From Synechococcus sp. CCY 9618 (GTDB lineage Bacteria; Cyanobacteriota; Cyanobacteriia; PCC-6307; Cyanobiaceae): a DNA stretch of 64,000 nt. The stretch spans positions 1-64,000 of the forward strand of contig NZ_JAFKRG010000034.1 of NCBI RefSeq assembly GCF_019038415.1, read 5' to 3'. The notes under the pieces are model-generated. The model was not told the origin of the DNA. It saw only the letters and a program-made list of their open reading frames with translations, and ran no database searches. Made by a program: the position numbers and the translations under genes. This document shows, one piece after another, positions 1 through 64,000 of this stretch; position 1 is the stretch's first letter, and every line of letters starts with the position of its first letter.

Positions 1-335
<335 letters not shown>

Positions 336-385
336 TCCTCAGGTCCGTTGCGGTCATCCGCTTCCGGCCTCTCAGCGCCTCCTCG

Positions 386-410
386 GCCCCCTTGCGGAAG
401 GGGGCTTTTT
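386..410 (+). terminator. Rho-independent terminator of psbA
   Basis: Perfect 8-bp stem GCCCCCTT / AAGGGGGC with a GCGG tetraloop, followed directly by five T. It sits 51 bp after the psbA stop codon. Confidence 0.9.
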
Positions 411-498
411 CATGGCCGTGAAGCAGCGGATCGGCTCTGTGGCCGCCATCGGCAGCACCCCCCGCGAACGTCGCCGGCGGCTGGAACAGGGGGGATGA

Positions 499-513
499 TG
501 AGAAACTTTCTCA
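499..513. promoter_or_regulatory. 7-1-7 palindrome, candidate Fur-family operator
   Basis: TGAGAAA-C-TTTCTCA is a perfect inverted repeat with 7-bp arms and a 1-bp centre, 16 bp ahead of the metal-transporter start codon. It is AT-rich in a GC-rich setting. Fur and Zur boxes have the same 7-1-7 layout, typically TGATAAT-N-ATTATCA. Binding by a Fur, Zur or PerR-type protein is inference. Confidence 0.5.
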
Positions 514-529
514 GCTTTCCCCCGCCCCC

Positions 530-1510
530 ATGTCAGCCCGTCGCTGCGACGGCCCGCTCCGCAGGCCCCTCGCCAGCCTTCTGCGCAGGGGCCTGCTGAT
601 GGCTGTGCTGGTGCCCCCCCTGCTGGTGGGGTGCGGTCCCGGCCTGCTGACGGGGTCCGGCACCTCCGGGAAGCCCTCCGACGCCGACTCCCGCCCCCTG
701 GTGCTCACCACCTTCACGATCCTCGCCGACATGGCCCGGCAGGTGGCCGGCGACCGGGTGCGGGTGGAGTCGATCACCAAGCTGGGCGCCGAGATCCACG
801 GCTACGAGCCGACCCCCAGCGATCTCAAGCGGGCCAGCGGCGCCCAGATGGTGCTCGAGAACGGCATGGGCCTCGAGCGCTGGGCCCAGCGCTTCTACGC
901 CACGCTGCCCGATGTGCCCCATGTCACCCTCACCGAGGGGATCACCCCCCTGCCGATCGCCAGCGACGCCTACAGGGGCAAGCCCAATCCCCATGCCTGG
1001 ATGTCCCCGCGGCTGGCCAAGGTCTATGTGCAGAACATCCGCCGGGCCCTCACCGAGCTCGATCCCGCCGGCGCCGAGATCTACCGCCGCAACGCCGAGC
1101 GGTACGACGGCGAGCTGGACGCCCTGGACAAGGAGTTGCAGGCCTCCCTGGCCCTGATTCCCCCCCGCCAGCGGGTGCTGGCCAGCTGCGAGGGGGCCTT
1201 CTCCTACCTGGCCAGGGATTACGGCCTCACCGAGGCCTACCTCTGGCCGGTGAATGCCGAATCCCAGGTCACCCCCCAGCGCATGGCCAGCCTGATCGCC
1301 CTGGTGAAGGAGCGCCGGGTGCCGGCGGTGTTCTGCGAGAGCACCGTGAGCGCCGAGCCCCAGAAGCAGGTCGCCAGGGAGTCGGGTGCCCGTTTCGGGG
1401 GGGTCTTCTACGTCGACTCCCTGTCCCTCCCGGGCGGTCCTGCCCCCAACCTCCTGGAGCTCCAGCGTCGTAACCTGAAGACCCTGCGTGCGGGTCTGGC
1501 GGGGAGCTGA
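530..1510 (+). CDS. mntC: Manganese ABC transporter substrate-binding lipoprotein
   Basis: 326 residues, cluster A-I periplasmic metal-binding protein. A basic N-terminus (RR at 19-20) and hydrophobic stretch lead to a lipobox ending LLVGC, lipid-modified Cys35. Predicted metal ligands are H90 (EIHGYEP), H155 (NPHAWMSP), E221 (SCEGAF) and D296 (VDSLS). This His-His-Glu-Asp set matches Synechocystis MntC; zinc-binding ZnuA has His at the third position and usually a His-rich loop, which is absent here. First gene of a tight mntC-mntA-mntB operon and the only one with an upstream operator-like palindrome. The ATG at 599 would leave no proper signal peptide, so 530 is preferred. Mn specificity is inferred from the ligands. 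Confidence 0.9.
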   Translation: MSARRCDGPLRRPLASLLRRGLLMAVLVPPLLVGCGPGLLTGSGTSGKPSDADSRPLVLTTFTILADMARQVAGDRVRVESITKLGAEIHGYEPTPSDLKRASGAQMVLENGMGLERWAQRFYATLPDVPHVTLTEGITPLPIASDAYRGKPNPHAWMSPRLAKVYVQNIRRALTELDPAGAEIYRRNAERYDGELDALDKELQASLALIPPRQRVLASCEGAFSYLARDYGLTEAYLWPVNAESQVTPQRMASLIALVKERRVPAVFCESTVSAEPQKQVARESGARFGGVFYVDSLSLPGGPAPNLLELQRRNLKTLRAGLAGS

Positions 1511-1514
1511 AACC

Positions 1515-2336
1515 ATGCCGTCACGCCCTGATCTCCGTTCCGGCCCTGAGTCCGGTATCCATTCAGGTCTCGAGCGCATTTCGGTTCGCAATCTCTGCGT
1601 CGACTATCACGGTGTGGTGGCGGTTCACGACGCCACCCTGCACCTCGATGCCGGCACCATCTGTGCCCTGGTGGGCATGAACGGGGCGGGCAAATCCACC
1701 CTGTTCAAGGCGCTGATGGGCTTCGTGCGCCCCTCCGCCGGCAGCATCGCCATTGATGGCCAGCCCCTGCGCCAGGCACGCCGGGCCCGGGCGGTGGCCT
1801 ACGTCCCCCAGACCGAGAGCGTCGACTGGAACTTCCCGGTCAACGTCTACGAGGTGGTGATGATGGGCCGCTACGGGGCCATGAACCTGCTGCGCATCCC
1901 CCGGCCCGCCGATCGCGAGGCTGTGCGGGAGGCCCTGGAGCGGGTGGATCTTTGGCCCCTGCGCCATCGCCAGATCGGCGCCCTCTCCGGCGGTCAGCGC
2001 AAGCGGGCCTTCCTGGCCCGGGCCCTGGCCCAGGGGGCCTCGGTGATGCTGCTCGACGAACCCTTCAACGGCGTTGACATCCGCACCGAGAAGCTGATGA
2101 TCGAGCTCTTCCAGCAGTTCCGCCGCGAGGGCCGCACCCTGATGATCTCCACCCACGACCTCTCGCACGTCACCAGCTTCTGCGACCAGGTGGTGCTGAT
2201 CAACAAGACCGTGCTCGCCTACGGCGAGACCTCCTCGGTGTTCACCAGCGAGAACCTGGCGCTCACTTTCGGCGGCCTGCGCCTGGAGGCGGAGCTCCCG
2301 TCTGCCATCGACACCGATTCCCCCCAGGCCCCATGA
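1515..2336 (+). CDS. mntA: Manganese ABC transporter ATP-binding protein
   Basis: 273 residues. Walker A GMNGAGKST at 54-62, Q-loop Gln99, signature LSGGQ at 157-161 and Walker B VMLLDE ending at D181-E182. It powers the MntC/MntB importer at the inner membrane. The ATG at 1515 is chosen because GGGGAG lies about 9 nt upstream; an earlier in-frame start would overlap mntC. The stop overlaps the mntB start as ATGA, which indicates translational coupling. Confidence 0.93.
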   Translation: MPSRPDLRSGPESGIHSGLERISVRNLCVDYHGVVAVHDATLHLDAGTICALVGMNGAGKSTLFKALMGFVRPSAGSIAIDGQPLRQARRARAVAYVPQTESVDWNFPVNVYEVVMMGRYGAMNLLRIPRPADREAVREALERVDLWPLRHRQIGALSGGQRKRAFLARALAQGASVMLLDEPFNGVDIRTEKLMIELFQQFRREGRTLMISTHDLSHVTSFCDQVVLINKTVLAYGETSSVFTSENLALTFGGLRLEAELPSAIDTDSPQAP

Positions 2337-3205
2337 CCGCCGTGCTCACCTGGCTGATCGAGCCTCTCCAGCAGGACTTCATGGTGCGGGCCCTGCTGGT
2401 CAGCACCCTGGTGTCCTGCGTCTGCGGGTTGCTCTCCTGCTTCATGACCCTCAAGGGCTGGGCCCTGATGGGGGATGCGGTGTCCCATGCGGTGATGCCC
2501 GGCGTGGTGATTGCCTACGCCCTCAACCTGCCCTTCGCGGTGGGGGCCTTCGTGTTCGGCGTGGGGTCGGTGGCGGTGATCGGTTACATCAAGCAGATGA
2601 CCCGGATCAAGGAGGACACCGTGATCGGGCTGGTGTTCACCGGCTTCTTCGCCCTCGGCCTCACCCTGATCTCCAAGGTGCGCAGCACCATCGACCTCTC
2701 CCACATCCTGTTCGGCAACGTCCTGGGCATCAGCTCCGGTGACATCCTCCAGACCGTGCTGATCAGCGTGCTGGTGCTGGCGGTGCTGCTGGTGTTCCGG
2801 CGCGACCTGATCCTGTTCTGCTTCGATCCCACCCACGCCCGCTCGATCGGCATCCACACCGGGGTGCTGCACTACCTGCTGCTCTCGGTGCTCTCCCTGG
2901 CGGCGGTGGCCGGCCTGCAGACGGTGGGCATCATCCTGGTGGTGGCGATGCTGGTCACCCCCGGGGCCACGGCCTACCTGCTCACCGACCGCTTCGACCG
3001 CATGGCCTGGATCGCCATTCTCTCGGCGGTGCTCTCCAGCCTCGGCGGCATCTACTGGAGCTACTGGATGGATGCCTCCACGGCGGGCTGCATCGTGCTG
3101 GTGCAGACCCTGCTGTTCCTGGTGGCCTTCCTGTTCGCCCCCCGCCACGGCCTGCTGGCCCAGCGCCGGCGTTCCCCCCGGGCCACCCAGTTTCCTTCGG
3201 CGTGA
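2333..3205 (+). CDS. mntB: Manganese ABC transporter permease
   Basis: 290 residues, multi-spanning membrane permease of the ABC-3 (ZnuB/MntB) family. Hydrophobic segments run almost throughout, and the conserved region GWALMGDAVSHAVMPGVVIAY at about 42-62 is typical of the family. It forms the channel that receives metal from MntC. The start overlaps mntA (ATGA) and the end overlaps the next gene (GTGA), so the operon is compact. Confidence 0.92.
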   Translation: MTAVLTWLIEPLQQDFMVRALLVSTLVSCVCGLLSCFMTLKGWALMGDAVSHAVMPGVVIAYALNLPFAVGAFVFGVGSVAVIGYIKQMTRIKEDTVIGLVFTGFFALGLTLISKVRSTIDLSHILFGNVLGISSGDILQTVLISVLVLAVLLVFRRDLILFCFDPTHARSIGIHTGVLHYLLLSVLSLAAVAGLQTVGIILVVAMLVTPGATAYLLTDRFDRMAWIAILSAVLSSLGGIYWSYWMDASTAGCIVLVQTLLFLVAFLFAPRHGLLAQRRRSPRATQFPSA

Positions 3206-4371
3206 CGGCCACGGCGGCGGAGCAACGCTGGCCCTGGTGGCCCCTGCTTCCCCTCTACCCCTACGGCCGTCGCCGCACCCTGGTGCGGGAGCTGATCGCC
3301 GAGCGCCTCTGGAGCTTTGAGCAGCTGCAGGGGGTCTGGTACGTGGCGGTGCCCATCCGCATGACGGTGCTGCGGGTGCGCGAGGGACTGCTGCTCTACG
3401 CCCCGGTGGCCCCCACCGCTGAGGTGCTGGCACAGCTGCACCAGCTGGAGGAGCACCATGGCCCAGTGTGCACCATCGTGCTGCCCACCGCCTCGGGGCT
3501 GGAGCACAAGCTGCCGGTGCCGGCCATGGCCAGGGCCTTCCCTGCCGCCCAGGTGTGGGTGACGCCGAAACAGTGGAGTTTTCCCCTGTCCCTGCCGTCC
3601 GCCTGGCTGGGCTTTCCCCCCTCCCGCACCAGGGTGCTGCTCACCGACGGGGTCCCCCACGGCGACCAGCTCGACTGGCTGCCCCTCGGCCCCCTGGACC
3701 TTGGTCTGGGCACCTTCATGGAGATCGCCTGTTTCGATCGGGCCAGCGGCAGCCTGCTGCTCACCGACGCCCTGGTGGCGATCCCGCCGGAGCCGCCGGA
3801 GCTGTTCGATCTTGATCCCACTCCCCTGCTGTTCCACGCCCGTGAGCGCGGCGATGAGCCCCTGGTCGACGATCCGGCGCTGAGGCGGCGGGGGTGGCGC
3901 CGGCTGGTGCTGTTCGCCAATTACCTGCGGCCCCGGCCCCTGGAGGTGCCGCCCCTGGGGGAGGTGCTGAGCCACTGTCTGGCCCCGGGCTGCCGCCGCC
4001 CCCGCAGCCACTTCGGCTTCTACCCGTTCCGGTGGCTGCCGGACTGGCAGGCGGATTTCGAAGCGCTCGTACCCGATGGCCGCTGCAGCGTGCAGGTGGC
4101 GGCGGTGCTGGAGCGGTTGGTGTTTCCCCGCCAGCGGAACGCTCTGGTGGCCTGGATCCGTGGCCTGGCCGGCCTGCGGGAGCTGCGCTGGCTCGTGCCG
4201 TGCCACTACGAAGCTCCGGTGGCCTGCTCGCCGGCACGGCTGTCAGCCCTGGCGGATCGGATCGAGGCCGGTCCATGGGCCCAGGATCAGGGGCCATGGC
4301 TGACCCTGGCCGGCATTGACCGAACCCTGGTGAAGCTGGGCGTGGTGCCGGGCGAAGAGGCCGACGGCTGA
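3202..4371 (+). CDS. DUF4336 protein
   Basis: 389 residues, soluble, no signal peptide. The N-terminal pattern YPYGRRRTLVRELI, followed by VPIRMTVLR and LPTASGLEHK, is characteristic of the cyanobacterial DUF4336 family, whose biochemical function I do not know. The GTG start overlaps the mntB stop (GTGA), making it the fourth cistron of the manganese transporter operon. A role in metal handling is suggested only by this coupling. The stop is 4 bp from the convergent DUF760 stop. Confidence 0.8.
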   Translation: MTATAAEQRWPWWPLLPLYPYGRRRTLVRELIAERLWSFEQLQGVWYVAVPIRMTVLRVREGLLLYAPVAPTAEVLAQLHQLEEHHGPVCTIVLPTASGLEHKLPVPAMARAFPAAQVWVTPKQWSFPLSLPSAWLGFPPSRTRVLLTDGVPHGDQLDWLPLGPLDLGLGTFMEIACFDRASGSLLLTDALVAIPPEPPELFDLDPTPLLFHARERGDEPLVDDPALRRRGWRRLVLFANYLRPRPLEVPPLGEVLSHCLAPGCRRPRSHFGFYPFRWLPDWQADFEALVPDGRCSVQVAAVLERLVFPRQRNALVAWIRGLAGLRELRWLVPCHYEAPVACSPARLSALADRIEAGPWAQDQGPWLTLAGIDRTLVKLGVVPGEEADG

Positions 4372-4375
4372 GGCC

Positions 4376-4735
4376 CTACAGCTCCAGCTCGCCGGGATCA
4401 TCCTCGAAACTTCCCTCCAGGCCGCCGCTGCCGATCAGGGCGGTTTCCAGCTCCATGCGCTGCTCCATCTGGCGCAGGAAATAGCCGGTCATCATGGCCG
4501 AGGCCAGCAGTCCGGCCAGGTTGTCGCGGCTGGCCTGGATCTTCACTTCGAACTGCTCGCCGGGCAGCATGCCCAGCAGGCCCTGGACGTTGTGACGGAT
4601 GATGTCCTGGATGTCACCGGTGGCGGAGCGAGCCACCCGTTGGAGCACGTCCGGAGACTGGTCCTGCAGGTACTGAATCAGCGAATTGTCGCTGATCGCC
4701 TCATTATCGGCGGTCAGGAACTCCGGGTTGAACAT
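4376..4735 (-). CDS. DUF760 protein
   Basis: 119 residues, small acidic soluble protein of the DUF760 family found in cyanobacteria and plastids. The ATG at 4735 (MFNPEFLTADN) is preferred over the upstream start at 4783 because GGAGGG lies 4 bases before it and family members begin here. The C-terminus is strongly acidic (EDDPGELEL). Function unknown. It lies downstream of lepB on the same strand. Confidence 0.8.
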   Translation of the reverse strand: MFNPEFLTADNEAISDNSLIQYLQDQSPDVLQRVARSATGDIQDIIRHNVQGLLGMLPGEQFEVKIQASRDNLAGLLASAMMTGYFLRQMEQRMELETALIGSGGLEGSFEDDPGELEL

Positions 4736-4784
4736 TTTCCCTCCGGTGTGCTCTGAAACACGACGTGCACCATAACGCAGCATT

Positions 4785-5375
4785 TCAAGGGGGGTCCCCG
4801 TCGTCCGCAGGGGAGAACCGAATCGGACCGAAACGGGCCGGGGGCCAGTAGCGCCAGATCGCGGTGCCGATCAGTTCGTGCTCCGGAAGGGGACCCCAGA
4901 GATGGGAATCCAGACTGGCATTGCGGTTGTCCCCCAGCACCAGCAGGTCACCCGCGGGCACCACGAAGGGCGCCAGGTCGTAGGCCATCGGTTCCCTCGC
5001 CCAGTCCGGATCGGCGAGCTGGCCGTTGCGCCAGAGCTGACCCTGCCTCACCTCCACCCGGTCGCCCGCCACGGCCACCACCCGTTTGATCAGGGCCGAG
5101 CGGGGATCGTAGCCAGCGTCCCGCAGGGGTTCGGGCGGATGGAAGACCACGATGCTGCCGGGGCGGAGGCCTGCCCCGAACCGGGGGCTGAGCTTCTCCA
5201 CCAGCACCCGGTCCTGCAGCTGCAAGGTGGGCAGCATCGAGCCGGAGGGAATCCAGCGGGGCTCCACGACGGTCCAGCGCAGCAGCAGAGCCACCAGGAC
5301 CCAGAGCAGCAGCTGGCTGATCTGGCGCAGGAGCGGCGGGAAGGTGGGTCTGGCGTCGGCGGGGCCACTGCCCAT
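4785..5375 (-). CDS. lepB: Signal peptidase I
   Basis: 196 residues, membrane-anchored Ser/Lys protease that removes Sec signal peptides. One N-terminal membrane segment (about 20-35) is followed by PSGSM with catalytic Ser46 and ALIKRVV with general base Lys97; the GDNR...S..WG box is near residues 148-166. The short form with a single anchor is common in cyanobacteria. It is divergent from menD across 53 bp. Confidence 0.94.
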   Translation of the reverse strand: MGSGPADARPTFPPLLRQISQLLLWVLVALLLRWTVVEPRWIPSGSMLPTLQLQDRVLVEKLSPRFGAGLRPGSIVVFHPPEPLRDAGYDPRSALIKRVVAVAGDRVEVRQGQLWRNGQLADPDWAREPMAYDLAPFVVPAGDLLVLGDNRNASLDSHLWGPLPEHELIGTAIWRYWPPARFGPIRFSPADDGDPP

Positions 5376-5428
5376 GGGGTTGCCGTCCGTGAGGATGATC
5401 GCCCCATCCTGAACAGTGGAGTGCCCCC

Positions 5429-7240
5429 TTGGCCGGGTCCCCGTCCTCGCTGGCCAATGTCCGGTCGGCCCTGGTGTTGCTGGGGGCCCTGCGGCGGGCC
5501 GGGCTGGCCCATGCGGTGCTCTGCCCCGGCAGCCGCTCCGCCCCCCTGGCGGTGGCGGCTGCCCAGCTGGAGCCGGGCGGCCTGCATCTGCATACCGCCA
5601 TCGACGAACGTTCCGCCGCCTTCTTCGCCCTGGGACTGGGCCGGGGCAGCGGCCTGCCGGCAGTGGTGATCACCACCTCGGGCACGGCGGTCGCCAACCT
5701 GCTCCCCGCCGCCGTGGAGGCTGATTTCGGCACCATCCCCCTGCTGCTGCTCACAGCCGACCGGCCGGCGCGCCTCAAGGGCTGCGGCGCCAACCAGAGC
5801 GTCAACCAGGAGGCCTTCCTGGGCTGCAGCTGCCGCTGGGTGGGCCATGGGTCGCCGGCGGGGCTCGCGGCCATGGCGCCGGCGGCCCTTGAGGCCCTGG
5901 CGGCCCGGGCCCTGGCAGAGGCCCTGGGAGGCAGTGCCGGCCGGCCGCCGGGGGCGGTGCACCTCAACCTCCCTTTCGAGGAGCCCCTGCATGCGGGCGG
6001 TGCCGAACTGACGCTGCTGGCTGCCGAACTGGCGGCTGAAGCCGTGTCGCCGCTTCCCATCCCGTCGCGGCCGGGCCCCTCGTCGGCGGCAGGGGGAGGT
6101 CTCGATCCGGACCGCCCCGGGGTGGTGGTGGCGGGCCCCTGGCGGGGTTCCCCTTCCGCCTGGCCCGGCCATGTGGCGGCCCTGCGCCGCTGGCAACGGC
6201 GCAGCGGCTGGCCCGTGCTGGCCGATGCCCTCTCCGGCCTGCGGGGCCTGGCTGATCTGGAACTGGTGACCGCCTACGACCTGGTGCTCGCGGAGGGCAG
6301 GGGTCCCCAGGCGGCGGCCTGGCTGGCGACCCCCCAGGTGCTGCGGCTGGGCCCCCTGCCCGCCAGCCGGCGCCTGCAGCGCTGCCTGGCCACCCAGCGG
6401 GGGCGGCAGGTGCTGGTGAGTGAGGGGGACGGCCGCAACCTCGATCCCCTCGCTGTCGTGGAGGCCCAGTGCTGCGACGGTCTGGAGGCCTGGGTGGGGG
6501 CCCTGCCGGCGGCCACCTGGCCGGGCCTGGTCGGCGAGGACTGCCGCGCCCTGGCCGACCGCTGGCGACAGGCGGATCAGGCCGTGCAGGGCCTGCTGGA
6601 GCGGGAACTGGCCGGGAGCGGCGGAGAGCCGGCTCTGGCCCGTCGTCTCAGCCGCCTGCTGCCCGCGGATGTGCCGGTGCTGCTGGCCAACAGCAGTCCG
6701 GTGCGCGACTGGGAGAGCTTCACCGACCCGGCGGCCCCGCCCCGGCCCATGCACGGCTTCCGGGGCGCTTCCGGCATCGACGGCACCCTCTCCAGTGCCT
6801 GCGGTCTGGCGGAGGCCCTCGGCCGGGCGGTGCTGGTGAGCGGCGATCTGGCCCTGCTGCACGACAGCAACGGCTGGCTGTGGCACCGCCAGCTGCGGGG
6901 GCGGCTCACCGTGGTGCTGATCGACAACGGCGGCGGCGGCATCTTTGAGCAGCTGCCGATCCGCACTCAGCCTGAATCGGCTGTGGATTTCGAGCGGCTG
7001 TTCGCCATGCCCCAGGCCCTTGACCCCCTGGCCCTGGCTGCCGTGCACGGGGTGCCGGGGCGGCGGCTGGGCGGCCCGGCCGAGCTGGAGGAGGCCCTGG
7101 CCTGGGCTCTGGCCCAGCCCCTGGCCCTGCTGGTGGTGACAAGCGACCGGCGCCGCGACGCGGCCCTGCGGCAGCGGCTGCGCACAATGGCGGCAGGACT
7201 GGTGGCAGGACGCTCCACCGGGCCGCTTTCCTCCCCATGA
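5429..7240 (+). CDS. menD: 2-succinyl-5-enolpyruvyl-6-hydroxy-3-cyclohexene-1-carboxylate synthase
   Basis: 603 residues, ThDP-dependent enzyme joining isochorismate and 2-oxoglutarate in phylloquinone (vitamin K1) synthesis. The N-terminal PYR domain shows [11 protein letters not shown] and the [11 protein letters not shown] region that carries the ThDP-activating Glu; the C-terminal PP domain shows [11 protein letters not shown] and [11 protein letters not shown] at 5429 is the first usable start in this frame. The stop overlaps the menB start (ATGA). Confidence 0.93.
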
Positions 7241-8088
7241 CCACCCCCCCAACCCTGCCGACCTGGACCGCTGCCGGCCATTACCGCGACATCCGCTTCG
7301 AAACCAGCGGCGACGGCATCGCCCGGATCAGCATCGACCGGCCCGAGAAACGCAACGCCTTCCGGCCCCTGACCGTGCAGGAGCTCTGTGATGCCTTCAG
7401 CCGCGTGCGGGACGATCCCTCCATCGGCGTGGTGCTGTTCACCGGCGCCGGTCCGGCGGCCGATGGGGTGTGGGCCTTCTGCGCCGGCGGCGACCAGAGC
7501 GTGCGCGGCGACGGCGGCTATCTCGATGAGACCGGCCTGCCGCGACTCAACGTGCTGGACCTGCAGAGGATCATCCGCAGCCTGCCCAAGGTGGTGATCG
7601 CTCTGGTGGCGGGGTATGCCATCGGCGGCGGTCAGGTGCTGCACCTGTTGTGCGACCTCAGCCTGGCGGCGGAGAACGCCGTCTTCGGCCAGACCGGCCC
7701 CCGGGTCGGCTCCTTCGACGGCGGTTTCGGCGCCGGCTACCTGGCCCGGGTGGTGGGCCAGCGCAAGGCCCGGGAGATCTGGTTTCTGTGTCGCCGCTAT
7801 TCCGCCGATCAGGCCCTGGCCATGGGGCTGGTGAACGCGGTGGTGCCCCTGGAGCGACTGGAGGCCGAAGGGGTGGCCTGGGCGCGGGAGGTGCTGCAGC
7901 ACAGCCCGACGGCGATCCGCTGCCTCAAGGCCGCCTTCAATGCGGAAACCGACGGGTTGGCCGGCCTGCAGGAACTGGCGGGCCAGGCCACCCATCTCTT
8001 CTACCGGACCAGCGAAGGCCAGGAGGGGCGCAATGCCTTCCTGGAGAAGCGGGATCCCGACTTTTCCGGCGCCCCCTGGCTACCTTGA
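7237..8088 (+). CDS. menB: 1,4-dihydroxy-2-naphthoyl-CoA synthase
   Basis: 283 residues, crotonase-fold enzyme that closes the second ring of phylloquinone. Seen are [10 protein letters not shown], the oxyanion-hole region FCAGGDQ and [10 protein letters not shown], and the MenB-type segment [12 protein letters not shown]. Translationally coupled to menD. The sequence matches full-length MenB, so a functional enzyme is expected. Confidence 0.94.
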
Positions 8089-8114
8089 AAAGGAGGAATT
8101 GCAGTCCCAGGGCG

Positions 8115-8729
8115 GTGACCACCGTGCCGCGCCGTTACAGAACTCCCCTTTTTCGCAGCAGGCGTCAGCTGGCCTGGTGCCTGGCTTCCGTTTTCCTTGC
8201 TTCGCTGCCGATGGTGGCTGGGGCCGAGCCCACCAGGGAAGCCCTGGCCCAGCCCACCACGGAGGCCTTGGCCACCTTTCCGGGCCCGGTCGTCGACCGG
8301 GAGCTGGTGCTCGACCGGCGCCAGCGGCTGCTGCGGGTGCTGGAGGGGGGGCGGGAACTGCGCCGCTTCCAGGTGGGCGTCGGCATGCCTGGCTGGGAGA
8401 CGCCGGTGGGCCGCTTCAGCGTCATCGAGATGGTCGTCAATCCGGTCTGGGAGCACCCCGCCAAGGGCCTGACGATCCCCCCCGGCCCCACCAATCCGCT
8501 CGGTTCCCGCTGGATCGGCTTCCACCGCGACTGCCTGGGCCGGAAGGGCTTCAACGGCCAGGAGCATCTGGAGGTGAAGGGCTGTGTGACGGCCGGCTTC
8601 CATGGCACCCCCCAGCGGGGCAGCGTGGGGGGTGCGGTGTCCCACGGCTGTGTGCGGCTGTACGACGAGGACGTGCGACAGCTGTTCGATCTGGTGCAGA
8701 TGGGCACTCCGGTGACGGTGCTCCCCTGA
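8115..8729 (+). CDS. Exported L,D-transpeptidase (YkuD domain)
   Basis: 204 residues from the GTG at 8115. An Arg-rich N-terminus and hydrophobic stretch end in VAGA-E, a likely signal peptidase site near residue 35. The YkuD catalytic box SHGCVRL near the C-terminus carries the nucleophilic Cys, with the conserved His in GFHGT upstream. It likely makes 3-3 peptidoglycan cross-links or attaches proteins to peptidoglycan in the periplasm. The start is uncertain: AAGGAGG at 8090-8096 lies 18 nt before the GTG, longer than usual, and no in-frame start lies nearer to it. Confidence 0.85.
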
Positions 8730-8790
8730 GGCGCCGGGCGGCCCCGGGGACGCCCGTAGAGTTCCCAGCGCACCACCGGATCGAGAGCGG

Positions 8791-10335
8791 ATGAGGGTTC
8801 TGTTTGCCGCCGCCGAGTGCGCCCCGATGATCAAGGTGGGGGGCATGGGTGATGTGGTGGGCTCCCTTCCGCCGGCCCTGGCGGCTTTGGGCCACGATGT
8901 GCGGATCATCCTTCCGGGCTACGGCAAGTTATGGAGCCGGCTGGAGATTCCGGCCGAGCCGATGTGGCGTGGCCATGCCATGGGCACCGATTTCGCCATC
9001 TACGAAACCCGCCACCCCGAGAGTGGCCTGACCATCTATCTGGTGGGCCATCCGGTGTTCGATCCGGAGCGCATCTACGGCGGTGAGGACGAGGACTGGC
9101 GCTTCACCTTCTTCGCCAACGCCACCGCCGAATTCGCCTGGAACGGTGGCTGGAAACCCCAGGTGCTCCATTGCCACGACTGGCATACGGGCATGATCCC
9201 GGTGTGGATGCACCAGGACCCGGAGATCAGCACCGTCTTCACCATCCACAACCTCCGCTACCAGGGGCCCTGGCGCTGGAAGCTCGACCGCATGACCTGG
9301 TGCCCCTGGTACATGCAGGGGGACCACACCATGGCGGCCGCTCTGCTCTACGCCGACCGGGTGAATGCCGTGTCGCCCACCTATGCGATGGAGATCCGCA
9401 CGCCCGAGTACGGCGAGCGCATCGACGGCCTGCTCAATTTCATCAGCGGCAAGCTGCGCGGGATCCTCAACGGCATCGACACCGTGTCCTGGGATCCGGC
9501 CACCGACACCAGCCTGGCCGCCAATTTCTCGGCCCAGGATCTCAGCGGCCGATCGGCGAACAAGCGGTTGCTGCAGGAGCGGATGGGGCTCAACGTGAGC
9601 CCGGCCAGCTATCTGATGGGCATGGTGAGCCGGCTGGTGGACCAGAAGGGGGTCGACCTGCTGCTGCAGGTGGCCGACCGGGTGCTGGCCTACAGCGACA
9701 GCCAGTTCGTGGTGCTGGGCACGGGCGAGCGGGGCTACGAATCGGGTCTCTGGCAGATGGCGGCCCGCCATCCCGGGCGATTCTCCGTCTTCCTCACCTA
9801 CGACGATGCCCTCTCCCGGCTCATCTACGCCGGCAGTGACGCCTTCCTGATGCCGAGTCGCTTCGAGCCCTGTGGCATCAGCCAGATGCTGGCCATGCAC
9901 TACGGCTCGATCCCGGTGGTGCGTCGCGTCGGCGGCCTTGTGGACACCGTCCCCCCCAATGACCCCAGCGCCGGCACGGGCACCGGCTACGGCTTCGACC
10001 GCTATGAGGCGATCGACTTCTACACCACGATCGTGCGCTCCTGGGAGGCTTACCGCAACCAGCCCAGCTGGCAGGAGCTGCAGCGCCGCGCCATGACCAC
10101 CGACTTCAGCTGGAACCGCTCCGCGCTCGAGTACGACGCCATGTACAGGGAGGTCTGCGGCGTCAAGGAGCCCACCCCGGACGCCGCCCAGGTGGAGCGC
10201 TTCTCCCAGGGCCAGGGGGCCGACCCCAGCCTGCTGCACGACGAACCGCGGCCCGAGGTGACTTCCAAGGAGCCGCCGCCGCCTCAGAAGAGCCGCAACC
10301 CCTTGTCCCTGCTGCGCCGTCGCAGCGACGGCTGA
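8791..10335 (+). CDS. glgA: Glycogen synthase (ADP-glucose, GT5)
   Basis: 514 residues. The N-terminal glycosyltransferase-B half has the ADP-glucose motif KVGGMGDV at 15-22; the C-terminal half has FEPCGISQM and [10 protein letters not shown]. It extends alpha-1,4-glucan chains from ADP-glucose for glycogen storage. The last 50 or so residues (Pro, Gln and Lys rich, ending in an Arg cluster) form an apparently disordered tail beyond the enzyme core. Confidence 0.95.
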
Positions 10336-10358
10336 GCCAGCCCCCTCGCCCGGCGCCC

Positions 10359-11036
10359 ATGGCTGATCCGGTTCCGCCCCCCTCCGATCTGCCGGCGCCC
10401 TATGCCAGCCCCTGGGGCCAGCTGAGCCTGGCCCTGCGGGCCGTTGTGGCCTCCCTGCGCCTCAAGGCGCGGGAGCTGTGGCGCCGCAACGCCGAGGGCG
10501 ACCTGTCGGTGCCGGGCTTCTGGCCCCAGGGTCTGGCGGCCCTGTTCTGGCCGCTGCTGCTGGCTTTCCTGCTGGCCATGCCGCTGCTGGTGTGGCGGCT
10601 GCTGCCCCACCGGGCGCCTGATCCGGCCCCTGCCGCCGGCGGCGCCCCGCCCGTGTCGTTGGCCCCTCCCGCAGCGGTGGAACCCCCTGAGATCGGCACG
10701 GCTGAGGAGCCCGTCGCCCCGGCGTCTCCGGCCCCCGAGCCCCCGCCGCTGGAGCTGGATCCCCTGCTGACCCTGCTGGCCGACGACGATCCCGACCACC
10801 TGATCGCTTCGGCCCATCCCGAAACGGCCCATGCGCTGCTGGTGCTCACCATGCAGCCGGCCTATGGCCTGCAGGCACCGGCGGCGCGGCGGCGCTGGGC
10901 GGAACGCTGGCAGGAGCGGGCCCGGGCCCTGGGCTACGGGCGTCTGCAGCTGGTGGATGGCGGCGGCCAGCTGCTGGCACGGGGGGCGCTGGTGGGCTCC
11001 GGCATGATCCTGCTCGATCCCGGTCCGCCCCCCTGA
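10359..11036 (+). CDS. Conserved hypothetical single-pass membrane protein
   Basis: 225 residues, not recognised. A cytoplasmic N-terminal stretch of about 60 residues is followed by one hydrophobic segment near 63-85, a Pro/Ala/Glu-rich linker (about 90-135) and a compact C-terminal domain with many Trp, Arg and Gly residues (AARRRWAERWQERAR). The stop overlaps the murF start (TGATG), so it is probably co-expressed with murF and could act at the cell envelope; that is context only. Confidence 0.75.
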   Translation: MADPVPPPSDLPAPYASPWGQLSLALRAVVASLRLKARELWRRNAEGDLSVPGFWPQGLAALFWPLLLAFLLAMPLLVWRLLPHRAPDPAPAAGGAPPVSLAPPAAVEPPEIGTAEEPVAPASPAPEPPPLELDPLLTLLADDDPDHLIASAHPETAHALLVLTMQPAYGLQAPAARRRWAERWQERARALGYGRLQLVDGGGQLLARGALVGSGMILLDPGPPP

Positions 11037-12457
11037 TGGTCCTGACAGTCGCGTCGCTCCGCCAGCTCTGGGGCGAGCCGCTCGCCGCCCCCCGGGCGGC
11101 CGATCCCGGTCCCATCGCCAGGGTGAGCACCGACAGCCGCGCTGATCTGGCCGGTGCCCTGTTCGTGCCCCTGGTGGGGGAGCGCTTCGACGGCCACCGT
11201 TTCCTGGACGCGGCCCTGGCGGCCGGGGCGGTGGCGGCCCTGGCCCAGCGCGACAGGCTCGAGGCAGAACCCGCCCGCGCCCTGGCCGCCGCCAGCGGCC
11301 GGCCCATCTGGCTGGTGGACGACACCCTGACGGCCTACCAGCAGCTGGGTCGCCTCTGGCGCCGCGGCCTGAAGGTGCCGGTGGTGGCCGTCACCGGATC
11401 GGCGGGCAAGACCACCACCAGGGAGCTGATCAAGGCGGCCCTGGCACCCCTGGGGCCGGTGGTGGCCAGCAGCGGCAACGAGAACAACGACGTCGGGGCG
11501 CCCCTCACCCTGCTGAAGGCCGACCACACCACCGCGGCGGTGGTGGTGGAGATGGGCATGCGGGGGCTGGGGGAGATCGAGCGGCTCACCCGCTGCGCCG
11601 AACCGGACGTGGCCGTGATCACCAACATCGGCACCGCCCACATCGGCCGCCTGGGCAGCCGCGAGGCGATCGGTCAGGCCAAGTGCGAGATCACCAGCGG
11701 CCTGGGCCCCGATGGGTTGCTGGTGGTGCCGGCGGGAGATCCCCTGCTCGAGCAGGCCCTGGCAGCGGTGTGGAGCGGCCGGGTGCGGCGTGTGGCCCTG
11801 GCCGACGAGCAGGCAGCCTTCCCCGCCGGTCTGCCTCCGGCCGATCTGGTGGGCCGCCTGGAGGACGGTGCGCTCAGCCTGCCGGCCGGCAGCGACGACC
11901 TGCGCCTGCAGCTACCCTTGGAGGGACGCCACAACGCCCGCAACCTGCTGCTGGCGGTGGCCGTGGCGCTGGAGCTGGGGGTGCCCGCCGCCGCGCTGGC
12001 CCAGCTGCGGGTGGAGCTCCCTGGCGGCCGGGCCCGGCGCCTGCGGCTGGGGGAGGTGGAGCTGCTCGACGAGACCTACAACGCCTCCCCGGAGGCGGTG
12101 CTGGCGGCCCTCGACCTTGTGGCCGCCCCCGGCGCTGGCCGCCGCTACGCGGTGCTCGGCACCATGCTCGAGCTGGGCGAGCGCAGCCTGGAGCTGCACC
12201 GGGCGGTGGCGGCCCGCGCCCTGGAGCTCGGCCTCGATGGTCTGGTGATCGTGGCGCCGCAGGCCGAAGCGGCGGCGATGGAGGCCGCCGCCGCCGGGCT
12301 GCCGCGCCTGCAGCGGGTGGAGTCGCCGGAGCAGGCGGCCATGGTGCTGCTGGGCTGGCTGGACCCGGGCGACCGGGTGCTGCTCAAGGCCAGCCGGGGG
12401 GTGGCCCTGGAGCGGATGATCCCGCTGCTGTCGGCGGGACTGGTGCCTGCCGCTTGA
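11036..12457 (+). CDS. murF: UDP-N-acetylmuramoyl-tripeptide--D-Ala-D-Ala ligase
   Basis: 473 residues, Mur ligase family. ATP-binding loop TGSAGKTTT at about 120-128, GNENNDVGAPLTLL in the central domain, EMGMRG and TNIGTAHIG downstream, and DETYNASPEAV in the C-terminal part. It adds D-Ala-D-Ala to complete the peptidoglycan pentapeptide precursor in the cytosol. It shares one base with the preceding gene. Confidence 0.94.
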   Translation: MVLTVASLRQLWGEPLAAPRAADPGPIARVSTDSRADLAGALFVPLVGERFDGHRFLDAALAAGAVAALAQRDRLEAEPARALAAASGRPIWLVDDTLTAYQQLGRLWRRGLKVPVVAVTGSAGKTTTRELIKAALAPLGPVVASSGNENNDVGAPLTLLKADHTTAAVVVEMGMRGLGEIERLTRCAEPDVAVITNIGTAHIGRLGSREAIGQAKCEITSGLGPDGLLVVPAGDPLLEQALAAVWSGRVRRVALADEQAAFPAGLPPADLVGRLEDGALSLPAGSDDLRLQLPLEGRHNARNLLLAVAVALELGVPAAALAQLRVELPGGRARRLRLGEVELLDETYNASPEAVLAALDLVAAPGAGRRYAVLGTMLELGERSLELHRAVAARALELGLDGLVIVAPQAEAAAMEAAAAGLPRLQRVESPEQAAMVLLGWLDPGDRVLLKASRGVALERMIPLLSAGLVPAA

Positions 12458-12506
12458 AGCACCGCCCCGGCGCCACCAGGATGGAGGGGCCTGCTGCGCC
12501 GCCGTC

Positions 12507-12872
12507 ATGGTGAAACCCGTGTTCGTGACCACCACCTTCACGATCGAGGGCTACGCGATCACCGCCTACCGGGGGATCGTGCGGGGGATCGTGGTGCGCT
12601 CCCCGACCCTGCTGCAGGGGTTTTTCGGCGGGCTCAAGCAGATCGTGGGGGGAAAGATCGGCGCTTACACCAACATGTGCGAACAGGCCCGGGAGCAGGC
12701 CTACGAGCAGATGATCCAGCACGCCCGTTCCCTGGGTGCCAACGCGATCGTGGGCACCCGCTACGACGGCTCGGAGGTGCAGGGGGGCACGGCGGCAGCC
12801 ACCGAAGTGCTCTGCTACGGCACCGCCGTGGTGGTGGAGCCCCTGGCCGGCAGCAGCGGCAGCAGCGCGTAG
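12507..12872 (+). CDS. YbjQ family (DUF74) protein
   Basis: 121 residues. Family features are TTTFTIEGYAI near the start, a Gly-rich middle (RGIVVRS...GGKIGAYTNM) and HARSLGANAIVGTRYD. YbjQ proteins are small oligomers of unclear role, sometimes called heavy-metal binding. The last 58 bp overlap the 3' end of a gene on the opposite strand; the Ser/Gly-rich tail is probably a weakly conserved extension. Confidence 0.85.
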   Translation: MVKPVFVTTTFTIEGYAITAYRGIVRGIVVRSPTLLQGFFGGLKQIVGGKIGAYTNMCEQAREQAYEQMIQHARSLGANAIVGTRYDGSEVQGGTAAATEVLCYGTAVVVEPLAGSSGSSA

Positions 12873-13225
12873 ACCAGCAGCAGGGCCAGATAGACGCTGC
12901 CAGACACAGGATCCCGGCTCCCGATGATCTGCGACAGCGATTGATGCTCCAGCAGGACCCCCACAGCGAGCTCCGCCAGGAGCACCAGGCCCAGGGCGAT
13001 GGCCCCGGTGGCGGCCCGCTGGCCGGCGCCGGCTCCCGAGAGCTGACGCCGCCCCACGAAGCGTGCGGCCAGCACCATGGCCACGGCCATGAACGGCATC
13101 TCCAGCAGCTCGGCCGTGCGTACCCCCAGCCGCGGCACCAGCAGCGGCACCCGCACCATGCCGAGCAGGAAGCCGGTGCCGAAGACCAGGGCGAAATAGG
13201 TGCCGGCCGCGCGCAGGATCGCCAT
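12815..13225 (-). CDS. Hypothetical four-segment membrane protein
   Basis: 136 residues, not assigned to a named family. Four hydrophobic segments are visible, at about 8-28, 40-56, 72-92 and 108-128. The N-terminus MAILRAAGTYFALVFGTGFL resembles small integral membrane proteins of unknown function. Its 3' end overlaps the convergent YbjQ gene by 58 bp. The start is the ATG at 13225, and the reverse-strand sequence just upstream holds no other gene. Confidence 0.7.
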   Translation of the reverse strand: MAILRAAGTYFALVFGTGFLLGMVRVPLLVPRLGVRTAELLEMPFMAVAMVLAARFVGRRQLSGAGAGQRAATGAIALGLVLLAELAVGVLLEHQSLSQIIGSRDPVSGSVYLALLLVYALLPLLPARGSTTTAVP

Positions 13226-13636
13226 GGGGAAAATGGGGATCGGATCAGAGTCTGGCGTGGCTGGGGGTGGGTGGTACGCGTGGACGCATCACTTCAGGAT
13301 CCAGACCCTGAAACGCCGGCAGCAACTCGTGAGCTGCAGCGGGCTGAACCCAGGCGTGATGGGGCCAACCTGATCAGCAGAACGCCATCACGGATTGTGT
13401 ATCACCATGAACAAGTGGTTGGCAGACCCGTAACCATGGATAGAGATTTGAGGCCCCCTACCCGAAACCGTTGCAGCATCAGGCCATTGACCCCGCTCAT
13501 CTGCTTCGGTCACTCTGGCTCACGGAAAGGGCAGTTACCTACGACGTGGTTCTCGGAACCGCCCAACGACTAGTTGGAAAGATGTGAATAGCCATTGCAG
13601 ACGCGCCTATGCTGAGACAGGCGTTCAAGACTTAAC
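13226..13636. other. Gene-free 411-bp spacer at the edge of a less GC-rich insert
   Basis: I see no convincing coding region, RNA gene or terminator here. G+C falls visibly from about base 13,370 onward, in step with the two genes that follow. It separates the reverse membrane protein gene from the DUF4160/DUF2442 pair and may hold the junction of a transferred segment; no flanking direct repeats were recognised. Confidence 0.4.
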
Positions 13637-13876
13637 TTGTCACCAACCGTCTTCAGGGATGGCGAATTTCGTTTCTTCTTCTTCTCACGGGAGGAGAGTC
13701 GTCCTCACGTCCATGTCAGTCATCCTGATGGTGAGGCGAAGTTCTGGCTAAGCCCTACCGTTGAACTCGCTCGCAACATCGGGCTAAGCTCACCAAGGAT
13801 CAAAGAAGCTGAGCGCCTGGTCCAGACACGCCAACAGGAGATCATCGATGCCTGGAACAACCACTTTGGCAGCTGA
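13637..13876 (+). CDS. DUF4160 protein, possible toxin-like partner
   Basis: 79 residues from a TTG start that gives the family N-terminus MSPTVFRDGEFRFFFFS. The signature RPHVHVSHPDGEAKFWL at about 23-39 contains two conserved His. DUF4160 genes are commonly found next to DUF2442 genes and have been proposed as toxin-antitoxin-like pairs; activity is not established. It overlaps the next gene by 29 bp and is clearly less GC-rich than its neighbours, consistent with horizontal acquisition. Confidence 0.8.
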   Translation: MSPTVFRDGEFRFFFFSREESRPHVHVSHPDGEAKFWLSPTVELARNIGLSSPRIKEAERLVQTRQQEIIDAWNNHFGS

Positions 13877-14144
13877 GGTCACGAATGTCTCTGGACATTG
13901 CGTCTGGATGCTTATTGATGATGAAGAGCTAGCGCTTCCCTATTCAGAGTTTCCCTGGTTTAAGGCGGCAACGATTCAGCAGATCCTTAACGTACTGCGT
14001 CCGACCTCGGACCATCTTTATTGGCCTGATCTAGATGTTGACTTGTCTGTCGAGTCGATACGCCACCCGGAAAGGTTCCCGCTGAAGGCCGAGAGTACTT
14101 TCCAACACTGCCATACACCTGACCCGCCTCCTTCAATGTATTGA
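13848..14144 (+). CDS. DUF2442 protein, partner of DUF4160
   Basis: 98 residues. The DUF2442 core is visible in WMLIDDEELALPYSEFPWF and in the segment ending WPDLDVDLSVESIRHPERFP; the last 18 or so residues look like a non-conserved tail. It starts inside the DUF4160 gene (29-bp overlap), so the two are translated as a pair. Base composition is less GC-rich than the surrounding chromosome. Confidence 0.8.
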   Translation: MPGTTTLAAEVTNVSGHCVWMLIDDEELALPYSEFPWFKAATIQQILNVLRPTSDHLYWPDLDVDLSVESIRHPERFPLKAESTFQHCHTPDPPPSMY

Positions 14145-14337
14145 GCCCACGGAGACTCGGAATCCGTACCTCTTTGCGGGCAGGTGATGGCCAGCGTTAT
14201 GCAGCGATAGGCTCGCATCTATCTGTCAGGGCTGCGCATTCGTCTGTCGCTCCACGCCTGATCCGCCATCGATCATTCCGGCGCAGCATCCACCCTGCCC
14301 AGATCATTGCCCTTCACGCCGCCCTTCCGTCTCTCCC

Positions 14338-15345
14338 ATGAAGGCCTTTCTCTGCAGGCGCTACGGCCCTCCCGAAGTTCTCCAGCTGGCCGAGATCCCC
14401 ACACCCACCCCCGCCGCCAACGAGATCCTGATCCGGCTGCGGGCCACCACGGTGAATTCCGGTGATGTGCGGCTGCGGAGCATGGACCTGCCGCCGGGTT
14501 TCGGCCTGCTCGCCCGGCTGATCTTCGGGCTGCGGCGGCCCCGTCAGCCCATCCTGGGCACTGAGCTGGCCGGGGATGTGGTGGCCGCCGGCACGGACGT
14601 ATCCAGCTTCGCCGTGGGGGATCGGGTGTTCGCCTTTCCCGGGGAAGCCATGGGCTGCCACACCGAGTACGTGTGCCTGCCGGCGGATGGGCCTGTGGTG
14701 GCCATGCCGGCGAACCTCTCCTACGAGCAGGCGGCGGCCCTGTCTTTCGGGGGGTCCACTGTGCTCGATTTCTTCCGCCGGGCCCGGCTGGCCCGTGGGG
14801 AGCGGCTGCTGGTGGTCGGTGCCAGCGGGACGGTGGGCACGGCGGCGGTCCAGATCGCCCGGCACCTGGGGGTCCATGTCACCGGCGTCTGCAGCGGCGC
14901 CAACGCCGAGTTGGTGCGCTCGCTGGGTGCCGAGCGCGTGATTGACCACACCCGCGAGGACTTCACCCGCCTGGGCGACTCCTACGACGTGATCCTCGAC
15001 GCCATCGGCACCGCGTCCTTTCCCCGTGCCCGCCCCCTGCTGGCCCCCGGCGGCCGGCTGCTGCTGGTGTTTGCGGGTCTGGGCGGCATGCTGCTGGCGC
15101 CCTGGCATTCCTTCATCAGCGGCCTGGGGGTGGTGGCCGGGCCCGCTGAAGAGCGGATCGCCTATCTCCATGAGCTCGCCGCCCTGGCCGCCGCAGGCAC
15201 CGTTGTGCCGGTGATCGACCGCGCCTGGCCCTTTGCGGAGCTGGTGGCGGCGCACCGCTACGTCGACCTCGGCCACAAGCGGGGCAGTGTGGTGATCCGG
15301 ATGGAAGCCGCCCCGGACCCATCCGCCGTGGACTCTCCCGGGTAA
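14338..15345 (+). CDS. NAD(P)-dependent MDR-family oxidoreductase (quinone reductase-like)
   Basis: 335 residues. The N-terminal GroES-like domain (about 1-120) contains ILGTELAGDVVAAG; the Rossmann domain has VVGASGTVGTAAVQIARHLG at about 160-179. Structural-zinc cysteines are absent, as in quinone oxidoreductase-type members, so it likely reduces quinones or enals with NADPH. Substrate unknown. It lies 35 bp ahead of the flavoprotein fusion gene on the same strand. Confidence 0.85.
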   Translation: MKAFLCRRYGPPEVLQLAEIPTPTPAANEILIRLRATTVNSGDVRLRSMDLPPGFGLLARLIFGLRRPRQPILGTELAGDVVAAGTDVSSFAVGDRVFAFPGEAMGCHTEYVCLPADGPVVAMPANLSYEQAAALSFGGSTVLDFFRRARLARGERLLVVGASGTVGTAAVQIARHLGVHVTGVCSGANAELVRSLGAERVIDHTREDFTRLGDSYDVILDAIGTASFPRARPLLAPGGRLLLVFAGLGGMLLAPWHSFISGLGVVAGPAEERIAYLHELAALAAAGTVVPVIDRAWPFAELVAAHRYVDLGHKRGSVVIRMEAAPDPSAVDSPG

Positions 15346-15380
15346 TTGGTCAGGATGATTCCTGACCGCCTGAGCCCCCC

Positions 15381-17573
15381 ATGACGTCACCCTCCCGCCA
15401 GGCGAGCCAGGGCATCCCCCTCGGCCGGGTCCTCATCGCGGCCCTAGTGGTGGCGGGTGTGGCCCTCATCTACAGCCAGGGCTGGCACCGCCAGCTGGAT
15501 CTCTCCGCCCTGCAGGCCTCCCGGGACCAGCTGCTGGCCTGGCGCCAGGCGTCCCCCCTGGCCACCGGCGCGGCCTTCCTGCTGCTCTACGTGCTGGTGG
15601 CCGGCCTGTCGCTGCCCGGGGCCACCGTGCTCACCCTGGCGGGGGGCGCCGTCTTCGGGCTGCTGTGGGGCACCGTGCTGGTGTCGCTGGGCTCCACCCT
15701 CGGTGCCACGGCGGCCTGCCTGCTGGCCCGCACCCTCTTCCGCGACCTGGTGCGCCGCCGCTTCGGCAGCCGCCTGAAGCCGATTGAGGAGGGCTTCCGG
15801 CGCGACGGCGCCGCCTACCTGCTCAGCCTGCGGCTGGTGCCCGTGTTTCCGTTCTTTGTTGTCAACCTGCTGATGGGGCTCACCCCCATGCCCCTTCTGC
15901 CCTTCGCTCTGGTGTCCCAGCTGGGCATGCTGCCGGCCACCATCGTCTATGTGAATGCCGGCACCCAGCTGGGGCAGCTCACCTCCTTGAAGGGGATCCT
16001 TTCGCCAGCGCTGCTGGCCTCCTTTGCCCTGCTCGGCCTGCTGCCCTGGATCGTGCGGCTGCTGCAGCAGCGCTGGCGGCTCTGGCAGCTCTACCGGCCC
16101 TGGAGCCGGCCCCGCAGCTTCGACCGCAACCTGATCGTCATCGGTGCCGGCGCCGCGGGATTGGTGACGGCCTACATTGCCGCCACCGTGCGGGCCAGGG
16201 TGACCCTGATCGAAGCCCAGCGCATGGGCGGCGACTGCCTCAACACCGGCTGCGTGCCCAGCAAGGCCCTGATCAGCAGCGCCCGCCTCGCCGCCCGCCT
16301 GCGCCGCGCCGACCATTACGGCCTCACCCCCCAGGATCCCCCGGTGGACCTGCGCCGGGTGCTGCGGCGGGTGCGGGCCAAGGTGGCGGCCATCGCCCCC
16401 CACGACAGCGTCGAGCGTTACACCGCCCTGGGGGTGGACGTGCGCCTCGGCCATGCCCGCCTGGTGAGTCCCTGGGCGGTGGCGATCACCTGCGCTGACG
16501 GCAGCGAGCAGGTGCTCACGGGCCGTTCGATTGTGCTGGCCACCGGCGCCGCACCGGTGATTCCGCCGATCCCCGGCATCGACACCGTCCGGGCCCTCAC
16601 CAGCGAGACCCTCTGGGACGCCCTGGCCGACCATCCCCTGCCCCGGCCCTCGCTGGTGGTGCTGGGGGGCGGCCCGATCGGCTGCGAGCTGGCCCAGGCC
16701 CTGGCCCAGCTGGGCCTGCCGGTGACCCTGCTGCAGCGCAACGACCGCCTGCTGCCCCGGGAGGACCCGGAGGTGGGCGCCCTGGTGCAGGCGGTGCTGG
16801 AGCGCGACGGGGTGCAGGTGCACACCGGCTGCCGGGTGGAGCGGCTGGAGCCCGGCGCCGGCGGGGGGGTGCAGGTGCATTTCGATCTCGGTTTCGGCCC
16901 GGCCCGCGTCGAGGCCGACGAGCTGCTCTGCGCCGTGGGCCGCCGGGCCCGGCTGGAGGGCTACGGCCTCGACACCCTGGGCATCCCCAGCGGCCGCACC
17001 ATCGATACCAGCGCCCACCTCCAGACCCTCTACCCCAACATCCTGGCCGCCGGTGACGCCGCTGGCCCCTGGCAGTTCACCCACACCGCCGCCCATCAGG
17101 CCTGGTATGCGGCTGTGAACGGCCTGTTCGATCCGGTCCGCTTTGCCGTGGATGGCCGGGTGATTCCCCGCACCACCTTCACCGATCCGGAGGTGGCCAG
17201 GGTGGGCCTGAGCGAATCCGAGGCCGACGAGCAGGACGTGGCGTACGAGGTGACCCACTTCGATGTGGCCGAGCTGGACCGGGCCATCGTGGAGTCGGCC
17301 GAGACCGGCTTCGTGAAGGTGCTGACCGTGCCCGGCAAGGACACGATCCTGGGGGTGACGATCGTGGCGGAACAGGCCGGCGAGCTGCTGGCCGAATTTG
17401 TGCTGGCGATGAAATGGAAGCTGGGTCTGGGCAAGGTGATGGGCGCCATCCATGCCTACCCAACCCTGGCGGAGGCCAACAAGTACGCCGCCGGCAACTG
17501 GAAGAAGGCCCACGCCCCCCAGCGCACTCTCGCACTGCTGGAACGGTTCCACACCTGGCGGAGGGGAGGATGA
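15381..17573 (+). CDS. TVP38/TMEM64 membrane domain fused to FAD disulfide oxidoreductase
   Basis: 730 residues. The first 230 or so form a DedA/TVP38 membrane domain with several hydrophobic segments and the motif LRLVPVFPFFVVN; a linker leads to a pyridine nucleotide-disulfide oxidoreductase. FAD-binding VIGAGAAGL is at about 253-261, the redox-active pair GDCLNTGCVPSK has Cys286 and Cys291, and a second dinucleotide-binding loop VVLGGGPIGCE follows near 428-438. The C-terminal dimerisation domain has AIHAYPTLAE, where the usual HPT catalytic His position is Tyr693. MerA-type C-terminal vicinal cysteines and a heavy-metal-binding domain are missing, so mercuric reductase is unlikely. It is probably a membrane-tethered reductase of unknown substrate. 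Confidence 0.88.
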   Translation: MTSPSRQASQGIPLGRVLIAALVVAGVALIYSQGWHRQLDLSALQASRDQLLAWRQASPLATGAAFLLLYVLVAGLSLPGATVLTLAGGAVFGLLWGTVLVSLGSTLGATAACLLARTLFRDLVRRRFGSRLKPIEEGFRRDGAAYLLSLRLVPVFPFFVVNLLMGLTPMPLLPFALVSQLGMLPATIVYVNAGTQLGQLTSLKGILSPALLASFALLGLLPWIVRLLQQRWRLWQLYRPWSRPRSFDRNLIVIGAGAAGLVTAYIAATVRARVTLIEAQRMGGDCLNTGCVPSKALISSARLAARLRRADHYGLTPQDPPVDLRRVLRRVRAKVAAIAPHDSVERYTALGVDVRLGHARLVSPWAVAITCADGSEQVLTGRSIVLATGAAPVIPPIPGIDTVRALTSETLWDALADHPLPRPSLVVLGGGPIGCELAQALAQLGLPVTLLQRNDRLLPREDPEVGALVQAVLERDGVQVHTGCRVERLEPGAGGGVQVHFDLGFGPARVEADELLCAVGRRARLEGYGLDTLGIPSGRTIDTSAHLQTLYPNILAAGDAAGPWQFTHTAAHQAWYAAVNGLFDPVRFAVDGRVIPRTTFTDPEVARVGLSESEADEQDVAYEVTHFDVAELDRAIVESAETGFVKVLTVPGKDTILGVTIVAEQAGELLAEFVLAMKWKLGLGKVMGAIHAYPTLAEANKYAAGNWKKAHAPQRTLALLERFHTWRRGG

Positions 17574-17594
17574 GCCCTGTGCAGATGAACGCGC

Positions 17595-18110
17595 TCAGCC
17601 TCCGGAAAGGAACGGATCGACGTTGAGCAGCGCCACGCTCACCGCCACGGCACTGGCCAGCAGCAGCCACAGCAGACGCAGCAGGATCAGACCCGCCGCC
17701 CGCCGGTCCAGCCCCGCCGCCGCCGCCACGCTCACCACCGCCGCCCCAAGCCCCGCCACCGTGTCCACGGCGGCGAGCACCGGGCTGTGCAGCCCGAAGT
17801 AGAGGGTGGTGAAGACGGCGAACAGCAGCCAGCCAATGCCTTCGGACACCAGCACCACCTGCCGCCGCCATCCGTCGACCGCCCCCAGGTTGGCCACCCG
17901 GGCCAGACCCATCAGGGAGGTGACGTTCAGCACCAGCCACATCGGTGCGAACAGCCAGTCGGGAGGGGCGAAGGGAGGCAGTTGGAAGCTGGTGTAGAAG
18001 GCGCCATCGCCCTGCAGGCCCGCCGGCCAGAGGCTGACGACATTGGCGGCCCCGAGGATCGCCGCGCCATGCCACCAGCGGAAGCGCCGGGCGGGGGCGC
18101 CGAGTGTCAT
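17595..18110 (-). CDS. TspO/MBR family membrane protein
   Basis: 171 residues with about five hydrophobic segments. The TspO-type signature LPPFAPPDWLFAPMW is at about 44-58, followed by LN, and the end has RLLWLLLAS...LLN like other members. TspO proteins bind tetrapyrroles and influence pigment responses in bacteria; the ligand here is unknown. The start overlaps the stop of the upstream VOC gene (ATGA), so the pair forms an operon. Confidence 0.75.
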   Translation of the reverse strand: MTLGAPARRFRWWHGAAILGAANVVSLWPAGLQGDGAFYTSFQLPPFAPPDWLFAPMWLVLNVTSLMGLARVANLGAVDGWRRQVVLVSEGIGWLLFAVFTTLYFGLHSPVLAAVDTVAGLGAAVVSVAAAAGLDRRAAGLILLRLLWLLLASAVAVSVALLNVDPFLSGG

Positions 18111-18478
18111 GCCTGGGAATGGAGCCCGATGGTGTTGCCCTCGCTGTCGAGCACCAGGCTCATGAAACCGTAGGCGCCGATGGACATCTTCGGCTTGATC
18201 ACCCGGCCTCCGGCGGCCTCCACCCGGCTTTCCTCCACTCCGCAGTCGGTGCAGGAGAAATAGATCAGGGTGCCGCCGCCCCCCGGTGCCATCCCCTCCA
18301 TCCTGGCCAGGGCGCCACCGGCCCCCACCCGCTCGTTGTCCATCGGAAAGGCCCAGTACTCCATGCCCGCATCCGGCATGTTCTCCAGGCTCAGCTGGAA
18401 CACGCCTTCATAGAAACGCCGGGCCCGCTCCATGTCGTCGACGTAGAGCTCGAACCAGATGACAGGATTAGCGGCCAT
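18107..18478 (-). CDS. VOC-superfamily (glyoxalase/bleomycin-resistance-like) protein
   Basis: 123 residues made of two beta-alpha-beta-beta-beta units. The N-terminus VIWFELYVDDMERARRFYE and the C-terminal LVLDSEGNTIGLHS are typical of the VOC fold; E12 and the late Glu/His could be metal ligands. The middle has LIYFSCTDCG with two Cys. Substrate unknown; related proteins are often annotated glyoxalase without proof. Coupled to the TspO gene downstream. Confidence 0.85.
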   Translation of the reverse strand: MAANPVIWFELYVDDMERARRFYEGVFQLSLENMPDAGMEYWAFPMDNERVGAGGALARMEGMAPGGGGTLIYFSCTDCGVEESRVEAAGGRVIKPKMSIGAYGFMSLVLDSEGNTIGLHSQA

Positions 18479-18526
18479 GGCCCCGAAACAGAGTCCCGCA
18501 GCGAGACTAGGCCAGGACTGCGGGAT

Positions 18527-19903
18527 TCAGCCCGCCACTCCCTGCTCCTGTCGCGGCGCCGGAGCCGACCAGTTCTCCTTCACCAGCTGACGGGCCCGCC
18601 CCAGGGCCAGGGCCCCGGCGGGCACGTCCTTGGTGAGGGTGGAGCCCGCTCCCACCGTCACCCCCTCGCCCAGGGTGATCGGCGCCACCAGCACCGAGTT
18701 GGCGCCGGTCTTGCTGCCGCCGCCGATCACCGTCCGGTGCTTATGAACCCCGTCGAAGTTGGCCGTGATCGTGCCGGCACCCACGTTCACTTCGGCGCCC
18801 AGGTCGGCGTCGCCCAGATAGCTGAGGTGGTTCGCCTTGCAGCCCTCCCCCAGCCGGCTGTTCTTCACCTCCACGAAATTGCCGATGCGGCAGCCCTCCT
18901 CCAGATGGGTGCCGGCCCGGAGCTGGGCGAAGGGCCCAATCACGCAGCCGGGAGCCACGCTGCTGTCGCGCAGCACCGAATGGATCACCTCCACCTCCGC
19001 GCCCAGGTGGCTGTCCTCGATCAGGCAGCCCGGTCCGATGCGGCAGCCGTCGCCCACCGTCGTGGCCCCGCGGAAATGGCACTGGGGCTCCACCAGCACG
19101 TCGCGGCCGAAGCGGGTGTCCTCGCTCAGGGTGCAGCTGGCCGGATCGATGAAGCTCACCCCCTCCGTCATCCAATGGCGCCGCAGTCGCTCCTGCAGCA
19201 CCCCTTCGCAGTGGGCCAGCTGCTGGCGGTCGTTGATGCCGGCCACCTCGTTGGGGTCGATCACCTCCAGGTGCATGGCCGGCCGCAGCAGCGCAATCGT
19301 GTCGGTGAGGTAGAGCTCCCCCTGGTCGTTGTCGGTGCTCAGCTTCGGCAGCACCGCCGCCAGCTTCGGCCAGTCGAAGCAGTAGATGCCCGCGTTGGTG
19401 AGGTCGTTGCGGCGCTGCTCGGCGTCGCAGTCGCGGTGCTCGACGATGGCGTTCACCTGGCCCGTCCAGTCGGCAAACACCCGGCCGTAGCCGCTCGGAT
19501 CGGCCAGCCGGGCACTGAGCAGGGTCACCGCCGCCCCGCCTTTCCGGTGGGTGGTGAGCAGTTTCTCCAGGGTTTCCGGGCGCAGCAGGGGCACGTCGCC
19601 ATTGAGCACCAGCAGCTCCCCCTTGAAATCCGCCAGGGGCTCCAGCAGCTGCTGCACCGCATGGCCCGTGCCGTTCTGGGGCTCCTGCAGCACGAATTCC
19701 AGGCCCTTCACCCGGCTGAGGGTCTGCTCCACCCGTTCCGCCTGGTGTCCGACCACCATCAGCTGGCGGTCGGGGGCCAGCAGGTGACAGCTGCCCAGCA
19801 CCCGCTCCACCAGGGTGGCGCCGGCCAGGGGCTGGAGCACCTTGGGCAGGGCGCTCTTCATGCGGGTCCCTTTCCCGGCGGCCAGAACGGCAACGGCGAG
19901 CAT
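18527..19903 (-). CDS. glmU: Bifunctional GlcNAc-1-P uridyltransferase / GlcN-1-P acetyltransferase
   Basis: 458 residues. N-terminal nucleotidyltransferase with [11 protein letters not shown] at 7-17 and NGDVPLLRP near 100; C-terminal left-handed beta-helix of hexapeptide repeats (about 250-440) including [11 protein letters not shown]. It makes UDP-GlcNAc for peptidoglycan and lipopolysaccharide. A possible -10 element lies just upstream at 19930-19935. Confidence 0.96.
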
Positions 19904-19929
19904 CGGCGGAGCGGGGGCGTCTGGGCCGG

Positions 19930-19935
19930 AATCTA
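19930..19935 (-). promoter_or_regulatory. Candidate -10 element of glmU
   Basis: On the reverse strand this reads TAGATT, fitting the TANNNT cyanobacterial -10 pattern, 26 bp before the glmU ATG. No clear -35 is visible, and the element overlaps the mnmD stop codon. Confidence 0.3.
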
Positions 19936-20787
19936 CCGGTGCCGTCCGGAGCGGCCCAGCCCCTGCTCCCGGCGGCGGCGCTCCAGGATCTCGGCGGCCG
20001 TGGCGGTGCCGCTGGGATCCCGGTAAGGCACGCCGGCCCGGCTGGCCAGGTGCTCGTGCTCAAAGGGCTCCAGCGGTCGCAGAGCCGGATGGGGAGCCAG
20101 GGGGGCCGGGCCGGCGGCAGTGCCGGCGCTCCATTGCCCCGCCTCGGCAGGGTCCGGCCGGATCGCCTGCACCGCCATTCCCAGATCCAGCAGGCAGCGC
20201 CGCAGGGCCGCCGCCGAGCAGTAGGTGAGCAGGCGGCCATCGTTCCGCAGCAGCCGCACCAGCCGTTCGAGGAATTCCCGGCTCCAGAGCTGGGGGCAGC
20301 GGCTGGGGGAGAAGGCATCGAGCAGCACCAGGTCGCAGCTTCCCTCCAGGGGGCCCAGCAGGTCCGGCAGCCGTTGGCGGGCATCGCCGAGCAGCAGCCG
20401 GCCGCCGGCGCCGAGAGCTTCCAGCCGCGGGATCACCCCGGCGGGCCACTGGGCCCGGAAGCCGCCATCGGCCAGTGCCAGGGCCAGGGGGCGGGGATCC
20501 TGTTCCAGCCCCCACCAGTCGAACCCCAGGCGGGCGGCTCGGCAGGCGGCGATCAGGGCCGCGGTGTTGGTGCCGGTGCCCACCGCCACCTCCGCCACCA
20601 CCAGCTCCCGGCCCGGGGCGAAGCGCTCCAGGGCAGCCGGCCGCACGAATTTTTCGTTCGCCTCCCGCAGGGCGCCCGCCGCGCTGTGGAATCCCTCGCC
20701 GAAGCTGCGGCTGTAGAGGCTGAAGCTGCCGTCGGCCCCGCGGCGCAGCAGCAGGTCCGCCGCGGTATCCGCCGAGGCCGCTGCCAT
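19933..20787 (-). CDS. mnmD: tRNA U34 methyltransferase of the MnmD (DUF752) type
   Basis: 284 residues from the ATG at 20787. The SAM-binding motif [12 protein letters not shown] and the family motif [14 protein letters not shown] match the methyltransferase domain of MnmC; the FAD oxidase domain is absent, as in stand-alone MnmD. It would methylate 5-aminomethyl-2-thiouridine in the wobble position of certain tRNAs. An ATG at 20820 is also in frame but would overlap aroA. It lies directly downstream of aroA on the same strand. Confidence 0.82.
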
Positions 20788-20794
20788 CGGTGGA

Positions 20795-22141
20795 TCAGGC
20801 CCGCAGCCGGGCCAGATCATCCCAGAAACCCGGATAGGAGACGGCGGCCGCCTCCGGACGGTGCAGCCGGCTGTCGCCCAGGGCCACCAGCGAGGCCACC
20901 GCCAGGCTCATGGCCACCCGGTGGTCGGTCTCGCTGTCCACCTCCGCCCCGTGCAGGGGCGTGAGGCCCGCGATGCTGAGGCCATCGGGGTGCTCCTCGA
21001 GCCGGGCCCCCATGGCGGTGAGCTGGCGGGCCATCACCGCCAGCCGGTCGGTCTCCTTCACCCGCAGTTCGGCCGCGCCGCTGATCCGGCTGGTCCCGTC
21101 GGCGCAGCAGGCCGCCACCGCCAGCACCGGGATCTCATCCACCAGCCGGGGGATCATCGGGCCTTCGATGCTGAAGGCCCGCAGGGGGCCGTGCCGCACC
21201 CGCAGCTCCCCCACCGGCTCCCCGGCCACATCGCGGGCATTCAGCACCTCGATGCGGGCCCCCATCCGCTCCAGCACCTCCAGGATGCCCGTGCGGCTGG
21301 GGTTGAGCCCCACGTTCTCGATCGTCAGGTCGGCCCCCGGGGTGATGGCCCCCGCCACCAGCCAGAAGGCGGCGGAGCTGATGTCGCCGGGCACCACCAC
21401 GCTCTGGCCTCGCAGGGTGGGGCCGGGCCGCACGGTGATGAACCGCCCCAGGTCGCCACCCACCTCCAGATCGGCCCCGAAGGCCCGCAGCATCCGTTCG
21501 CTGTGGTCCCGGGTGGGTGCCGGTTCGATCACGGTGGTGGGGCCGTCGGCGGTGAGGGCCGCCAGCAGCAGGGCGCTCTTCACCTGAGCCGAGGCCACCG
21601 GCGTGCCGATCACGCTGCCGTGCAGGGGCTGGCCCTGCACCGCCAGGGGCGCCAGGTTGCCGTCCTGGCGGCCATGGATCCGGGCTCCCATCTGGGCCAG
21701 CGGTTCCCCCACCCGGCGCATGGGCCGGGAGCGCAGCGAAGCATCACCACTGAGCACGAAGTGGCGCCCCCGGCGGCCCGCCAGCAGCCCCAGCATCAGC
21801 CGCATGGTGGTGCCGGAATTGCCGCAGTCGAGCACCTGGGCCGGTTCCTGCAGACCATCCAGGCCCACCCCCTCCACCAGCACCGGTTCGCCAGCCTCGA
21901 TCGGCGAGACCGTCACCCCCATGGCTCGCAGGCAGGCGGCGGTGCTGAGGGGATCCTCGGCGGGCAGCAGGCCGTCGATGCGGGTCCGTCCTTCGGCGAT
22001 CGCCCCGAACAGCAGGGCGCGGTGCGAGATCGACTTGTCGCCCGGCACCTTCACCGTGCCGCTCAGGCTGCCACCCGCCGGCAGGGCCAGCGGAGCGACC
22101 AACAGATCGACGCTCCCATCGGCGCCTGCGGAGGGGGACAA
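20795..22141 (-). CDS. aroA: 5-enolpyruvylshikimate-3-phosphate synthase
   Basis: 448 residues from a TTG start. The motifs [12 protein letters not shown] (about 32-43) and [11 protein letters not shown] are diagnostic, as are the C-terminal RVKETDR and [11 protein letters not shown]. It catalyses the sixth shikimate-pathway step in the cytosol. The exact start is uncertain because the first 20 or so residues are poorly conserved. Confidence 0.95.
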
Positions 22142-22194
22142 GAGCTCTGGTGACGACTGGGGCGATCCTATGGAGCGACCGGTACGGGACCCGC

Positions 22195-22524
22195 TCAGGG
22201 GCGGATGCCGACGGCCCGCAGACTGCTCGACAGGCTCCAGACCTCCACCACCAGCCGGTGCCAGGGGGTGATCGTCTCCATCGACAGGCCCATGGGCTTG
22301 GGGGACGCAGCCCGCAGGGACCGGGCCGCCGCCAGGGAACGGCGCGCCTCGTCGAGCCGCTGCCGCAGCAGCTCCTGTTCACCGGCCGTCAGGACCGTGT
22401 CCGGGCAGTGCTCCAGCAGCAGCAGGCCACGGTCGAACGACTCGGCGTAGTCGGCCAGAAGCGGCACCAGCAACTCCTCCAGGAGGGGGCCGGTGGGGTC
22501 GGGCAGGGAAGGGGCAGGAACCAT
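22195..22524 (-). CDS. DUF2605 protein
   Basis: 109 residues, small soluble helical protein of the cyanobacterial DUF2605 family. [13 protein letters not shown] near the start and the C-terminal [14 protein letters not shown] fit the family. Function unknown. The ATG at 22524 is preferred to the TTG one codon upstream. It stands between aroA and the rhodanese gene, all reverse. Confidence 0.75.
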
Positions 22525-22567
22525 CAAGCCAGCGTAGGAATCGCCTCTGTCGCCGGACGGGTACGGA

Positions 22568-23083
22568 TCACCAGCCCTTCTGCGCTGAATCGGCCGCGGT
22601 CACGGGAGGCTCCAGCAGGCCTTCCCAGAGAGGATGGAACGGATGCACCGGGCGTTGCCCGGGCGGGGCGCCCTCCAGTGGCAGGCCCAGGTTGGCCCAG
22701 CGGAACAGGGAGCCTTCCAGGTTGCGAACATCCCGGTACCCCGCCCGCCGCAGGGCTCGGGCCAGCCGGGCGGAGCGGTAGCCCACCGAGCAGTAGGCGA
22801 CGATCGGCCTGTTCAGCTCCAGCCCCGCCGCCGCGACGGCCTCCACCGTGGCCAGCCGGCGGGCCCCGGCCAGGCGGCTGACGGCGAACTCCTCGTCGGA
22901 ACGGGCGTCGACCAGCACAGGCGCCGGTCCATCGGCGGCCAGCTCCGCGGCCAGCTGTTCGCAGCCGACCACCGGCACCTCCGGGAAGCGCCGGCGGATC
23001 GTCGCCATCACCAGGCTCCAGGCAAGCCGACGCAGGGCCCGGAGGCTGGCCTGACGGAGAGCGCCAACCGGCTGGAAGGCCAT
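22568..23083 (-). CDS. Rhodanese-like domain protein
   Basis: 171 residues with a single rhodanese domain (about 36-140). The active-site loop is CSVGYRSARLA with the nucleophilic Cys near position 97; VLVDARSDEEFAVSRLAGA is the usual N-terminal motif. Such proteins carry sulfane sulfur or act in thiosulfate handling; the acceptor here is unknown. It is divergent from the DUF547 gene across 29 bp. Confidence 0.87.
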   Translation of the reverse strand: MAFQPVGALRQASLRALRRLAWSLVMATIRRRFPEVPVVGCEQLAAELAADGPAPVLVDARSDEEFAVSRLAGARRLATVEAVAAAGLELNRPIVAYCSVGYRSARLARALRRAGYRDVRNLEGSLFRWANLGLPLEGAPPGQRPVHPFHPLWEGLLEPPVTAADSAQKGW

Positions 23084-23112
23084 GGAACGATGGGCTCCGA
23101 ACGGATCCCCCC

Positions 23113-23802
23113 ATGATCGATCTCGCCGTCTGGGATGGCCTGCTGCGGCGCCACGTGGACAGCCGTGGACGGGTGGACTACGCCGCCTGGCAGGGCCAGG
23201 ACGCCAGGGAACTGGACGGCTGGCTGGCGGCCCAGCGCCCTTTCGATCCGGATCCTGGCGACGGGCCCGAGGCGATGGCCTTCTGGATCAACCTCTACAA
23301 CGCCCTGGTGATCCGCCAGGTGCTGGACCGTTTCCCCCTCGCCTCCATCCGCCCCACCTGGGCCGGGATTCCCAACTGGCCGGCCTTCCTGCGCTTCTTC
23401 TCCCGGCCGGCGATCGTGCTGCAGGACCGGCCCCTCAGCCTCGACCGCATCGAACACGGCATCCTGCGGCCCCGCTTCGGTGATCCCCGGATCCATTGCG
23501 CCCTGGTCTGCGCCGCCATCGGCTGCCCCCTGCTGCGGCCGGAGGCCTACCGCCCGCAGCAGCTTGAGATCCAGCTGCAGGAGGACGCAGGTCGCTTCCT
23601 GCGGCATCCGCAGAAGCTGCGATTCGATCCGGCCACCGGACTCCTGCACTGCAGCCGGGTCCTCCAGTGGTACCGCCGCGATGTCCTGGCGGTGGCCCCC
23701 TCGATCGGCGCCTGGGTGAGTCGTTACCGTCCGGATCTGGATCTGCCGCCCCGCCCCCGGATCGTCTGGCTCCCCTACGACTGGGCCCTGAACGGACGCT
23801 GA
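23113..23802 (+). CDS. DUF547 protein
   Basis: 229 residues, no signal peptide. The conserved DUF547 features AFWINLYNALVIRQVL (about 57-72), HCALVCAAIGCPLLRPEAY (about 122-140) and WYRRDVL are present. The Cys/His/Asn pattern resembles thiol-hydrolase-like folds, but no activity is established for the family. The stop is 15 bp from the convergent glycosyltransferase stop. Confidence 0.85.
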   Translation: MIDLAVWDGLLRRHVDSRGRVDYAAWQGQDARELDGWLAAQRPFDPDPGDGPEAMAFWINLYNALVIRQVLDRFPLASIRPTWAGIPNWPAFLRFFSRPAIVLQDRPLSLDRIEHGILRPRFGDPRIHCALVCAAIGCPLLRPEAYRPQQLEIQLQEDAGRFLRHPQKLRFDPATGLLHCSRVLQWYRRDVLAVAPSIGAWVSRYRPDLDLPPRPRIVWLPYDWALNGR

Positions 23803-23817
23803 CGCAGGGTCACCCGC

Positions 23818-24588
23818 TCACTGGCGGGTCTCGCCGTAGAACCGCTTCAGCGTCGCCGCCGGCACACCCAGCCCCCAGAGCAGACCGATCGCCAGGTGGA
23901 TGCCGGTGGCCTTCCAGGCCCCCCAGCGGGCCACCCGGCGGTCGGAGGATTCCACCACCCTGTTCAGCTGGCGGATGCGTCCCAGCCGGCCGAGCCGGCG
24001 GCAGAGATCGGCGTCCTCCATGATCGGCAGGGACGCATCGAAGCCGCCGCAGCGCTGGAAGTCGGCCCGGCGGCAGAACATCACCTGATCGCCGAACAGC
24101 ACGCGGAAGCCGTTCAGCAGGTAGCGATGGGGCCGGAACAGCAGGGCCGCGTAGTGGGTCTTGAGAGCGTTGTGGAGGCTGATGCCCCAGCGGGTGCGGC
24201 GGGGGCCGCCCATCAGGGACAGGAAGCCCCCGCAGCTGATCGCCGGGTCGGCCAGGGTGTCGCAGATCAGCGGCACGAGATCCGGGGGCACCAGGGTGTC
24301 GGCATGCAGGAAACAGAGGATCTGGCCCCGGGCCAGGCCCGCTCCCCGGTTCATCTGCACGGCTCGCCCCGGCCGCTCCACGCGCACCACCCGGCAGCCG
24401 TGCACATCAGCGATAGCCAGGGTGGCGTCCGTGCTGCCCCCATCCACCACGATCACTTCGGCGGCGGCTGGATCCAGGATCTCCACACGGTTGAGGGTGC
24501 ACTCCAGATGAGCGGCTTCGTTGAGGGTGGGGATGATGATTGACACCGTCGGGGTGTTGAGGGGGCGGCTGTTCACCTCACTGTTCAC
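23818..24588 (-). CDS. TIGR04283-type glycosyltransferase (arsenosugar-associated GT2)
   Basis: 256 residues. GT2 fold with VSIIIPTLNEAAHL at about 16-29, VVDGGSTDAT, the metal-binding FLHADT (DxD-like) and MEDADL. The family-specific RWGAWKATG and the C-terminal membrane-like stretch match TIGR04283, which in several bacteria sits in arsenosugar biosynthesis loci. The start is a GTG at 24588, with another GTG at 24576. It is divergent from a methyltransferase gene with only 29 bp between starts. Confidence 0.82.
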   Translation of the reverse strand: MNSEVNSRPLNTPTVSIIIPTLNEAAHLECTLNRVEILDPAAAEVIVVDGGSTDATLAIADVHGCRVVRVERPGRAVQMNRGAGLARGQILCFLHADTLVPPDLVPLICDTLADPAISCGGFLSLMGGPRRTRWGISLHNALKTHYAALLFRPHRYLLNGFRVLFGDQVMFCRRADFQRCGGFDASLPIMEDADLCRRLGRLGRIRQLNRVVESSDRRVARWGAWKATGIHLAIGLLWGLGVPAATLKRFYGETRQ

Positions 24589-24617
24589 ATCGAAGCTTCT
24601 TCTCGCGGCGTGACATC

Positions 24618-25382
24618 TTGATCCGGAACAATCTTCAATTCTACGATCAGCAGGCGGCGACCTGGTGGGAGGAGGGCGCCACCATCTTTGCCCTGCATCG
24701 ACTCAATCCGCTCCGCTTTCTTTGGTTCGATCGCCAGGTTCCCCAGTGGCGGGGACTGCGGGTTCTCGATGTGGGTTGCGGTGGCGGCTACAGCTGCGAG
24801 TTCCTCGCCCGCCGAGGCGCGCTGGTCACCGGCATCGACCGCTCTGCGCCCTGCATCGAGGCCGCTCGGGTCCATGCCGCCGCGATGGGGCTGACGATCA
24901 CCTATCACGCCGGCCTGGCAGAAAGTCTTCCCTTCGCTGCCGAACGTTTTGATGTGGTGCTCTGTGTCGATGTGCTCGAGCATGTGGAACATCCGCAGAC
25001 CGTGATCCGTGAGATCGGCCGTGTGTTGGTGCCGGGAGGTGTCTTCTGCTTCGACACCATCAACCGCACCTTTCGCTCCCGCCTGATCATGATCTGGCTG
25101 CTGGAGCATCTGCTGCGGCTGATTCCCGCCGGCATCCACGACTGGGACCGCTTCGTGCCCCCGGACGACCTGCGCCGCTGGCTGGCGACCAGCGGCTTCG
25201 AGGCCATGGCCATCGAGGGCATGGACCTGTTCGGTCGCGGTCCGCTGCGCACCCTCGGACGGCTCGTCCACTACCTGCGCACCGGATCCCTGCAGGTGCG
25301 CTTCGATCAGGATCTGGCCGTGATGTTCATTGGTTCGGCCCGGCTCAGCCTCAGCCCAGCAGCAGACCGCCCGATTCGCTGA
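24618..25382 (+). CDS. UbiG-like SAM-dependent methyltransferase
   Basis: 254 residues from a TTG start. The N-terminal pattern YDQQAATWWEEG...LHRLNPLR is that of UbiG O-methyltransferases; the SAM site is LDVGCGGGYSCEFLA at about 50-64, followed by CVDVLEHV. Cyanobacteria make plastoquinone rather than ubiquinone, so the true substrate is open. The arrangement of cysteines does not suggest an ArsM arsenite methyltransferase. The 5' end of the gene is less GC-rich than the rest. Its 3' end overlaps the convergent rrf2 gene by 32 bp. Confidence 0.82.
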   Translation: MIRNNLQFYDQQAATWWEEGATIFALHRLNPLRFLWFDRQVPQWRGLRVLDVGCGGGYSCEFLARRGALVTGIDRSAPCIEAARVHAAAMGLTITYHAGLAESLPFAAERFDVVLCVDVLEHVEHPQTVIREIGRVLVPGGVFCFDTINRTFRSRLIMIWLLEHLLRLIPAGIHDWDRFVPPDDLRRWLATSGFEAMAIEGMDLFGRGPLRTLGRLVHYLRTGSLQVRFDQDLAVMFIGSARLSLSPAADRPIR

Positions 25383-25797
25383 AGGCCGCCCGGGCGCTGT
25401 GCAGATCGAAGAGCAGATCCTCCAGGGTGAGGTTGTCGAGCTCCCGCTCCAGGGCCTGCAGCAGCCGCCGGTTGAGCACCCGGGTCACCCGGTCGCTGGG
25501 CAGGGGATCCTCGCCGCCATCGGCCGGGGCGAGCAGGCTGGCGGCCGGGGCCTCCACTGCCGCCAGGATCGCGGCCAGGGGCAGGTCCGCCGGCTGGCGC
25601 CGCAGCCGGTAGCCCCCCTGTCGCCCCCGCCGGGCCTCCACCAGAGCGGCCCGGCGCAGTTTGAGCATCAGCTGCTCGAGCATCGGCGCCGGCAGGTCCT
25701 GGGCTTCGGCCAGCGCGGTCACCGACTGCCAGCGGGGGGGGTCGAGGGCCAGCTCCAGCAGGGCCTTGAGGGCGTAGGTGCCACTGCGGCGCAGCAT
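25351..25797 (-). CDS. Rrf2-family transcriptional regulator without cysteines
   Basis: 148 residues. N-terminal winged helix-turn-helix with MLRRSGTYALKALLELA and RRGRQGGYRLRR, typical of Rrf2. No Cys occurs anywhere in the protein, so the Fe-S cluster of IscR, NsrR or RirA cannot form; it must sense another signal or act like CymR through partners. The ATG shares one base with the ubiD stop (TGATG), so both genes are translated from one message. Confidence 0.85.
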   Translation of the reverse strand: MLRRSGTYALKALLELALDPPRWQSVTALAEAQDLPAPMLEQLMLKLRRAALVEARRGRQGGYRLRRQPADLPLAAILAAVEAPAASLLAPADGGEDPLPSDRVTRVLNRRLLQALERELDNLTLEDLLFDLHSARAAFSESGGLLLG

Positions 25798-27395
25798 CAG
25801 CGGCCGGCGGCCAGGCGTTCCAGCACGTGTTCCAGGGTGTAGCCGAACAGGGCGGGATCCGCTTCGCCGCCGCCCAGGTCATCGAGGCCCAGCTCGCTCC
25901 AGCGGCGGTCCACCCGCGCCTCGAGTTCAGGATCGCGGCCCAGGGCCTGGCCCCAGTCGTGGCGTTTCTCCGGCCCGATCTTGGTGGTGGCATCGATCGC
26001 CAGCCGTCCCCCCAGCCCAAGCCGCTCACTGGCGAAGTCGAGCGAATCGAAGGGGGTGTTCTCCAGGACGAACAGGTCGCGCTGGGGATCCACCTGGGCA
26101 CTGATCGCCCAGATCACCTGGCGCGGATCGCGGATGCTGATCGCCTTGTCGACCACCACCACGAACTTTGTGTAAGTGAACTGGGGGAGGGCGCTCCAGA
26201 AGGCCATGGCCGCCCGCTTGGCCTGGCCGGGGTAGGCCTTGTCGATGGCGATCACCGCCAGCTTGTAGCTGAGCCCCTCCATGGGCAGGAAGAAATCGAC
26301 GATCTCCGGGATCTGCTGGCGCAGGATCGGCGTGTAGATCCGGTTCAGGGCGATCGCCAGCATCGCCTCCTCCTTGGGGGGCCGGCCGCTGAAGGTGGTG
26401 AGGAAGATGGGATCGCGGCGCTGGGTGACGCAGTGGAAACGCACCAGCGGCGAGTCCTCCTCGCCGCCGTAGAAGCCCATGTGATCGCCGCAGGGCCCGT
26501 CGGGGAGCATCTCCCCGGGGGTGATCGTTCCCTCCAGCACCACCTCGCTGTGGGAGGGCACATCCAGGTCGAGGGTCTTGCAGCGGGTGAGCCGCACCCC
26601 CTCCCCGGCATACAGCCCGGCGAACAGCCATTCGCTCAGCTGCACCGGGATCGGCGTGGCCGCCGCCATCACCAGCAGGGGGTGGACGCCGATCGCCACC
26701 GCCACCTCCAGCTTGCGGCCCAGGGCCGCCGCCTTGCGCAGGTGCCGGGCTCCGCCCCGCACGCTCAGCCAGTGCACCGTTGCCGTGGTCGCCGACTGGC
26801 GCTGCAGCCGGTAGACCCCCACGTTGGGCACACCGGTCTCCGGGTCCTTGGTGATCACCAGGCCCAGGGTGATCACACCGCCCGCATCCCCCGGCCAGGG
26901 GCGCAGCAGGGGCAGCTGCTCCAGGTTGACCTGCTCGCCCTTCAGAACCTGCTGGTGGCAGGGGGGGGTGAGGTCGCGATCGGGCCGGGCCCGCACCAGA
27001 TCCCAGAACACCCCGCCGAACTTCATCAGTTCCTTCATGCCCTTGGGCGGGCGGGGCTGCTGCAGCAGGGCCAGCCGCTCCCCCAGGGCCTCGAGTTCCT
27101 CGGGCCGTTCCATGCCCATGCTCCACAGCACCCGCTCCACCGTGCCCAGCAGGTTCACGGCCACCGGCATGGGGGAGCCGATCACGTTCTCGAACAGCAG
27201 GGCCGGTCCGCCCATGGCCAGCACCCGGTCGGCGATGGCCGCCAGCTCCAGATCCGGATCCACCGGCGCAGGGATGCGCCGCAGCTGGCCGCGCCGCTCG
27301 AGCAAGGCGATGAAGTCGCGCAGATTGCGCTGGCGCCCGACCGCCTTGCCGATCCCGTCTGCCGCCACCGTCACCACGCCGTCCTGAGCCGTCAA
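25797..27395 (-). CDS. ubiD: UbiD-family decarboxylase
   Basis: About 532 residues, prenylated-FMN-dependent (de)carboxylase. Seen are NLRDFIALLERRGQLRRI near the start, GGPALLFENV, the central VYRLQR segment and the late LGGRLAIDATTKIG. In cyanobacteria a UbiD enzyme removes the carboxylate from the prenylated 4-hydroxybenzoate intermediate of plastoquinone synthesis. The start is uncertain: TTG 27395 and GTG 27377 both precede the conserved region, and any start beyond 27437 would overlap comB. Coupled to rrf2 downstream. Confidence 0.9.
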   Translation of the reverse strand: MTAQDGVVTVAADGIGKAVGRQRNLRDFIALLERRGQLRRIPAPVDPDLELAAIADRVLAMGGPALLFENVIGSPMPVAVNLLGTVERVLWSMGMERPEELEALGERLALLQQPRPPKGMKELMKFGGVFWDLVRARPDRDLTPPCHQQVLKGEQVNLEQLPLLRPWPGDAGGVITLGLVITKDPETGVPNVGVYRLQRQSATTATVHWLSVRGGARHLRKAAALGRKLEVAVAIGVHPLLVMAAATPIPVQLSEWLFAGLYAGEGVRLTRCKTLDLDVPSHSEVVLEGTITPGEMLPDGPCGDHMGFYGGEEDSPLVRFHCVTQRRDPIFLTTFSGRPPKEEAMLAIALNRIYTPILRQQIPEIVDFFLPMEGLSYKLAVIAIDKAYPGQAKRAAMAFWSALPQFTYTKFVVVVDKAISIRDPRQVIWAISAQVDPQRDLFVLENTPFDSLDFASERLGLGGRLAIDATTKIGPEKRHDWGQALGRDPELEARVDRRWSELGLDDLGGGEADPALFGYTLEHVLERLAAGR

Positions 27396-27437
27396 GCCGC
27401 TGCCTACTGTGACGCACCCCCGTAGCGACCGCGGCCC

Positions 27438-28193
27438 GTGCAGCTCTCCTATTTCCATACCTCCGAAACGGTGCCTCCCCTGCTGCCGGTCGAGGAGGGT
27501 GGCCCCGACGCCGCGGTGGTGATCGACGTGCTGCGGGCCACCACCACCATCGCCTGGGCCCTGCAGAACGGGGCCGAGGCCATCCAGGCCTTCGCCGATC
27601 TGCCTTCCCTCCAGGCCGCCGCCGCCGCCTGGCCCGAAGTCCGCCGTCTGCGGGCCGGTGAGCGGGGCGGCCAGCGGGTGGAGGGCTACGACCTGGGCAA
27701 CTCCCCCCTGGCGGTGACCCCGGAGGTGGTCGGCAGCAAGCGGATCTTCCTGAGCACCACCAACGGCACCCGCTCCCTCGACCGGGTCCGGCAGGTGCCC
27801 CTGCTGCTGACCGCCTGCCTGCCCAACCGCACCGCCGTGGCCCGGCGGCTGATCGAGCGGCAGGCCCTGCAGGTGTGGATCGTGGGCAGCGGCTGGGAGG
27901 GCTCCTATTCCCTCGAGGACAGCCTGGCGGCGGGGGCGGTCGCCTCAGCCGCCATCGAGCTGGCCGTGGCCCCCCACATGGGGGTGCGCTGCGCCAACGA
28001 CGAGATGCTGGCGGCCCTGGCCCTCTGGCAGCAGTGGCGCCATGACACCGAAACCTGCCTGCGCAGCGCCACCCACGGCCAGCGCCTGATCGGCCTGGGC
28101 AACCACGATGCCGATTTCGCCTGCTGTGCCGCCGTGGACAGCCTGGAGATCGTGCCGATCCAGGCCGAACCGGGGGTGCTGCGGGCCAGCTGA
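27438..28193 (+). CDS. comB: ComB-like 2-phosphosulfolactate phosphatase
   Basis: 251 residues. The family motifs [16 protein letters not shown] (about 27-42), LGNSP, STTNGTR and [19 protein letters not shown] are clear. In methanogens ComB makes sulfolactate for coenzyme M; cyanobacteria keep the protein without known coenzyme M, so the physiological substrate is uncertain. GTG start; divergent from ubiD across about 42 bp. Confidence 0.88.
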
Positions 28194-28253
28194 AGGGCGC
28201 ATTGCCCCCCTTGGCAGCTCCCTTACGATTCGCCGGTCTTGAGGGGTCCGGCG

Positions 28254-29072
28254 GTGAGCAGTTTTCTGGCAGCGGCGCTGCAACTCACCAGCACCCCCGA
28301 CCCGGAGGCCAACTTCGCGGTCGCCGAGGAGCTGATCGAGCTGGCGGCCCGCCGCGGCGCCGACCTGGTGGGACTGCCGGAGAACTTCTCCTTCATGGGC
28401 GACGATGCCCGCCGTCTGGAACTGGCGCCGACCCTCGCCGAGCGCTGCAGCCGTTTCCTGGTCACCATGGCGCGCCGCTACCAGGTGACCCTGCTCGGGG
28501 GAGGCTTTCCGGTGCCGGCCGGCGACGCTCAGACCTTCAACCGGGCTGAGCTGGTGGGCCGGGAGGGCCAGCTGCTGGCCCGCTACGACAAGATCCATCT
28601 CTTCGATGTGGACATTCCCGATGGCATCACCTACAGGGAATCGGCCACGGTGCAGCCCGGCCACGATCTGCCCCCGGTGGTCGACGTCCCGGGCCTCTGC
28701 AGGATCGGCCTCTCCATCTGTTACGACGTGCGCTTTCCGGAGCTCTATCGCCAGCTGGCCGGAGCGGGGGCCGAGCTGCTGATGATCCCGGCCGCCTTCA
28801 CGGCTTACACCGGCAAGGACCACTGGCAGGTCCTGCTGCAGGCCCGGGCGATCGAGAACACCGCCTACGTGCTTGCCCCCGCCCAGACGGGCCTCCACTA
28901 CGGCCGTCGCCAGACCCATGGCCATGCCCTGGTGATCGACCCCTGGGGCACCGTCATGGCCGACGCGGGCGTGGAGCCTGGCCTGGCGATGGCCCCGGTG
29001 GACACCGCCCACGTGGCCCGGGTGCGGGCCCAGATGCCCAGCCTCCAGCACCGTCATCCGGCCCTTTTCTGA
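28254..29072 (+). CDS. Carbon-nitrogen hydrolase (Nit1/nitrilase superfamily)
   Basis: 272 residues. Catalytic triad E43 (LPENFSF), K113 (YDKIHLFDVD) and C156 (SICYDVRFPE). This pattern fits the Nit1 branch, which hydrolyses deaminated glutathione as a repair reaction; other amides remain possible. The GTG at 28254 is chosen over the TTG at 28239 because GAGGGG lies 7-8 nt upstream and a likely -10 (TACGAT, 28224-28229) leaves little room for the longer form. Confidence 0.9.
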   Translation: MSSFLAAALQLTSTPDPEANFAVAEELIELAARRGADLVGLPENFSFMGDDARRLELAPTLAERCSRFLVTMARRYQVTLLGGGFPVPAGDAQTFNRAELVGREGQLLARYDKIHLFDVDIPDGITYRESATVQPGHDLPPVVDVPGLCRIGLSICYDVRFPELYRQLAGAGAELLMIPAAFTAYTGKDHWQVLLQARAIENTAYVLAPAQTGLHYGRRQTHGHALVIDPWGTVMADAGVEPGLAMAPVDTAHVARVRAQMPSLQHRHPALF

Positions 29073-29078
29073 GTGGCC

Positions 29079-30179
29079 ATGGGAGTGCGTCCGGCGCGAT
29101 TCGCCTGGTTACTGGCCCTGCCCCTGCTGCTCTCGGCCCTGCCGGCGCGGGCGGCGAGCGCTCTGGCGGCCTGGCGCCTCAGCCGGGAGGGGGTGCTGGA
29201 GCTGCGCACCTCACCCGGGGTGAGGCTGCAGGCCTTCTTTGAGGAAGGGTCCGGCGGCACCGGTCCCCGGGTCTGGGTGGATCTGCCGGGGGCCCCCCAG
29301 CGCAGCCGCTCGGTGCCCGTGGGCGGCCTGGTGCGGGAGGTGCGCATCGGCCGGCCCGATCCCGGCACCACCCGGCTGGTGCTGGAGTTCCGACCCGGCA
29401 CCCGCATTGACCCCCGCCAGCTGCGACTGGTGGGCACCTCCCGGGACCGCTGGCGCCTGGCCCTGACCGGCCTCCCCACCAGCGGCTTCACCCGCACGGT
29501 CGGCGAAGGTGACATCAACGCCCCGACATCGAGCTGGACCGCTTCCCGCCCCGGCGGCTTCGGCAGCAGCGGCCAGGCCACCTCCGGCCGTCCCCTCTCC
29601 GCCGATGGCCTGCCGGTGGTGCCCCGTGGCCGCTTCCGGGTCGTGATCGATCCGGGCCATGGCGGTCCCGATCCCGGGGCCGTCGGCATCGGCGGCCTGC
29701 GGGAAACCGACATCGTCCTGGACGTGGGTCTCCAGGTGGCCCAGCTGCTCCAGGCCCGCGGGGTGCAGGTCCTGATGACCCGCACCTCCGAGGTGGACGT
29801 CGACCTTCCGCCCCGGGTCTCCCTGGCCAACAACAGCAATGCCGACGTGTTCGTCAGCATCCACGCCAACGCCCTGAGCATGGCCAGGCCCGATGTGAAC
29901 GGCGTCGAGACCTTCTATTTCCAGGCGGGCAATTCCCTGCGGCTGGCCCAGGCGATCCAGTCCCAGATCATGGCCGTCTCGCCCGGCACCCCCGATCGCG
30001 GCGCCCGGCCGGGCCGGTTCTTCGTCATCCGCCGGACGGTGATGCCGGCGGCGCTCGCCGAGATGGGCTTCGTCACCGGTCGCATCGATGCCCCCCGCCT
30101 GGCCGATCCCAACTTCCGCCGCCGCCTGGCGCTGGCGATTTCCGCCGGCATCCTCAACTATCTCCGGGGGGCCTCTTGA
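29079..30179 (+). CDS. N-acetylmuramoyl-L-alanine amidase with AMIN domain
   Basis: 366 residues. Signal peptide ending ALPARA-A, then an AMIN-type region (about 30-130), a Ser/Gly/Pro linker and an Amidase_3 domain starting FRVVIDPGHGGPDPGAVG near 187. Predicted zinc ligands are the His in DPGHGG, the Glu in LRETDIVL and the His in SIHANA, with the catalytic Glu in LAEMGF. It cleaves the amide between muramic acid and the stem peptide during cell separation. A GTG two codons upstream (29073) is an alternative start. It overlaps murI by 4 bp. Confidence 0.92.
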   Translation: MGVRPARFAWLLALPLLLSALPARAASALAAWRLSREGVLELRTSPGVRLQAFFEEGSGGTGPRVWVDLPGAPQRSRSVPVGGLVREVRIGRPDPGTTRLVLEFRPGTRIDPRQLRLVGTSRDRWRLALTGLPTSGFTRTVGEGDINAPTSSWTASRPGGFGSSGQATSGRPLSADGLPVVPRGRFRVVIDPGHGGPDPGAVGIGGLRETDIVLDVGLQVAQLLQARGVQVLMTRTSEVDVDLPPRVSLANNSNADVFVSIHANALSMARPDVNGVETFYFQAGNSLRLAQAIQSQIMAVSPGTPDRGARPGRFFVIRRTVMPAALAEMGFVTGRIDAPRLADPNFRRRLALAISAGILNYLRGAS

Positions 30180-31000
30180 GCCTGCTGGTGGGCCTGTTCG
30201 ACAGCGGCCTGGGAGGACTCACCGTGCTGCGCCAGGTCCATGCCCTTTATCCCCACTCCCCCTGTCTCTACCTGGGGGACACGGCCCGGGTCCCCTATGG
30301 CCAGCGTTCGACCGAGGAGATCCGCTCGATCGCCTCGGAGGTGGTGCACTGGCTGCGGCTGCAGGGGGTGGGGGTGCTGGTGATGGCCTGCAACACCTCC
30401 AATGCCCTGGCCCTCGACGTGGCCGTGGCCGAGGCGGGGGTGCCCGTGGTGGGGTTGATCGACAGCCTGGCCAGCGAGCTGGCCAGCGACCACGTGGGGG
30501 TGCTGGCCACACCGGCCACCGCCGCCAGTGGCGCCTACCGGCGTTCGATCCAGGCCTGCCGTCCCTCGGCCCGGGTGCTGGAGGTGGGCTGCCCCGCCTT
30601 CGTCCCCCTGATCGAAGCCGGCGACCTGGAGGCCCCCGATCTGCGGGCGGCGGCGGGGGATTACCTGGCGCCGCTGCTGGCGGCGGGCGTGGACACGATC
30701 GTGCTGGGCTGCACCCACTACCCCCTGCTGCGGGCCCTGCTGGCCCAGCTGCTTCCCCCCGATGTGCAGCTGGTGGATCCGGCCCTGGCGGCCGCCCAGC
30801 GCCTGGGTCCGCTGCTGGCCAGCCTCGGCGATGCACCGGAGGTGGACCAGGCGGGGGAGTCGGTGCGGCCGCCCCTGGAGCGCACGCGCTTCTGCGTCAC
30901 CGGAGCCGCCGATGACTTTGCCGTCGCCGCCTCCGCCTGGCTGGGCAGCCGGCCCGCGGTGCGCAGCGTCAGCCTGCAGTCGCCTGCCCGCGCCTACTGA
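30176..31000 (+). CDS. murI: Glutamate racemase
   Basis: 274 residues. Catalytic Cys pair in MACNTSNA (about 69-76) and LGCTHYPLLRALL (about 180-192); N-terminal GLFDSGLGGLTVL and YLGDTARVPYG are family hallmarks. It supplies D-glutamate for peptidoglycan. The TTG start overlaps the amidase stop, so the two wall enzymes are coupled. Confidence 0.95.
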   Translation: MSLLVGLFDSGLGGLTVLRQVHALYPHSPCLYLGDTARVPYGQRSTEEIRSIASEVVHWLRLQGVGVLVMACNTSNALALDVAVAEAGVPVVGLIDSLASELASDHVGVLATPATAASGAYRRSIQACRPSARVLEVGCPAFVPLIEAGDLEAPDLRAAAGDYLAPLLAAGVDTIVLGCTHYPLLRALLAQLLPPDVQLVDPALAAAQRLGPLLASLGDAPEVDQAGESVRPPLERTRFCVTGAADDFAVAASAWLGSRPAVRSVSLQSPARAY

Positions 31001-31011
31001 GGCACGGCACC

Positions 31012-31017
31012 TAGGAT
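31012..31017 (+). promoter_or_regulatory. Candidate -10 element of the prenyl diphosphate synthase gene
   Basis: TAGGAT fits the TANNNT pattern and lies 21 bp before the GTG start. No good -35 is visible. Confidence 0.3.
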
Positions 31018-31037
31018 CCAACCATCGTGGAGGTGAC

Positions 31038-32009
31038 GTGGCGACGGTTGCAGAGTTGCTCCAGCCGGTGGAGTCCGACCTCGATGCCCTGCTGGCCGAC
31101 CTGCGCAGCCTGATCGGCGCCGGTCATCCGATTCTTCAGGCCGCCGCAGAGCATCTGTTCGCGGCTGGCGGCAAGCGCATCCGACCGGGGATCGTGCTGT
31201 TGCTGTCCCGGGCCATCGCCCCCGACGGCGGCCTCAGCCCCCGGCACCGGCGCCTGGCGGAGATCACCGAGATGATCCACACCGCCTCCCTGGTCCACGA
31301 CGACGTGGTCGACGAAGCGGCCACCCGCCGTGGTGTGGCCACCGTGCACAGCCGCTTCAATCACCGGGTGGCCGTGCTGGCCGGAGACTTTCTCTTCGCC
31401 CAGGCCAGCTGGCACCTTGCCAACCTCGACGATCTGGAGGTGGTGAAGCTGCTCTCCCGGGTGATCATGGATCTGGCGGATGGCGAAGTGCGACAGGGCC
31501 TGTTCCGTTACGACACGGGCCAGAGCTTCGAGACCTACCTCGAGAAGAGCTACTGCAAGACCGCCTCTCTGATCGCCAACAGTGCCCGCGCCGCCGGCGT
31601 GCTCACCGGCCTGGCCGAAGGGAGGCTCGACGCCCTCTACCGTTTCGGCCGCCAGCTGGGCCTGGCCTTCCAGGTGGTCGACGACATCCTGGATTTCACC
31701 GCCAGCGACCAGCAGCTCGGCAAGCCCGCCGCCAGCGACCTGGCCTCCGGCTACCTCACCGCCCCGGTGCTCTATGCCCTGGAGGAGCGGCCCGCCCTGG
31801 CGGGGCTGATCGAAAGGGAATTCTGTGAGGCCGGCGATCTGGAGCAGGCTCTTGCCCTGGTGCGGGGCTGTGATGCCATCCCCCGTTCCCGGGCCCTGGC
31901 CGAAGGTTTCGCCCGCGAGGCCCATCAGGCGATCGAGTGGCTGCCGGCCTCCGAACCGCGCAGTGCCCTGCGGGCCTTGCCCGAATTCGTCCTCAGCCGG
32001 CTCTACTGA
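31038..32009 (+). CDS. sds: Long-chain (nonaprenyl/solanesyl) diphosphate synthase
   Basis: 323 residues, all-trans prenyltransferase. First Asp-rich motif DDVVD at 88-92, second DDILD at 215-219, plus GGKRIRP at 44-50. In cyanobacteria this family makes the C45 side chain of plastoquinone. The GTG at 31038 is supported by GGAGGT a few bases upstream and by the family N-terminus. The 3' end overlaps the convergent HAD gene by 7 bp. Confidence 0.93.
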   Translation: MATVAELLQPVESDLDALLADLRSLIGAGHPILQAAAEHLFAAGGKRIRPGIVLLLSRAIAPDGGLSPRHRRLAEITEMIHTASLVHDDVVDEAATRRGVATVHSRFNHRVAVLAGDFLFAQASWHLANLDDLEVVKLLSRVIMDLADGEVRQGLFRYDTGQSFETYLEKSYCKTASLIANSARAAGVLTGLAEGRLDALYRFGRQLGLAFQVVDDILDFTASDQQLGKPAASDLASGYLTAPVLYALEERPALAGLIEREFCEAGDLEQALALVRGCDAIPRSRALAEGFAREAHQAIEWLPASEPRSALRALPEFVLSRLY

Positions 32010-32677
32010 TTGAGGCGCACCTCCTCCAGCGACCGGAGGCAGTGGACGTCCCCCGGGTAGGCATCGCAGCTCACACCCGGCGGCAGCAGCACATGCACCC
32101 GGCAGCCGGCGGCCCGGGCTGCGGCAACTCCGGCGAGTGAATCCTCGAAGGCCCAGCAGGCCGTCGGGGCCACACCCAGCCGCCGGGCCGCCAGCAGGAA
32201 GGGATCGGGGGCAGGTTTCCCGTCGCTCAGTTCGGGGTCGTCACCATGGACCCGTTCGCTGATCAGGGCGATCCAGGCGTGGGGAGCCACCTTGATCTCC
32301 ACCGCTGGACGGGAGCTGCTGGTGGCCAGAGCCATCGGGATGCCGAGGGTCAGGCAACGCCGAACCAGGGCCTCAGCGCCGGGCATGGCCGGTGCCGAGG
32401 CCAGCAGGGCTTCGGCGATGGGCTGACGCACCGCCAGCAGGGCCTCATCACTCAGCGGCGGGCCACCGGCGGCCGCGATCCAGCGGCGCACCTGTTCGGC
32501 GCAGTCCAGACGCCGCCGGCCCCGCAGCGCCTGCAGTTCTGCCTCCGTGAGGGGCCGGCCGAACTGCCGGGCCGTCTCCTGCCAGGCGTGGGCATGGGCG
32601 GGCTCGGTGTCCAGCAGCAGACCATCCAGATCGAAGAGGCAGGCGGCGGGACGGGGAAGCATCTCCCCAGCCTGCAT
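32003..32677 (-). CDS. HAD-superfamily hydrolase (beta-phosphoglucomutase-like)
   Basis: 224 residues. HAD motif I FDLDGLLLDTE (about 15-25), motif II ATSSS, motif III Lys in DGKPAPDPFL and motif IV ED in FEDSLAGVAAARAAG, with a helical cap after motif I. A phosphatase or phosphomutase acting on a small sugar phosphate is likely; the substrate is unknown. The ATG overlaps the stop of the upstream gene (TGATG). Confidence 0.88.
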   Translation of the reverse strand: MQAGEMLPRPAACLFDLDGLLLDTEPAHAHAWQETARQFGRPLTEAELQALRGRRRLDCAEQVRRWIAAAGGPPLSDEALLAVRQPIAEALLASAPAMPGAEALVRRCLTLGIPMALATSSSRPAVEIKVAPHAWIALISERVHGDDPELSDGKPAPDPFLLAARRLGVAPTACWAFEDSLAGVAAARAAGCRVHVLLPPGVSCDAYPGDVHCLRSLEEVRLNQ

Positions 32678-32994
32678 CAGGACGGGTCGTTCTCCGGATA
32701 CCTGTCCTCCAGGGCCGTTTCCAGCGTCGTGAGCAGCAGCACCAGGGCGGCCCGGGCATCGAGGTCGGTGCCGCTCACCTCCTCGATCCAGCGGTGGCAG
32801 AGGGCTTCGATCTGCTGGAACAGGCCGCTGCCGCCCCGCAGCAGGGTCATCACCTTCTCGACGCTGTCCTCGTCGATGTCCGGTGGCAGGCCCACCACGT
32901 AGCGGCGGCCGTCGTCGCCCACGTAGGTGAGATTGCCGTCTGCGTCGACGGTGGGGCCGGCATGGGGCGTGATCGGCTGCTCCTCCATGGCCAT
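32677..32994 (-). CDS. Conserved hypothetical protein
   Basis: 105 residues, acidic, soluble. Not recognised as a named family. An N-terminal beta-rich stretch (DADGNLTYVGDDGRRYVVGL) is followed by two or three helices ending in a conserved-looking TTLETALEDRYPEND. Coupled to the HAD hydrolase gene by a TGATG overlap. Confidence 0.7.
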   Translation of the reverse strand: MAMEEQPITPHAGPTVDADGNLTYVGDDGRRYVVGLPPDIDEDSVEKVMTLLRGGSGLFQQIEALCHRWIEEVSGTDLDARAALVLLLTTLETALEDRYPENDPS

Positions 32995-33094
32995 TGGCTC
33001 CCTTTCCGATCGTTCGTTCCCTGGCTAACGCCGCCCGGGGTTCTTGCCAACCCGCCATGAGCAGCCCTGATCAGCCCGGTCCGCCCGGCGCCCT

Positions 33095-33541
33095 TCAGGG
33101 ATTCAGCTTCTGCATCCGCCAGGTGACGAAGGTGCCGATCGGGCTCCAGAGCAGAAACGGCAGCAGCAGCCAGGCCGCCGGCGCCGAAAAGCCGGCCACG
33201 CGGATCGTCAGCCCCAGCCCCCACAGCCAGCCGGCCAGGCCCGCTGCCGTGCCCCACACCAGCCGGCGGGTGCGGCAGATCAGCAGTGTGTAGCTCTGCA
33301 CCAGCACCTGCAGCACCAGGTAGGCCGCCATCGGCGCCTCCCCGCCGCCGCTCTGCCAGCTCAACAGGGCCGAGGCGTAAAAGCACAGGTAGATCAGGCT
33401 CCAGATCAGGGGGATCCAGCGCTCGAAGCTGAGCCAGCGGGGGCGCCGCAGCTGCATGAACCAGCGGAACTCGGCCCGGCTGGGGGTGAGCAGGACGATC
33501 ACCACCCCCATCACCAGCAGGATCGTCAGCCAGGCGGGCAT
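33095..33541 (-). CDS. TspO/MBR-related membrane protein
   Basis: 148 residues from the ATG at 33541, about five hydrophobic segments. RRPRWLSFERWIPLIWSLIY resembles the TspO loop and second helix, and the end LLWSPIGTFVTWRMQKLNP resembles the last helix of the family. It differs strongly from the TspO-like protein at 17595-18110. Ligand unknown. It is divergent from acsA. Confidence 0.7.
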   Translation of the reverse strand: MPAWLTILLVMGVVIVLLTPSRAEFRWFMQLRRPRWLSFERWIPLIWSLIYLCFYASALLSWQSGGGEAPMAAYLVLQVLVQSYTLLICRTRRLVWGTAAGLAGWLWGLGLTIRVAGFSAPAAWLLLPFLLWSPIGTFVTWRMQKLNP

Positions 33542-33622
33542 CGGGGCGTTGCGGAACTGCCTCCAGCGTGGCCCCACTGCGGTTGAATGCACCATGTCCA
33601 AGCCCGTCCGGCAGGCCTTGCC

Positions 33623-35596
33623 ATGACCCAGGACTCCTCACCCACCATCGAGTCGGTGCTCCAGGAACAGCGGCAGTTCGATCCGCCGCCCGAGCTGGCG
33701 GCGGGAGCCCGCATCGGTTCGATGGCGGCCTACGAAGCCCTGGCGGCCCGGGCGGTGGCCGATCCCGAGGCGTTCTGGGGGGAGGCGGCCCGACGCGAAC
33801 TGCACTGGTTCGAGCCCTTCACCAGCGTGCTCGACTGGAGCGATCCCCCTTTCGCCCGCTGGTTCGAGGGGGGCACCACCAACCTCTCCACCAACTGCCT
33901 CGATCGCCATCTCGAGGGTCCCCGGGCCGACAAGACGGCACTGATCTGGGAAGGGGAGCCGGGGGACGTGCGCACCTTCACCTACCGCCAGCTGCACGGT
34001 GAGGTGTGCCGGGCGGCCCAGGCCCTCAGGGCCCTTGGGGTGGGCAAGGGGGATCTGGTGGCCCTCTACATGCCGATGGTGCCGGAGGCGGCCATCGCCA
34101 TGCTGGCCTGTGCCCGTATCGGCGCCCCCCACTCGGTGGTCTTCGGCGGCTTCTCCGCCGAGGCCCTGCGCGACCGGCTGATCGACGGCCAGGCCAGGCT
34201 GGTGATCACCGCCGACGGCGGCTTCCGCAAGGACAAGGCGGTGGCCCTCAAGCCGGCGGTGGACCAGGCCCTGGCCGAGGGCTGCCCCAGCGTTGAGCAT
34301 GTGCTGGTGGTGCGCCGCACCGGCGAGGTCACCGACTTCGAACCGGGCCGCGATGTCTGGTGGCATGAACTGGTGGACGGCCAGAGCGGCGACTGTCCGG
34401 CGGAGCCCATGGCCAGCGAGGACCGCCTGTTCGTGCTCTACACCTCCGGCTCCACCGGCAAGCCCAAGGGGGTGGTGCACACCACCGCCGGCTACACCCT
34501 CTGGGCCCACCTCACCTTCCAGTGGATCTTCGACATCCGTGAGGACGACATCCACTGGTGCACCGCCGACGTGGGCTGGATCACCGGTCACAGCTACATC
34601 GTCTACGGACCCCTCTCCAACGGCGCCACCACGGTGATGTACGAGGGGGCACCGCGTCCCTCCAAGCCGGGCGCCTTCTGGGAGGTGATCGAGAAGCACC
34701 GGGTGACGATCTTCTACACGGCCCCCACCGCCATCCGCGCCTTCATGAAGAGCGGCCGCGAGGTGCCCGACCAGTACGACATGTCGAGCCTGCGGATCCT
34801 CGGCACGGTCGGTGAGCCGATCAATCCCGAGGCCTGGATGTGGTACCGCGACGTGATCGGTGGCAACCGCTGCCCGGTGGTGGACACCTGGTGGCAGACC
34901 GAAACCGGCGGGGTGATGATCAGCCCCCTGCCCGGGGCCACCCCCACCAAACCCGGTTCGGCCACCCTGCCCCTGCCGGGCATCGTCGCCGACGTGGTGG
35001 ATCTGGAGGGCAACAGCGTGCCGGCGGGTGAGGGGGGCTACCTGGCGGTGCGTCAGCCCTGGCCGGGGATGATGCGCACCGTGCACGGCGATCCCGACCG
35101 CTTCCGCCGCAGTTACTGGGAGCACATCCGCCCCGCCGACGGCAGCTGGCTCTACTTCGCCGGGGACGGTGCCCGCCGCGACGCGGACGGCTACTTCTGG
35201 GTGATGGGCCGGGTGGACGACGTGATCAACGTCTCGGGCCACCGGCTGGGCAGCATGGAGATCGAATCGGCCCTGGTGAGCCATCCGGCCGTGGCGGAGG
35301 CGGCGGTGGTGGGCCGGCCCGACGACCTCAAGGGCGAGAGCATCGTCGCCTTCGTGACCCTGGACGTGGGCCTGGAGGGGAATGCGGCCCTGGAGGCCGA
35401 CCTGCGCCGCCACGTGGGCCAGGAGATCGGCCCGATCGCCAGGCCGGATCTGATCCGCTTCACCGATGCCCTGCCCAAGACCCGCAGCGGCAAGATCATG
35501 CGCCGCATCCTGCGCTCCCTGGCCTCGGGGCGGGAGGTGAGCGGCGACACCAGCACCCTGGAGGACCGCTCGGTGCTCGATGCCCTGCGGGTCTGA
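33623..35596 (+). CDS. acsA: Acetyl-CoA synthetase
   Basis: 657 residues, AMP-forming adenylating enzyme. Core motif [16 protein letters not shown] near 270-285, [10 protein letters not shown] near 420, and the C-terminal [10 protein letters not shown] with the acetylation-sensitive catalytic Lys near 620. It converts acetate, ATP and CoA to acetyl-CoA. The ATG at 33623 ([17 protein letters not shown]) matches family N-termini; the earlier in-frame ATG at 33587 would add 12 unrelated residues. Confidence 0.95.
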
Positions 35597-35623
35597 GGCC
35601 GGACCCGGAACGGGTCGCCGGCC
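35597..35623. terminator. Stem-loop between convergent acsA and DUF1350 genes
   Basis: GGCCGG-ACCCG-GAA-CGGGT-CG-CCGGCC folds into an 11-bp stem with a 2-nt bulge and a 3-nt loop, starting right after the acsA stop. There is no T tract, so termination is plausible but not certain. Confidence 0.4.
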
Positions 35624-35634
35624 CAGCCGGCCGC

Positions 35635-36366
35635 TCAGGTCCCGGAGCTGCTCCAGGCCAGCACCGCCTCCGCCAGCCGCTCGATCTGACGCTGGCGGGA
35701 CGGATCGTCGGCCCAGTCGCCCAGCAGGTTGCGGCGCACGCCGGCACTGGCGGGGGTGAGGTGGTCGCCGGGCAGTTCCAGCAGGTCGCTGGCATCGCCG
35801 GGCCGGGCCTGCAGGGCCTCCAGCAGCGGCGGGCTCTCATCAAGGCCGTCCCGCCGGAAGCGCACCAGCAGGTTGCGAGGCTGGCGGTAGCTCTCGTTCA
35901 CCTGCTGCAGGGTCTGCCGGGGCGAGGGGCTGAACTCACTGCGGAACCCGAACTGCTGGCCCATCTCCGCCAGCAGCGGCACGGAACGCTCGGCCGAGAA
36001 GTTGTTGAAGCTCAGCGCCACCAGCCCGTTGCAGCCCCGGCCGCCGTCGGGGGCCAGCAGGTGCAGCTTGCAGCCCAGGCTGTGGCCCAGCCGCAGCCGC
36101 AGGCCGCTTCCTGCCTCGACGCCACGGGCAGTGCGGAAGGCACGCCAGGCTTCGTTGGCCTGGTTCTGGTGGTCGAAGCCCGGCACGTAGCTCCAGGCCA
36201 GGATGCGCCGACCCCTGGCGGCCAGGGCCTCCAGCAACCGCCGGTAGCTCAGCTGGGGCGTGGCGGCCAGGTAGCTGCCGCCGATGAACTCCACCACGCC
36301 GAGGTCTCCGCTGCCCGGGGCGGGCGCGAGGGTCCAGAGCGGGCCTTGCTGGCGCCAGAGGGCCAT
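35635..36366 (-). CDS. DUF1350 protein (alpha/beta-hydrolase-like)
   Basis: 243 residues, cyanobacterial/plastid DUF1350 family. GVVEFIGGSYLAATPQLSY near 23-41 and LGHSLGCKLHLL near 93-104 resemble an alpha/beta hydrolase core with a GHSLG nucleophile elbow; LPGDHLTP near 199 could carry the late His. Activity is unproven. It starts one base after the prxQ stop, so it is in that operon. Confidence 0.82.
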   Translation of the reverse strand: MALWRQQGPLWTLAPAPGSGDLGVVEFIGGSYLAATPQLSYRRLLEALAARGRRILAWSYVPGFDHQNQANEAWRAFRTARGVEAGSGLRLRLGHSLGCKLHLLAPDGGRGCNGLVALSFNNFSAERSVPLLAEMGQQFGFRSEFSPSPRQTLQQVNESYRQPRNLLVRFRRDGLDESPPLLEALQARPGDASDLLELPGDHLTPASAGVRRNLLGDWADDPSRQRQIERLAEAVLAWSSSGT

Positions 36367-36367
36367 C

Positions 36368-36850
36368 TCAGGAGCCGCTGCCGGCGGAGCCGGCGGCCAG
36401 CTGCTGCAGGACCTTCCGGGCCTCGCTCCGGTGGGCCGGGCCGTCCAGCAGGTTGTTGAACACGTGGCGGATCACCCCCTCGGCGTCGATCACATAGGTG
36501 ACCCTGCCGGGCAGCAGGCCCAGCACGCTGGGGACCCCGAAGGCCTTGCGCAGCCGGTTGCCGCCGTCCACCAGCAGTGGGAAGGGCAACTGGTGGCGGC
36601 CGGCGAAGCGCCGGTGGCTGGCGGCATCGTCGCCGCTCACGCCCCACACCTCGGCGCCCAGCTCCTGGAATTCGGCATAGCTGTCGCGGAAGGCGCAGGC
36701 CTCCATGGTGCAGCCGGGGGTGTCATCCTTCGGATAGAAGAACAGAACCAGGGCCTTGCCGCCCAGCTGGTCGCTGCGCCGTTCGATCCCCTCGGCATCC
36801 GGCAGGGCGATCGGGGGGGCGGAATCGCCGGGGACGAGGGCAGCGGCCAC
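36368..36850 (-). CDS. prxQ: Thioredoxin-dependent peroxiredoxin, PrxQ/BCP type
   Basis: 160 residues. Peroxidatic Cys47 and resolving Cys52 in DTPGCTMEACAFRD give the intrahelical pair typical of PrxQ; FFYPKDDTPG and GVSGDD are also family motifs. It reduces hydrogen peroxide and alkyl peroxides with thioredoxin. GTG start. A TAGGGT -10 candidate lies 26 bp upstream. Confidence 0.93.
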   Translation of the reverse strand: MAAALVPGDSAPPIALPDAEGIERRSDQLGGKALVLFFYPKDDTPGCTMEACAFRDSYAEFQELGAEVWGVSGDDAASHRRFAGRHQLPFPLLVDGGNRLRKAFGVPSVLGLLPGRVTYVIDAEGVIRHVFNNLLDGPAHRSEARKVLQQLAAGSAGSGS

Positions 36851-36875
36851 GGAGCGGGGGGGTCAGGGCTCGACA

Positions 36876-36881
36876 ACCCTA
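36876..36881 (-). promoter_or_regulatory. Candidate -10 element of prxQ
   Basis: Reverse strand reads TAGGGT within the palindrome CCTAGG, in the 118-bp divergent region between prxQ and the exonuclease gene. No clear -35. Confidence 0.3.
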
Positions 36882-36968
36882 GGAAGCAGGGCCCGTCGGG
36901 GTCGGGCGCTGCACCCGGGGGGGTCTTGCCCGGCTTGCGACCATGGGAGAGAGCGTGAGCGCGCCGCT

Positions 36969-37907
36969 ATGCACGAGCAACCCGGTCTCTGGCAGCAGAA
37001 CGACCTGCTGGGCCTCGCCGAGCCACCGCCCGCCCCCGATGCCAGCCCCGACGCCAGCTCCAGCGCCATCGCCCCCCCCACTCCTGCCCCTGCGTCCACC
37101 GGGAAGGCCGGCCTTCCCGCTCCGGCAGCGCCCCAGGCTCCCGTGGCCCTGCCCGCCTGGTCGGGACCCCCTGCCCGGGCGCGCCGCCGCTGCCCCGACA
37201 CGCTGCTGATCCTCGACACCGAGACCACCGGCCTCTCCAGTCGCGAGGGCCAGTGCATCGAGGTGGGCGCGCTGCTGTTCCATGTGCCCCACCGGGCCGT
37301 GCTCACCCAGGTGTCGTTTCTGATGCCCTGCGCCAGCAACGGCGCCGAGGCCATCAACGGGATCGCCGCCGCGGTGACACGGCTGGAGCAGCCCTGGCAG
37401 GACGCTCTGGCCTGCTTCATGGCCATGGTGGCGGCCAGTGAAGCCCTGGTGGCCCACAACGCCGCCTTCGACCGCCAGTGGTTCGGACTCGGCGCCCTGC
37501 CGGTGCTGGATCGCCCCTGGATCTGCTCCATGGAGGACATCCACTGGCCCGCCGACCGCCAGTTGCGCGGCACCCCATCGGTGCGGGATCTGGCCCTGGC
37601 CTACGGCGTGCCTGTCTGGGCCGCCCACCGGGCCCTCACCGACTGCACCTACCTGGCCCAGGTGTTCGAGCGCTGCACCGATCTTGAAGCCCTGCTGGAG
37701 GCGGCCCTGGAACCCCGCAGCCTCTACCGCGCCGAGCTGCCCTACGCCGAGCGGCACCTGGCCAAGGCCGCCGGCTTCCGCTGGAACGACCCGGTGCCCC
37801 GTGCCTGGAGCCGACGGCTCAGCCGGCGGGAGGTGGAGGATCTGCCGTTCGGCGTGCAGCCGGTCGGGGACCCTGCGGCGGCGGCGGACCTGCCCTGCAC
37901 GGCCTGA
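36969..37907 (+). CDS. DEDDh-type 3'-5' exonuclease
   Basis: 312 residues from the ATG at 36969. A Pro/Ala-rich, probably disordered N-terminus of about 75 residues precedes a DnaQ-like domain: ExoI motif LILDTETTGLS (catalytic Asp and Glu near 81-83), NAAFDRQW (ExoII) and AHRALTDCTYLAQVF (ExoIII with His and Asp). It could proofread or trim DNA or RNA; it is not clearly the polymerase III epsilon subunit. The C-terminal 60 residues are unassigned. Confidence 0.85.
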   Translation: MHEQPGLWQQNDLLGLAEPPPAPDASPDASSSAIAPPTPAPASTGKAGLPAPAAPQAPVALPAWSGPPARARRRCPDTLLILDTETTGLSSREGQCIEVGALLFHVPHRAVLTQVSFLMPCASNGAEAINGIAAAVTRLEQPWQDALACFMAMVAASEALVAHNAAFDRQWFGLGALPVLDRPWICSMEDIHWPADRQLRGTPSVRDLALAYGVPVWAAHRALTDCTYLAQVFERCTDLEALLEAALEPRSLYRAELPYAERHLAKAAGFRWNDPVPRAWSRRLSRREVEDLPFGVQPVGDPAAAADLPCTA

Positions 37908-37915
37908 ACCGGGCA

Positions 37916-37961
37916 GGATCTTCCGTTTTTGTTTCGCTAGTTGAAGCAGAAGCGAAGATCC
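37916..37961. repeat. Inverted repeat downstream of the exonuclease gene
   Basis: GGATCTTC (37916-37923) pairs with GAAGATCC (37954-37961). Inside lies a competing pair TTCGCT (37933-37938) and AGCGAA (37951-37956), so two alternative hairpins are possible. It starts 9 bp after the exonuclease stop. Confidence 0.45.
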
Positions 37962-38016
37962 CGGACGCCGTGCTCAGGCCTTCCCACCCTGGGAGCGTCC
38001 GCCCGGCACCGATGCG

Positions 38017-38271
38017 ATGCTCACCCGGCTGCCGTCCAGCTCCGGTGACCTGGGCGAACCCGCCCAGCAGCGGGTCCGCCGCTGGCAGACGGCGCGCACC
38101 TGGGCGCGGCTGATCCGGGAAGCGGAGGCCCTCTGGCGTGTCGACGTGCGGGCCCTGCATCGACTCGCCGCTCAGGAGCTGTTCCAGCTGGTTCAGGAGG
38201 TGCCGCCGAGGATGCGCCGCCGCGTCAACCTCTGGCTGGTGCGCTTCCGGGTCATGACCCGCCTGCACTGA
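38017..38271 (+). CDS. Small basic hypothetical protein
   Basis: 84 residues, Arg-rich, no Cys, no membrane segment, probably helical throughout (VRRWQTARTWARLIREAEAL). Not recognised. There is no convincing ribosome-binding site, but codon third positions are strongly GC-biased as in neighbouring genes. It lies alone between the exonuclease gene and the reverse-strand tRNA terminator. Confidence 0.5.
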   Translation: MLTRLPSSSGDLGEPAQQRVRRWQTARTWARLIREAEALWRVDVRALHRLAAQELFQLVQEVPPRMRRRVNLWLVRFRVMTRLH

Positions 38272-38292
38272 GCGCGGACCCCGAGATCGGCC

Positions 38293-38321
38293 AAAAAAAA
38301 TCAGCTGATGGGATCAGCTGA
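38293..38321 (-). terminator. Rho-independent terminator downstream of tRNA-Pro
   Basis: On the reverse strand TCAGCTGA-TCCCA-TCAGCTGA is followed by eight T. The arm is itself a palindrome. It lies 69 bp beyond the 3' end of tRNA-Pro and would end that transcript. Confidence 0.88.
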
Positions 38322-38390
38322 CACGAGGCAATGAATGAGGCGATGAAAACAGAGCACCGCGGTGGCGGTGGCCCTGCGGGCCGGCTGAAT

Positions 38391-38463
38391 CGGAGCGGCG
38401 GGATTTGAACCCACGACCCCCACTACCCCAAAGTGGTGCGCTACCAAGCTGCGCTACGCCCCG
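38391..38463 (-). tRNA. tRNA-Pro (anticodon GGG)
   Basis: 73 nt. On the reverse strand the acceptor arms CGGGGCG / CGCTCCG pair fully (one G-T), the D stem is GCGC/GCGC, the anticodon stem is CCACT/AGTGG with loop TTGGGGT, giving anticodon GGG, and the T arm is GTGGG-TTCAAAT-CCCGC. CCA is not encoded. It begins 14 bp after the stop of a reverse-strand protein gene. Confidence 0.95.
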
Positions 38464-38477
38464 GCGAATCGAAGTTA

Positions 38478-38834
38478 TCACAGCGTCCTGGGGCCCCGGC
38501 GCCGTCGGGAGAGGCGTCGCAGCAGCCGGTTCGTGAGCCGCTGCCGGCCCATGGACGCGTAGCCGCAGATGCGCTCCCGGCAGGCCAGCTGCCGCAGTTC
38601 CGCCAGTCCCATCGTGGCCAGCTGCAGTTCCGGCAGTCGCTGCCAGGCCATCGACGGCAGCGGCAGCTCGGAGCCATCCCGGGCGTCCCGGAAGCCGCTC
38701 AGGACGCCGCCCGCCATCCATTCCGGCACCAGCACGAACAGCACCGCCAGAAGGCCGTACAGCTCAACGAGCCCCCTGGGCAGGGGGTGCATCTGGCGCC
38801 GCGGCCGCTCCGGTTCCTCGACGGGATCTCTCAC
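38478..38834 (-). CDS. Membrane protein with SAP/Rho-N-like C-terminus
   Basis: 118 residues from the GTG at 38834. A charged N-terminus is followed by one hydrophobic segment (about 24-44) and a C-terminal motif LATMGLAELRQLACRER then GRQRLTNRLLRRL, which resembles small helix-extended-loop-helix (SAP/Rho-N) nucleic-acid-binding modules seen in cyanobacteria. Function unknown. The GTG overlaps the upstream stop (GTGA). It is the last protein gene before tRNA-Pro. Confidence 0.68.
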   Translation of the reverse strand: MRDPVEEPERPRRQMHPLPRGLVELYGLLAVLFVLVPEWMAGGVLSGFRDARDGSELPLPSMAWQRLPELQLATMGLAELRQLACRERICGYASMGRQRLTNRLLRRLSRRRRGPRTL

Positions 38835-38992
38835 GGAGCGACCGTCAGCAGCTGGGCGCTCGGTCCCTGGCGCCACTGCAGGGGTGGTTCACCGGAGGGA
38901 TGCAGCCGGACGGTCCAGAAAGCCAGGGCGAAACACAGGCCGACTGCCGTGATCAGGGCCACGATCACCACCCTGTCGGGGAGCGGCGTCAT
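38831..38992 (-). CDS. 53-residue single-pass membrane protein
   Basis: 53 residues, too short for many gene finders. One membrane segment (about 8-27, VVIVALITAVGLCFALAFW) follows a short N-terminus; the tail is soluble. The ATG overlaps the stop of the upstream gene (ATGA) and its own stop overlaps the downstream start (GTGA), which strongly supports translation. No family recognised. Confidence 0.7.
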   Translation of the reverse strand: MTPLPDRVVIVALITAVGLCFALAFWTVRLHPSGEPPLQWRQGPSAQLLTVAP

Positions 38993-39294
38993 ACCTCTTC
39001 GGTGCGCAGGCAGACCCGGCGGGTGGGAAGTTGCTCGAGGGTGAGCTCGTCTCCCCGCAGGATCACCCGCAGGGACTCGTTCTGGTAGCGGAGCCCAGGG
39101 GCATCCGATTCCTCGCGGAACAGGGTCGCCCTGGAGCCCCCGGTGATCAGGGAGGCCTGGGAGGCATTGCGCTCCAGAACCACCGACAGCCGTTCACCGC
39201 AGACGAAGCGTTCGCGCAGGTCGTAGTGCTCCCACCAAGGGGACTGCATCGCCAGCAGCGGCAGGAGTCCGAGCGTCAGCAGCGGTGCGGCCAT
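38989..39294 (-). CDS. Exported MliC-like (C-type lysozyme inhibitor fold) protein
   Basis: 101 residues from the ATG at 39294. A short hydrophobic leader (about 3-16) is followed by a domain with RFVCGERLSVVLERNAS, LRYQNESLRVILRGDELTLE and a final CLR. The spacing of the two Cys and the beta-rich alternation resemble the MliC/PliC fold, with the pair likely disulfide bonded outside the cytoplasm. Lysozyme inhibition is only a family-level guess. It starts 10 bp after msrA ends and couples to the next gene (ATGA). Confidence 0.65.
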   Translation of the reverse strand: MAAPLLTLGLLPLLAMQSPWWEHYDLRERFVCGERLSVVLERNASQASLITGGSRATLFREESDAPGLRYQNESLRVILRGDELTLEQLPTRRVCLRTEEV

Positions 39295-39304
39295 GGACGA
39301 GGCG

Positions 39305-40039
39305 TCAGTCGAGGGCGATCGGCGCATTGTCGCCGCGCAGGACGCAATGGGGAATGGCCCAGTCATAGCTTTCCCACACGAGGGGAGGCAGCCGGTAGGT
39401 CGCCCCTGGGAACGGGCCGAGGTCAACGCCCGTGGGCTGGGCGGAGCAGTAGGGCCTGCTGCCGGGCTTGGCCAGGTACTGCTGGTGGTAGGGCTCAGCG
39501 AAGTGGAACGGCTGGCCGCTGGCGATCTCCGTGGTGATCGTTCCCCTGCCTGCGGCCGTCAGAGCGTCCTGATAGGCCTGTCGGCTGGCTTCTGCCAGGG
39601 CCAGCAGATCCGGATCGTCCACGAAGATGGCCGAGCGGTACTGGCTGCCGCGGTCGTTGCCCTGGCGGTTCCCCTGGGTGGGGTCGTGACATTCCCAGAA
39701 CAGTTTGAGCAGGTCGGCGAAGGACACTCTGGTGGTGTCCCAGACCACCCGCACCACTTCGGCATGGCCGCTGCGGCCGCTGCACACCTGCTCGTAGCTG
39801 GGGGACGGCAGCTGACCGCCGGCGTAGCCCACCGCCGTGGTGACAACCCCGGGCAGGCGCCAGAATCCCTTCTCCGCTCCCCAGAAGCAGCCGCAGCCGA
39901 ACAGAACCTCAGCCTGCCCCGCTTCCAGAGGGGCCGCCAGGGGTGTGCCGAGGACGGCGTGGGTGAGACCCACCGGCCCGACTGCGGCTGCGGAGGCTGG
40001 GCCGGTGCCCCCGGAAGGGCTGCTGAAGAGTCCGAACAA
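39305..40039 (-). CDS. msrA: Peptide methionine sulfoxide reductase A
   Basis: 244 residues. The catalytic box GCFWG contains Cys51, followed by VGYAGG and the EVVRVVWD segment; a late Cys (RPYCSAQ) may resolve. It reduces methionine-S-sulfoxide in proteins. TTG start; the first 40 or so residues are an extension relative to the core enzyme. First gene of a four-gene coupled operon. Confidence 0.93.
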   Translation of the reverse strand: MFGLFSSPSGGTGPASAAAVGPVGLTHAVLGTPLAAPLEAGQAEVLFGCGCFWGAEKGFWRLPGVVTTAVGYAGGQLPSPSYEQVCSGRSGHAEVVRVVWDTTRVSFADLLKLFWECHDPTQGNRQGNDRGSQYRSAIFVDDPDLLALAEASRQAYQDALTAAGRGTITTEIASGQPFHFAEPYHQQYLAKPGSRPYCSAQPTGVDLGPFPGATYRLPPLVWESYDWAIPHCVLRGDNAPIALD

Positions 40040-40064
40040 GGCGCGTGCTGCGATCAGGCTGAAC

Positions 40065-40070
40065 AGCCTA
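40065..40070 (-). promoter_or_regulatory. Candidate -10 element of msrA
   Basis: Reverse strand TAGGCT within CCTAGG, 25 bp before the msrA start and overlapping the stop codon of the upstream gene. No clear -35. Confidence 0.3.
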
Positions 40071-40346
40071 GGAAGGGCTCCGGCGCTCCGGCTCCGGCAC
40101 CAGGGCGATGTGGTTCAGCAGGGTGGTGGTGAAGGCGAACAGCAGGAAGGGCAGCGACAGCACCAGAATCAGGCCCACCCCCACAAGGGCGAACAGGGGA
40201 CGGCTCGCTCCCATCAGGGCCAGGCCCGCCGCCAGGCTCACGAAGATCACCGCCATCCAGATCAGGATCTGTCCGTAGATGTCCCCGAAGGTCAGGGTGC
40301 AGCGCAGGTTGTACGGCTGGCTGAGGCTGGACGGGGTGGGGGCCAT
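40068..40346 (-). CDS. Conserved small membrane protein
   Basis: 92 residues with two long hydrophobic segments (about 25-45 and 50-78) and a short Arg/Ser tail. Not recognised as a named family. The N-terminal LTFGDIYGQILIWMAVIFVSL suggests a two-helix hairpin in the membrane. It lies between the ABC exporter and msrA on the same strand. Confidence 0.7.
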   Translation of the reverse strand: MAPTPSSLSQPYNLRCTLTFGDIYGQILIWMAVIFVSLAAGLALMGASRPLFALVGVGLILVLSLPFLLFAFTTTLLNHIALVPEPERRSPS

Positions 40347-40454
40347 GGGGACGGCGTGGCAGGCGGCGGGGATGGACCACGGCCCTTCCAGGTAAGCCCA
40401 ACCGCTGCCCCTGGACGATGTCGCTCAACATCTTTTGAACCGCCGACAGGCCTG

Positions 40455-42203
40455 TCAGGCGGCCTGCAGCTGGCGCACGGCCTCTTCCCGGTCCCACAGC
40501 CGCCGGTAGGTGCCCTCCTGCTGCAGCAGGTCGTTGTGGTGGCCCTCCTGGACCAGCTGGCCCGCTTCCAGCACCAGGACCCGATCACAGGCCGCCGCAG
40601 CCGAGAGCTGGTGACTGATCATCACCACCGTGCGGCGCTGTTCCTCGCGCACCGAGCGCAGGATCCCGGCGGCGGTGGTGTTGTCCACGCTCGCCAGGGC
40701 GTCGTCGAGAACCAGCAGGGGAGCCTCCACCAGCAGGGCCCTGCCCAGAGCCGTGCGCTGGCGCTGGCCGCCGCTCAGGGTGATGCCCCGTTCCCCCACC
40801 AGGGTGCGGAAGCCGTCGGGGAACCCCTTGATGTCGCCCTCCAGCCGGGCCTGCCGGGCAGCGTCTTCGACCCGGTCGAGGCCGGCCTCCGGATCGCCGT
40901 AGCGCAGGTTGTCGGCCAGGCTGGCGGTGAACAGGTAACCCTCCTGGGGCACCAGGGCCACCTGACGGCGCAGGTCGGGCAGGTCCAACCGGGTCACATC
41001 CACCCCGTCCAGGAACAGCTGGCCCGGGGGCACCTCCACCATCCGGCCCAGGGCCCGCGCAAGTGTGGTCTTGCCGCAGCCCACCGGTCCCACCACCGCC
41101 ACCAGTTCCCCCGGGTGGAGTCGGAAACTGAGATCCACCAGGGCCGGGCGATCGGCACCCGGATAACGCACCGTCAGCCCCCGGGCTTCCACCGCCCCGA
41201 GGGCCGGCCGTCCGGGGGGCAGGGGATCGACGGGCGACTCGATGGCGGGTCGGTGGCTCAGCAGCGTCTCCACCCGCTCCATGCTCACCTGGCCGGTCTG
41301 GAAGGTGTTGAGGGTGAAGCCCAGCAGGGCGGTGGGAAAGACCAGCCGCTCCACGAAGAGAATCAGGGCCACCAGGTCGCCGATGCTGAGCCGGCCGCTC
41401 TCGAGCTGGCCGCTGCCCAGGGCCAGCAGCAGCAGCAGGCTGAGGGAGGCGATGCCCTCCAGCAGGGGAAACAGGGTGCTGCGGGTGCGGGCCAGGGACA
41501 GCTGGGCGTCGAGGTAGACCCGGTTGAGAGCGTCGAACGCCTTCTCCTCGGTGGCCTCCTGGCCGTAGATCTTGATGGCGCCGATCCCGGAGAGGTCCTC
41601 CTGGACCAGGTCGCTCAGCTGGGCCAGCGCCTCCTGCTGGCGTCGCTGCTGCTTCATCATGCGGCCGCCGAACAGGCGCACCACCATCAGCATGCCGGGG
41701 TAGAGCGACACCGCGGCCAGGCTGAGCCAGGGATCGATCGCCAGCATCGCCGGCAGGGTCAGGGCATAGGCCAGCACGGTGTTGGTGAGGCTGAGCAGGG
41801 CGAAGCCCAGCAGGCGGCGGATGTTCTCCACGTCGCTGGTGGCCCGGCTGATCACCTCGCCGCTGCCGGTGGTCTGCACCCAGCCCGGATCCTGGGTGAG
41901 CACATGGGCAAAGATCCGTTCCTTGAGGCTCGCCTCCACCTGGCGCCCCACCCCGAAGACCAGCATCCGGGAGTAGAGGCGGCTGGCTCCCATCGCCGTG
42001 GCCATCACGATGATCAGGCCGGCCACGCCCAGCACGTCAGAGAGCACGAAGCCGGGCTTCAGGTCGTTGATCGCCTGCCGGACCAGCAGGGGAATGCCCA
42101 CCCCGAGCAGGTTCACCACCACCAGGGCACCGGCACCCAGCAGAACCGTGCGCCGGTGCGGGCGGAGATACCGCCGGATCAGATCCAACCGCAGGGCGCT
42201 CAT
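40455..42203 (-). CDS. ABC exporter, fused membrane and ATPase domains
   Basis: 582 residues. Six-helix membrane domain (about 10-310), then an ATPase domain with Walker A GPVGCGKTT near 380-388, signature LSGGQRQR near 485 and Walker B LLVLDDALAS. The Walker B ends in Asp-Asp rather than Asp-Glu, so the usual catalytic Glu position holds Asp. It is MsbA/MdlB-like and would work as a dimer; the cargo is unknown. ATG at 42203 preferred over upstream in-frame starts because the conserved region begins there. It shares a promoter region with the DUF3288 gene. Confidence 0.9.
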   Translation of the reverse strand: MSALRLDLIRRYLRPHRRTVLLGAGALVVVNLLGVGIPLLVRQAINDLKPGFVLSDVLGVAGLIIVMATAMGASRLYSRMLVFGVGRQVEASLKERIFAHVLTQDPGWVQTTGSGEVISRATSDVENIRRLLGFALLSLTNTVLAYALTLPAMLAIDPWLSLAAVSLYPGMLMVVRLFGGRMMKQQRRQQEALAQLSDLVQEDLSGIGAIKIYGQEATEEKAFDALNRVYLDAQLSLARTRSTLFPLLEGIASLSLLLLLALGSGQLESGRLSIGDLVALILFVERLVFPTALLGFTLNTFQTGQVSMERVETLLSHRPAIESPVDPLPPGRPALGAVEARGLTVRYPGADRPALVDLSFRLHPGELVAVVGPVGCGKTTLARALGRMVEVPPGQLFLDGVDVTRLDLPDLRRQVALVPQEGYLFTASLADNLRYGDPEAGLDRVEDAARQARLEGDIKGFPDGFRTLVGERGITLSGGQRQRTALGRALLVEAPLLVLDDALASVDNTTAAGILRSVREEQRRTVVMISHQLSAAAACDRVLVLEAGQLVQEGHHNDLLQQEGTYRRLWDREEAVRQLQAA

Positions 42204-42230
42204 GCCGGGGGGTGGGGCAGCAGGGCCCCC

Positions 42231-42237
42231 TAACCTA
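42231..42237. promoter_or_regulatory. Symmetric -10 element shared by divergent genes
   Basis: TAACCTA reads TAACCT forward (towards DUF3288) and TAGGTT in reverse (towards the ABC exporter). Such TANNNTA symmetry can drive transcription both ways from one site. Distances to the two start codons are 37 and 28 bp. Confidence 0.4.
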
Positions 42238-42273
42238 GGCAGTGCTCCCCAGGGCCCATGGGCCGCCCGGGCC

Positions 42274-42582
42274 ATGGACGACCAGAACCATCCGCTGCAT
42301 GCCCTCGATCGGGAGACGGTCGATCGACTCCTGGTGGTGGACACGCCCCAGGAAGTCCATCTGGTGGACGCAGCACGGTTGCAGATGCGTTACCGGGGGT
42401 TCCCCGGAGCCGCCGACATCCGCGACGATCTGGACAAGGTGCTGGCGCACTGGGGTCTGGCGCCCGACGCCCTCCACGCCCGCACCAGGGCCATCTGGGC
42501 TGCCGGCTTCCGGCCGGGCCCGGCTCCGGTGCCCGAAGCAGTGGGTTCGGGCTTCGACACCGCCTCCGACGAGGCGTCCTGA
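42274..42582 (+). CDS. DUF3288 protein
   Basis: 102 residues, small soluble cyanobacterial family. The core HPLHALDRETVDRLL...ARLQMRYRGFPGAADIRDDL is typical. The Pro/Gly-rich tail after about residue 80 looks disordered. Function unknown. A tandem-hairpin terminator follows. Confidence 0.82.
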   Translation: MDDQNHPLHALDRETVDRLLVVDTPQEVHLVDAARLQMRYRGFPGAADIRDDLDKVLAHWGLAPDALHARTRAIWAAGFRPGPAPVPEAVGSGFDTASDEAS

Positions 42583-42620
42583 GCCGGTTTCGCTCCCGTT
42601 GGCCAGAAAGGCGTTCTTCG

Positions 42621-42678
42621 GGTGATAGTGGGAGTGTCCCCATCACCCGGCCCGGCGTGCCCTGCACCCGGGCTTTTT
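42621..42678 (+). terminator. Tandem hairpins with T tract ahead of trpD
   Basis: Hairpin 1 pairs GGTGAT (42621-42626) with ATCACC (42642-42647). Hairpin 2 pairs GCCCGG (42650-42655) and GTGC (42657-42660) with GCAC (42664-42667) and CCGGGC (42668-42673), followed by TTTTT. The second is a strong intrinsic terminator for the DUF3288 transcript. Confidence 0.8.
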
Positions 42679-42755
42679 CTTGCCTTCACCTCGGCGTCTT
42701 CGGCGGTGATGTCAGGGGCTCCCGTAAGTTGCCGGGATCAGTTCCGTTTTCGCTG

Positions 42756-43792
42756 ATGAGCGCTCGAGCCGCCTGGCCCCCGCTGCTGGAGCAGCTCCTC
42801 CGTGGGGAGGATCTCCGGGCGGATCAGGCCGATGCCCTGATGCGGGGCTGGCTGGCCGGGACGATCGAACCGGTGCTCACCGGTGCCCTCCTGGCGGCCC
42901 TGCGAGCCAAGGGCACCACCGGGGAGGAGCTGGCGGCGATGGCGGCCGTGCTGCGGGAGGCGTGTCCCCTGCCGGGGGAAAGGCCCTCCCTGGAGCTGAT
43001 CGACACCTGCGGCACCGGCGGTGCCGGGGCCGACAGCTTCAACATCTCCACCGCCGTGGCCTTCACTGCCGCCGCCTGCGGTGCCCACGTGGCCAAGCAC
43101 GGCAACCGCAGTGCCAGCGGGCGGGTGGGATCCGCCGACGTGCTGGAGGCCCTCGGTCTGCGCCTCGGGGCGCCGGCCCAGCAGGTGGTGGACGCCCTGC
43201 CCCGCACCGGGGTCACCTTTCTGTTCGCGCCGGGCTGGCATCCGGCCCTGGTGGCCATGGCGCCCCTGCGAAAGACGCTCGGGGTGCGCAGCGTCTTCAA
43301 CCTGCTCGGACCGCTCGTCAATCCCCTGACCCCCGAGGCCCAGGTGCTGGGCGTGGCCCGGCCCGACCTGCTCGACCCCATGGCCGACGCCCTGCGGCGC
43401 CTCGGTCAGCGGCGAGCGATTGTGGTTCATGGTCATGGCGGTCTGGACGAGGCCACCCTCTCCGGTCCCAGTGAGCTGCGCGTTCTGGAGGACGGCCAGG
43501 TGCGCAGCGCCTGGCTGGACCCCGTCGAGCTGGGGCTGGAGCCGGCCGATCTGGAGGCCCTCCGGGGCGGGGACGTGGCCGCCAACCGCGCGATCCTGGA
43601 GGCGGTGCTGCAGGGTCGGGGCACCCGGGCTCAGGCCGACGTCGTCGCCCTGAACGCCGCCCTGGTGCTGAAGGCGGCGGGGCTGGAGGACTCCCTTGCC
43701 GCCGCCCTGCCCCGGGCCCGCCAGGCGCTGGTGGATGGGCGTGCCTGGGCCCGGGTGGAAGCCCTGCGCGAGGCCCTGGCCGGGTCTGAAGG

Positions 43793-43796
<4 letters not shown>
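42756..43796 (+). CDS. trpD: Anthranilate phosphoribosyltransferase
   Basis: 346 residues. PRPP/metal motif [17 protein letters not shown] near 77-93, [20 protein letters not shown] near 115-134 and LGPLVNP near 186-192. Second step of tryptophan synthesis from chorismate. The ATG at 42756 fits the family start. The stop overlaps carA (ATGA). Confidence 0.95.
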
Positions 43797-44965
<1,169 letters not shown>

Positions 44966-45000
44966 CTTCCCCACGATTCGTTGCGGTTTCCTGATTCGCT

Positions 45001-45420
45001 GTGCGGGTCCCTACACTGCTTCGCGAGCATCACCGAACGGGGGCCGAGACCATCACCGACCTGCAGCGATTGACCGTCTCCCTGAGAGGGGGCTGCGAAC
45101 GGCGGGAACAGTGCCTGCTGTTCGGTTTCACAGGACAGCTCGACGCCTACTCCGACAAGCAGTTCACCGACTTCGTCTCTGATCACGCCAAGGCCACCAA
45201 GGTCCCCGTGATCATCGACCTCAGCCGCATCGACTTCATCGATTCCTCCGGACTCGGTGCTCTGGTTCAGCTCGCCAAGCAGTTCAACGACGGCTCCCGT
45301 CAGTTCCTCGTGGTCGGCAACGCCCGCGTCGTCCAGACCGTGAAGCTCGTGCGCCTGGAGGCATTCCTGCACCTGCAGCCCGATCTGGAGTCGGCCCTTG
45401 GCAGCCTCGCCCCCGCCTGA
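45001..45420 (+). CDS. STAS-domain anti-sigma factor antagonist-like protein
   Basis: 139 residues as drawn from GTG 45001. The STAS domain has VPVIIDLSRIDFIDSSGLGALV with the phosphorylatable Ser in the DSSGLG loop, as in SpoIIAA-type proteins. A partner kinase is not in the window. The true start may be TTG 45070 (116 residues), because TACACT at 45012-45017 looks like a -10 element lying inside the longer form and the conserved part begins after it. The end overlaps the next gene by 23 bp. Confidence 0.83.
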   Translation: MRVPTLLREHHRTGAETITDLQRLTVSLRGGCERREQCLLFGFTGQLDAYSDKQFTDFVSDHAKATKVPVIIDLSRIDFIDSSGLGALVQLAKQFNDGSRQFLVVGNARVVQTVKLVRLEAFLHLQPDLESALGSLAPA

Positions 45421-45844
45421 GGGTCCCGGGCGCTGGCTGGCTTCCCTTCCCACGCTCGCCTCGGAGGTTCCTCTGGCCACAGCCCAGCTGGCCTGGCTGG
45501 GGGATGCGGTCTGGGAACTGCACCAGCGGCTGCGCCACTGCCAGCGGCCGGCCAGAGCAGCTGATCTGCACCGGGCGGTGGTGGCTGAAGTGCAGGCCGA
45601 AGCCCAGGCGGAGGCCCTGCGGCGACTGGATCCTCTGCTGAGCGAGGAGGAACGGCGCGTGATGCTGCGTGGCCGCAATCAGGCCGGCCGGGGCCCCCGT
45701 CGTGGCGCCCCAGCGGCCTATGGGCAGGCCACGGGATTTGAGACGATGCTGGGATGGCTCTTTCTGCAGAACCCCAGACGGCTGGCTGAGCTGCTGGACC
45801 ATCTTGAGAAGACCGAACCCTGTCCCCCGTCCACCAGCCCATGA
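45398..45844 (+). CDS. mrnC: Mini-ribonuclease III
   Basis: 148 residues from a TTG start. RNase III-type catalytic domain without a dsRNA-binding domain: LAWLGDAVWELHQR carries the catalytic Asp, and GFETMLGWLFL the late Glu. In bacteria it matures 23S rRNA ends. The stop overlaps the start of the rRNA methyltransferase gene (ATGA), which fits a shared role on 23S rRNA. Confidence 0.9.
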   Translation: MAASPPPEGPGRWLASLPTLASEVPLATAQLAWLGDAVWELHQRLRHCQRPARAADLHRAVVAEVQAEAQAEALRRLDPLLSEEERRVMLRGRNQAGRGPRRGAPAAYGQATGFETMLGWLFLQNPRRLAELLDHLEKTEPCPPSTSP

Positions 45845-47574
45845 GCCCCCCTCCCGATCGCCGCAGCGACCGTCGCTCCGACCGTCGTCCCGATCGCCGT
45901 CCTGAGCCAGGCGCCGACCGCACCCCCCGCCGGCTCGGCTCCGGAGCCGGAGGCCGCCCGGTGGGCCGCGGTTCCGCTTCCGCCCGCCCCCGCCGTCCGG
46001 GAGGTGCCTATGGCCGGGACAAACCGCCCTACGACCGCGAAGGGGGCGGAGAGCGGGGCCGTGAGCGTGGCAGTGAGCGCCCCGGTGGTGCCGACCGCTT
46101 CGGCGCCGGCGAACGGTCGGGCGGTTCTGCCTATGGCCGCCGCCCTTACGAGGCCCGTCCCGACAGCGATGGTTCCTTCTCCCCCCGCGGTGGCGAGAGC
46201 CGTCCCCCGCGCGAGCGTCGTGGCGGCGACCGCTTCCCTGCCTCCCGTCCGGCCTTCGGCCGTTCTGGCCCTGGGACCGGCCGCCCGGGCATGGGCCGTC
46301 CCGGCACCGGCCGGCCCGGTGCCGTGCGCCGCGGGCCGGCCCTGTTCCGGGACGCCGACCGGGCTCCCCGGGCCTTCCAGGGGCGCCCGGGGCAGGAGGG
46401 TCCCGAGTCCGATGGCTCCGATGTGGATTTCCGCGGCGAAGCCAGTGCCTTCGCCGCCGCCGCCCCCAGCGACCTGATCTGGGGACGCCACACCACCCAG
46501 GCGACCCTGGAGAGCGGCCGGCCGATCCACCGGGTCTGGTGCACGCCCGAGATGCGCTTCAGTCCCCGTTTCCTGCAGCTGCTGCGGGATGCCAAGGCCT
46601 CCGGCGTGCTGGTGGAGGAGGTTACCTGGGCCCGGCTGGGCCAGCTCACCGGCGGCGCGGTCCACCAGGGCATCGTGCTCCAGCCGGCCGCCGCCGAGAC
46701 CCTCGACCTGGGCAGCCTCATCGACGGCTGCCGCGCCATCGGCGAGGCCCCGCTGCTGATCGCGGTGGACGGTCTCACCGATCCTCAGAACCTGGGGGCG
46801 ATCGTCCGCAGCGCCGAGGCTCTCGGCGCCCACGGCATGGTGCTGCCCCAGCGTCGCAACGCCGGCCTCACCGGTTCGGTGGCCAAGGTGGCCGCCGGAG
46901 CGCTGGAGCACCTGCCGGTGGCCCGGGTGGTCAACCTGAACCGTTCCCTCGACACCCTCAAGCAGGAGGGCTATCGGGTGGTGGGCCTCGCCGAGGAAGG
47001 CACGGTCAGCCTGGAGGAGGTGGACCTGGAGGGTCCCCTGGTGGTGGTCACGGGTTCCGAAGGCGATGGCCTCTCCCTCCTCACCCGCCGTTCCTGCGAC
47101 CAGCTGGTGCGCATCCCCCTGCGGGGGGCCACCCCCAGTCTGAACGCCTCGGTGGCCACCGCCCTGCTGCTCTACGAGGTGGCCCGTCGCGGCTGGATGC
47201 GCGGCCTTCGGGGTTCCGCCCCGGCCCCGAGGATCGTGCGACCCTCCATGCCTGCGCCGCCCGATCCCGAGCCGGAGGCCCTGGCCGAGCCGCCCGCCCT
47301 CGATACACCCGCCGAGCCGCCTGCCCCGGCCACACCCTCTCCAGAACCCGCCCCGGACTCAGCTTCCGAGATCTCCGCGGACCTGGAATCCGTCCCGCCG
47401 GCGCCACTCGAACCGGCACCCTCTGAAGTGGCGTCAGCTGCCGAGGAAGAACCCCGGGCGCTTGAGGATGGTCTGCCCGTGGCCGAGCCGCCGCCCCCCG
47501 CGTCGGGCGCCTCTGAGTCGCTGCCCTACCCGATCGTTCCTCCCTCAGGTTTCGATGGCGACATCCGCCTCTGA
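45841..47574 (+). CDS. rlmB: SpoU-family 23S rRNA methyltransferase (RlmB type) with long charged arms
   Basis: 577 residues, more than twice the usual RlmB length. Residues 1 to about 205 are Arg/Gly/Pro-rich with GRPG repeats; the enzyme core starts at about 211 (DLIWGRHTTQ) with motif 1 DGLTDPQNLGAIVRSAE, motif 2 TGSEGDGLS and motif 3 IPLRGATPSLNASVATALLLYE; the tail from about 460 is Pro/Ala/Glu-rich and strongly acidic. The core should 2'-O-methylate G2251 of 23S rRNA (E. coli number). Coupled to mini-RNase III. Confidence 0.9.
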   Translation: MSPPPDRRSDRRSDRRPDRRPEPGADRTPRRLGSGAGGRPVGRGSASARPRRPGGAYGRDKPPYDREGGGERGRERGSERPGGADRFGAGERSGGSAYGRRPYEARPDSDGSFSPRGGESRPPRERRGGDRFPASRPAFGRSGPGTGRPGMGRPGTGRPGAVRRGPALFRDADRAPRAFQGRPGQEGPESDGSDVDFRGEASAFAAAAPSDLIWGRHTTQATLESGRPIHRVWCTPEMRFSPRFLQLLRDAKASGVLVEEVTWARLGQLTGGAVHQGIVLQPAAAETLDLGSLIDGCRAIGEAPLLIAVDGLTDPQNLGAIVRSAEALGAHGMVLPQRRNAGLTGSVAKVAAGALEHLPVARVVNLNRSLDTLKQEGYRVVGLAEEGTVSLEEVDLEGPLVVVTGSEGDGLSLLTRRSCDQLVRIPLRGATPSLNASVATALLLYEVARRGWMRGLRGSAPAPRIVRPSMPAPPDPEPEALAEPPALDTPAEPPAPATPSPEPAPDSASEISADLESVPPAPLEPAPSEVASAAEEEPRALEDGLPVAEPPPPASGASESLPYPIVPPSGFDGDIRL

Positions 47575-47634
47575 CTCCTCCGGGGGAGTGGTCCCAGCGG
47601 CCCCCCAGAATGGGACCCTCGCTGCTCCTGCTCC

Positions 47635-47886
47635 ATGAATCCGCTGCTCTGGCCCATGCGCGGTATCGCCAATGGGTTGGGCCTGGCCTGGTGGGCGCGG
47701 GTGGAGACCCGCTCCCCCGACGCGGTGTACTGGTTCGGTCCCTTCGTGCGTCGCCAGACGCTGGAGCAGGCCCTGCCGTCCTTCCTCGACGACCTGCGCT
47801 CGGAGTCGCCCGCCTCCCTGGAGCACCGCTGCCTGCGCACCGGCCGCGGAGAGCCCCTCACCGAATCGCCGGATCTGGCCGACTGA
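47635..47886 (+). CDS. DUF1816 protein
   Basis: 83 residues. The hallmark WWARVETRSPDAVYWFGPF (about 19-37) identifies the cyanobacterial DUF1816 family, which includes small phycobilisome-linker-like CpcD-related proteins; a linker role is not shown here. A conserved-looking EQALPSFLDDL follows. It lies between rlmB and gatA, all forward. Confidence 0.82.
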   Translation: MNPLLWPMRGIANGLGLAWWARVETRSPDAVYWFGPFVRRQTLEQALPSFLDDLRSESPASLEHRCLRTGRGEPLTESPDLAD

Positions 47887-47904
47887 TAGCGTCCATCCCA
47901 GCGG

Positions 47905-49389
47905 ATGAGCGGTTGGATGGGCATCGCCGAATGGCGGCAGCGGCTTCGGCGGGGAGAGGTGTCGGCCCGGGAACTCACCGATCGCCACCTGGCCCGCATC
48001 GCAGTGGTGGACCCCACCCTTCACGCCTTTCTGGAGATCACCAGTGAGCGGGCCAGGGCCGATGCCGACCGCATCGACGCCGCCCGGGCTGCCGGGGATC
48101 CCCTGCCGCCCCTGGCTGGCATCCCTCTGGCGATCAAGGACAACCTCTGCACCCGGGGCATCCGCACCACCTGCTCCAGCCGCATGCTGGAGACCTTCGT
48201 GCCCCCCTACGAATCGACGGTGACCGACCGGCTCTGGCAGGCCGGTGCCGTGCTGCTGGGCAAGACCAACCTCGACGAGTTCGCCATGGGCAGCTCCACC
48301 GAGACCTCCGCCTTCGGCGCCAGCCGTAACCCATGGAATCCGGACCGGGTTCCCGGTGGCAGCTCCGGGGGCAGTGCGGCCGCCGTCGCTGCCGGTGAGT
48401 GCCTCGCTTCCCTCGGCTCCGACACCGGGGGCTCCATCCGCCAGCCCGCCAGCTTCTGCGGTGTGGTGGGTCTCAAGCCCACCTATGGCCGGGTGAGCCG
48501 CTGGGGCCTGGTGGCTTTCGCCTCCTCCCTCGACCAGGTGGGGCCCTTCAGCACCAGCGTGGCCGATGCCGCCGAGCTGCTGCAGGTGATCGCCGGGGAG
48601 GATCCCAGGGACGCCACCTGCCTGCGGGCTCCGGTGCCCGACTACAGCGCTGATCTGGAGAAGCCCATCGCCGGCCTGCGGGTGGGGCTGATCCGGGAGT
48701 GCTTCGACCAGGAGGGTCTCGATCCCGAAGTGAAGGCCTCGGTGCTGGCGGCCGCCGCCCAGCTGGAGGCCCTGGGCTGCGAACTGGCGGACGTGAGCTG
48801 CCCCCGTTTCAACGACGGCATCGCCACCTACTACGTCATCGCCCCGTCGGAGGCCTCCGCCAACCTGGCCCGCTATGACGGCGTCAAGTACGGCTACCGG
48901 GCCGCTGCCGGCGAGCCGGGCAGCGACGGCCTGGCGGCCATGACCGCCCGCAGCCGGGCCGAGGGCTTCGGCGAGGAGGTGCAGCGCCGCATCCTGATCG
49001 GCACCTATGCCCTCTCCGCCGGCTATGTGGATGCCTACTACAAGAAAGCCCAGCAGGTGCGCACATTGATCCGCCGCGACTTCGATCGCGCCTTCGAAAC
49101 GGTCGACGTGCTGCTCACCCCCACGTCTCCCACCACCGCGTTCCCCAGCGGCTCCCACGCCGGTGATCCCCTGGCCATGTACCTGGCCGACCTGCTCACG
49201 ATTCCCGCCAACCTGGCCGGCCTGCCGGCCATCAGCGTGCCCTGCGGGTTTGATGCGGCGGGATTGCCCATCGGCCTGCAACTGATCACCGGTGTGCTCG
49301 AGGAACCGAAGCTGCTGCAGGTGGCCCACCAGTACGAACGGGCGGCGGCGGTGATGGCCCGGCGACCCGCGGCCCCGCTGGTGCCCTGA
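47905..49389 (+). CDS. gatA: Glutamyl-tRNA(Gln) amidotransferase subunit A
   Basis: 494 residues, amidase signature family. Ser-cisSer-Lys triad: Lys in PLAIKDNLC (about 78), Ser in [10 protein letters not shown] and Ser in [10 protein letters not shown] (about 178). It works with GatB and GatC to make Gln-tRNA from Glu-tRNA. TAGCGT at 47887-47892 is a plausible -10 just upstream. Confidence 0.96.
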
Positions 49390-49483
49390 CCCCATATCTG
49401 GTGTGCAAGGCCGCGCCAGGGGCTCCCATGACCCCGAATGTTGCGTGCCCCCTTACCCTGGGTTCCACCAGGACGCGTTCCCG

Positions 49484-52400
49484 TTGGCCTTTGTTCCGCT
49501 CCACAACCACAGTGACTACAGCCTGCTGGACGGGGCCTCCCAGCTGCCGGCGATGGTGGCGCGGGCCGTCGAATTGGGCATGCCGGCCCTGGCCCTCACC
49601 GACCACGGGGTGATGTATGGCGCCATCGAGCTGCTGAAGCTCTGCATGAAGGCGGGCATCAAGCCGATCATCGGCAACGAGATGTACGTCATCAACGGCT
49701 CGATCGACGATCCCCAGCCGAAGAAGGAGCGCCGGTACCACCTGGTGGTGCTGGCCAAGAATGCCGTCGGCTACCGCAACCTGGTGAAGCTCACCAGCAT
49801 CAGCCACCTGCGTGGCATGCGCGGCCGTGGCATCTTCGCGCGGGCCTGCATCGATAAAGCTCTGCTGAAGCAGTACAGCGAGGGCCTGATGGTGGCCACC
49901 GCCTGCCTGGGCGGGGAGATCCCCCAGGCGATCCTGCGGGGCCGCCCCGATGTGGCCCGGGAGGTGGCGCTCTGGTACCGGGAGGTGTTCGCTGACGACT
50001 TCTACCTGGAGATCCAGGACCATGGCGGCCTCGAGGACCGCATCGTCAACGTCGGCATGGCCCAGCTCAGCGCCGAACTGGGCATCCCGCTGGTCGCCAC
50101 CAACGACGCCCATTACCTCACCAGCAACGACGTGGAGGCCCACGACGCCCTGCTGTGCGTGCTCACCGGCAAGCTGATCAGCGACGAGAAGCGCCTGCGC
50201 TACACCGGCACTGAATACATCAAGAGCGAGGCGGAGATGGCCGCCCTCTTCGCCGACCATCTGGCGCCGGAGGTGATCGCCGAGGCGATCACCTCCACCG
50301 CCCGGGTGGCCGAGAAGGTGGAGGACTACGACATCCTGGGCCGCCAGCAGATGCCCCGCTTCCCGATCCCCGAGGGCCACACCCCGGTGAGTTACCTCAG
50401 CGAGGTGAGCCACCGGGGGCTGCGGGCGCGGCTGTCCCTGGTCGAGGATGCCCCCATCGAACCGGCCTACGGCGAACGGCTGGCCTTCGAGCTGCAGGTG
50501 ATGGAGCAGATGGGTTTTCCCACCTACTTCCTGGTGGTGTGGGACTACATCCGCTTCGCCCGGGAACAGGGCATTCCGGTGGGGCCGGGCCGCGGCTCGG
50601 CCGCCGGTTCCCTGGTGGCCTATTCCCTCGGCATCACCAACATCGACCCGGTGGAGCACGGCCTGCTGTTCGAGCGCTTCCTCAACCCGGAACGCAAGTC
50701 GATGCCTGACATCGACACCGACTTCTGCATCGAGCGGCGCGGCGAGGTGATCGAGTACGTGACCCGCCGCTACGGCGAAGACAAAGTCGCCCAGATCATC
50801 ACCTTCAACCGCATGACCTCCAAGGCCGTGCTCAAGGATGTGGCCCGGGTGCTCGACATTCCCTACGGCGAGGCCGACCGGCTTGCCAAGCTGATCCCCG
50901 TGGCCCGGGGCAAACCGGCCAAGCTGGCCGAGATGGTCGGGCCTGACTCCCCGGCCCCCGAGTTCCGCGAGAAATACGAGAACGATCCCAAGGTGCGCCA
51001 CTGGGTGGACCTGGCCCGTCGCATCGAGGGCACCAACAAGACCTTCGGTGTCCATGCCGCCGGGGTGGTGATCGCCGCCGAGCCCCTCGATGAACTGGTG
51101 CCCCTGCAGCGCAACAACGACGGTCAGGTGATCACCCAGTACTTCATGGAGGACGTGGAGGCGATGGGCCTGCTGAAGATGGACTTCCTGGGCCTCAAGA
51201 ACCTCACCATGATCGAGAAGACGATCGAGCTGGTGGCCCGCTCCGAGGGCGAGCGCCTCGATCCCGACGCCCTGCCGGCCAACGATCCCGGCACCTACGC
51301 CCTGCTGGCTCGGGGCGATCTGGAGGGCATCTTCCAGCTGGAATCCAGCGGCATGCGCCAGATCGTGCGCGATCTCAAGCCCTCCTCCCTGGAGGACATC
51401 TCCTCGATCCTGGCCCTCTACCGGCCGGGGCCCCTGGATGCGGGCCTGATCCCCAAGTTCATCAACCGCAAGCACGGCCGTGAGGCCATCGAGGTGGCCC
51501 ACGCCAAGCTCGAGCCGATCCTGAAGGAGACCTACGGGATCATGGTCTACCAGGAGCAGATCATGCGGATCGCCCAGGATCTGGCCGGCTATTCCCTCGG
51601 CGAAGCCGACCTGCTGCGGCGCGCCATGGGCAAGAAGAAGGTGTCGGAGATGCAGAAGCACCGCCAGCAGTTCGTCGGCGGCGCCACCGATCGGGGCGTG
51701 GAGGGGGCCGTCGCCGAGGCTCTCTTCGATCAGATGGTGCTGTTCGCCGAATACTGCTTCAACAAGAGCCACTCCACCGCCTACGGGGCCGTCACCTACC
51801 AGACCGCCTACCTCAAGGCCCACCACCCTGTGGCCTACATGGCCGCCCTGCTGACGGTGAACGCCGGGGCCAGCGACAAGGTGCAGCGCTACATCGCCAA
51901 CTGCCTGGCCATGGGCATCGAGGTGATGCCGCCGGATGTGAACGCCTCCGGCATCGACTTCACGCCGGTGGGCAAGAAGATCCTTTTCGGCCTCTCGGCC
52001 GTGCGCAACCTGGGCGACGGGGCCATCCGCCAGCTGATCGAGGCCCGCGCCACTGACGGACCCTTTCTGCATCTGGCCGATCTCTGCGACCGCCTCTCCG
52101 GCCAGCAACTCAACCGCCGGGCGATCGAATCGCTGATCCACTGCGGCGCCCTCGACGGCCTCGAGCCCAAGGCCAACCGGGCCCAGCTGATGGCCGATCT
52201 GGATCTGGTGCTCGACTGGGCCAGTTCCCGGGCCCGCGACCGGGCCAGCGGCCAGGGCAACCTGTTCGATCTGTTCGCCGGGGCCGGCGACGGGGCGGCG
52301 CCCGTGGCGGCTCCCGCCCCGCCGAAGGCGGCACCGGTCCCGGACTACCCCCCCACCGAGAAGCTGAAGCTCGAAAAGGAGCTGCTCGGCTTCTACATCT

Positions 52401-53002
52401 CCGACCACCCCCTGCGCCAGCTGGCCTCCCAGGTGCGTCTGCTCACACCCATCGGCCTGGCCAACCTGGAGGAGATGGCCGACAAGGCCAAGGTGAGCGT
52501 GGTGGTGATGGTGAGCGAGATCCGCCAGGTGACCACCCGCAAGGGGGACCGCATGGCCGTGCTGCAGCTGGAGGATCTCACCGGCGCCTGCGAAGCGGTG
52601 GTGTTCCCCAAGAGCTATGCGCGCCTGGCCGACCACCTGATGGTGGATGCCCGCCTGCTGCTCTGGGCCGGCGTCGATCGCCGCGACGACCGGGTGCAGC
52701 TGCTTGTCGACGACTGCCGCAGCATCGAGGACCTGCAGCTGGTGATGGTGGAGCTGGCCCCGGAGCAGGCCGGAGACATCGCCGTGCAGCATCGCCTGCG
52801 CGAGTGCCTCACCCGCCACCGCCCCGGCCAGGAGGAGGCGGGGGTGCGGGTGCCGGTGGTGGCCCTGGTGAAGCAGCAGAACGAAACCCGTTTCGTGCGC
52901 CTGGGGGGCCAGTTCTGTGTCGCCGACGCCCAGGCGGCCGTCCAGACCCTGGGGTCTGCGGATTTCAGGGCCTGGCTGCGCTCACCCCTGGGGGCTGCCT
53001 GA
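49484..53002 (+). CDS. dnaE: DNA polymerase III alpha subunit
   Basis: 1172 residues, full-length C-family replicase. PHP domain begins [14 protein letters not shown]; palm motif [12 protein letters not shown] near 367-378 and MPDIDTDFC near 407-415 carry catalytic Asp residues; a C-terminal OB-fold domain follows. TTG at 49484 ([10 protein letters not shown]) is preferred: AGGA lies 10 nt upstream and TACCCT (49454-49459) is a possible -10, which excludes the longer start near 49403. The split-intein site is uninterrupted (EY-CFN at Cys758). Overlaps the convergent PAM68 gene by 21 bp. Confidence 0.96.
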
Positions 53003-53410
53003 GCCGCCGCTGCCCTGGCGCATGGCCCGCACCGAGGCCCGCACCCTGCTGATGTTGATGCCGATCTGCTCCAGGCCCAGCAGGCTGCCGGGGCCGTCCT
53101 CCCAGCTGGCGGAGAGCACCCCGTAGCTGAGACCCAGCAGGCCCAGCAGGAAGAAGGCGCCGGAACCCACCAGCGTGAGGCCGGGGGGGATGTCGAGCAC
53201 CCCGCGGCTCACCAGCAGGTAGCTGGCCACGAACACGGCCATGCCCAGAGCCGTTGGGGTGCCGGTGGCGATGGCGATGCGCCGCACCATGCGACTGGCC
53301 ACCGCATCGGGGATCACCTGCTGGCGGGGAGCTGGGCGGGTCTTGCCGGGGTTCGGCCCACCCCCGGCTGGGGCGGTGCCGAAGGCTTTCGGGCGGGGCC
53401 GACGGGCCAT
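52982..53410 (-). CDS. PAM68-like photosystem II assembly protein (DUF3464)
   Basis: 142 residues. A basic N-terminus is followed by two membrane segments (about 50-70 and 78-98) and the family motif [21 protein letters not shown]68 homologues help assemble photosystem II and load chlorophyll into CP47 in the thylakoid. It lies 10 bp downstream of rpsO in a ruvA-rpsO-PAM68 series. Confidence 0.88.
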
Positions 53411-53420
53411 CGGAACGACC

Positions 53421-53690
53421 TCAGCCGCGAATGCCGAGCTTGGCGATCAGGGTGGCGTAACGCTCTTCGCTCTGGGCGCGCAGGTAGCCCAGCAGCCGCT
53501 TGCGGCGGCCGATCATCTTGAGCAGGCCCTGGCGGGAGGAGAAGTCGTGGATGTTCTTCTGCAGATGGCCACTGAGTTGCTGGATCCGCTCGCTCAACAT
53601 CGCGACCTGCACCTCCACCGATCCGGTGTCAGTGCCGTGGGCCTGATGGGAATTGATCAGTTCCTGTTTCTGGGTGGTGGAGAGCGGCAT
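53421..53690 (-). CDS. rpsO: 30S ribosomal protein S15
   Basis: 89 residues from the ATG at 53690. [19 protein letters not shown] at about 18-36 and the basic [11 protein letters not shown] are the S15 rRNA-binding features. Primary binder of 16S rRNA in the small subunit platform. An upstream TAAGGT (reverse; 53724-53729) is a candidate -10. Confidence 0.97.
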
Positions 53691-53764
53691 GGGCGGATCG
53701 GGGCCCGGACGGTGCAAACCAACACCTTAACGTGCGGCCCGATGACCTCCCCGTCCCGCCGCGC

Positions 53765-54418
53765 TCAGGCCACGGCACGGGACAGCCAGCGCAGACTCTC
53801 CCGCAGCCAGTCGTCGGGGCCGGCCGCCCCATCCAGGCCGGCGGTGGCCACCGCCCGCAGGGCCCGGTGGATCTCCAGGGGCTCGTAGCCCAGGGCCGCC
53901 AGGGTGATCTGCACCTCATCCCGGCAGGGACCGGAGGGGGAGGACGGTGCTCCGGTGGCGAGTTCCTCATCTCCCTCCAGGGGATCGACCAGTCCGGTGA
54001 AGCGGTCCTGCAGCTTGCGGCGCAGTTCCACCGACAACCGCTCGGCCGTGCGTTTCCCCACCCCGGGGGCCTGGCAGAGGCTGCGCAGGTCGGCGTGGAC
54101 GATGGCGCGCACCAGGGCGTCCACCTCCAGCACCCCGAGCAACCCCAGGGCCATCTGGGGTCCCACGCCGCTGACTGCCACCAGTTCGCGGAACAGGTCC
54201 CTCTCCTGGCGGGTGGCGAAGCCGTAGAGGGTCCAGCCGTCGTCGCGGATGCTGTGGTGCACATGCAGGCCCAGGTCGGCGCCGGGCTCAGGCAGCCGTT
54301 GCCACTGGCGCAGGGTCAGCTGCACCTCGTAACCCACCCCCTGGCAGATCAGCAGCACCCCGCATCGGTGGGCCTGCTGCCATGGTTCGGCCAGTCGCCC
54401 CTGCAGCCAGCCGATCAT
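53765..54418 (-). CDS. ruvA: Holliday junction DNA helicase subunit RuvA
   Basis: 217 residues from the ATG at 54418 (MIGWLQGRL). OB-fold domain, then two helix-hairpin-helix motifs (SGVGPQMALGLL near 100 and APGVGKRTAERL near 138) and a C-terminal three-helix domain that contacts RuvB. It binds four-way junctions during recombination repair. Divergent from a lipoprotein gene. Confidence 0.93.
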   Translation of the reverse strand: MIGWLQGRLAEPWQQAHRCGVLLICQGVGYEVQLTLRQWQRLPEPGADLGLHVHHSIRDDGWTLYGFATRQERDLFRELVAVSGVGPQMALGLLGVLEVDALVRAIVHADLRSLCQAPGVGKRTAERLSVELRRKLQDRFTGLVDPLEGDEELATGAPSSPSGPCRDEVQITLAALGYEPLEIHRALRAVATAGLDGAAGPDDWLRESLRWLSRAVA

Positions 54419-54440
54419 GGTCCAACGTGCGTCGGCCCCC

Positions 54441-54908
54441 ATGCTGCCCCTTCTGCCAAGCCCCCAGCGCCCGCGGTCGGCGCTGGCCTCCCTGGTGCTG
54501 GCACCGCTGCTGGCCCTGCTGCTGCTGCTGGGAGGCTGCTCCAGGGTGGGCCAGCCCCCCCGGAGCGTGCTGCTCGAGGCCCTCTCCCTGCAGATTCAGC
54601 TCACCCAGGGGGCCATCGCCGAGGCCCTGGAACTGGAGGCCGGCGGTCTGCCCGAGGTGAGCCGGGTGCGGGTCGAACAGCAGGAGGCCGTTCCGATCGG
54701 GGATGGCCGTGGTCTGCACCTGGCCGGTCGCTTCGACTGGCGGCTGCCGGGCGACCCCATCCGGGTCGACAGTCCGTTCGAGCTGTACCTGGAGCGGGGT
54801 GTCAAGGGCCAGAGCTGGCGCCTGGCCCGCCCCAGCGGCAGCGGGGACGGCAGCCGCCAGGCGTGGATCACCGATCCCCTCCCCCTGCCGGGCCGGTCAC
54901 GGGGTTGA
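54441..54908 (+). CDS. Putative lipoprotein, hypothetical
   Basis: 155 residues from the ATG at 54441. Hydrophobic signal (about 12-31) ending in a lipobox LLGGC with the modified Cys near 32. The mature domain (about 110 residues) has alternating hydrophobic and charged strands and RVEQQEAVPIGDGRGLHL; no family recognised. An upstream ATG at 54417 overlaps the ruvA start and is less likely. The 3' end overlaps the convergent antiporter gene by 12 bp. Confidence 0.72.
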   Translation: MLPLLPSPQRPRSALASLVLAPLLALLLLLGGCSRVGQPPRSVLLEALSLQIQLTQGAIAEALELEAGGLPEVSRVRVEQQEAVPIGDGRGLHLAGRFDWRLPGDPIRVDSPFELYLERGVKGQSWRLARPSGSGDGSRQAWITDPLPLPGRSRG

Positions 54909-56294
54909 GGTCAGTTGCTCATCGGCGGTGAGTCCAAGCCAGCGGGACATGTGGGGGAGGGTGAGCCCCTGCACGAGCAGGTTGATCACCACCACGCAGA
55001 AAACGATGCCTCCCGCGTTCTGCACCAGGCTGGGAACGGTCGCCGGGTCCATCCCCCGCACGCGGGGGATGGCGTCGACCATGACGAAACTCAGGGCCAG
55101 GGGAACAGCCCCCCGCAGACCGCACCAGGAGACCAGCAGCGACTCCCGCAGGCTGAAGGGCGAAAATCGCTGCAGCAGCAGCACACTCACCGGCCGGGCC
55201 ACCAGCATCATGCCGATGGCGACGACGATCCCCTCGGGGACCGCGGGCAGGATCGTGAGCGGGTCGATGCTGAGGCCGAAGATCAGGAACACGGTGATCT
55301 CGGTCATGTTGTTGAAGGGCAGCAGGGTCTGCTGCAGGGCCTCCGGGGTGATCTTTTCGTTGCTGTAGCTGTGATTGCTGAGCATCAGGCCGGCCACGTA
55401 GGCGCTGATGAACCCGGATCCCCCCAGGATCTCCGCCATTCCGTAGGCGATCAGGCCGATGGAGACGCCCAGGATCAGCAGCTGGCTGGTGTCGCGTACC
55501 AGCTGATTGAGGCTGAAGCGCCCCAGATAACTGACGATCACCCCGATCAGCAGGCCGGAACCGATCTTCTGCAGGAACATCTGCACCTCCCCCAGCACCA
55601 GCTCATGCCCGCTGGTGCCGTTTCCGACGGCCGTCAGCCCGATCACCAGCCCCAGGAAAAGAATGGCGGTGGGATCGTTGACGGAGGATTCGAACTGCAC
55701 CAGGGCCGCCAGCCGGCGCGGAATCGCCCTCGGAACCGACTGCAGCACGTTCACCGTCGCTCCCGCATCCGTGGAGCCGAGGCAGGCGGCGATCAGCATG
55801 GCCACCGAGACAGGGATCTGGCGGAATCCGAGCTCAATCCCGCCGGCATCGGGGGAGGCCACGAACCAGACGATCAGCCCCAGAATCAGGGTGGAGAAGA
55901 TCACACCGCCCACCGCCAGAATGATGCCATATTCAAGAAAGCCGCGAATCGATCGGATCTCGGTTTCAAGTCCTGCATTGAACAGCAGGATCGACAGACT
56001 CAGCACCTGCAGGCGTTCGATGGCTCCGTGGCTGAACAGGGTGTAGGAGGGATTGATGACAAATCCGAAAAGCAGCACCCCGAGGATGGCTGGTATGCCG
56101 ATCTTCAGTGAGAATCGACTGATCGCCAGGGTGCCGAGGAAGAGGCCCCCGATGATCACCATCATCAGCGGTAGAGATATGGAATTCTGCAGAACAGATG
56201 ATGTGAGCAATGGCGTTTCGGGCGCCTCATCGACCGCTGCGACCAGCGTTGCCAGCCAGGGATTCAGAGCGCTGGGCTGAGCGATTGACAGCAA
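54897..56294 (-). CDS. CPA1-type Na+(K+)/H+ antiporter
   Basis: 465 residues, about 12 membrane segments. The CPA1 motif ESSVNDPTAI (about 202-211) has the ion-binding Asn-Asp pair; LFNAGLETEI and CGLRGAVPLALS are also typical. There is no C-terminal TrkA domain. It would exchange cytoplasmic Na+ or K+ for protons. TTG start. The 5' third is noticeably less GC-rich than neighbouring genes. Confidence 0.9.
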   Translation of the reverse strand: MLSIAQPSALNPWLATLVAAVDEAPETPLLTSSVLQNSISLPLMMVIIGGLFLGTLAISRFSLKIGIPAILGVLLFGFVINPSYTLFSHGAIERLQVLSLSILLFNAGLETEIRSIRGFLEYGIILAVGGVIFSTLILGLIVWFVASPDAGGIELGFRQIPVSVAMLIAACLGSTDAGATVNVLQSVPRAIPRRLAALVQFESSVNDPTAILFLGLVIGLTAVGNGTSGHELVLGEVQMFLQKIGSGLLIGVIVSYLGRFSLNQLVRDTSQLLILGVSIGLIAYGMAEILGGSGFISAYVAGLMLSNHSYSNEKITPEALQQTLLPFNNMTEITVFLIFGLSIDPLTILPAVPEGIVVAIGMMLVARPVSVLLLQRFSPFSLRESLLVSWCGLRGAVPLALSFVMVDAIPRVRGMDPATVPSLVQNAGGIVFCVVVINLLVQGLTLPHMSRWLGLTADEQLTSTP

Positions 56295-56312
56295 GTGCAG
56301 GGTGCCGGGGGC

Positions 56313-57194
56313 TCACTGTACGGGCGTTTCCGGTGGGGCTTCCGGCCGTTTGCTGACCCCCGCACGATCGCTCAGGCTGATCAACGTCGCCATCAGGATC
56401 AGCAGAGCTCCGGCCGCCGTCGACAGGTCGATGGTCTCCCCGAAGATCCACCAGCCCCAGAATCCGGCCAGGCCCACCTGCACGTAGCTGATCGCCGTGG
56501 CCCGGGCCGCCGGCAGTGCGGAGAGGGCCCGGGTGAGCCCCACCTGCCCCACCTGGGTGAGCACTCCCACCCCCACCAGGGCGAGGAGTTCCATCGGGGT
56601 GGGGAGCACCGGATCGAGCAGCACCAGGGGCAGGCTCATGGGCACGGTCACCAGGGGGAAATAGAGCACGATCACGGCCGGATGCTCGCTCTCCGCCAGG
56701 CGGCGCACGCTCACGTAGGCCAGGGCGGTCAGCACGGCTCCGGCCACCGCCACCAGCACCCAGACCGGCGGCAGGGGGGCTGTCGCCGCCGGCCGGGCCA
56801 CCAGCAGCACCCCCAGCCACCCCAGTCCCATGGCCATCAGCACGCGCCGTCCCAGGGGTTCCCCCAGCAGCATCCAGGCGAGCAGGGCCGTGAAGGTGGG
56901 ATAGAGGTACTGCAGCACCGTGGCGGCGGCCAGGGGCAGGTGCACCACGGCGGCATAGACGCAGAACAGGGCGGCACTGCCCACCAGCCCACGCAGCGCC
57001 AGCAGCCCCCGACGCCGGCCCCAGGGGTTCACCCCCAGGCGCCGGACCATCCACAGGCTCAGGGCCAGGCTCACCAGCCCCCGGGCCAGCACCACCTCCC
57101 CCAGGGGGATGCGGTCGCCCACCTGCTTGACCCCCACCACCATCAGGCTGAAGGCGAGGGCGCTGAGCAGCATCCAGCCCCCGGCTCCAGGCAC
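56313..57194 (-). CDS. EamA-family (DMT) transporter
   Basis: 293 residues, ten predicted membrane segments arranged as two EamA repeats (about 1-135 and 145-285). The repeat motifs LYPTFTALLAWMLLGEPLG and ISYVQVGLAGFWGWWIFGE show the usual Pro/Glu signature. Metabolite export is likely; substrate unknown. GTG at 57194 is the first canonical start after an in-frame stop. It precedes the antiporter gene by 18 bp. Confidence 0.88.
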   Translation of the reverse strand: MPGAGGWMLLSALAFSLMVVGVKQVGDRIPLGEVVLARGLVSLALSLWMVRRLGVNPWGRRRGLLALRGLVGSAALFCVYAAVVHLPLAAATVLQYLYPTFTALLAWMLLGEPLGRRVLMAMGLGWLGVLLVARPAATAPLPPVWVLVAVAGAVLTALAYVSVRRLAESEHPAVIVLYFPLVTVPMSLPLVLLDPVLPTPMELLALVGVGVLTQVGQVGLTRALSALPAARATAISYVQVGLAGFWGWWIFGETIDLSTAAGALLILMATLISLSDRAGVSKRPEAPPETPVQ

Positions 57195-57220
57195 GCCGCC
57201 GCTGTCGCTGCCGGGCGTTC

Positions 57221-57299
57221 GGTTCAGGGTGAGACCTCCATCGGTGGTGGCAGGCCCCAGAATGGCGGTAGGGAACCACTACCGATGGTGCCCTGAACC
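57221..57299. repeat. 79-bp imperfect palindrome ahead of dnaG
   Basis: Outer arms GGTTCAGGG (57221-57229) and CCCTGAACC (57291-57299) pair perfectly; inner arms 57238-57250 and 57276-57288 (CCATCGGT / ACCGATGG plus GTGG / CCAC around one mismatch) add 12 bp. An 8/2-nt internal loop separates the two stems and a 25-nt loop closes them. It fills most of the 129-bp space between divergent genes. Confidence 0.7.
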
Positions 57300-57323
57300 C
57301 GTGGTCCTCTTCCCGCGTCCGCC

Positions 57324-59414
57324 TTGAGCCTTCCCCGTCTCCACCCCCGCACGATCGAGGCCGTCAAGGAGCGGGCCGACATCGTCGATGTGGTGGGGGA
57401 GCACGTGGTGCTCAAGAAGAAGGGCCGCGAGTTCGTGGGGATCTGTCCGTTCCACGACGACAAATCCCCGTCGATGACGGTGTCGCCGGCCAAGCAGTTC
57501 TACTACTGCTTCTCCTGCGGCGCCGGTGGCAATGCCATCAAGTTCCTGATGGAGCTGCAGCGCACCAGCTTCAGCGAGGTGGTGCTGGAGCTGGCGCGCA
57601 AATACCAGTTGCCGGTCGACACTCTCGATGGCCCCCAGCAGGAACGGCTGCGCCAGCAGCTCTCCCGCCGCGACCGGCTGCACCGGGTGCTGGCCCTGGC
57701 GGCGGGCTGGTTCCAGGCCCAGCTGCGGGCGCCGGAGGGGCAGGCGGCCCTCGCCTACCTGCGTCAGCAGCGCGGCCTCAGCGAAACCACCCTGGAGGCG
57801 TTCCAGCTGGGTTATGCACCGGCCGGCTGGGATGGTCTGCTGCGGCATCTCCAGCAGGTGGAGGGCCTTGGCCCCGACCTGCTGGAGGCCGCCGGGCTGG
57901 TGGTGGCCCGCAAGGGCGGCGGCGGCTTCTACGACCGCTTCCGGGATCGGGTGATGGTGCCGATCCGCGACCGTCAGGGCCGGGTGATCGGCTTCGGCGG
58001 CCGGGGCCTGGACGGGGCTGAGCCCAAATACCTCAACTCCCCGGAAACGGAGGTGTTCGAGAAGGGCAAGCACCTGTTCGGCCTGGATCGGGCCGCCGAC
58101 GCCATCCGCCGTGATGACCGGGCCGTGGTGGTGGAGGGCTACTTCGATGTGATCGCTCTGCACGCCGCCGGCATCACCAATGCGGTGGCCGCCCTCGGCA
58201 CCGCCCTCAGCTCCAGCCAGATCACCCAGCTCTGCCGCTGCTGCGACAGCCGCCGGCTGATCCTCAACTTCGACAGCGACGGCGCCGGGGTGCGCGCCGC
58301 CCAGCGGGCCATCGGCGAGGTGGAGCAGCTGGCCCTGCAGGGCCAGCTGGAACTGCGGGTGCTGCACCTGCCCGCCGGCAAGGACCCGGACGAGTTCCTC
58401 AAGGACCACGGCCCCGGCGAGTACCGCTCCCTGCTCGACCAGGCCCCCCTCTGGCTCGACTGGCAGATCGAGCAGGTGCTCGAGGGCAAGGACCTGGCCC
58501 GGGCCGACCAGTTCCAGCAGGCGGTCACGGGGCTGGTGGAACTGCTGGGCAAGCTGCCCCAGTCGGCGGTGCGCAGCCACTACCTGCAGCAGGTGGCAGA
58601 ACGCCTCTCCGGCGGCCAGGCCCGGCTGGCCATCCAGCTGGAGGACGACCTGCGCCAGCAGGTCAAGGGCCAGCGCTGGCACGGCCGCTCGGTGAAATGG
58701 GAGCAGCCCGGCGAGGTGGGGCTCCGTGAGCGGGCCGAGGCGGAGATCCTGCGCCTCTACCTCCACTGCCCCCCCTGGCGCGGGGTGATCCGCGCCGAGC
58801 TGCGGCGCCGGGAGCTCGACGATTTCGCCCTCCAGCACCACCGCCAGCTCTGGGCCGCCATCGGCGAGCTGGAGGAGGACAATCTGGGCGCCGGCCGGCT
58901 GGAGGCCATCAACCGGGGCACCGATCCGGGCCTGGATCTGGGCGATCTGGATCTGCCCCGGCTGCTGGGGGATCAGCTGCTGGTGGAGCAGAGCGCCCTG
59001 CTCAGCCGCCTCACGCCGCTGCTGGAGCCCACCGAGGTGCAGCGCATGGCCCTGGCCCACCCGCCCCTGCAGCTGCGGGGGGCGACGGCGTCTCTGGAGC
59101 GTCAGCGGGTGCTGCGCCGCTGCCGCCACCTGCTCGATGCCTGGTCCAGTCAGCGGCTCCAGACCCTGGAGCACTGCATCGCCCGGCTGCTGGAGGAGGA
59201 GCGCCAGGCCGCCCCGCCCGCGCCTGGCTCCACCCCAACCGCTCCCGGCGCCGGACTCGACATGGAGACCCGCATCCACGTCCTCTTCGATGCCCTCAAC
59301 GGCGATGCCCTGCGTTTCCAGGAGGCCTACTACGCCGAGCGCCGCTACCTGAGCCAGCTGGACGACGGTCGCCGCGCCGGCTACGAGGAGACCCTGGCGG
59401 TGCCCGCCGCCTGA
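57324..59414 (+). CDS. dnaG: DNA primase
   Basis: 696 residues from a TTG start. N-terminal zinc ribbon with Cys41, His44, Cys62 and Cys65 (CPFHDDKSPS and CFSCGAGG); TOPRIM core with Glu271 in VVEGYFDV and Asp317/Asp319 in FDSDGAG; C-terminal DnaB-interacting region. It makes RNA primers for replication. Confidence 0.96.
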   Translation: MSLPRLHPRTIEAVKERADIVDVVGEHVVLKKKGREFVGICPFHDDKSPSMTVSPAKQFYYCFSCGAGGNAIKFLMELQRTSFSEVVLELARKYQLPVDTLDGPQQERLRQQLSRRDRLHRVLALAAGWFQAQLRAPEGQAALAYLRQQRGLSETTLEAFQLGYAPAGWDGLLRHLQQVEGLGPDLLEAAGLVVARKGGGGFYDRFRDRVMVPIRDRQGRVIGFGGRGLDGAEPKYLNSPETEVFEKGKHLFGLDRAADAIRRDDRAVVVEGYFDVIALHAAGITNAVAALGTALSSSQITQLCRCCDSRRLILNFDSDGAGVRAAQRAIGEVEQLALQGQLELRVLHLPAGKDPDEFLKDHGPGEYRSLLDQAPLWLDWQIEQVLEGKDLARADQFQQAVTGLVELLGKLPQSAVRSHYLQQVAERLSGGQARLAIQLEDDLRQQVKGQRWHGRSVKWEQPGEVGLRERAEAEILRLYLHCPPWRGVIRAELRRRELDDFALQHHRQLWAAIGELEEDNLGAGRLEAINRGTDPGLDLGDLDLPRLLGDQLLVEQSALLSRLTPLLEPTEVQRMALAHPPLQLRGATASLERQRVLRRCRHLLDAWSSQRLQTLEHCIARLLEEERQAAPPAPGSTPTAPGAGLDMETRIHVLFDALNGDALRFQEAYYAERRYLSQLDDGRRAGYEETLAVPAA

Positions 59415-59506
59415 CCCTCCGGGTTTTCCTGGCCGGTTCTCTCTCCCCCGCCGATCCCCGGCCCCGACGGCCTCCTGCCTAAGTTCGGATTGGTCGCTGA
59501 TCCGCG

Positions 59507-60505
59507 ATGGCTCCCTTCCCGTCGTTTCCGGTCCCCGTCGATGAGGATCAGCGGCTGCGTGATCTGGAGCGCTACGGCGTCCTGGATACCGGACGCGACG
59601 AGCACTTCGATCGCATCCTCGACCTGGCCGGGGCCATTTTTCATACCCCCATCGTCGCCATCTCCCTGGTGGAGTCCGACCGCCAGTGGTTCCTGGCCCA
59701 TCGCGGGCTGGACGTGCAGGAAACGCCCCGCGACCAGAGCTTCTGCGCCCACGCCATCGTCCACGACGAGGTGATGGTGGTGCCTGATGCCCGCAGCGAC
59801 GAGCGCTTCCGCACCAACCCCCTGGTCTGCGCGGATCCCCACATCCGCTTCTACGCCGGTGCCCCGCTCCAGACCCCGGAAGGCCACAACCTCGGCACCC
59901 TCTGCATCATTGACCGGGAACCCCGCGATCTCACCCAGGAGCAGCGCCAGTTGCTGCATCGCCTGGCCCAGCTGGCCATGCGTGAACTGGAGCTGCGTCG
60001 CCAGGCCCATCTCTGTCCCGTCACCGGCCTGCCGACACGCCACACCTTCCTGAGCATCGGAGCCCGGGAGTTCGACCGGTCCCGCCGGGATCACCGCTGC
60101 CTTTCGCTGCTCCTCTTCGATGTCGACAACCTGCGCCTGATCAACAACCGCTGGGGTCATGAGGCCGGCGACCAGGTGCTGGCCGATGTGGTTCGCCTGG
60201 CCTGCACCTTTCTGAAGGAGCGGGATTTCGCGGCCCGTCTGGGGGACGGTGAATTTGCCATGCTGCTGGTGGGCATCGACCCTGACCAGGCCATGGCCCT
60301 GGCCGACGGTCTGCGCACCGCGGTCGCCCACATGCCCGGTGTGTACACCCATTCCGATTTTTGTCTGCACATCAGCGGCGGCCTCACGGCCCTGGCTGCC
60401 TCGGACCGCCGCTTCACCGACCTGGTGGGACGCGCCAGCCGCGCCCTGGAGCTGGCCAAGGGCAACGGCCGCAACCAGATCGCCAGCCTCTATGAGGGTC
60501 GCTGA
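59507..60505 (+). CDS. GAF-GGDEF signalling protein with altered GGDEF motif
   Basis: 332 residues. GAF domain about 25-160 (FCAHAIVHDEVMVVPDA is typical) and a GGDEF-fold domain about 168-330 with DVDNLRLINNRWGHEAGDQVL. The active-site signature reads LGDGEF instead of GGDEF, so the metal-binding Asp/Glu position holds Gly; diguanylate cyclase activity is doubtful. It may sense or bind nucleotides instead. Convergent with umuC. Confidence 0.87.
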   Translation: MAPFPSFPVPVDEDQRLRDLERYGVLDTGRDEHFDRILDLAGAIFHTPIVAISLVESDRQWFLAHRGLDVQETPRDQSFCAHAIVHDEVMVVPDARSDERFRTNPLVCADPHIRFYAGAPLQTPEGHNLGTLCIIDREPRDLTQEQRQLLHRLAQLAMRELELRRQAHLCPVTGLPTRHTFLSIGAREFDRSRRDHRCLSLLLFDVDNLRLINNRWGHEAGDQVLADVVRLACTFLKERDFAARLGDGEFAMLLVGIDPDQAMALADGLRTAVAHMPGVYTHSDFCLHISGGLTALAASDRRFTDLVGRASRALELAKGNGRNQIASLYEGR

Positions 60506-60529
60506 GACCTGCCCTGGCGTCTGCCGGCC

Positions 60530-61810
60530 TCATGCCCGCACCACCGGCACGTCGCTCAGCCGGGTGGTGGCGGCCCGGGACAGCCGTGAGCGGCGCATCG
60601 TCCAGTGGGGGTGCAGTCCGCAGGCGGCCCACTGCACGGTGCCGCTGCCGTAGCGGCGGTTGAGGCCGTCGATGGCGGCCATCAGGGCCTCACGACGCCG
60701 CTGCTGCTCCGGCGGCAACGGTGCCAGCAGATGGTGCTGCAGCAGTTCCACCGGCTGCAGATCCTGCAGCAGCACGCCCGCCTTCTGCAGGGGCTTGTGG
60801 GGCCGGAACAGCCGCCCGGCCAGGGGCAGGGCGGCACTGAGCAGCACGGCGGTGTCGTTGCTGGCCAGCGGCAGCTGGACCGTGGCGGCGTTGGCGTAGA
60901 AGCGGGTGCCGTTGAAGGGGCTGCTGCGCACGAAGACCGTGACGCAGCCCGCCCGCTGCCCCTGGCGGCGCAGCTTCTCGCAGCCCCGGCTGAGGTAGGT
61001 GGCGATGGCCTGACGCAGGTCCTCCAGGCTGGTCACCGGTTCGCTGAAGCTGCGACTGACGCAGGTTTCCTGCTTCGCCGGCGGCAGGCTGACCAGGGGC
61101 AGGCAGCTGTGTCCCCGCAGTTCCTGCTGCAGACGTACCCCCACGACACCGCAGCGATGCCGCAGTTCGCCGCTGGGCATGTCGCGCAGGGCCCGGGCAT
61201 GGCCGATGCCCCGCAGCCGGCACCAGCGGGACAGTCGGCGGCCGATGCCCCAGACGTCCTCGACGGCGACCGCCTCCAGCCAGGGGTCCGGATCGCCGGC
61301 CCGGTCCAGGTCGAAGACGCCGCCGTGGCGGGGGTCGCGCTTGGCGATGCGGTTGGCGATCTTGGCCAGCACCTTGGTGGAGGCGATGCCCACCGCCACC
61401 GGCAGCCCCAGTTCGCGGCGCAGCTGACGGCGCAGGTCCCTTCCCCAGGCGCTGAGGTCGCCGTCGCCCGGCGGGCGGTGCAGGCGGCCGAAGGCTTCGT
61501 CGATGGAATAGATCTCCAGCTCCTCCACCCAGGCCTCGAGGCTGGCCATCAGCCGCTGGCTCATGTCGGCGTAGAGGCCGTAGTTGGAGCTGCGCACGAT
61601 CACGCCGCGGCGCTCCAGGTCATGGCGCACCTGGAACCAGGGGGTGCCCATGGGAATGCCCATGGCCCGGGCCTCGGCGCTGCGGGAGACGATGCAGCCG
61701 TCGTTGTTGGAGAGCACCACCAGGGGCCGTCCGATCACGGAGGGATCGAGGGCCGCTTCGCAGGAGGCGTAGAAGTTGTTGCCGTCGATCAGGACCGTGG
61801 CCGCTCCCAT
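60530..61810 (-). CDS. umuC: DNA polymerase V catalytic subunit UmuC
   Basis: 426 residues, Y-family polymerase. VLIDGNNFYASCE near the start has the first catalytic Asp; SIDEAF near 105 has the Asp-Glu pair; the thumb and little finger follow, ending in a UmuC-type C-terminus (DGLNRRYGSGTV). Translesion synthesis after DNA damage. ATG at 61810 lies inside umuD (22-bp overlap), so the two are translated together. Confidence 0.93.
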   Translation of the reverse strand: MGAATVLIDGNNFYASCEAALDPSVIGRPLVVLSNNDGCIVSRSAEARAMGIPMGTPWFQVRHDLERRGVIVRSSNYGLYADMSQRLMASLEAWVEELEIYSIDEAFGRLHRPPGDGDLSAWGRDLRRQLRRELGLPVAVGIASTKVLAKIANRIAKRDPRHGGVFDLDRAGDPDPWLEAVAVEDVWGIGRRLSRWCRLRGIGHARALRDMPSGELRHRCGVVGVRLQQELRGHSCLPLVSLPPAKQETCVSRSFSEPVTSLEDLRQAIATYLSRGCEKLRRQGQRAGCVTVFVRSSPFNGTRFYANAATVQLPLASNDTAVLLSAALPLAGRLFRPHKPLQKAGVLLQDLQPVELLQHHLLAPLPPEQQRRREALMAAIDGLNRRYGSGTVQWAACGLHPHWTMRRSRLSRAATTRLSDVPVVRA

Positions 61811-62181
61811 CGCCCTCCCGGCAGCGAACGGATCACGTGCAGCGCCACCCCCCACAGCCGGTCGTCGTCGCTGCCGCCCAGGGCCAGGGGCGGGTAGGCG
61901 GGGTTGGCCGCCTCCAGCCACCAGCGGGGCCCGCGGCGGACCAGACGCTTGAGGGTGAAGCCCCCCTCCAGCAGGGCCACCACGATGCGGCCGGACCGGG
62001 GCACGGCGGCCCGGTCCACCACGAGCAGATCACCGTGGCGGATGCCGGCGCCGAGCATCGAGTCGCCGCAGACCCGCAGCAGCAGGGTGCGGCCGGGGTG
62101 GAGGTTCAGCTGCTCGTTGAGATCGATGCCGCGGCTGCCCGGGCCGGTGGCTGGATGGGTGGCTGGATCGGGCACGGGCAC
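61789..62181 (-). CDS. umuD: UmuD'-like subunit lacking the cleavable N-terminal arm
   Basis: 130 residues from GTG 62181. S24-type core with catalytic Ser41 (CGDSM) and Lys78 (FTLKRL). Aligning IDLNEQL with E. coli UmuD shows only 18 residues before it, about where cleaved UmuD' starts; no Cys-Gly or Ala-Gly cleavage site is present. An in-frame TAA at 62200-62202 and no start codon in between exclude a longer form. The product should be ready for polymerase V without RecA-stimulated cleavage. Confidence 0.9.
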   Translation of the reverse strand: MPVPDPATHPATGPGSRGIDLNEQLNLHPGRTLLLRVCGDSMLGAGIRHGDLLVVDRAAVPRSGRIVVALLEGGFTLKRLVRRGPRWWLEAANPAYPPLALGGSDDDRLWGVALHVIRSLPGGRWERPRS

Positions 62182-62199
62182 CGGGCGACGACCCGCAGC

Positions 62200-62229
62200 T
62201 TAGTACTCCTGTACTGGTTCAGCGGTCAG
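62200..62229 (-). promoter_or_regulatory. SOS promoter of umuDC with cyanobacterial LexA box
   Basis: On the reverse strand AGTAC-AGG-AGTACT (62202-62215) fits the cyanobacterial LexA consensus RGTACNNNDGTWCB at every position. It lies across the spacer and -10 of a candidate promoter: CTGACC (-35, 62224-62229) and TACTAA (-10, 62200-62205), 18 bp apart. Bound LexA would block transcription of umuDC. Confidence 0.82.
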
Positions 62230-62660
62230 TCGTCGTCCTCCAGCAGCAGTTGCTGGAAGGCGGTGTAGAGGTCCTGGTGGGGATCGCCGGCGGTGGGCCG
62301 AGGCTTCAGGGGGCGCTGTCGCGGGGACCGCCGGCGCCCGGGCGCCACGCCTGCGCCCGGGCCTGCAGCTGAGCCCGGTCCGTCGGCAGGCGTGCCGCTG
62401 GGCGGGGGCGGCGCTTCCAGGTGCCGCAGCCGCTCGAGCAGATGGGGGGGGACGCTGCCGTCGGGACTCACGTCCATCAGTTCACGGAACAGCTGGTGCG
62501 GATCCTGTTCGGTCTCCACCGGATGGCGGCGATCGACGGCCCGGTCGCCGCTGGCTCGGCCGCCCGCGGAGGCGGTGGGCAGCGTCGGCGCGACGAGCTT
62601 CTGGGGCAGCTGGCGGCCGAGGGCCTCGAGGCGTTCCCGGCTGCGGGCATCGAAGCTCAT
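62226..62660 (-). CDS. Hypothetical protein with disordered middle
   Basis: 144 residues. N-terminal segment MSFDARSRERLEALGRQLPQ and a C-terminal helix (DLYTAFQQLLLEDDD) flank a Pro/Gly/Arg-rich region. Not recognised. It ends 44 bp before umuD, and the umuDC -35 lies in its last codons. Co-transcription with umuDC is possible but the SOS promoter is internal. Confidence 0.65.
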   Translation of the reverse strand: MSFDARSRERLEALGRQLPQKLVAPTLPTASAGGRASGDRAVDRRHPVETEQDPHQLFRELMDVSPDGSVPPHLLERLRHLEAPPPPSGTPADGPGSAAGPGAGVAPGRRRSPRQRPLKPRPTAGDPHQDLYTAFQQLLLEDDD

Positions 62661-62670
62661 CGGGACGGGT

Positions 62671-63186
62671 TCAGGGACAGTTCAGTGTGTCGCGGGTGGA
62701 GCGGCCGCTGACGGGGTTGGTGCCGCTGGCGGTAGCGCAGAGCGTCGTCAGGGCATCACCGCGCAGGGGGACGTTGCTGAAGTCGGCGCCGTCGATGCGC
62801 ACGTCGCGGAACTTGGTGTTGAAGGCGAAGGCGTCGTCGAGCCGGGCATTGCGCAGGTCGGTGCCCTCGAACACGGCCGAATCCAGGGTCGCGTCCCGCA
62901 GATCGCTGCCACTCAGGTCGGCGTCCTGGAGCTTGGCGCCGAACAGGCTGGCGCCCCGCAGGTCGGCCTCCGAAAGGTCGGCGTCGCGCAGGTTGGTGAG
63001 GTTGAAGGTCACGCCGCGCAGGTCGGCGCCGTGGAAATCGGCACCGATCAGCACCTGCTTGGCGTAGTCCATGGCCGCCGCCACCGGGACGGGGCGGGCC
63101 AGCAGCAGGAGGACGCCGAGCATGACCGAGAGGACCACGGACAGCAGCGTGGCTGCGGACCGAGGCGGGGAGAGGGGGCTCGCCAT
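62671..63186 (-). CDS. Exported pentapeptide-repeat protein
   Basis: 171 residues from the ATG at 63186. Signal peptide (about 12-40) ending PVAAA, then tandem A(D/N)LXX repeats (GADFHGADLRGVTF, ADLSEADLRGASL and so on) that form a right-handed beta-helix of about four turns. Similar proteins occur in the thylakoid lumen; the role is unknown. Two Cys near the C-terminus could form a disulfide. Confidence 0.87.
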   Translation of the reverse strand: MASPLSPPRSAATLLSVVLSVMLGVLLLLARPVPVAAAMDYAKQVLIGADFHGADLRGVTFNLTNLRDADLSEADLRGASLFGAKLQDADLSGSDLRDATLDSAVFEGTDLRNARLDDAFAFNTKFRDVRIDGADFSNVPLRGDALTTLCATASGTNPVSGRSTRDTLNCP

Positions 63187-63208
63187 CGGGGAGGGAGCGG
63201 AGCGTATC

Positions 63209-63214
63209 AGCCTA
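63209..63214 (-). promoter_or_regulatory. Candidate -10 element of the pentapeptide gene
   Basis: Reverse strand TAGGCT, again within CCTAGG, 22 bp before the ATG. No clear -35. Confidence 0.3.
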
Positions 63215-63428
63215 GGAAAGTGGGGCATCGCCACTCCGGAGCCGGTGGATCCATGCCGATGAGGTCGGGGCGACTAGCGTGGAAAGGGCAGGATTTGCCG
63301 ATCACCCGATCACCGATTCCCTATCCATATCCATTGATGGTCAAGGACGTCCAGCGATCAGGAGTCGGAGGGTGCCACCGCACCGGAGCACCATGACCGG
63401 GCGGAAGAGGGCCGCAGGCGGAGAAGAG

Positions 63429-64000
63429 ATGCCAGGCACCGGAGCGATCGAGGGTCTGCTGAGGAGAATCGAGAAGCCTGCGGCCCTGGCCGATGGTCAG
63501 GGTGTGATCGTGGCGGCGAACGAGGCGTTCTGCCGTCGGGCGGGTCTGGAGCTGGCGGAACTGCGGCAGCGGGATCTGCAGCAGCTCTGCATCGCCGACG
63601 TGACGCCGCTGCTGAAGGGAACGGTGGCGGCGCTCAGCAGCGATCTGCTCGGCTCCCCAGGAGCCGATGGCGCCATCCCCCTGTCGCTGACCCGTCTGGA
63701 GGCCACCGCGACCGATGATGGCGAGCCCCCTGCCCCGGAGCGGGGGTGGTGTCTGCTGGAACTGCTGGATCAGCGGGTCAGCCTGGGGGATCTCGATGAG
63801 CTCGTGTCGGCCCGCTGCCCGGACGGTGCGGTGCTCCTGCACCTGGAAGTGCTGCAGCTCGACCTGGTGCGCGGCCGGCTGGGCATCGCCGCCTGCGAGG
63901 CCCTGATCGAGGAGATCGCCCACCGCCTGGAAGCGGTCCTGCCCTCCAAGGGGTTCTTCTCCCGACAGGGCGGCGATCGGCTCCTGGCCCTGCTGCCGGG
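63429..64000 (+). CDS. PAS-GGDEF signalling protein, 5' part
   Basis: The first 190 codons; the gene runs past the window end. ATG 63429 follows GGGAGAAGAG, and an in-frame stop at 63393-63395 excludes earlier starts. A PAS-like domain (about 15-65, ALADGQGVIVAANEAFCRRAG) precedes a GGDEF-fold region with GRLGIAACEALIEEIAHRL and RQGGDRLLALLPG. The signature reads GGDRL rather than GGDEF, so cyclase activity is doubtful; an EAL domain may follow outside the window. Confidence 0.82.
   Translation, partial: MPGTGAIEGLLRRIEKPAALADGQGVIVAANEAFCRRAGLELAELRQRDLQQLCIADVTPLLKGTVAALSSDLLGSPGADGAIPLSLTRLEATATDDGEPPAPERGWCLLELLDQRVSLGDLDELVSARCPDGAVLLHLEVLQLDLVRGRLGIAACEALIEEIAHRLEAVLPSKGFFSRQGGDRLLALLP

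Follow-up and report, generated by a model that had tools for sequence, protein, structure and literature searches.

A conserved fusion of a TVP38/TMEM64 membrane domain with a MerA-like flavoprotein reductase and its linkage to arsenosugar genes in two phyla

The gene at 15381-17573 of the window (the whole stretch of 64,000 nucleotides analysed here, from Synechococcus sp. CCY 9618) encodes a genuine fusion, in which a DedA-type membrane domain is followed by a conserved flavoprotein reductase resembling MerA. In two phyla, the family to which it belongs shows physical linkage to arsenosugar genes at a frequency far beyond random expectation. We tentatively propose, at somewhat less than even confidence, that the family is an NADPH-dependent, membrane-bound reductase of metalloids or organoarsenicals, and we hold this with less confidence for the window copy. 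The window gene adds a further member to an architecture that is already on record: RefSeq names it ‘bifunctional TVP38/TMEM64 family protein/FAD-dependent oxidoreductase’, the RefSeq fusion of COG0398 with PF07992/PF02852 has the same domain order and length as the window protein with no structural difference, and in the available portions of PMC10127716 it is the commonest COG0398 fusion. Neither those portions of PMC10127716 nor the RefSeq name states a function or an arsenosugar link for it. The functional lead is new within the open literature searched; in the open-access literature covered by our search we found no paper linking TVP38 with arsenosugars, none using the ‘bifunctional tvp38’ name, and no known substrate for the family. 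The fusion is common (74 of the 274 gammaproteobacterial genomes sampled carry it at full length) yet generically named, and the arsenosugar linkage suggests a specific class of compounds to test in a family that has no assigned substrate. The linkage also provides an entry to the role of bacterial TVP38 (COG0398) proteins, which PMC10127716, in the portions available, leaves to further study.

The gene, its domains and its principal residues lie as follows.

15381..17573, + strand: fused TVP38/TMEM64 (VTT, DedA-type) and FAD/NAD(P)H disulfide oxidoreductase, 730 aa, ATG start
15621..15965, + strand: VTT (TVP38/DedA) membrane domain, residues 81-195 (Pfam; helical in the AlphaFold2 model)
16128..17489, + strand: FAD/NAD(P)H reductase and dimerisation domains, residues 250-703 (Pfam; Foldseek matches to Lpd and MerA)
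16236..16253, + strand: redox pair Cys286-x4-Cys291, present in 96/96 fused rows and 31/31 reductase-only rows
16398..16418, + strand: family motif Pro340-His-Asp-Ser-x-x-Arg346 (family rows; alignment)
17457..17459, + strand: Tyr693 (YPT), MerA-like, replacing the catalytic His of Lpd and GR (family rows; alignment)

The frame reads through 730 codons with zero internal stops and places the VTT domain (PF09335; 82.9 bits against a Pfam cut-off of 33.9) N-terminal to Pyr_redox_2 (residues 250-574) and Pyr_redox_dim (residues 595-703), each of which also exceeds its Pfam cut-off. GC content by codon position follows one pattern across the frame, including the junction, with a GC3 of 0.88-0.98 per 100-codon block. 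The same fusion is found in 96 full-length rows (non-identical sequences, with exact duplicates dropped, not one per species), drawn from cyanobacteria, proteobacteria and further groups, so that neither chance, by a wide margin, nor a sequencing error accounts for it. A frameshift or mis-join was rejected on the basis of the single frame, the even GC pattern, the conservation in 96 rows and the existence of separate-gene versions. A sequence-only reading of this stretch had described a membrane domain joined in one frame to a reductase, with an intact redox Cys pair and without MerA-type end cysteines, and had named two separate genes joined by error as what would overturn it; the description agrees with our results on each of these points, and the joining error can be set aside.

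An AlphaFold2 model built from 24 sequences (mean pLDDT 81.5, pTM 0.71) has a helical N-terminal half followed by the reductase half. Its best PDB matches by Foldseek are lipoamide dehydrogenases and mercuric reductases, and the TVP38 half gave zero matches to solved structures. Residues 692-701, the segment that in this fold reaches into the partner subunit, form a low-quality region of the model. A scan of 13900-18300 returned no promoter-like sites (0.3 expected) and three terminator-like sites (1.1 expected), one of them within the fusion gene.

In the reductase half, Cys286, Cys291, Lys295, Tyr693, Pro694, Thr695 and Glu698 are invariant across the 96 fused rows, as are His341, Asp342, Ser343 and Arg346 of the family motif, and Tyr693 is likewise present in all 31 reductase-only relatives. 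The redox pair supplies the only conserved cysteines of the family, and the window protein has no Cys beyond residue 693. In our alignment the Tyr693 column holds His in E. coli Lpd, Gor and RclA, and Tyr in MerA (segment FPYLTMVEG; the MerA sequence was taken from a phage record, and an alignment with 5x1y agrees). The Tyr had earlier been taken as an unusual replacement of the catalytic His; as a unique feature it was rejected, being family-invariant and also found in MerA, and since MerA itself has Tyr at this position the replacement indicates a MerA-like pocket and not a dead enzyme. Ser343, within the invariant His-Asp-Ser, occupies the column of the other Tyr of MerA (AKYEGIL segment), presumably the second Tyr of the pocket. 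Gln452-Arg453, following the second Rossmann strand, resembles the QRSERLL of MerA at a place where Lpd rows are acidic, and suggests NADPH as the probable electron donor. On the membrane side, VTT residues such as Pro79, Gly80, Arg121 and Arg151 are kept across the family; lipid transport by VTT is putative only.

The family occurs in both fused and unfused forms. In a gammaproteobacterial sample of 274 genomes, 102 had a match at E 1e-100 or better, and these divide into 74 with the full-length fusion, 25 with the reductase only and 3 with partial matches. Among the best 5000 plasmid records, 95 match 80% or more of the query at a single site, and the best 15 plasmid records bearing the RefSeq name are 53-61% identical over 93-96% of the query; none of 50 matches in phage records covers 80% of the query, and the five matches listed there correspond to the reductase half only. 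In some gammaproteobacteria the two halves are two adjacent genes. A separate VTT gene was located within 200 nt in 7 of the 20 reductase-only loci fetched and within 4.1 kb in 13, and was not found in 7 of the 20. A quick tree of 98 representatives requires at least 12 switches between the fused and the unfused state; fusion or splitting of the halves has therefore happened many times over, which points to a shared function.

The linkage to arsenosugar genes was determined in picocyanobacteria and in gammaproteobacteria. The picocyanobacterial sample of 150 genomes of the order contains 31 fused copies, 11 of the window type (type A) and 20 of type B. ArsS lies within 6 kb of 15 of the 31 copies, where approximately 0.15 would be expected by random placement; these comprise 15 of the 20 type B copies, seven of them at 9-63 nt, and none of the 11 type A copies. 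By comparison, an Lpd-like paralogue, followed in the 25 sampled genomes that have it together with ArsS on contig C1, was within 6 kb of ArsS in 0 of 25 cases, the nearest being 98 kb away. ArsS scores above cut-off in 149 of the 150 genomes, and since it is nearly universal in this order, mere co-occurrence is uninformative there and was rejected as evidence. In gammaproteobacteria, ArsS lies within 6 kb of 19 of 103 family copies (12 fused, 7 reductase-only; approximately 0.5 expected) and is present in 58 of the 74 full-fusion genomes versus 80 of the 200 remaining genomes (odds ratio 5.4; Fisher p 9e-9 without phylogenetic correction); 16 of the 74 full-fusion genomes, whose completeness is not given, are without ArsS.

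Gene order in both phyla places the fusion among the genes of the ArsS/ArsM arsenosugar pathway in an operon-like arrangement, although it is no assigned enzyme of that pathway. On one plasmid the order is arsS, fusion, DUF547, TIGR04283, TIGR04282, methyltransferase and phosphate transporter, and three genomic loci keep this order as far as the ArsM-like methyltransferase; cyanobacterial type B loci read ArsS - fusion - ArsM-like methyltransferase. In two cyanobacterial genomes only the TVP38 part stands beside ArsS, at the place that the fusion occupies in relatives; it stops at the linker and is followed by no remains of the reductase, which suggests that the TVP38 half has its own task there. 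We also mapped 40 gammaproteobacterial fused loci, chosen by score after the copies known to adjoin ArsS had been set aside (L156 and L164 were retained). Six of these loci have arsenosugar genes, three have DUF547 only, two have a context resembling the E. coli ynj genes, and the remaining 29 have none of these, a few of them with DUF692 or a lone ABC ATPase; the arsenosugar share in this set is biased downward because most ArsS-adjacent copies were left out.

From the gene neighbourhoods of the family, the likeliest substrate would be an arsenic species of the arsenosugar pathway, for example a pentavalent or thiol-bound methylarsenical, which ArsM and ArsS would need in trivalent form. Hydride would pass from NADPH to FAD and on to the Cys286-Cys291 pair, and the dithiol so formed would reduce, or exchange with, a soft thiophilic substrate in a pocket probably lined by the His-Asp-Ser motif and by Tyr693, the latter in place of the acid-base His of Lpd and GR. 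The VTT domain would tether the enzyme to the membrane and may also transport a lipid, or a product linked to one. Keeping arsenic trivalent for ArsM and ArsS is, we infer, a gap that such a reductase could fill. The window copy is a member of a paralogous subgroup that is not part of the ArsS cluster; it may carry out this metalloid reduction or one close to it, with less certainty than holds for the family. A more specific version, in which the flavin half would supply ArsM/ArsS by reducing a methylated or ribosylated arsenical and the TVP38 half would flip a lipid-linked arsenosugar, seems quite doubtful; if true, one protein would couple the redox and membrane steps of arsenosugar-lipid synthesis.

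Points against an arsenic role are the count of 0/11 type A copies near ArsS, the 29 of 40 mapped gammaproteobacterial loci in which such a context was not seen, the 16 of 74 full-fusion genomes without ArsS, the ynj context and the NDH-2-like partner of type A. In the ynj context, seen on five plasmids (L044 and L048 among them) and in two genomic loci, the fusion stands beside an ABC transporter (binding protein, permease and ATPase) and a CDP-alcohol phosphatidyltransferase, which are homologues of E. coli YnjB, YnjC, YnjD and YnjF (best matches 64, 29, 46 and 57%). No arsenic gene was found in these ynj-type fusion clusters. The E. coli K-12 locus ydjXYZ-ynjABCDEF is homologous to the fusion-bearing plasmid clusters; it has separate DedA proteins and the 4Fe-4S protein YdjY, with no fused reductase there. 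The VTT domain of the window protein is 37.5% identical to YdjX over 136 aa and 35% identical to YdjZ. Because the cluster genes are homologous to ynj genes and the VTT half to YdjX and YdjZ, the fusion may replace YdjX/YdjY/YdjZ in ynj-type clusters.

In the case of the window copy itself, the following neighbours bear on its role.

14338..15345, + strand: MDR-superfamily gene (alcohol dehydrogenase / PIG3-like quinone oxidoreductase), 35 nt upstream of the fusion
23113..23802, + strand: DUF547 protein, lying with the next gene approximately 5.5-7 kb downstream of the fusion; in proteobacterial arsenosugar operons a DUF547 gene follows the fusion
23818..24588, - strand: TIGR04283 ‘arsenosugar biosynthesis’ glycosyltransferase (211.4 bits, cut-off 182)

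The copy falls in type A, being 81-86% identical to type A relatives in a clade with a support of 100 on the tree. It is not adjacent to ArsS or ArsM; other genes of arsenosugar clusters lie near it, and the genome, which has this one fusion gene, carries two ArsS-family genes above cut-off elsewhere, one of them beside a DUF547 gene. The downstream placement of DUF547 and TIGR04283 is common to many type A relatives, and because these relatives are close the synteny is weak evidence. In the place directly upstream, the window has the PIG3-like dehydrogenase and type A relatives mostly have an NDH-2-like, TIGR03169-related flavoprotein gene. The latter precedes the fusion in 12 of the 15 other type A loci, in one case (L083:6404-7654) with a GTGA stop/start overlap, and is missing from this place in the window and in three further loci.

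This NDH-2-like neighbour is the best support for a separate electron-transfer role of type A, whereby the fusion and the dehydrogenase would work together in membrane electron transfer involving thiols or quinones, unrelated to arsenic. The PIG3-like quinone oxidoreductase homologue of the window would fit such a role, as would a TIGR03169-like flavoprotein (287 bits against a cut-off of 310) in the ynj-type cluster of L048. We nevertheless regard it as rather unlikely, given that the Cys pair and the MerA-type Tyr point to a thiophilic substrate rather than a quinone, that the NDH-2-like gene was observed directly upstream only in the type A subgroup, and that the best match to it in the window genome is 31% identical and lies on a different contig. 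Electron transfer at the membrane had been the suggestion of the sequence-only reading; it gains from the NDH-2-like neighbour in type A, but the wider neighbourhoods point to arsenosugar chemistry instead.

The likeness to MerA allows for another role, a housekeeping defence against metals or oxidants by a membrane-tethered enzyme of the MerA/RclA kind that would reduce Hg(II), Cu(II) or similar ions; we consider this role unlikely. MerA is the top-scoring model with a named function, and the window protein shares with it the FAD/NAD(P)H fold, the CxxxxC pair, the Tyr of the dimer domain and the QR after the second Rossmann strand. A MerA-like enzyme of Synechocystis reduces Hg(II) and uranyl, according to the available portions of PMC4307280, and a DUF692 gene, mostly with DUF2282 and DoxX, adjoins the fusion in L044, L048, L049 and L156. 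However, the score against the MerA model TIGR02053 (341.3 bits) is below the cut-off of 454.45, the C-terminal vicinal cysteines are absent with only the redox pair conserved, and zero mer genes were found in eight annotated plasmid stretches. The window protein further differs from MerA in having Ser343 for the second Tyr and an N-terminal VTT domain. With Lpd and GR it has in common the fold, the CxxxxC pair and Glu698 after the catalytic position, but it carries Tyr693 where these enzymes have their catalytic His, and it scores below cut-off for both dihydrolipoyl dehydrogenase (TIGR01350; 328.6 against 408.8) and glutathione reductase (NF004776; 219 against 480). Filing it as MerA, Lpd or GR was rejected since it falls below all three cut-offs; the top NCBIfam model, PRK06370.1-3 ‘FAD-containing oxidoreductase’, is also missed (446 against 620).

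That TVP38 is a mere anchor or scramblase and the reductase a low-specificity disulfide reductase, with the arsenic linkage arising from co-transferred stress islands, would accord with the many copies on plasmids, the many without recognisable context and the repeated fusion and fission on the tree, but it appears quite improbable, as two phyla share the operon-like arrangement with ArsS and ArsM-like genes and TVP38 alone persists beside ArsS, which shared transfer does not require.

Some further observations concern the surroundings of the fusion. The 35-nt gap upstream of the window gene contains a perfect 8-bp inverted repeat with a loop of 4 (15348-15367), and among 217 loci its 18-base core was matched only by two copies of this same place, with none outside the window genome. 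In two other loci a radical-SAM-like gene, recognised by eye and with no ArsS marker match, immediately precedes the fusion and is accompanied by an ArsM-like gene. On the downstream side, a TspO/MBR family gene (window 17595-18110) is convergent with the fusion and is found downstream of it in most type A relatives.
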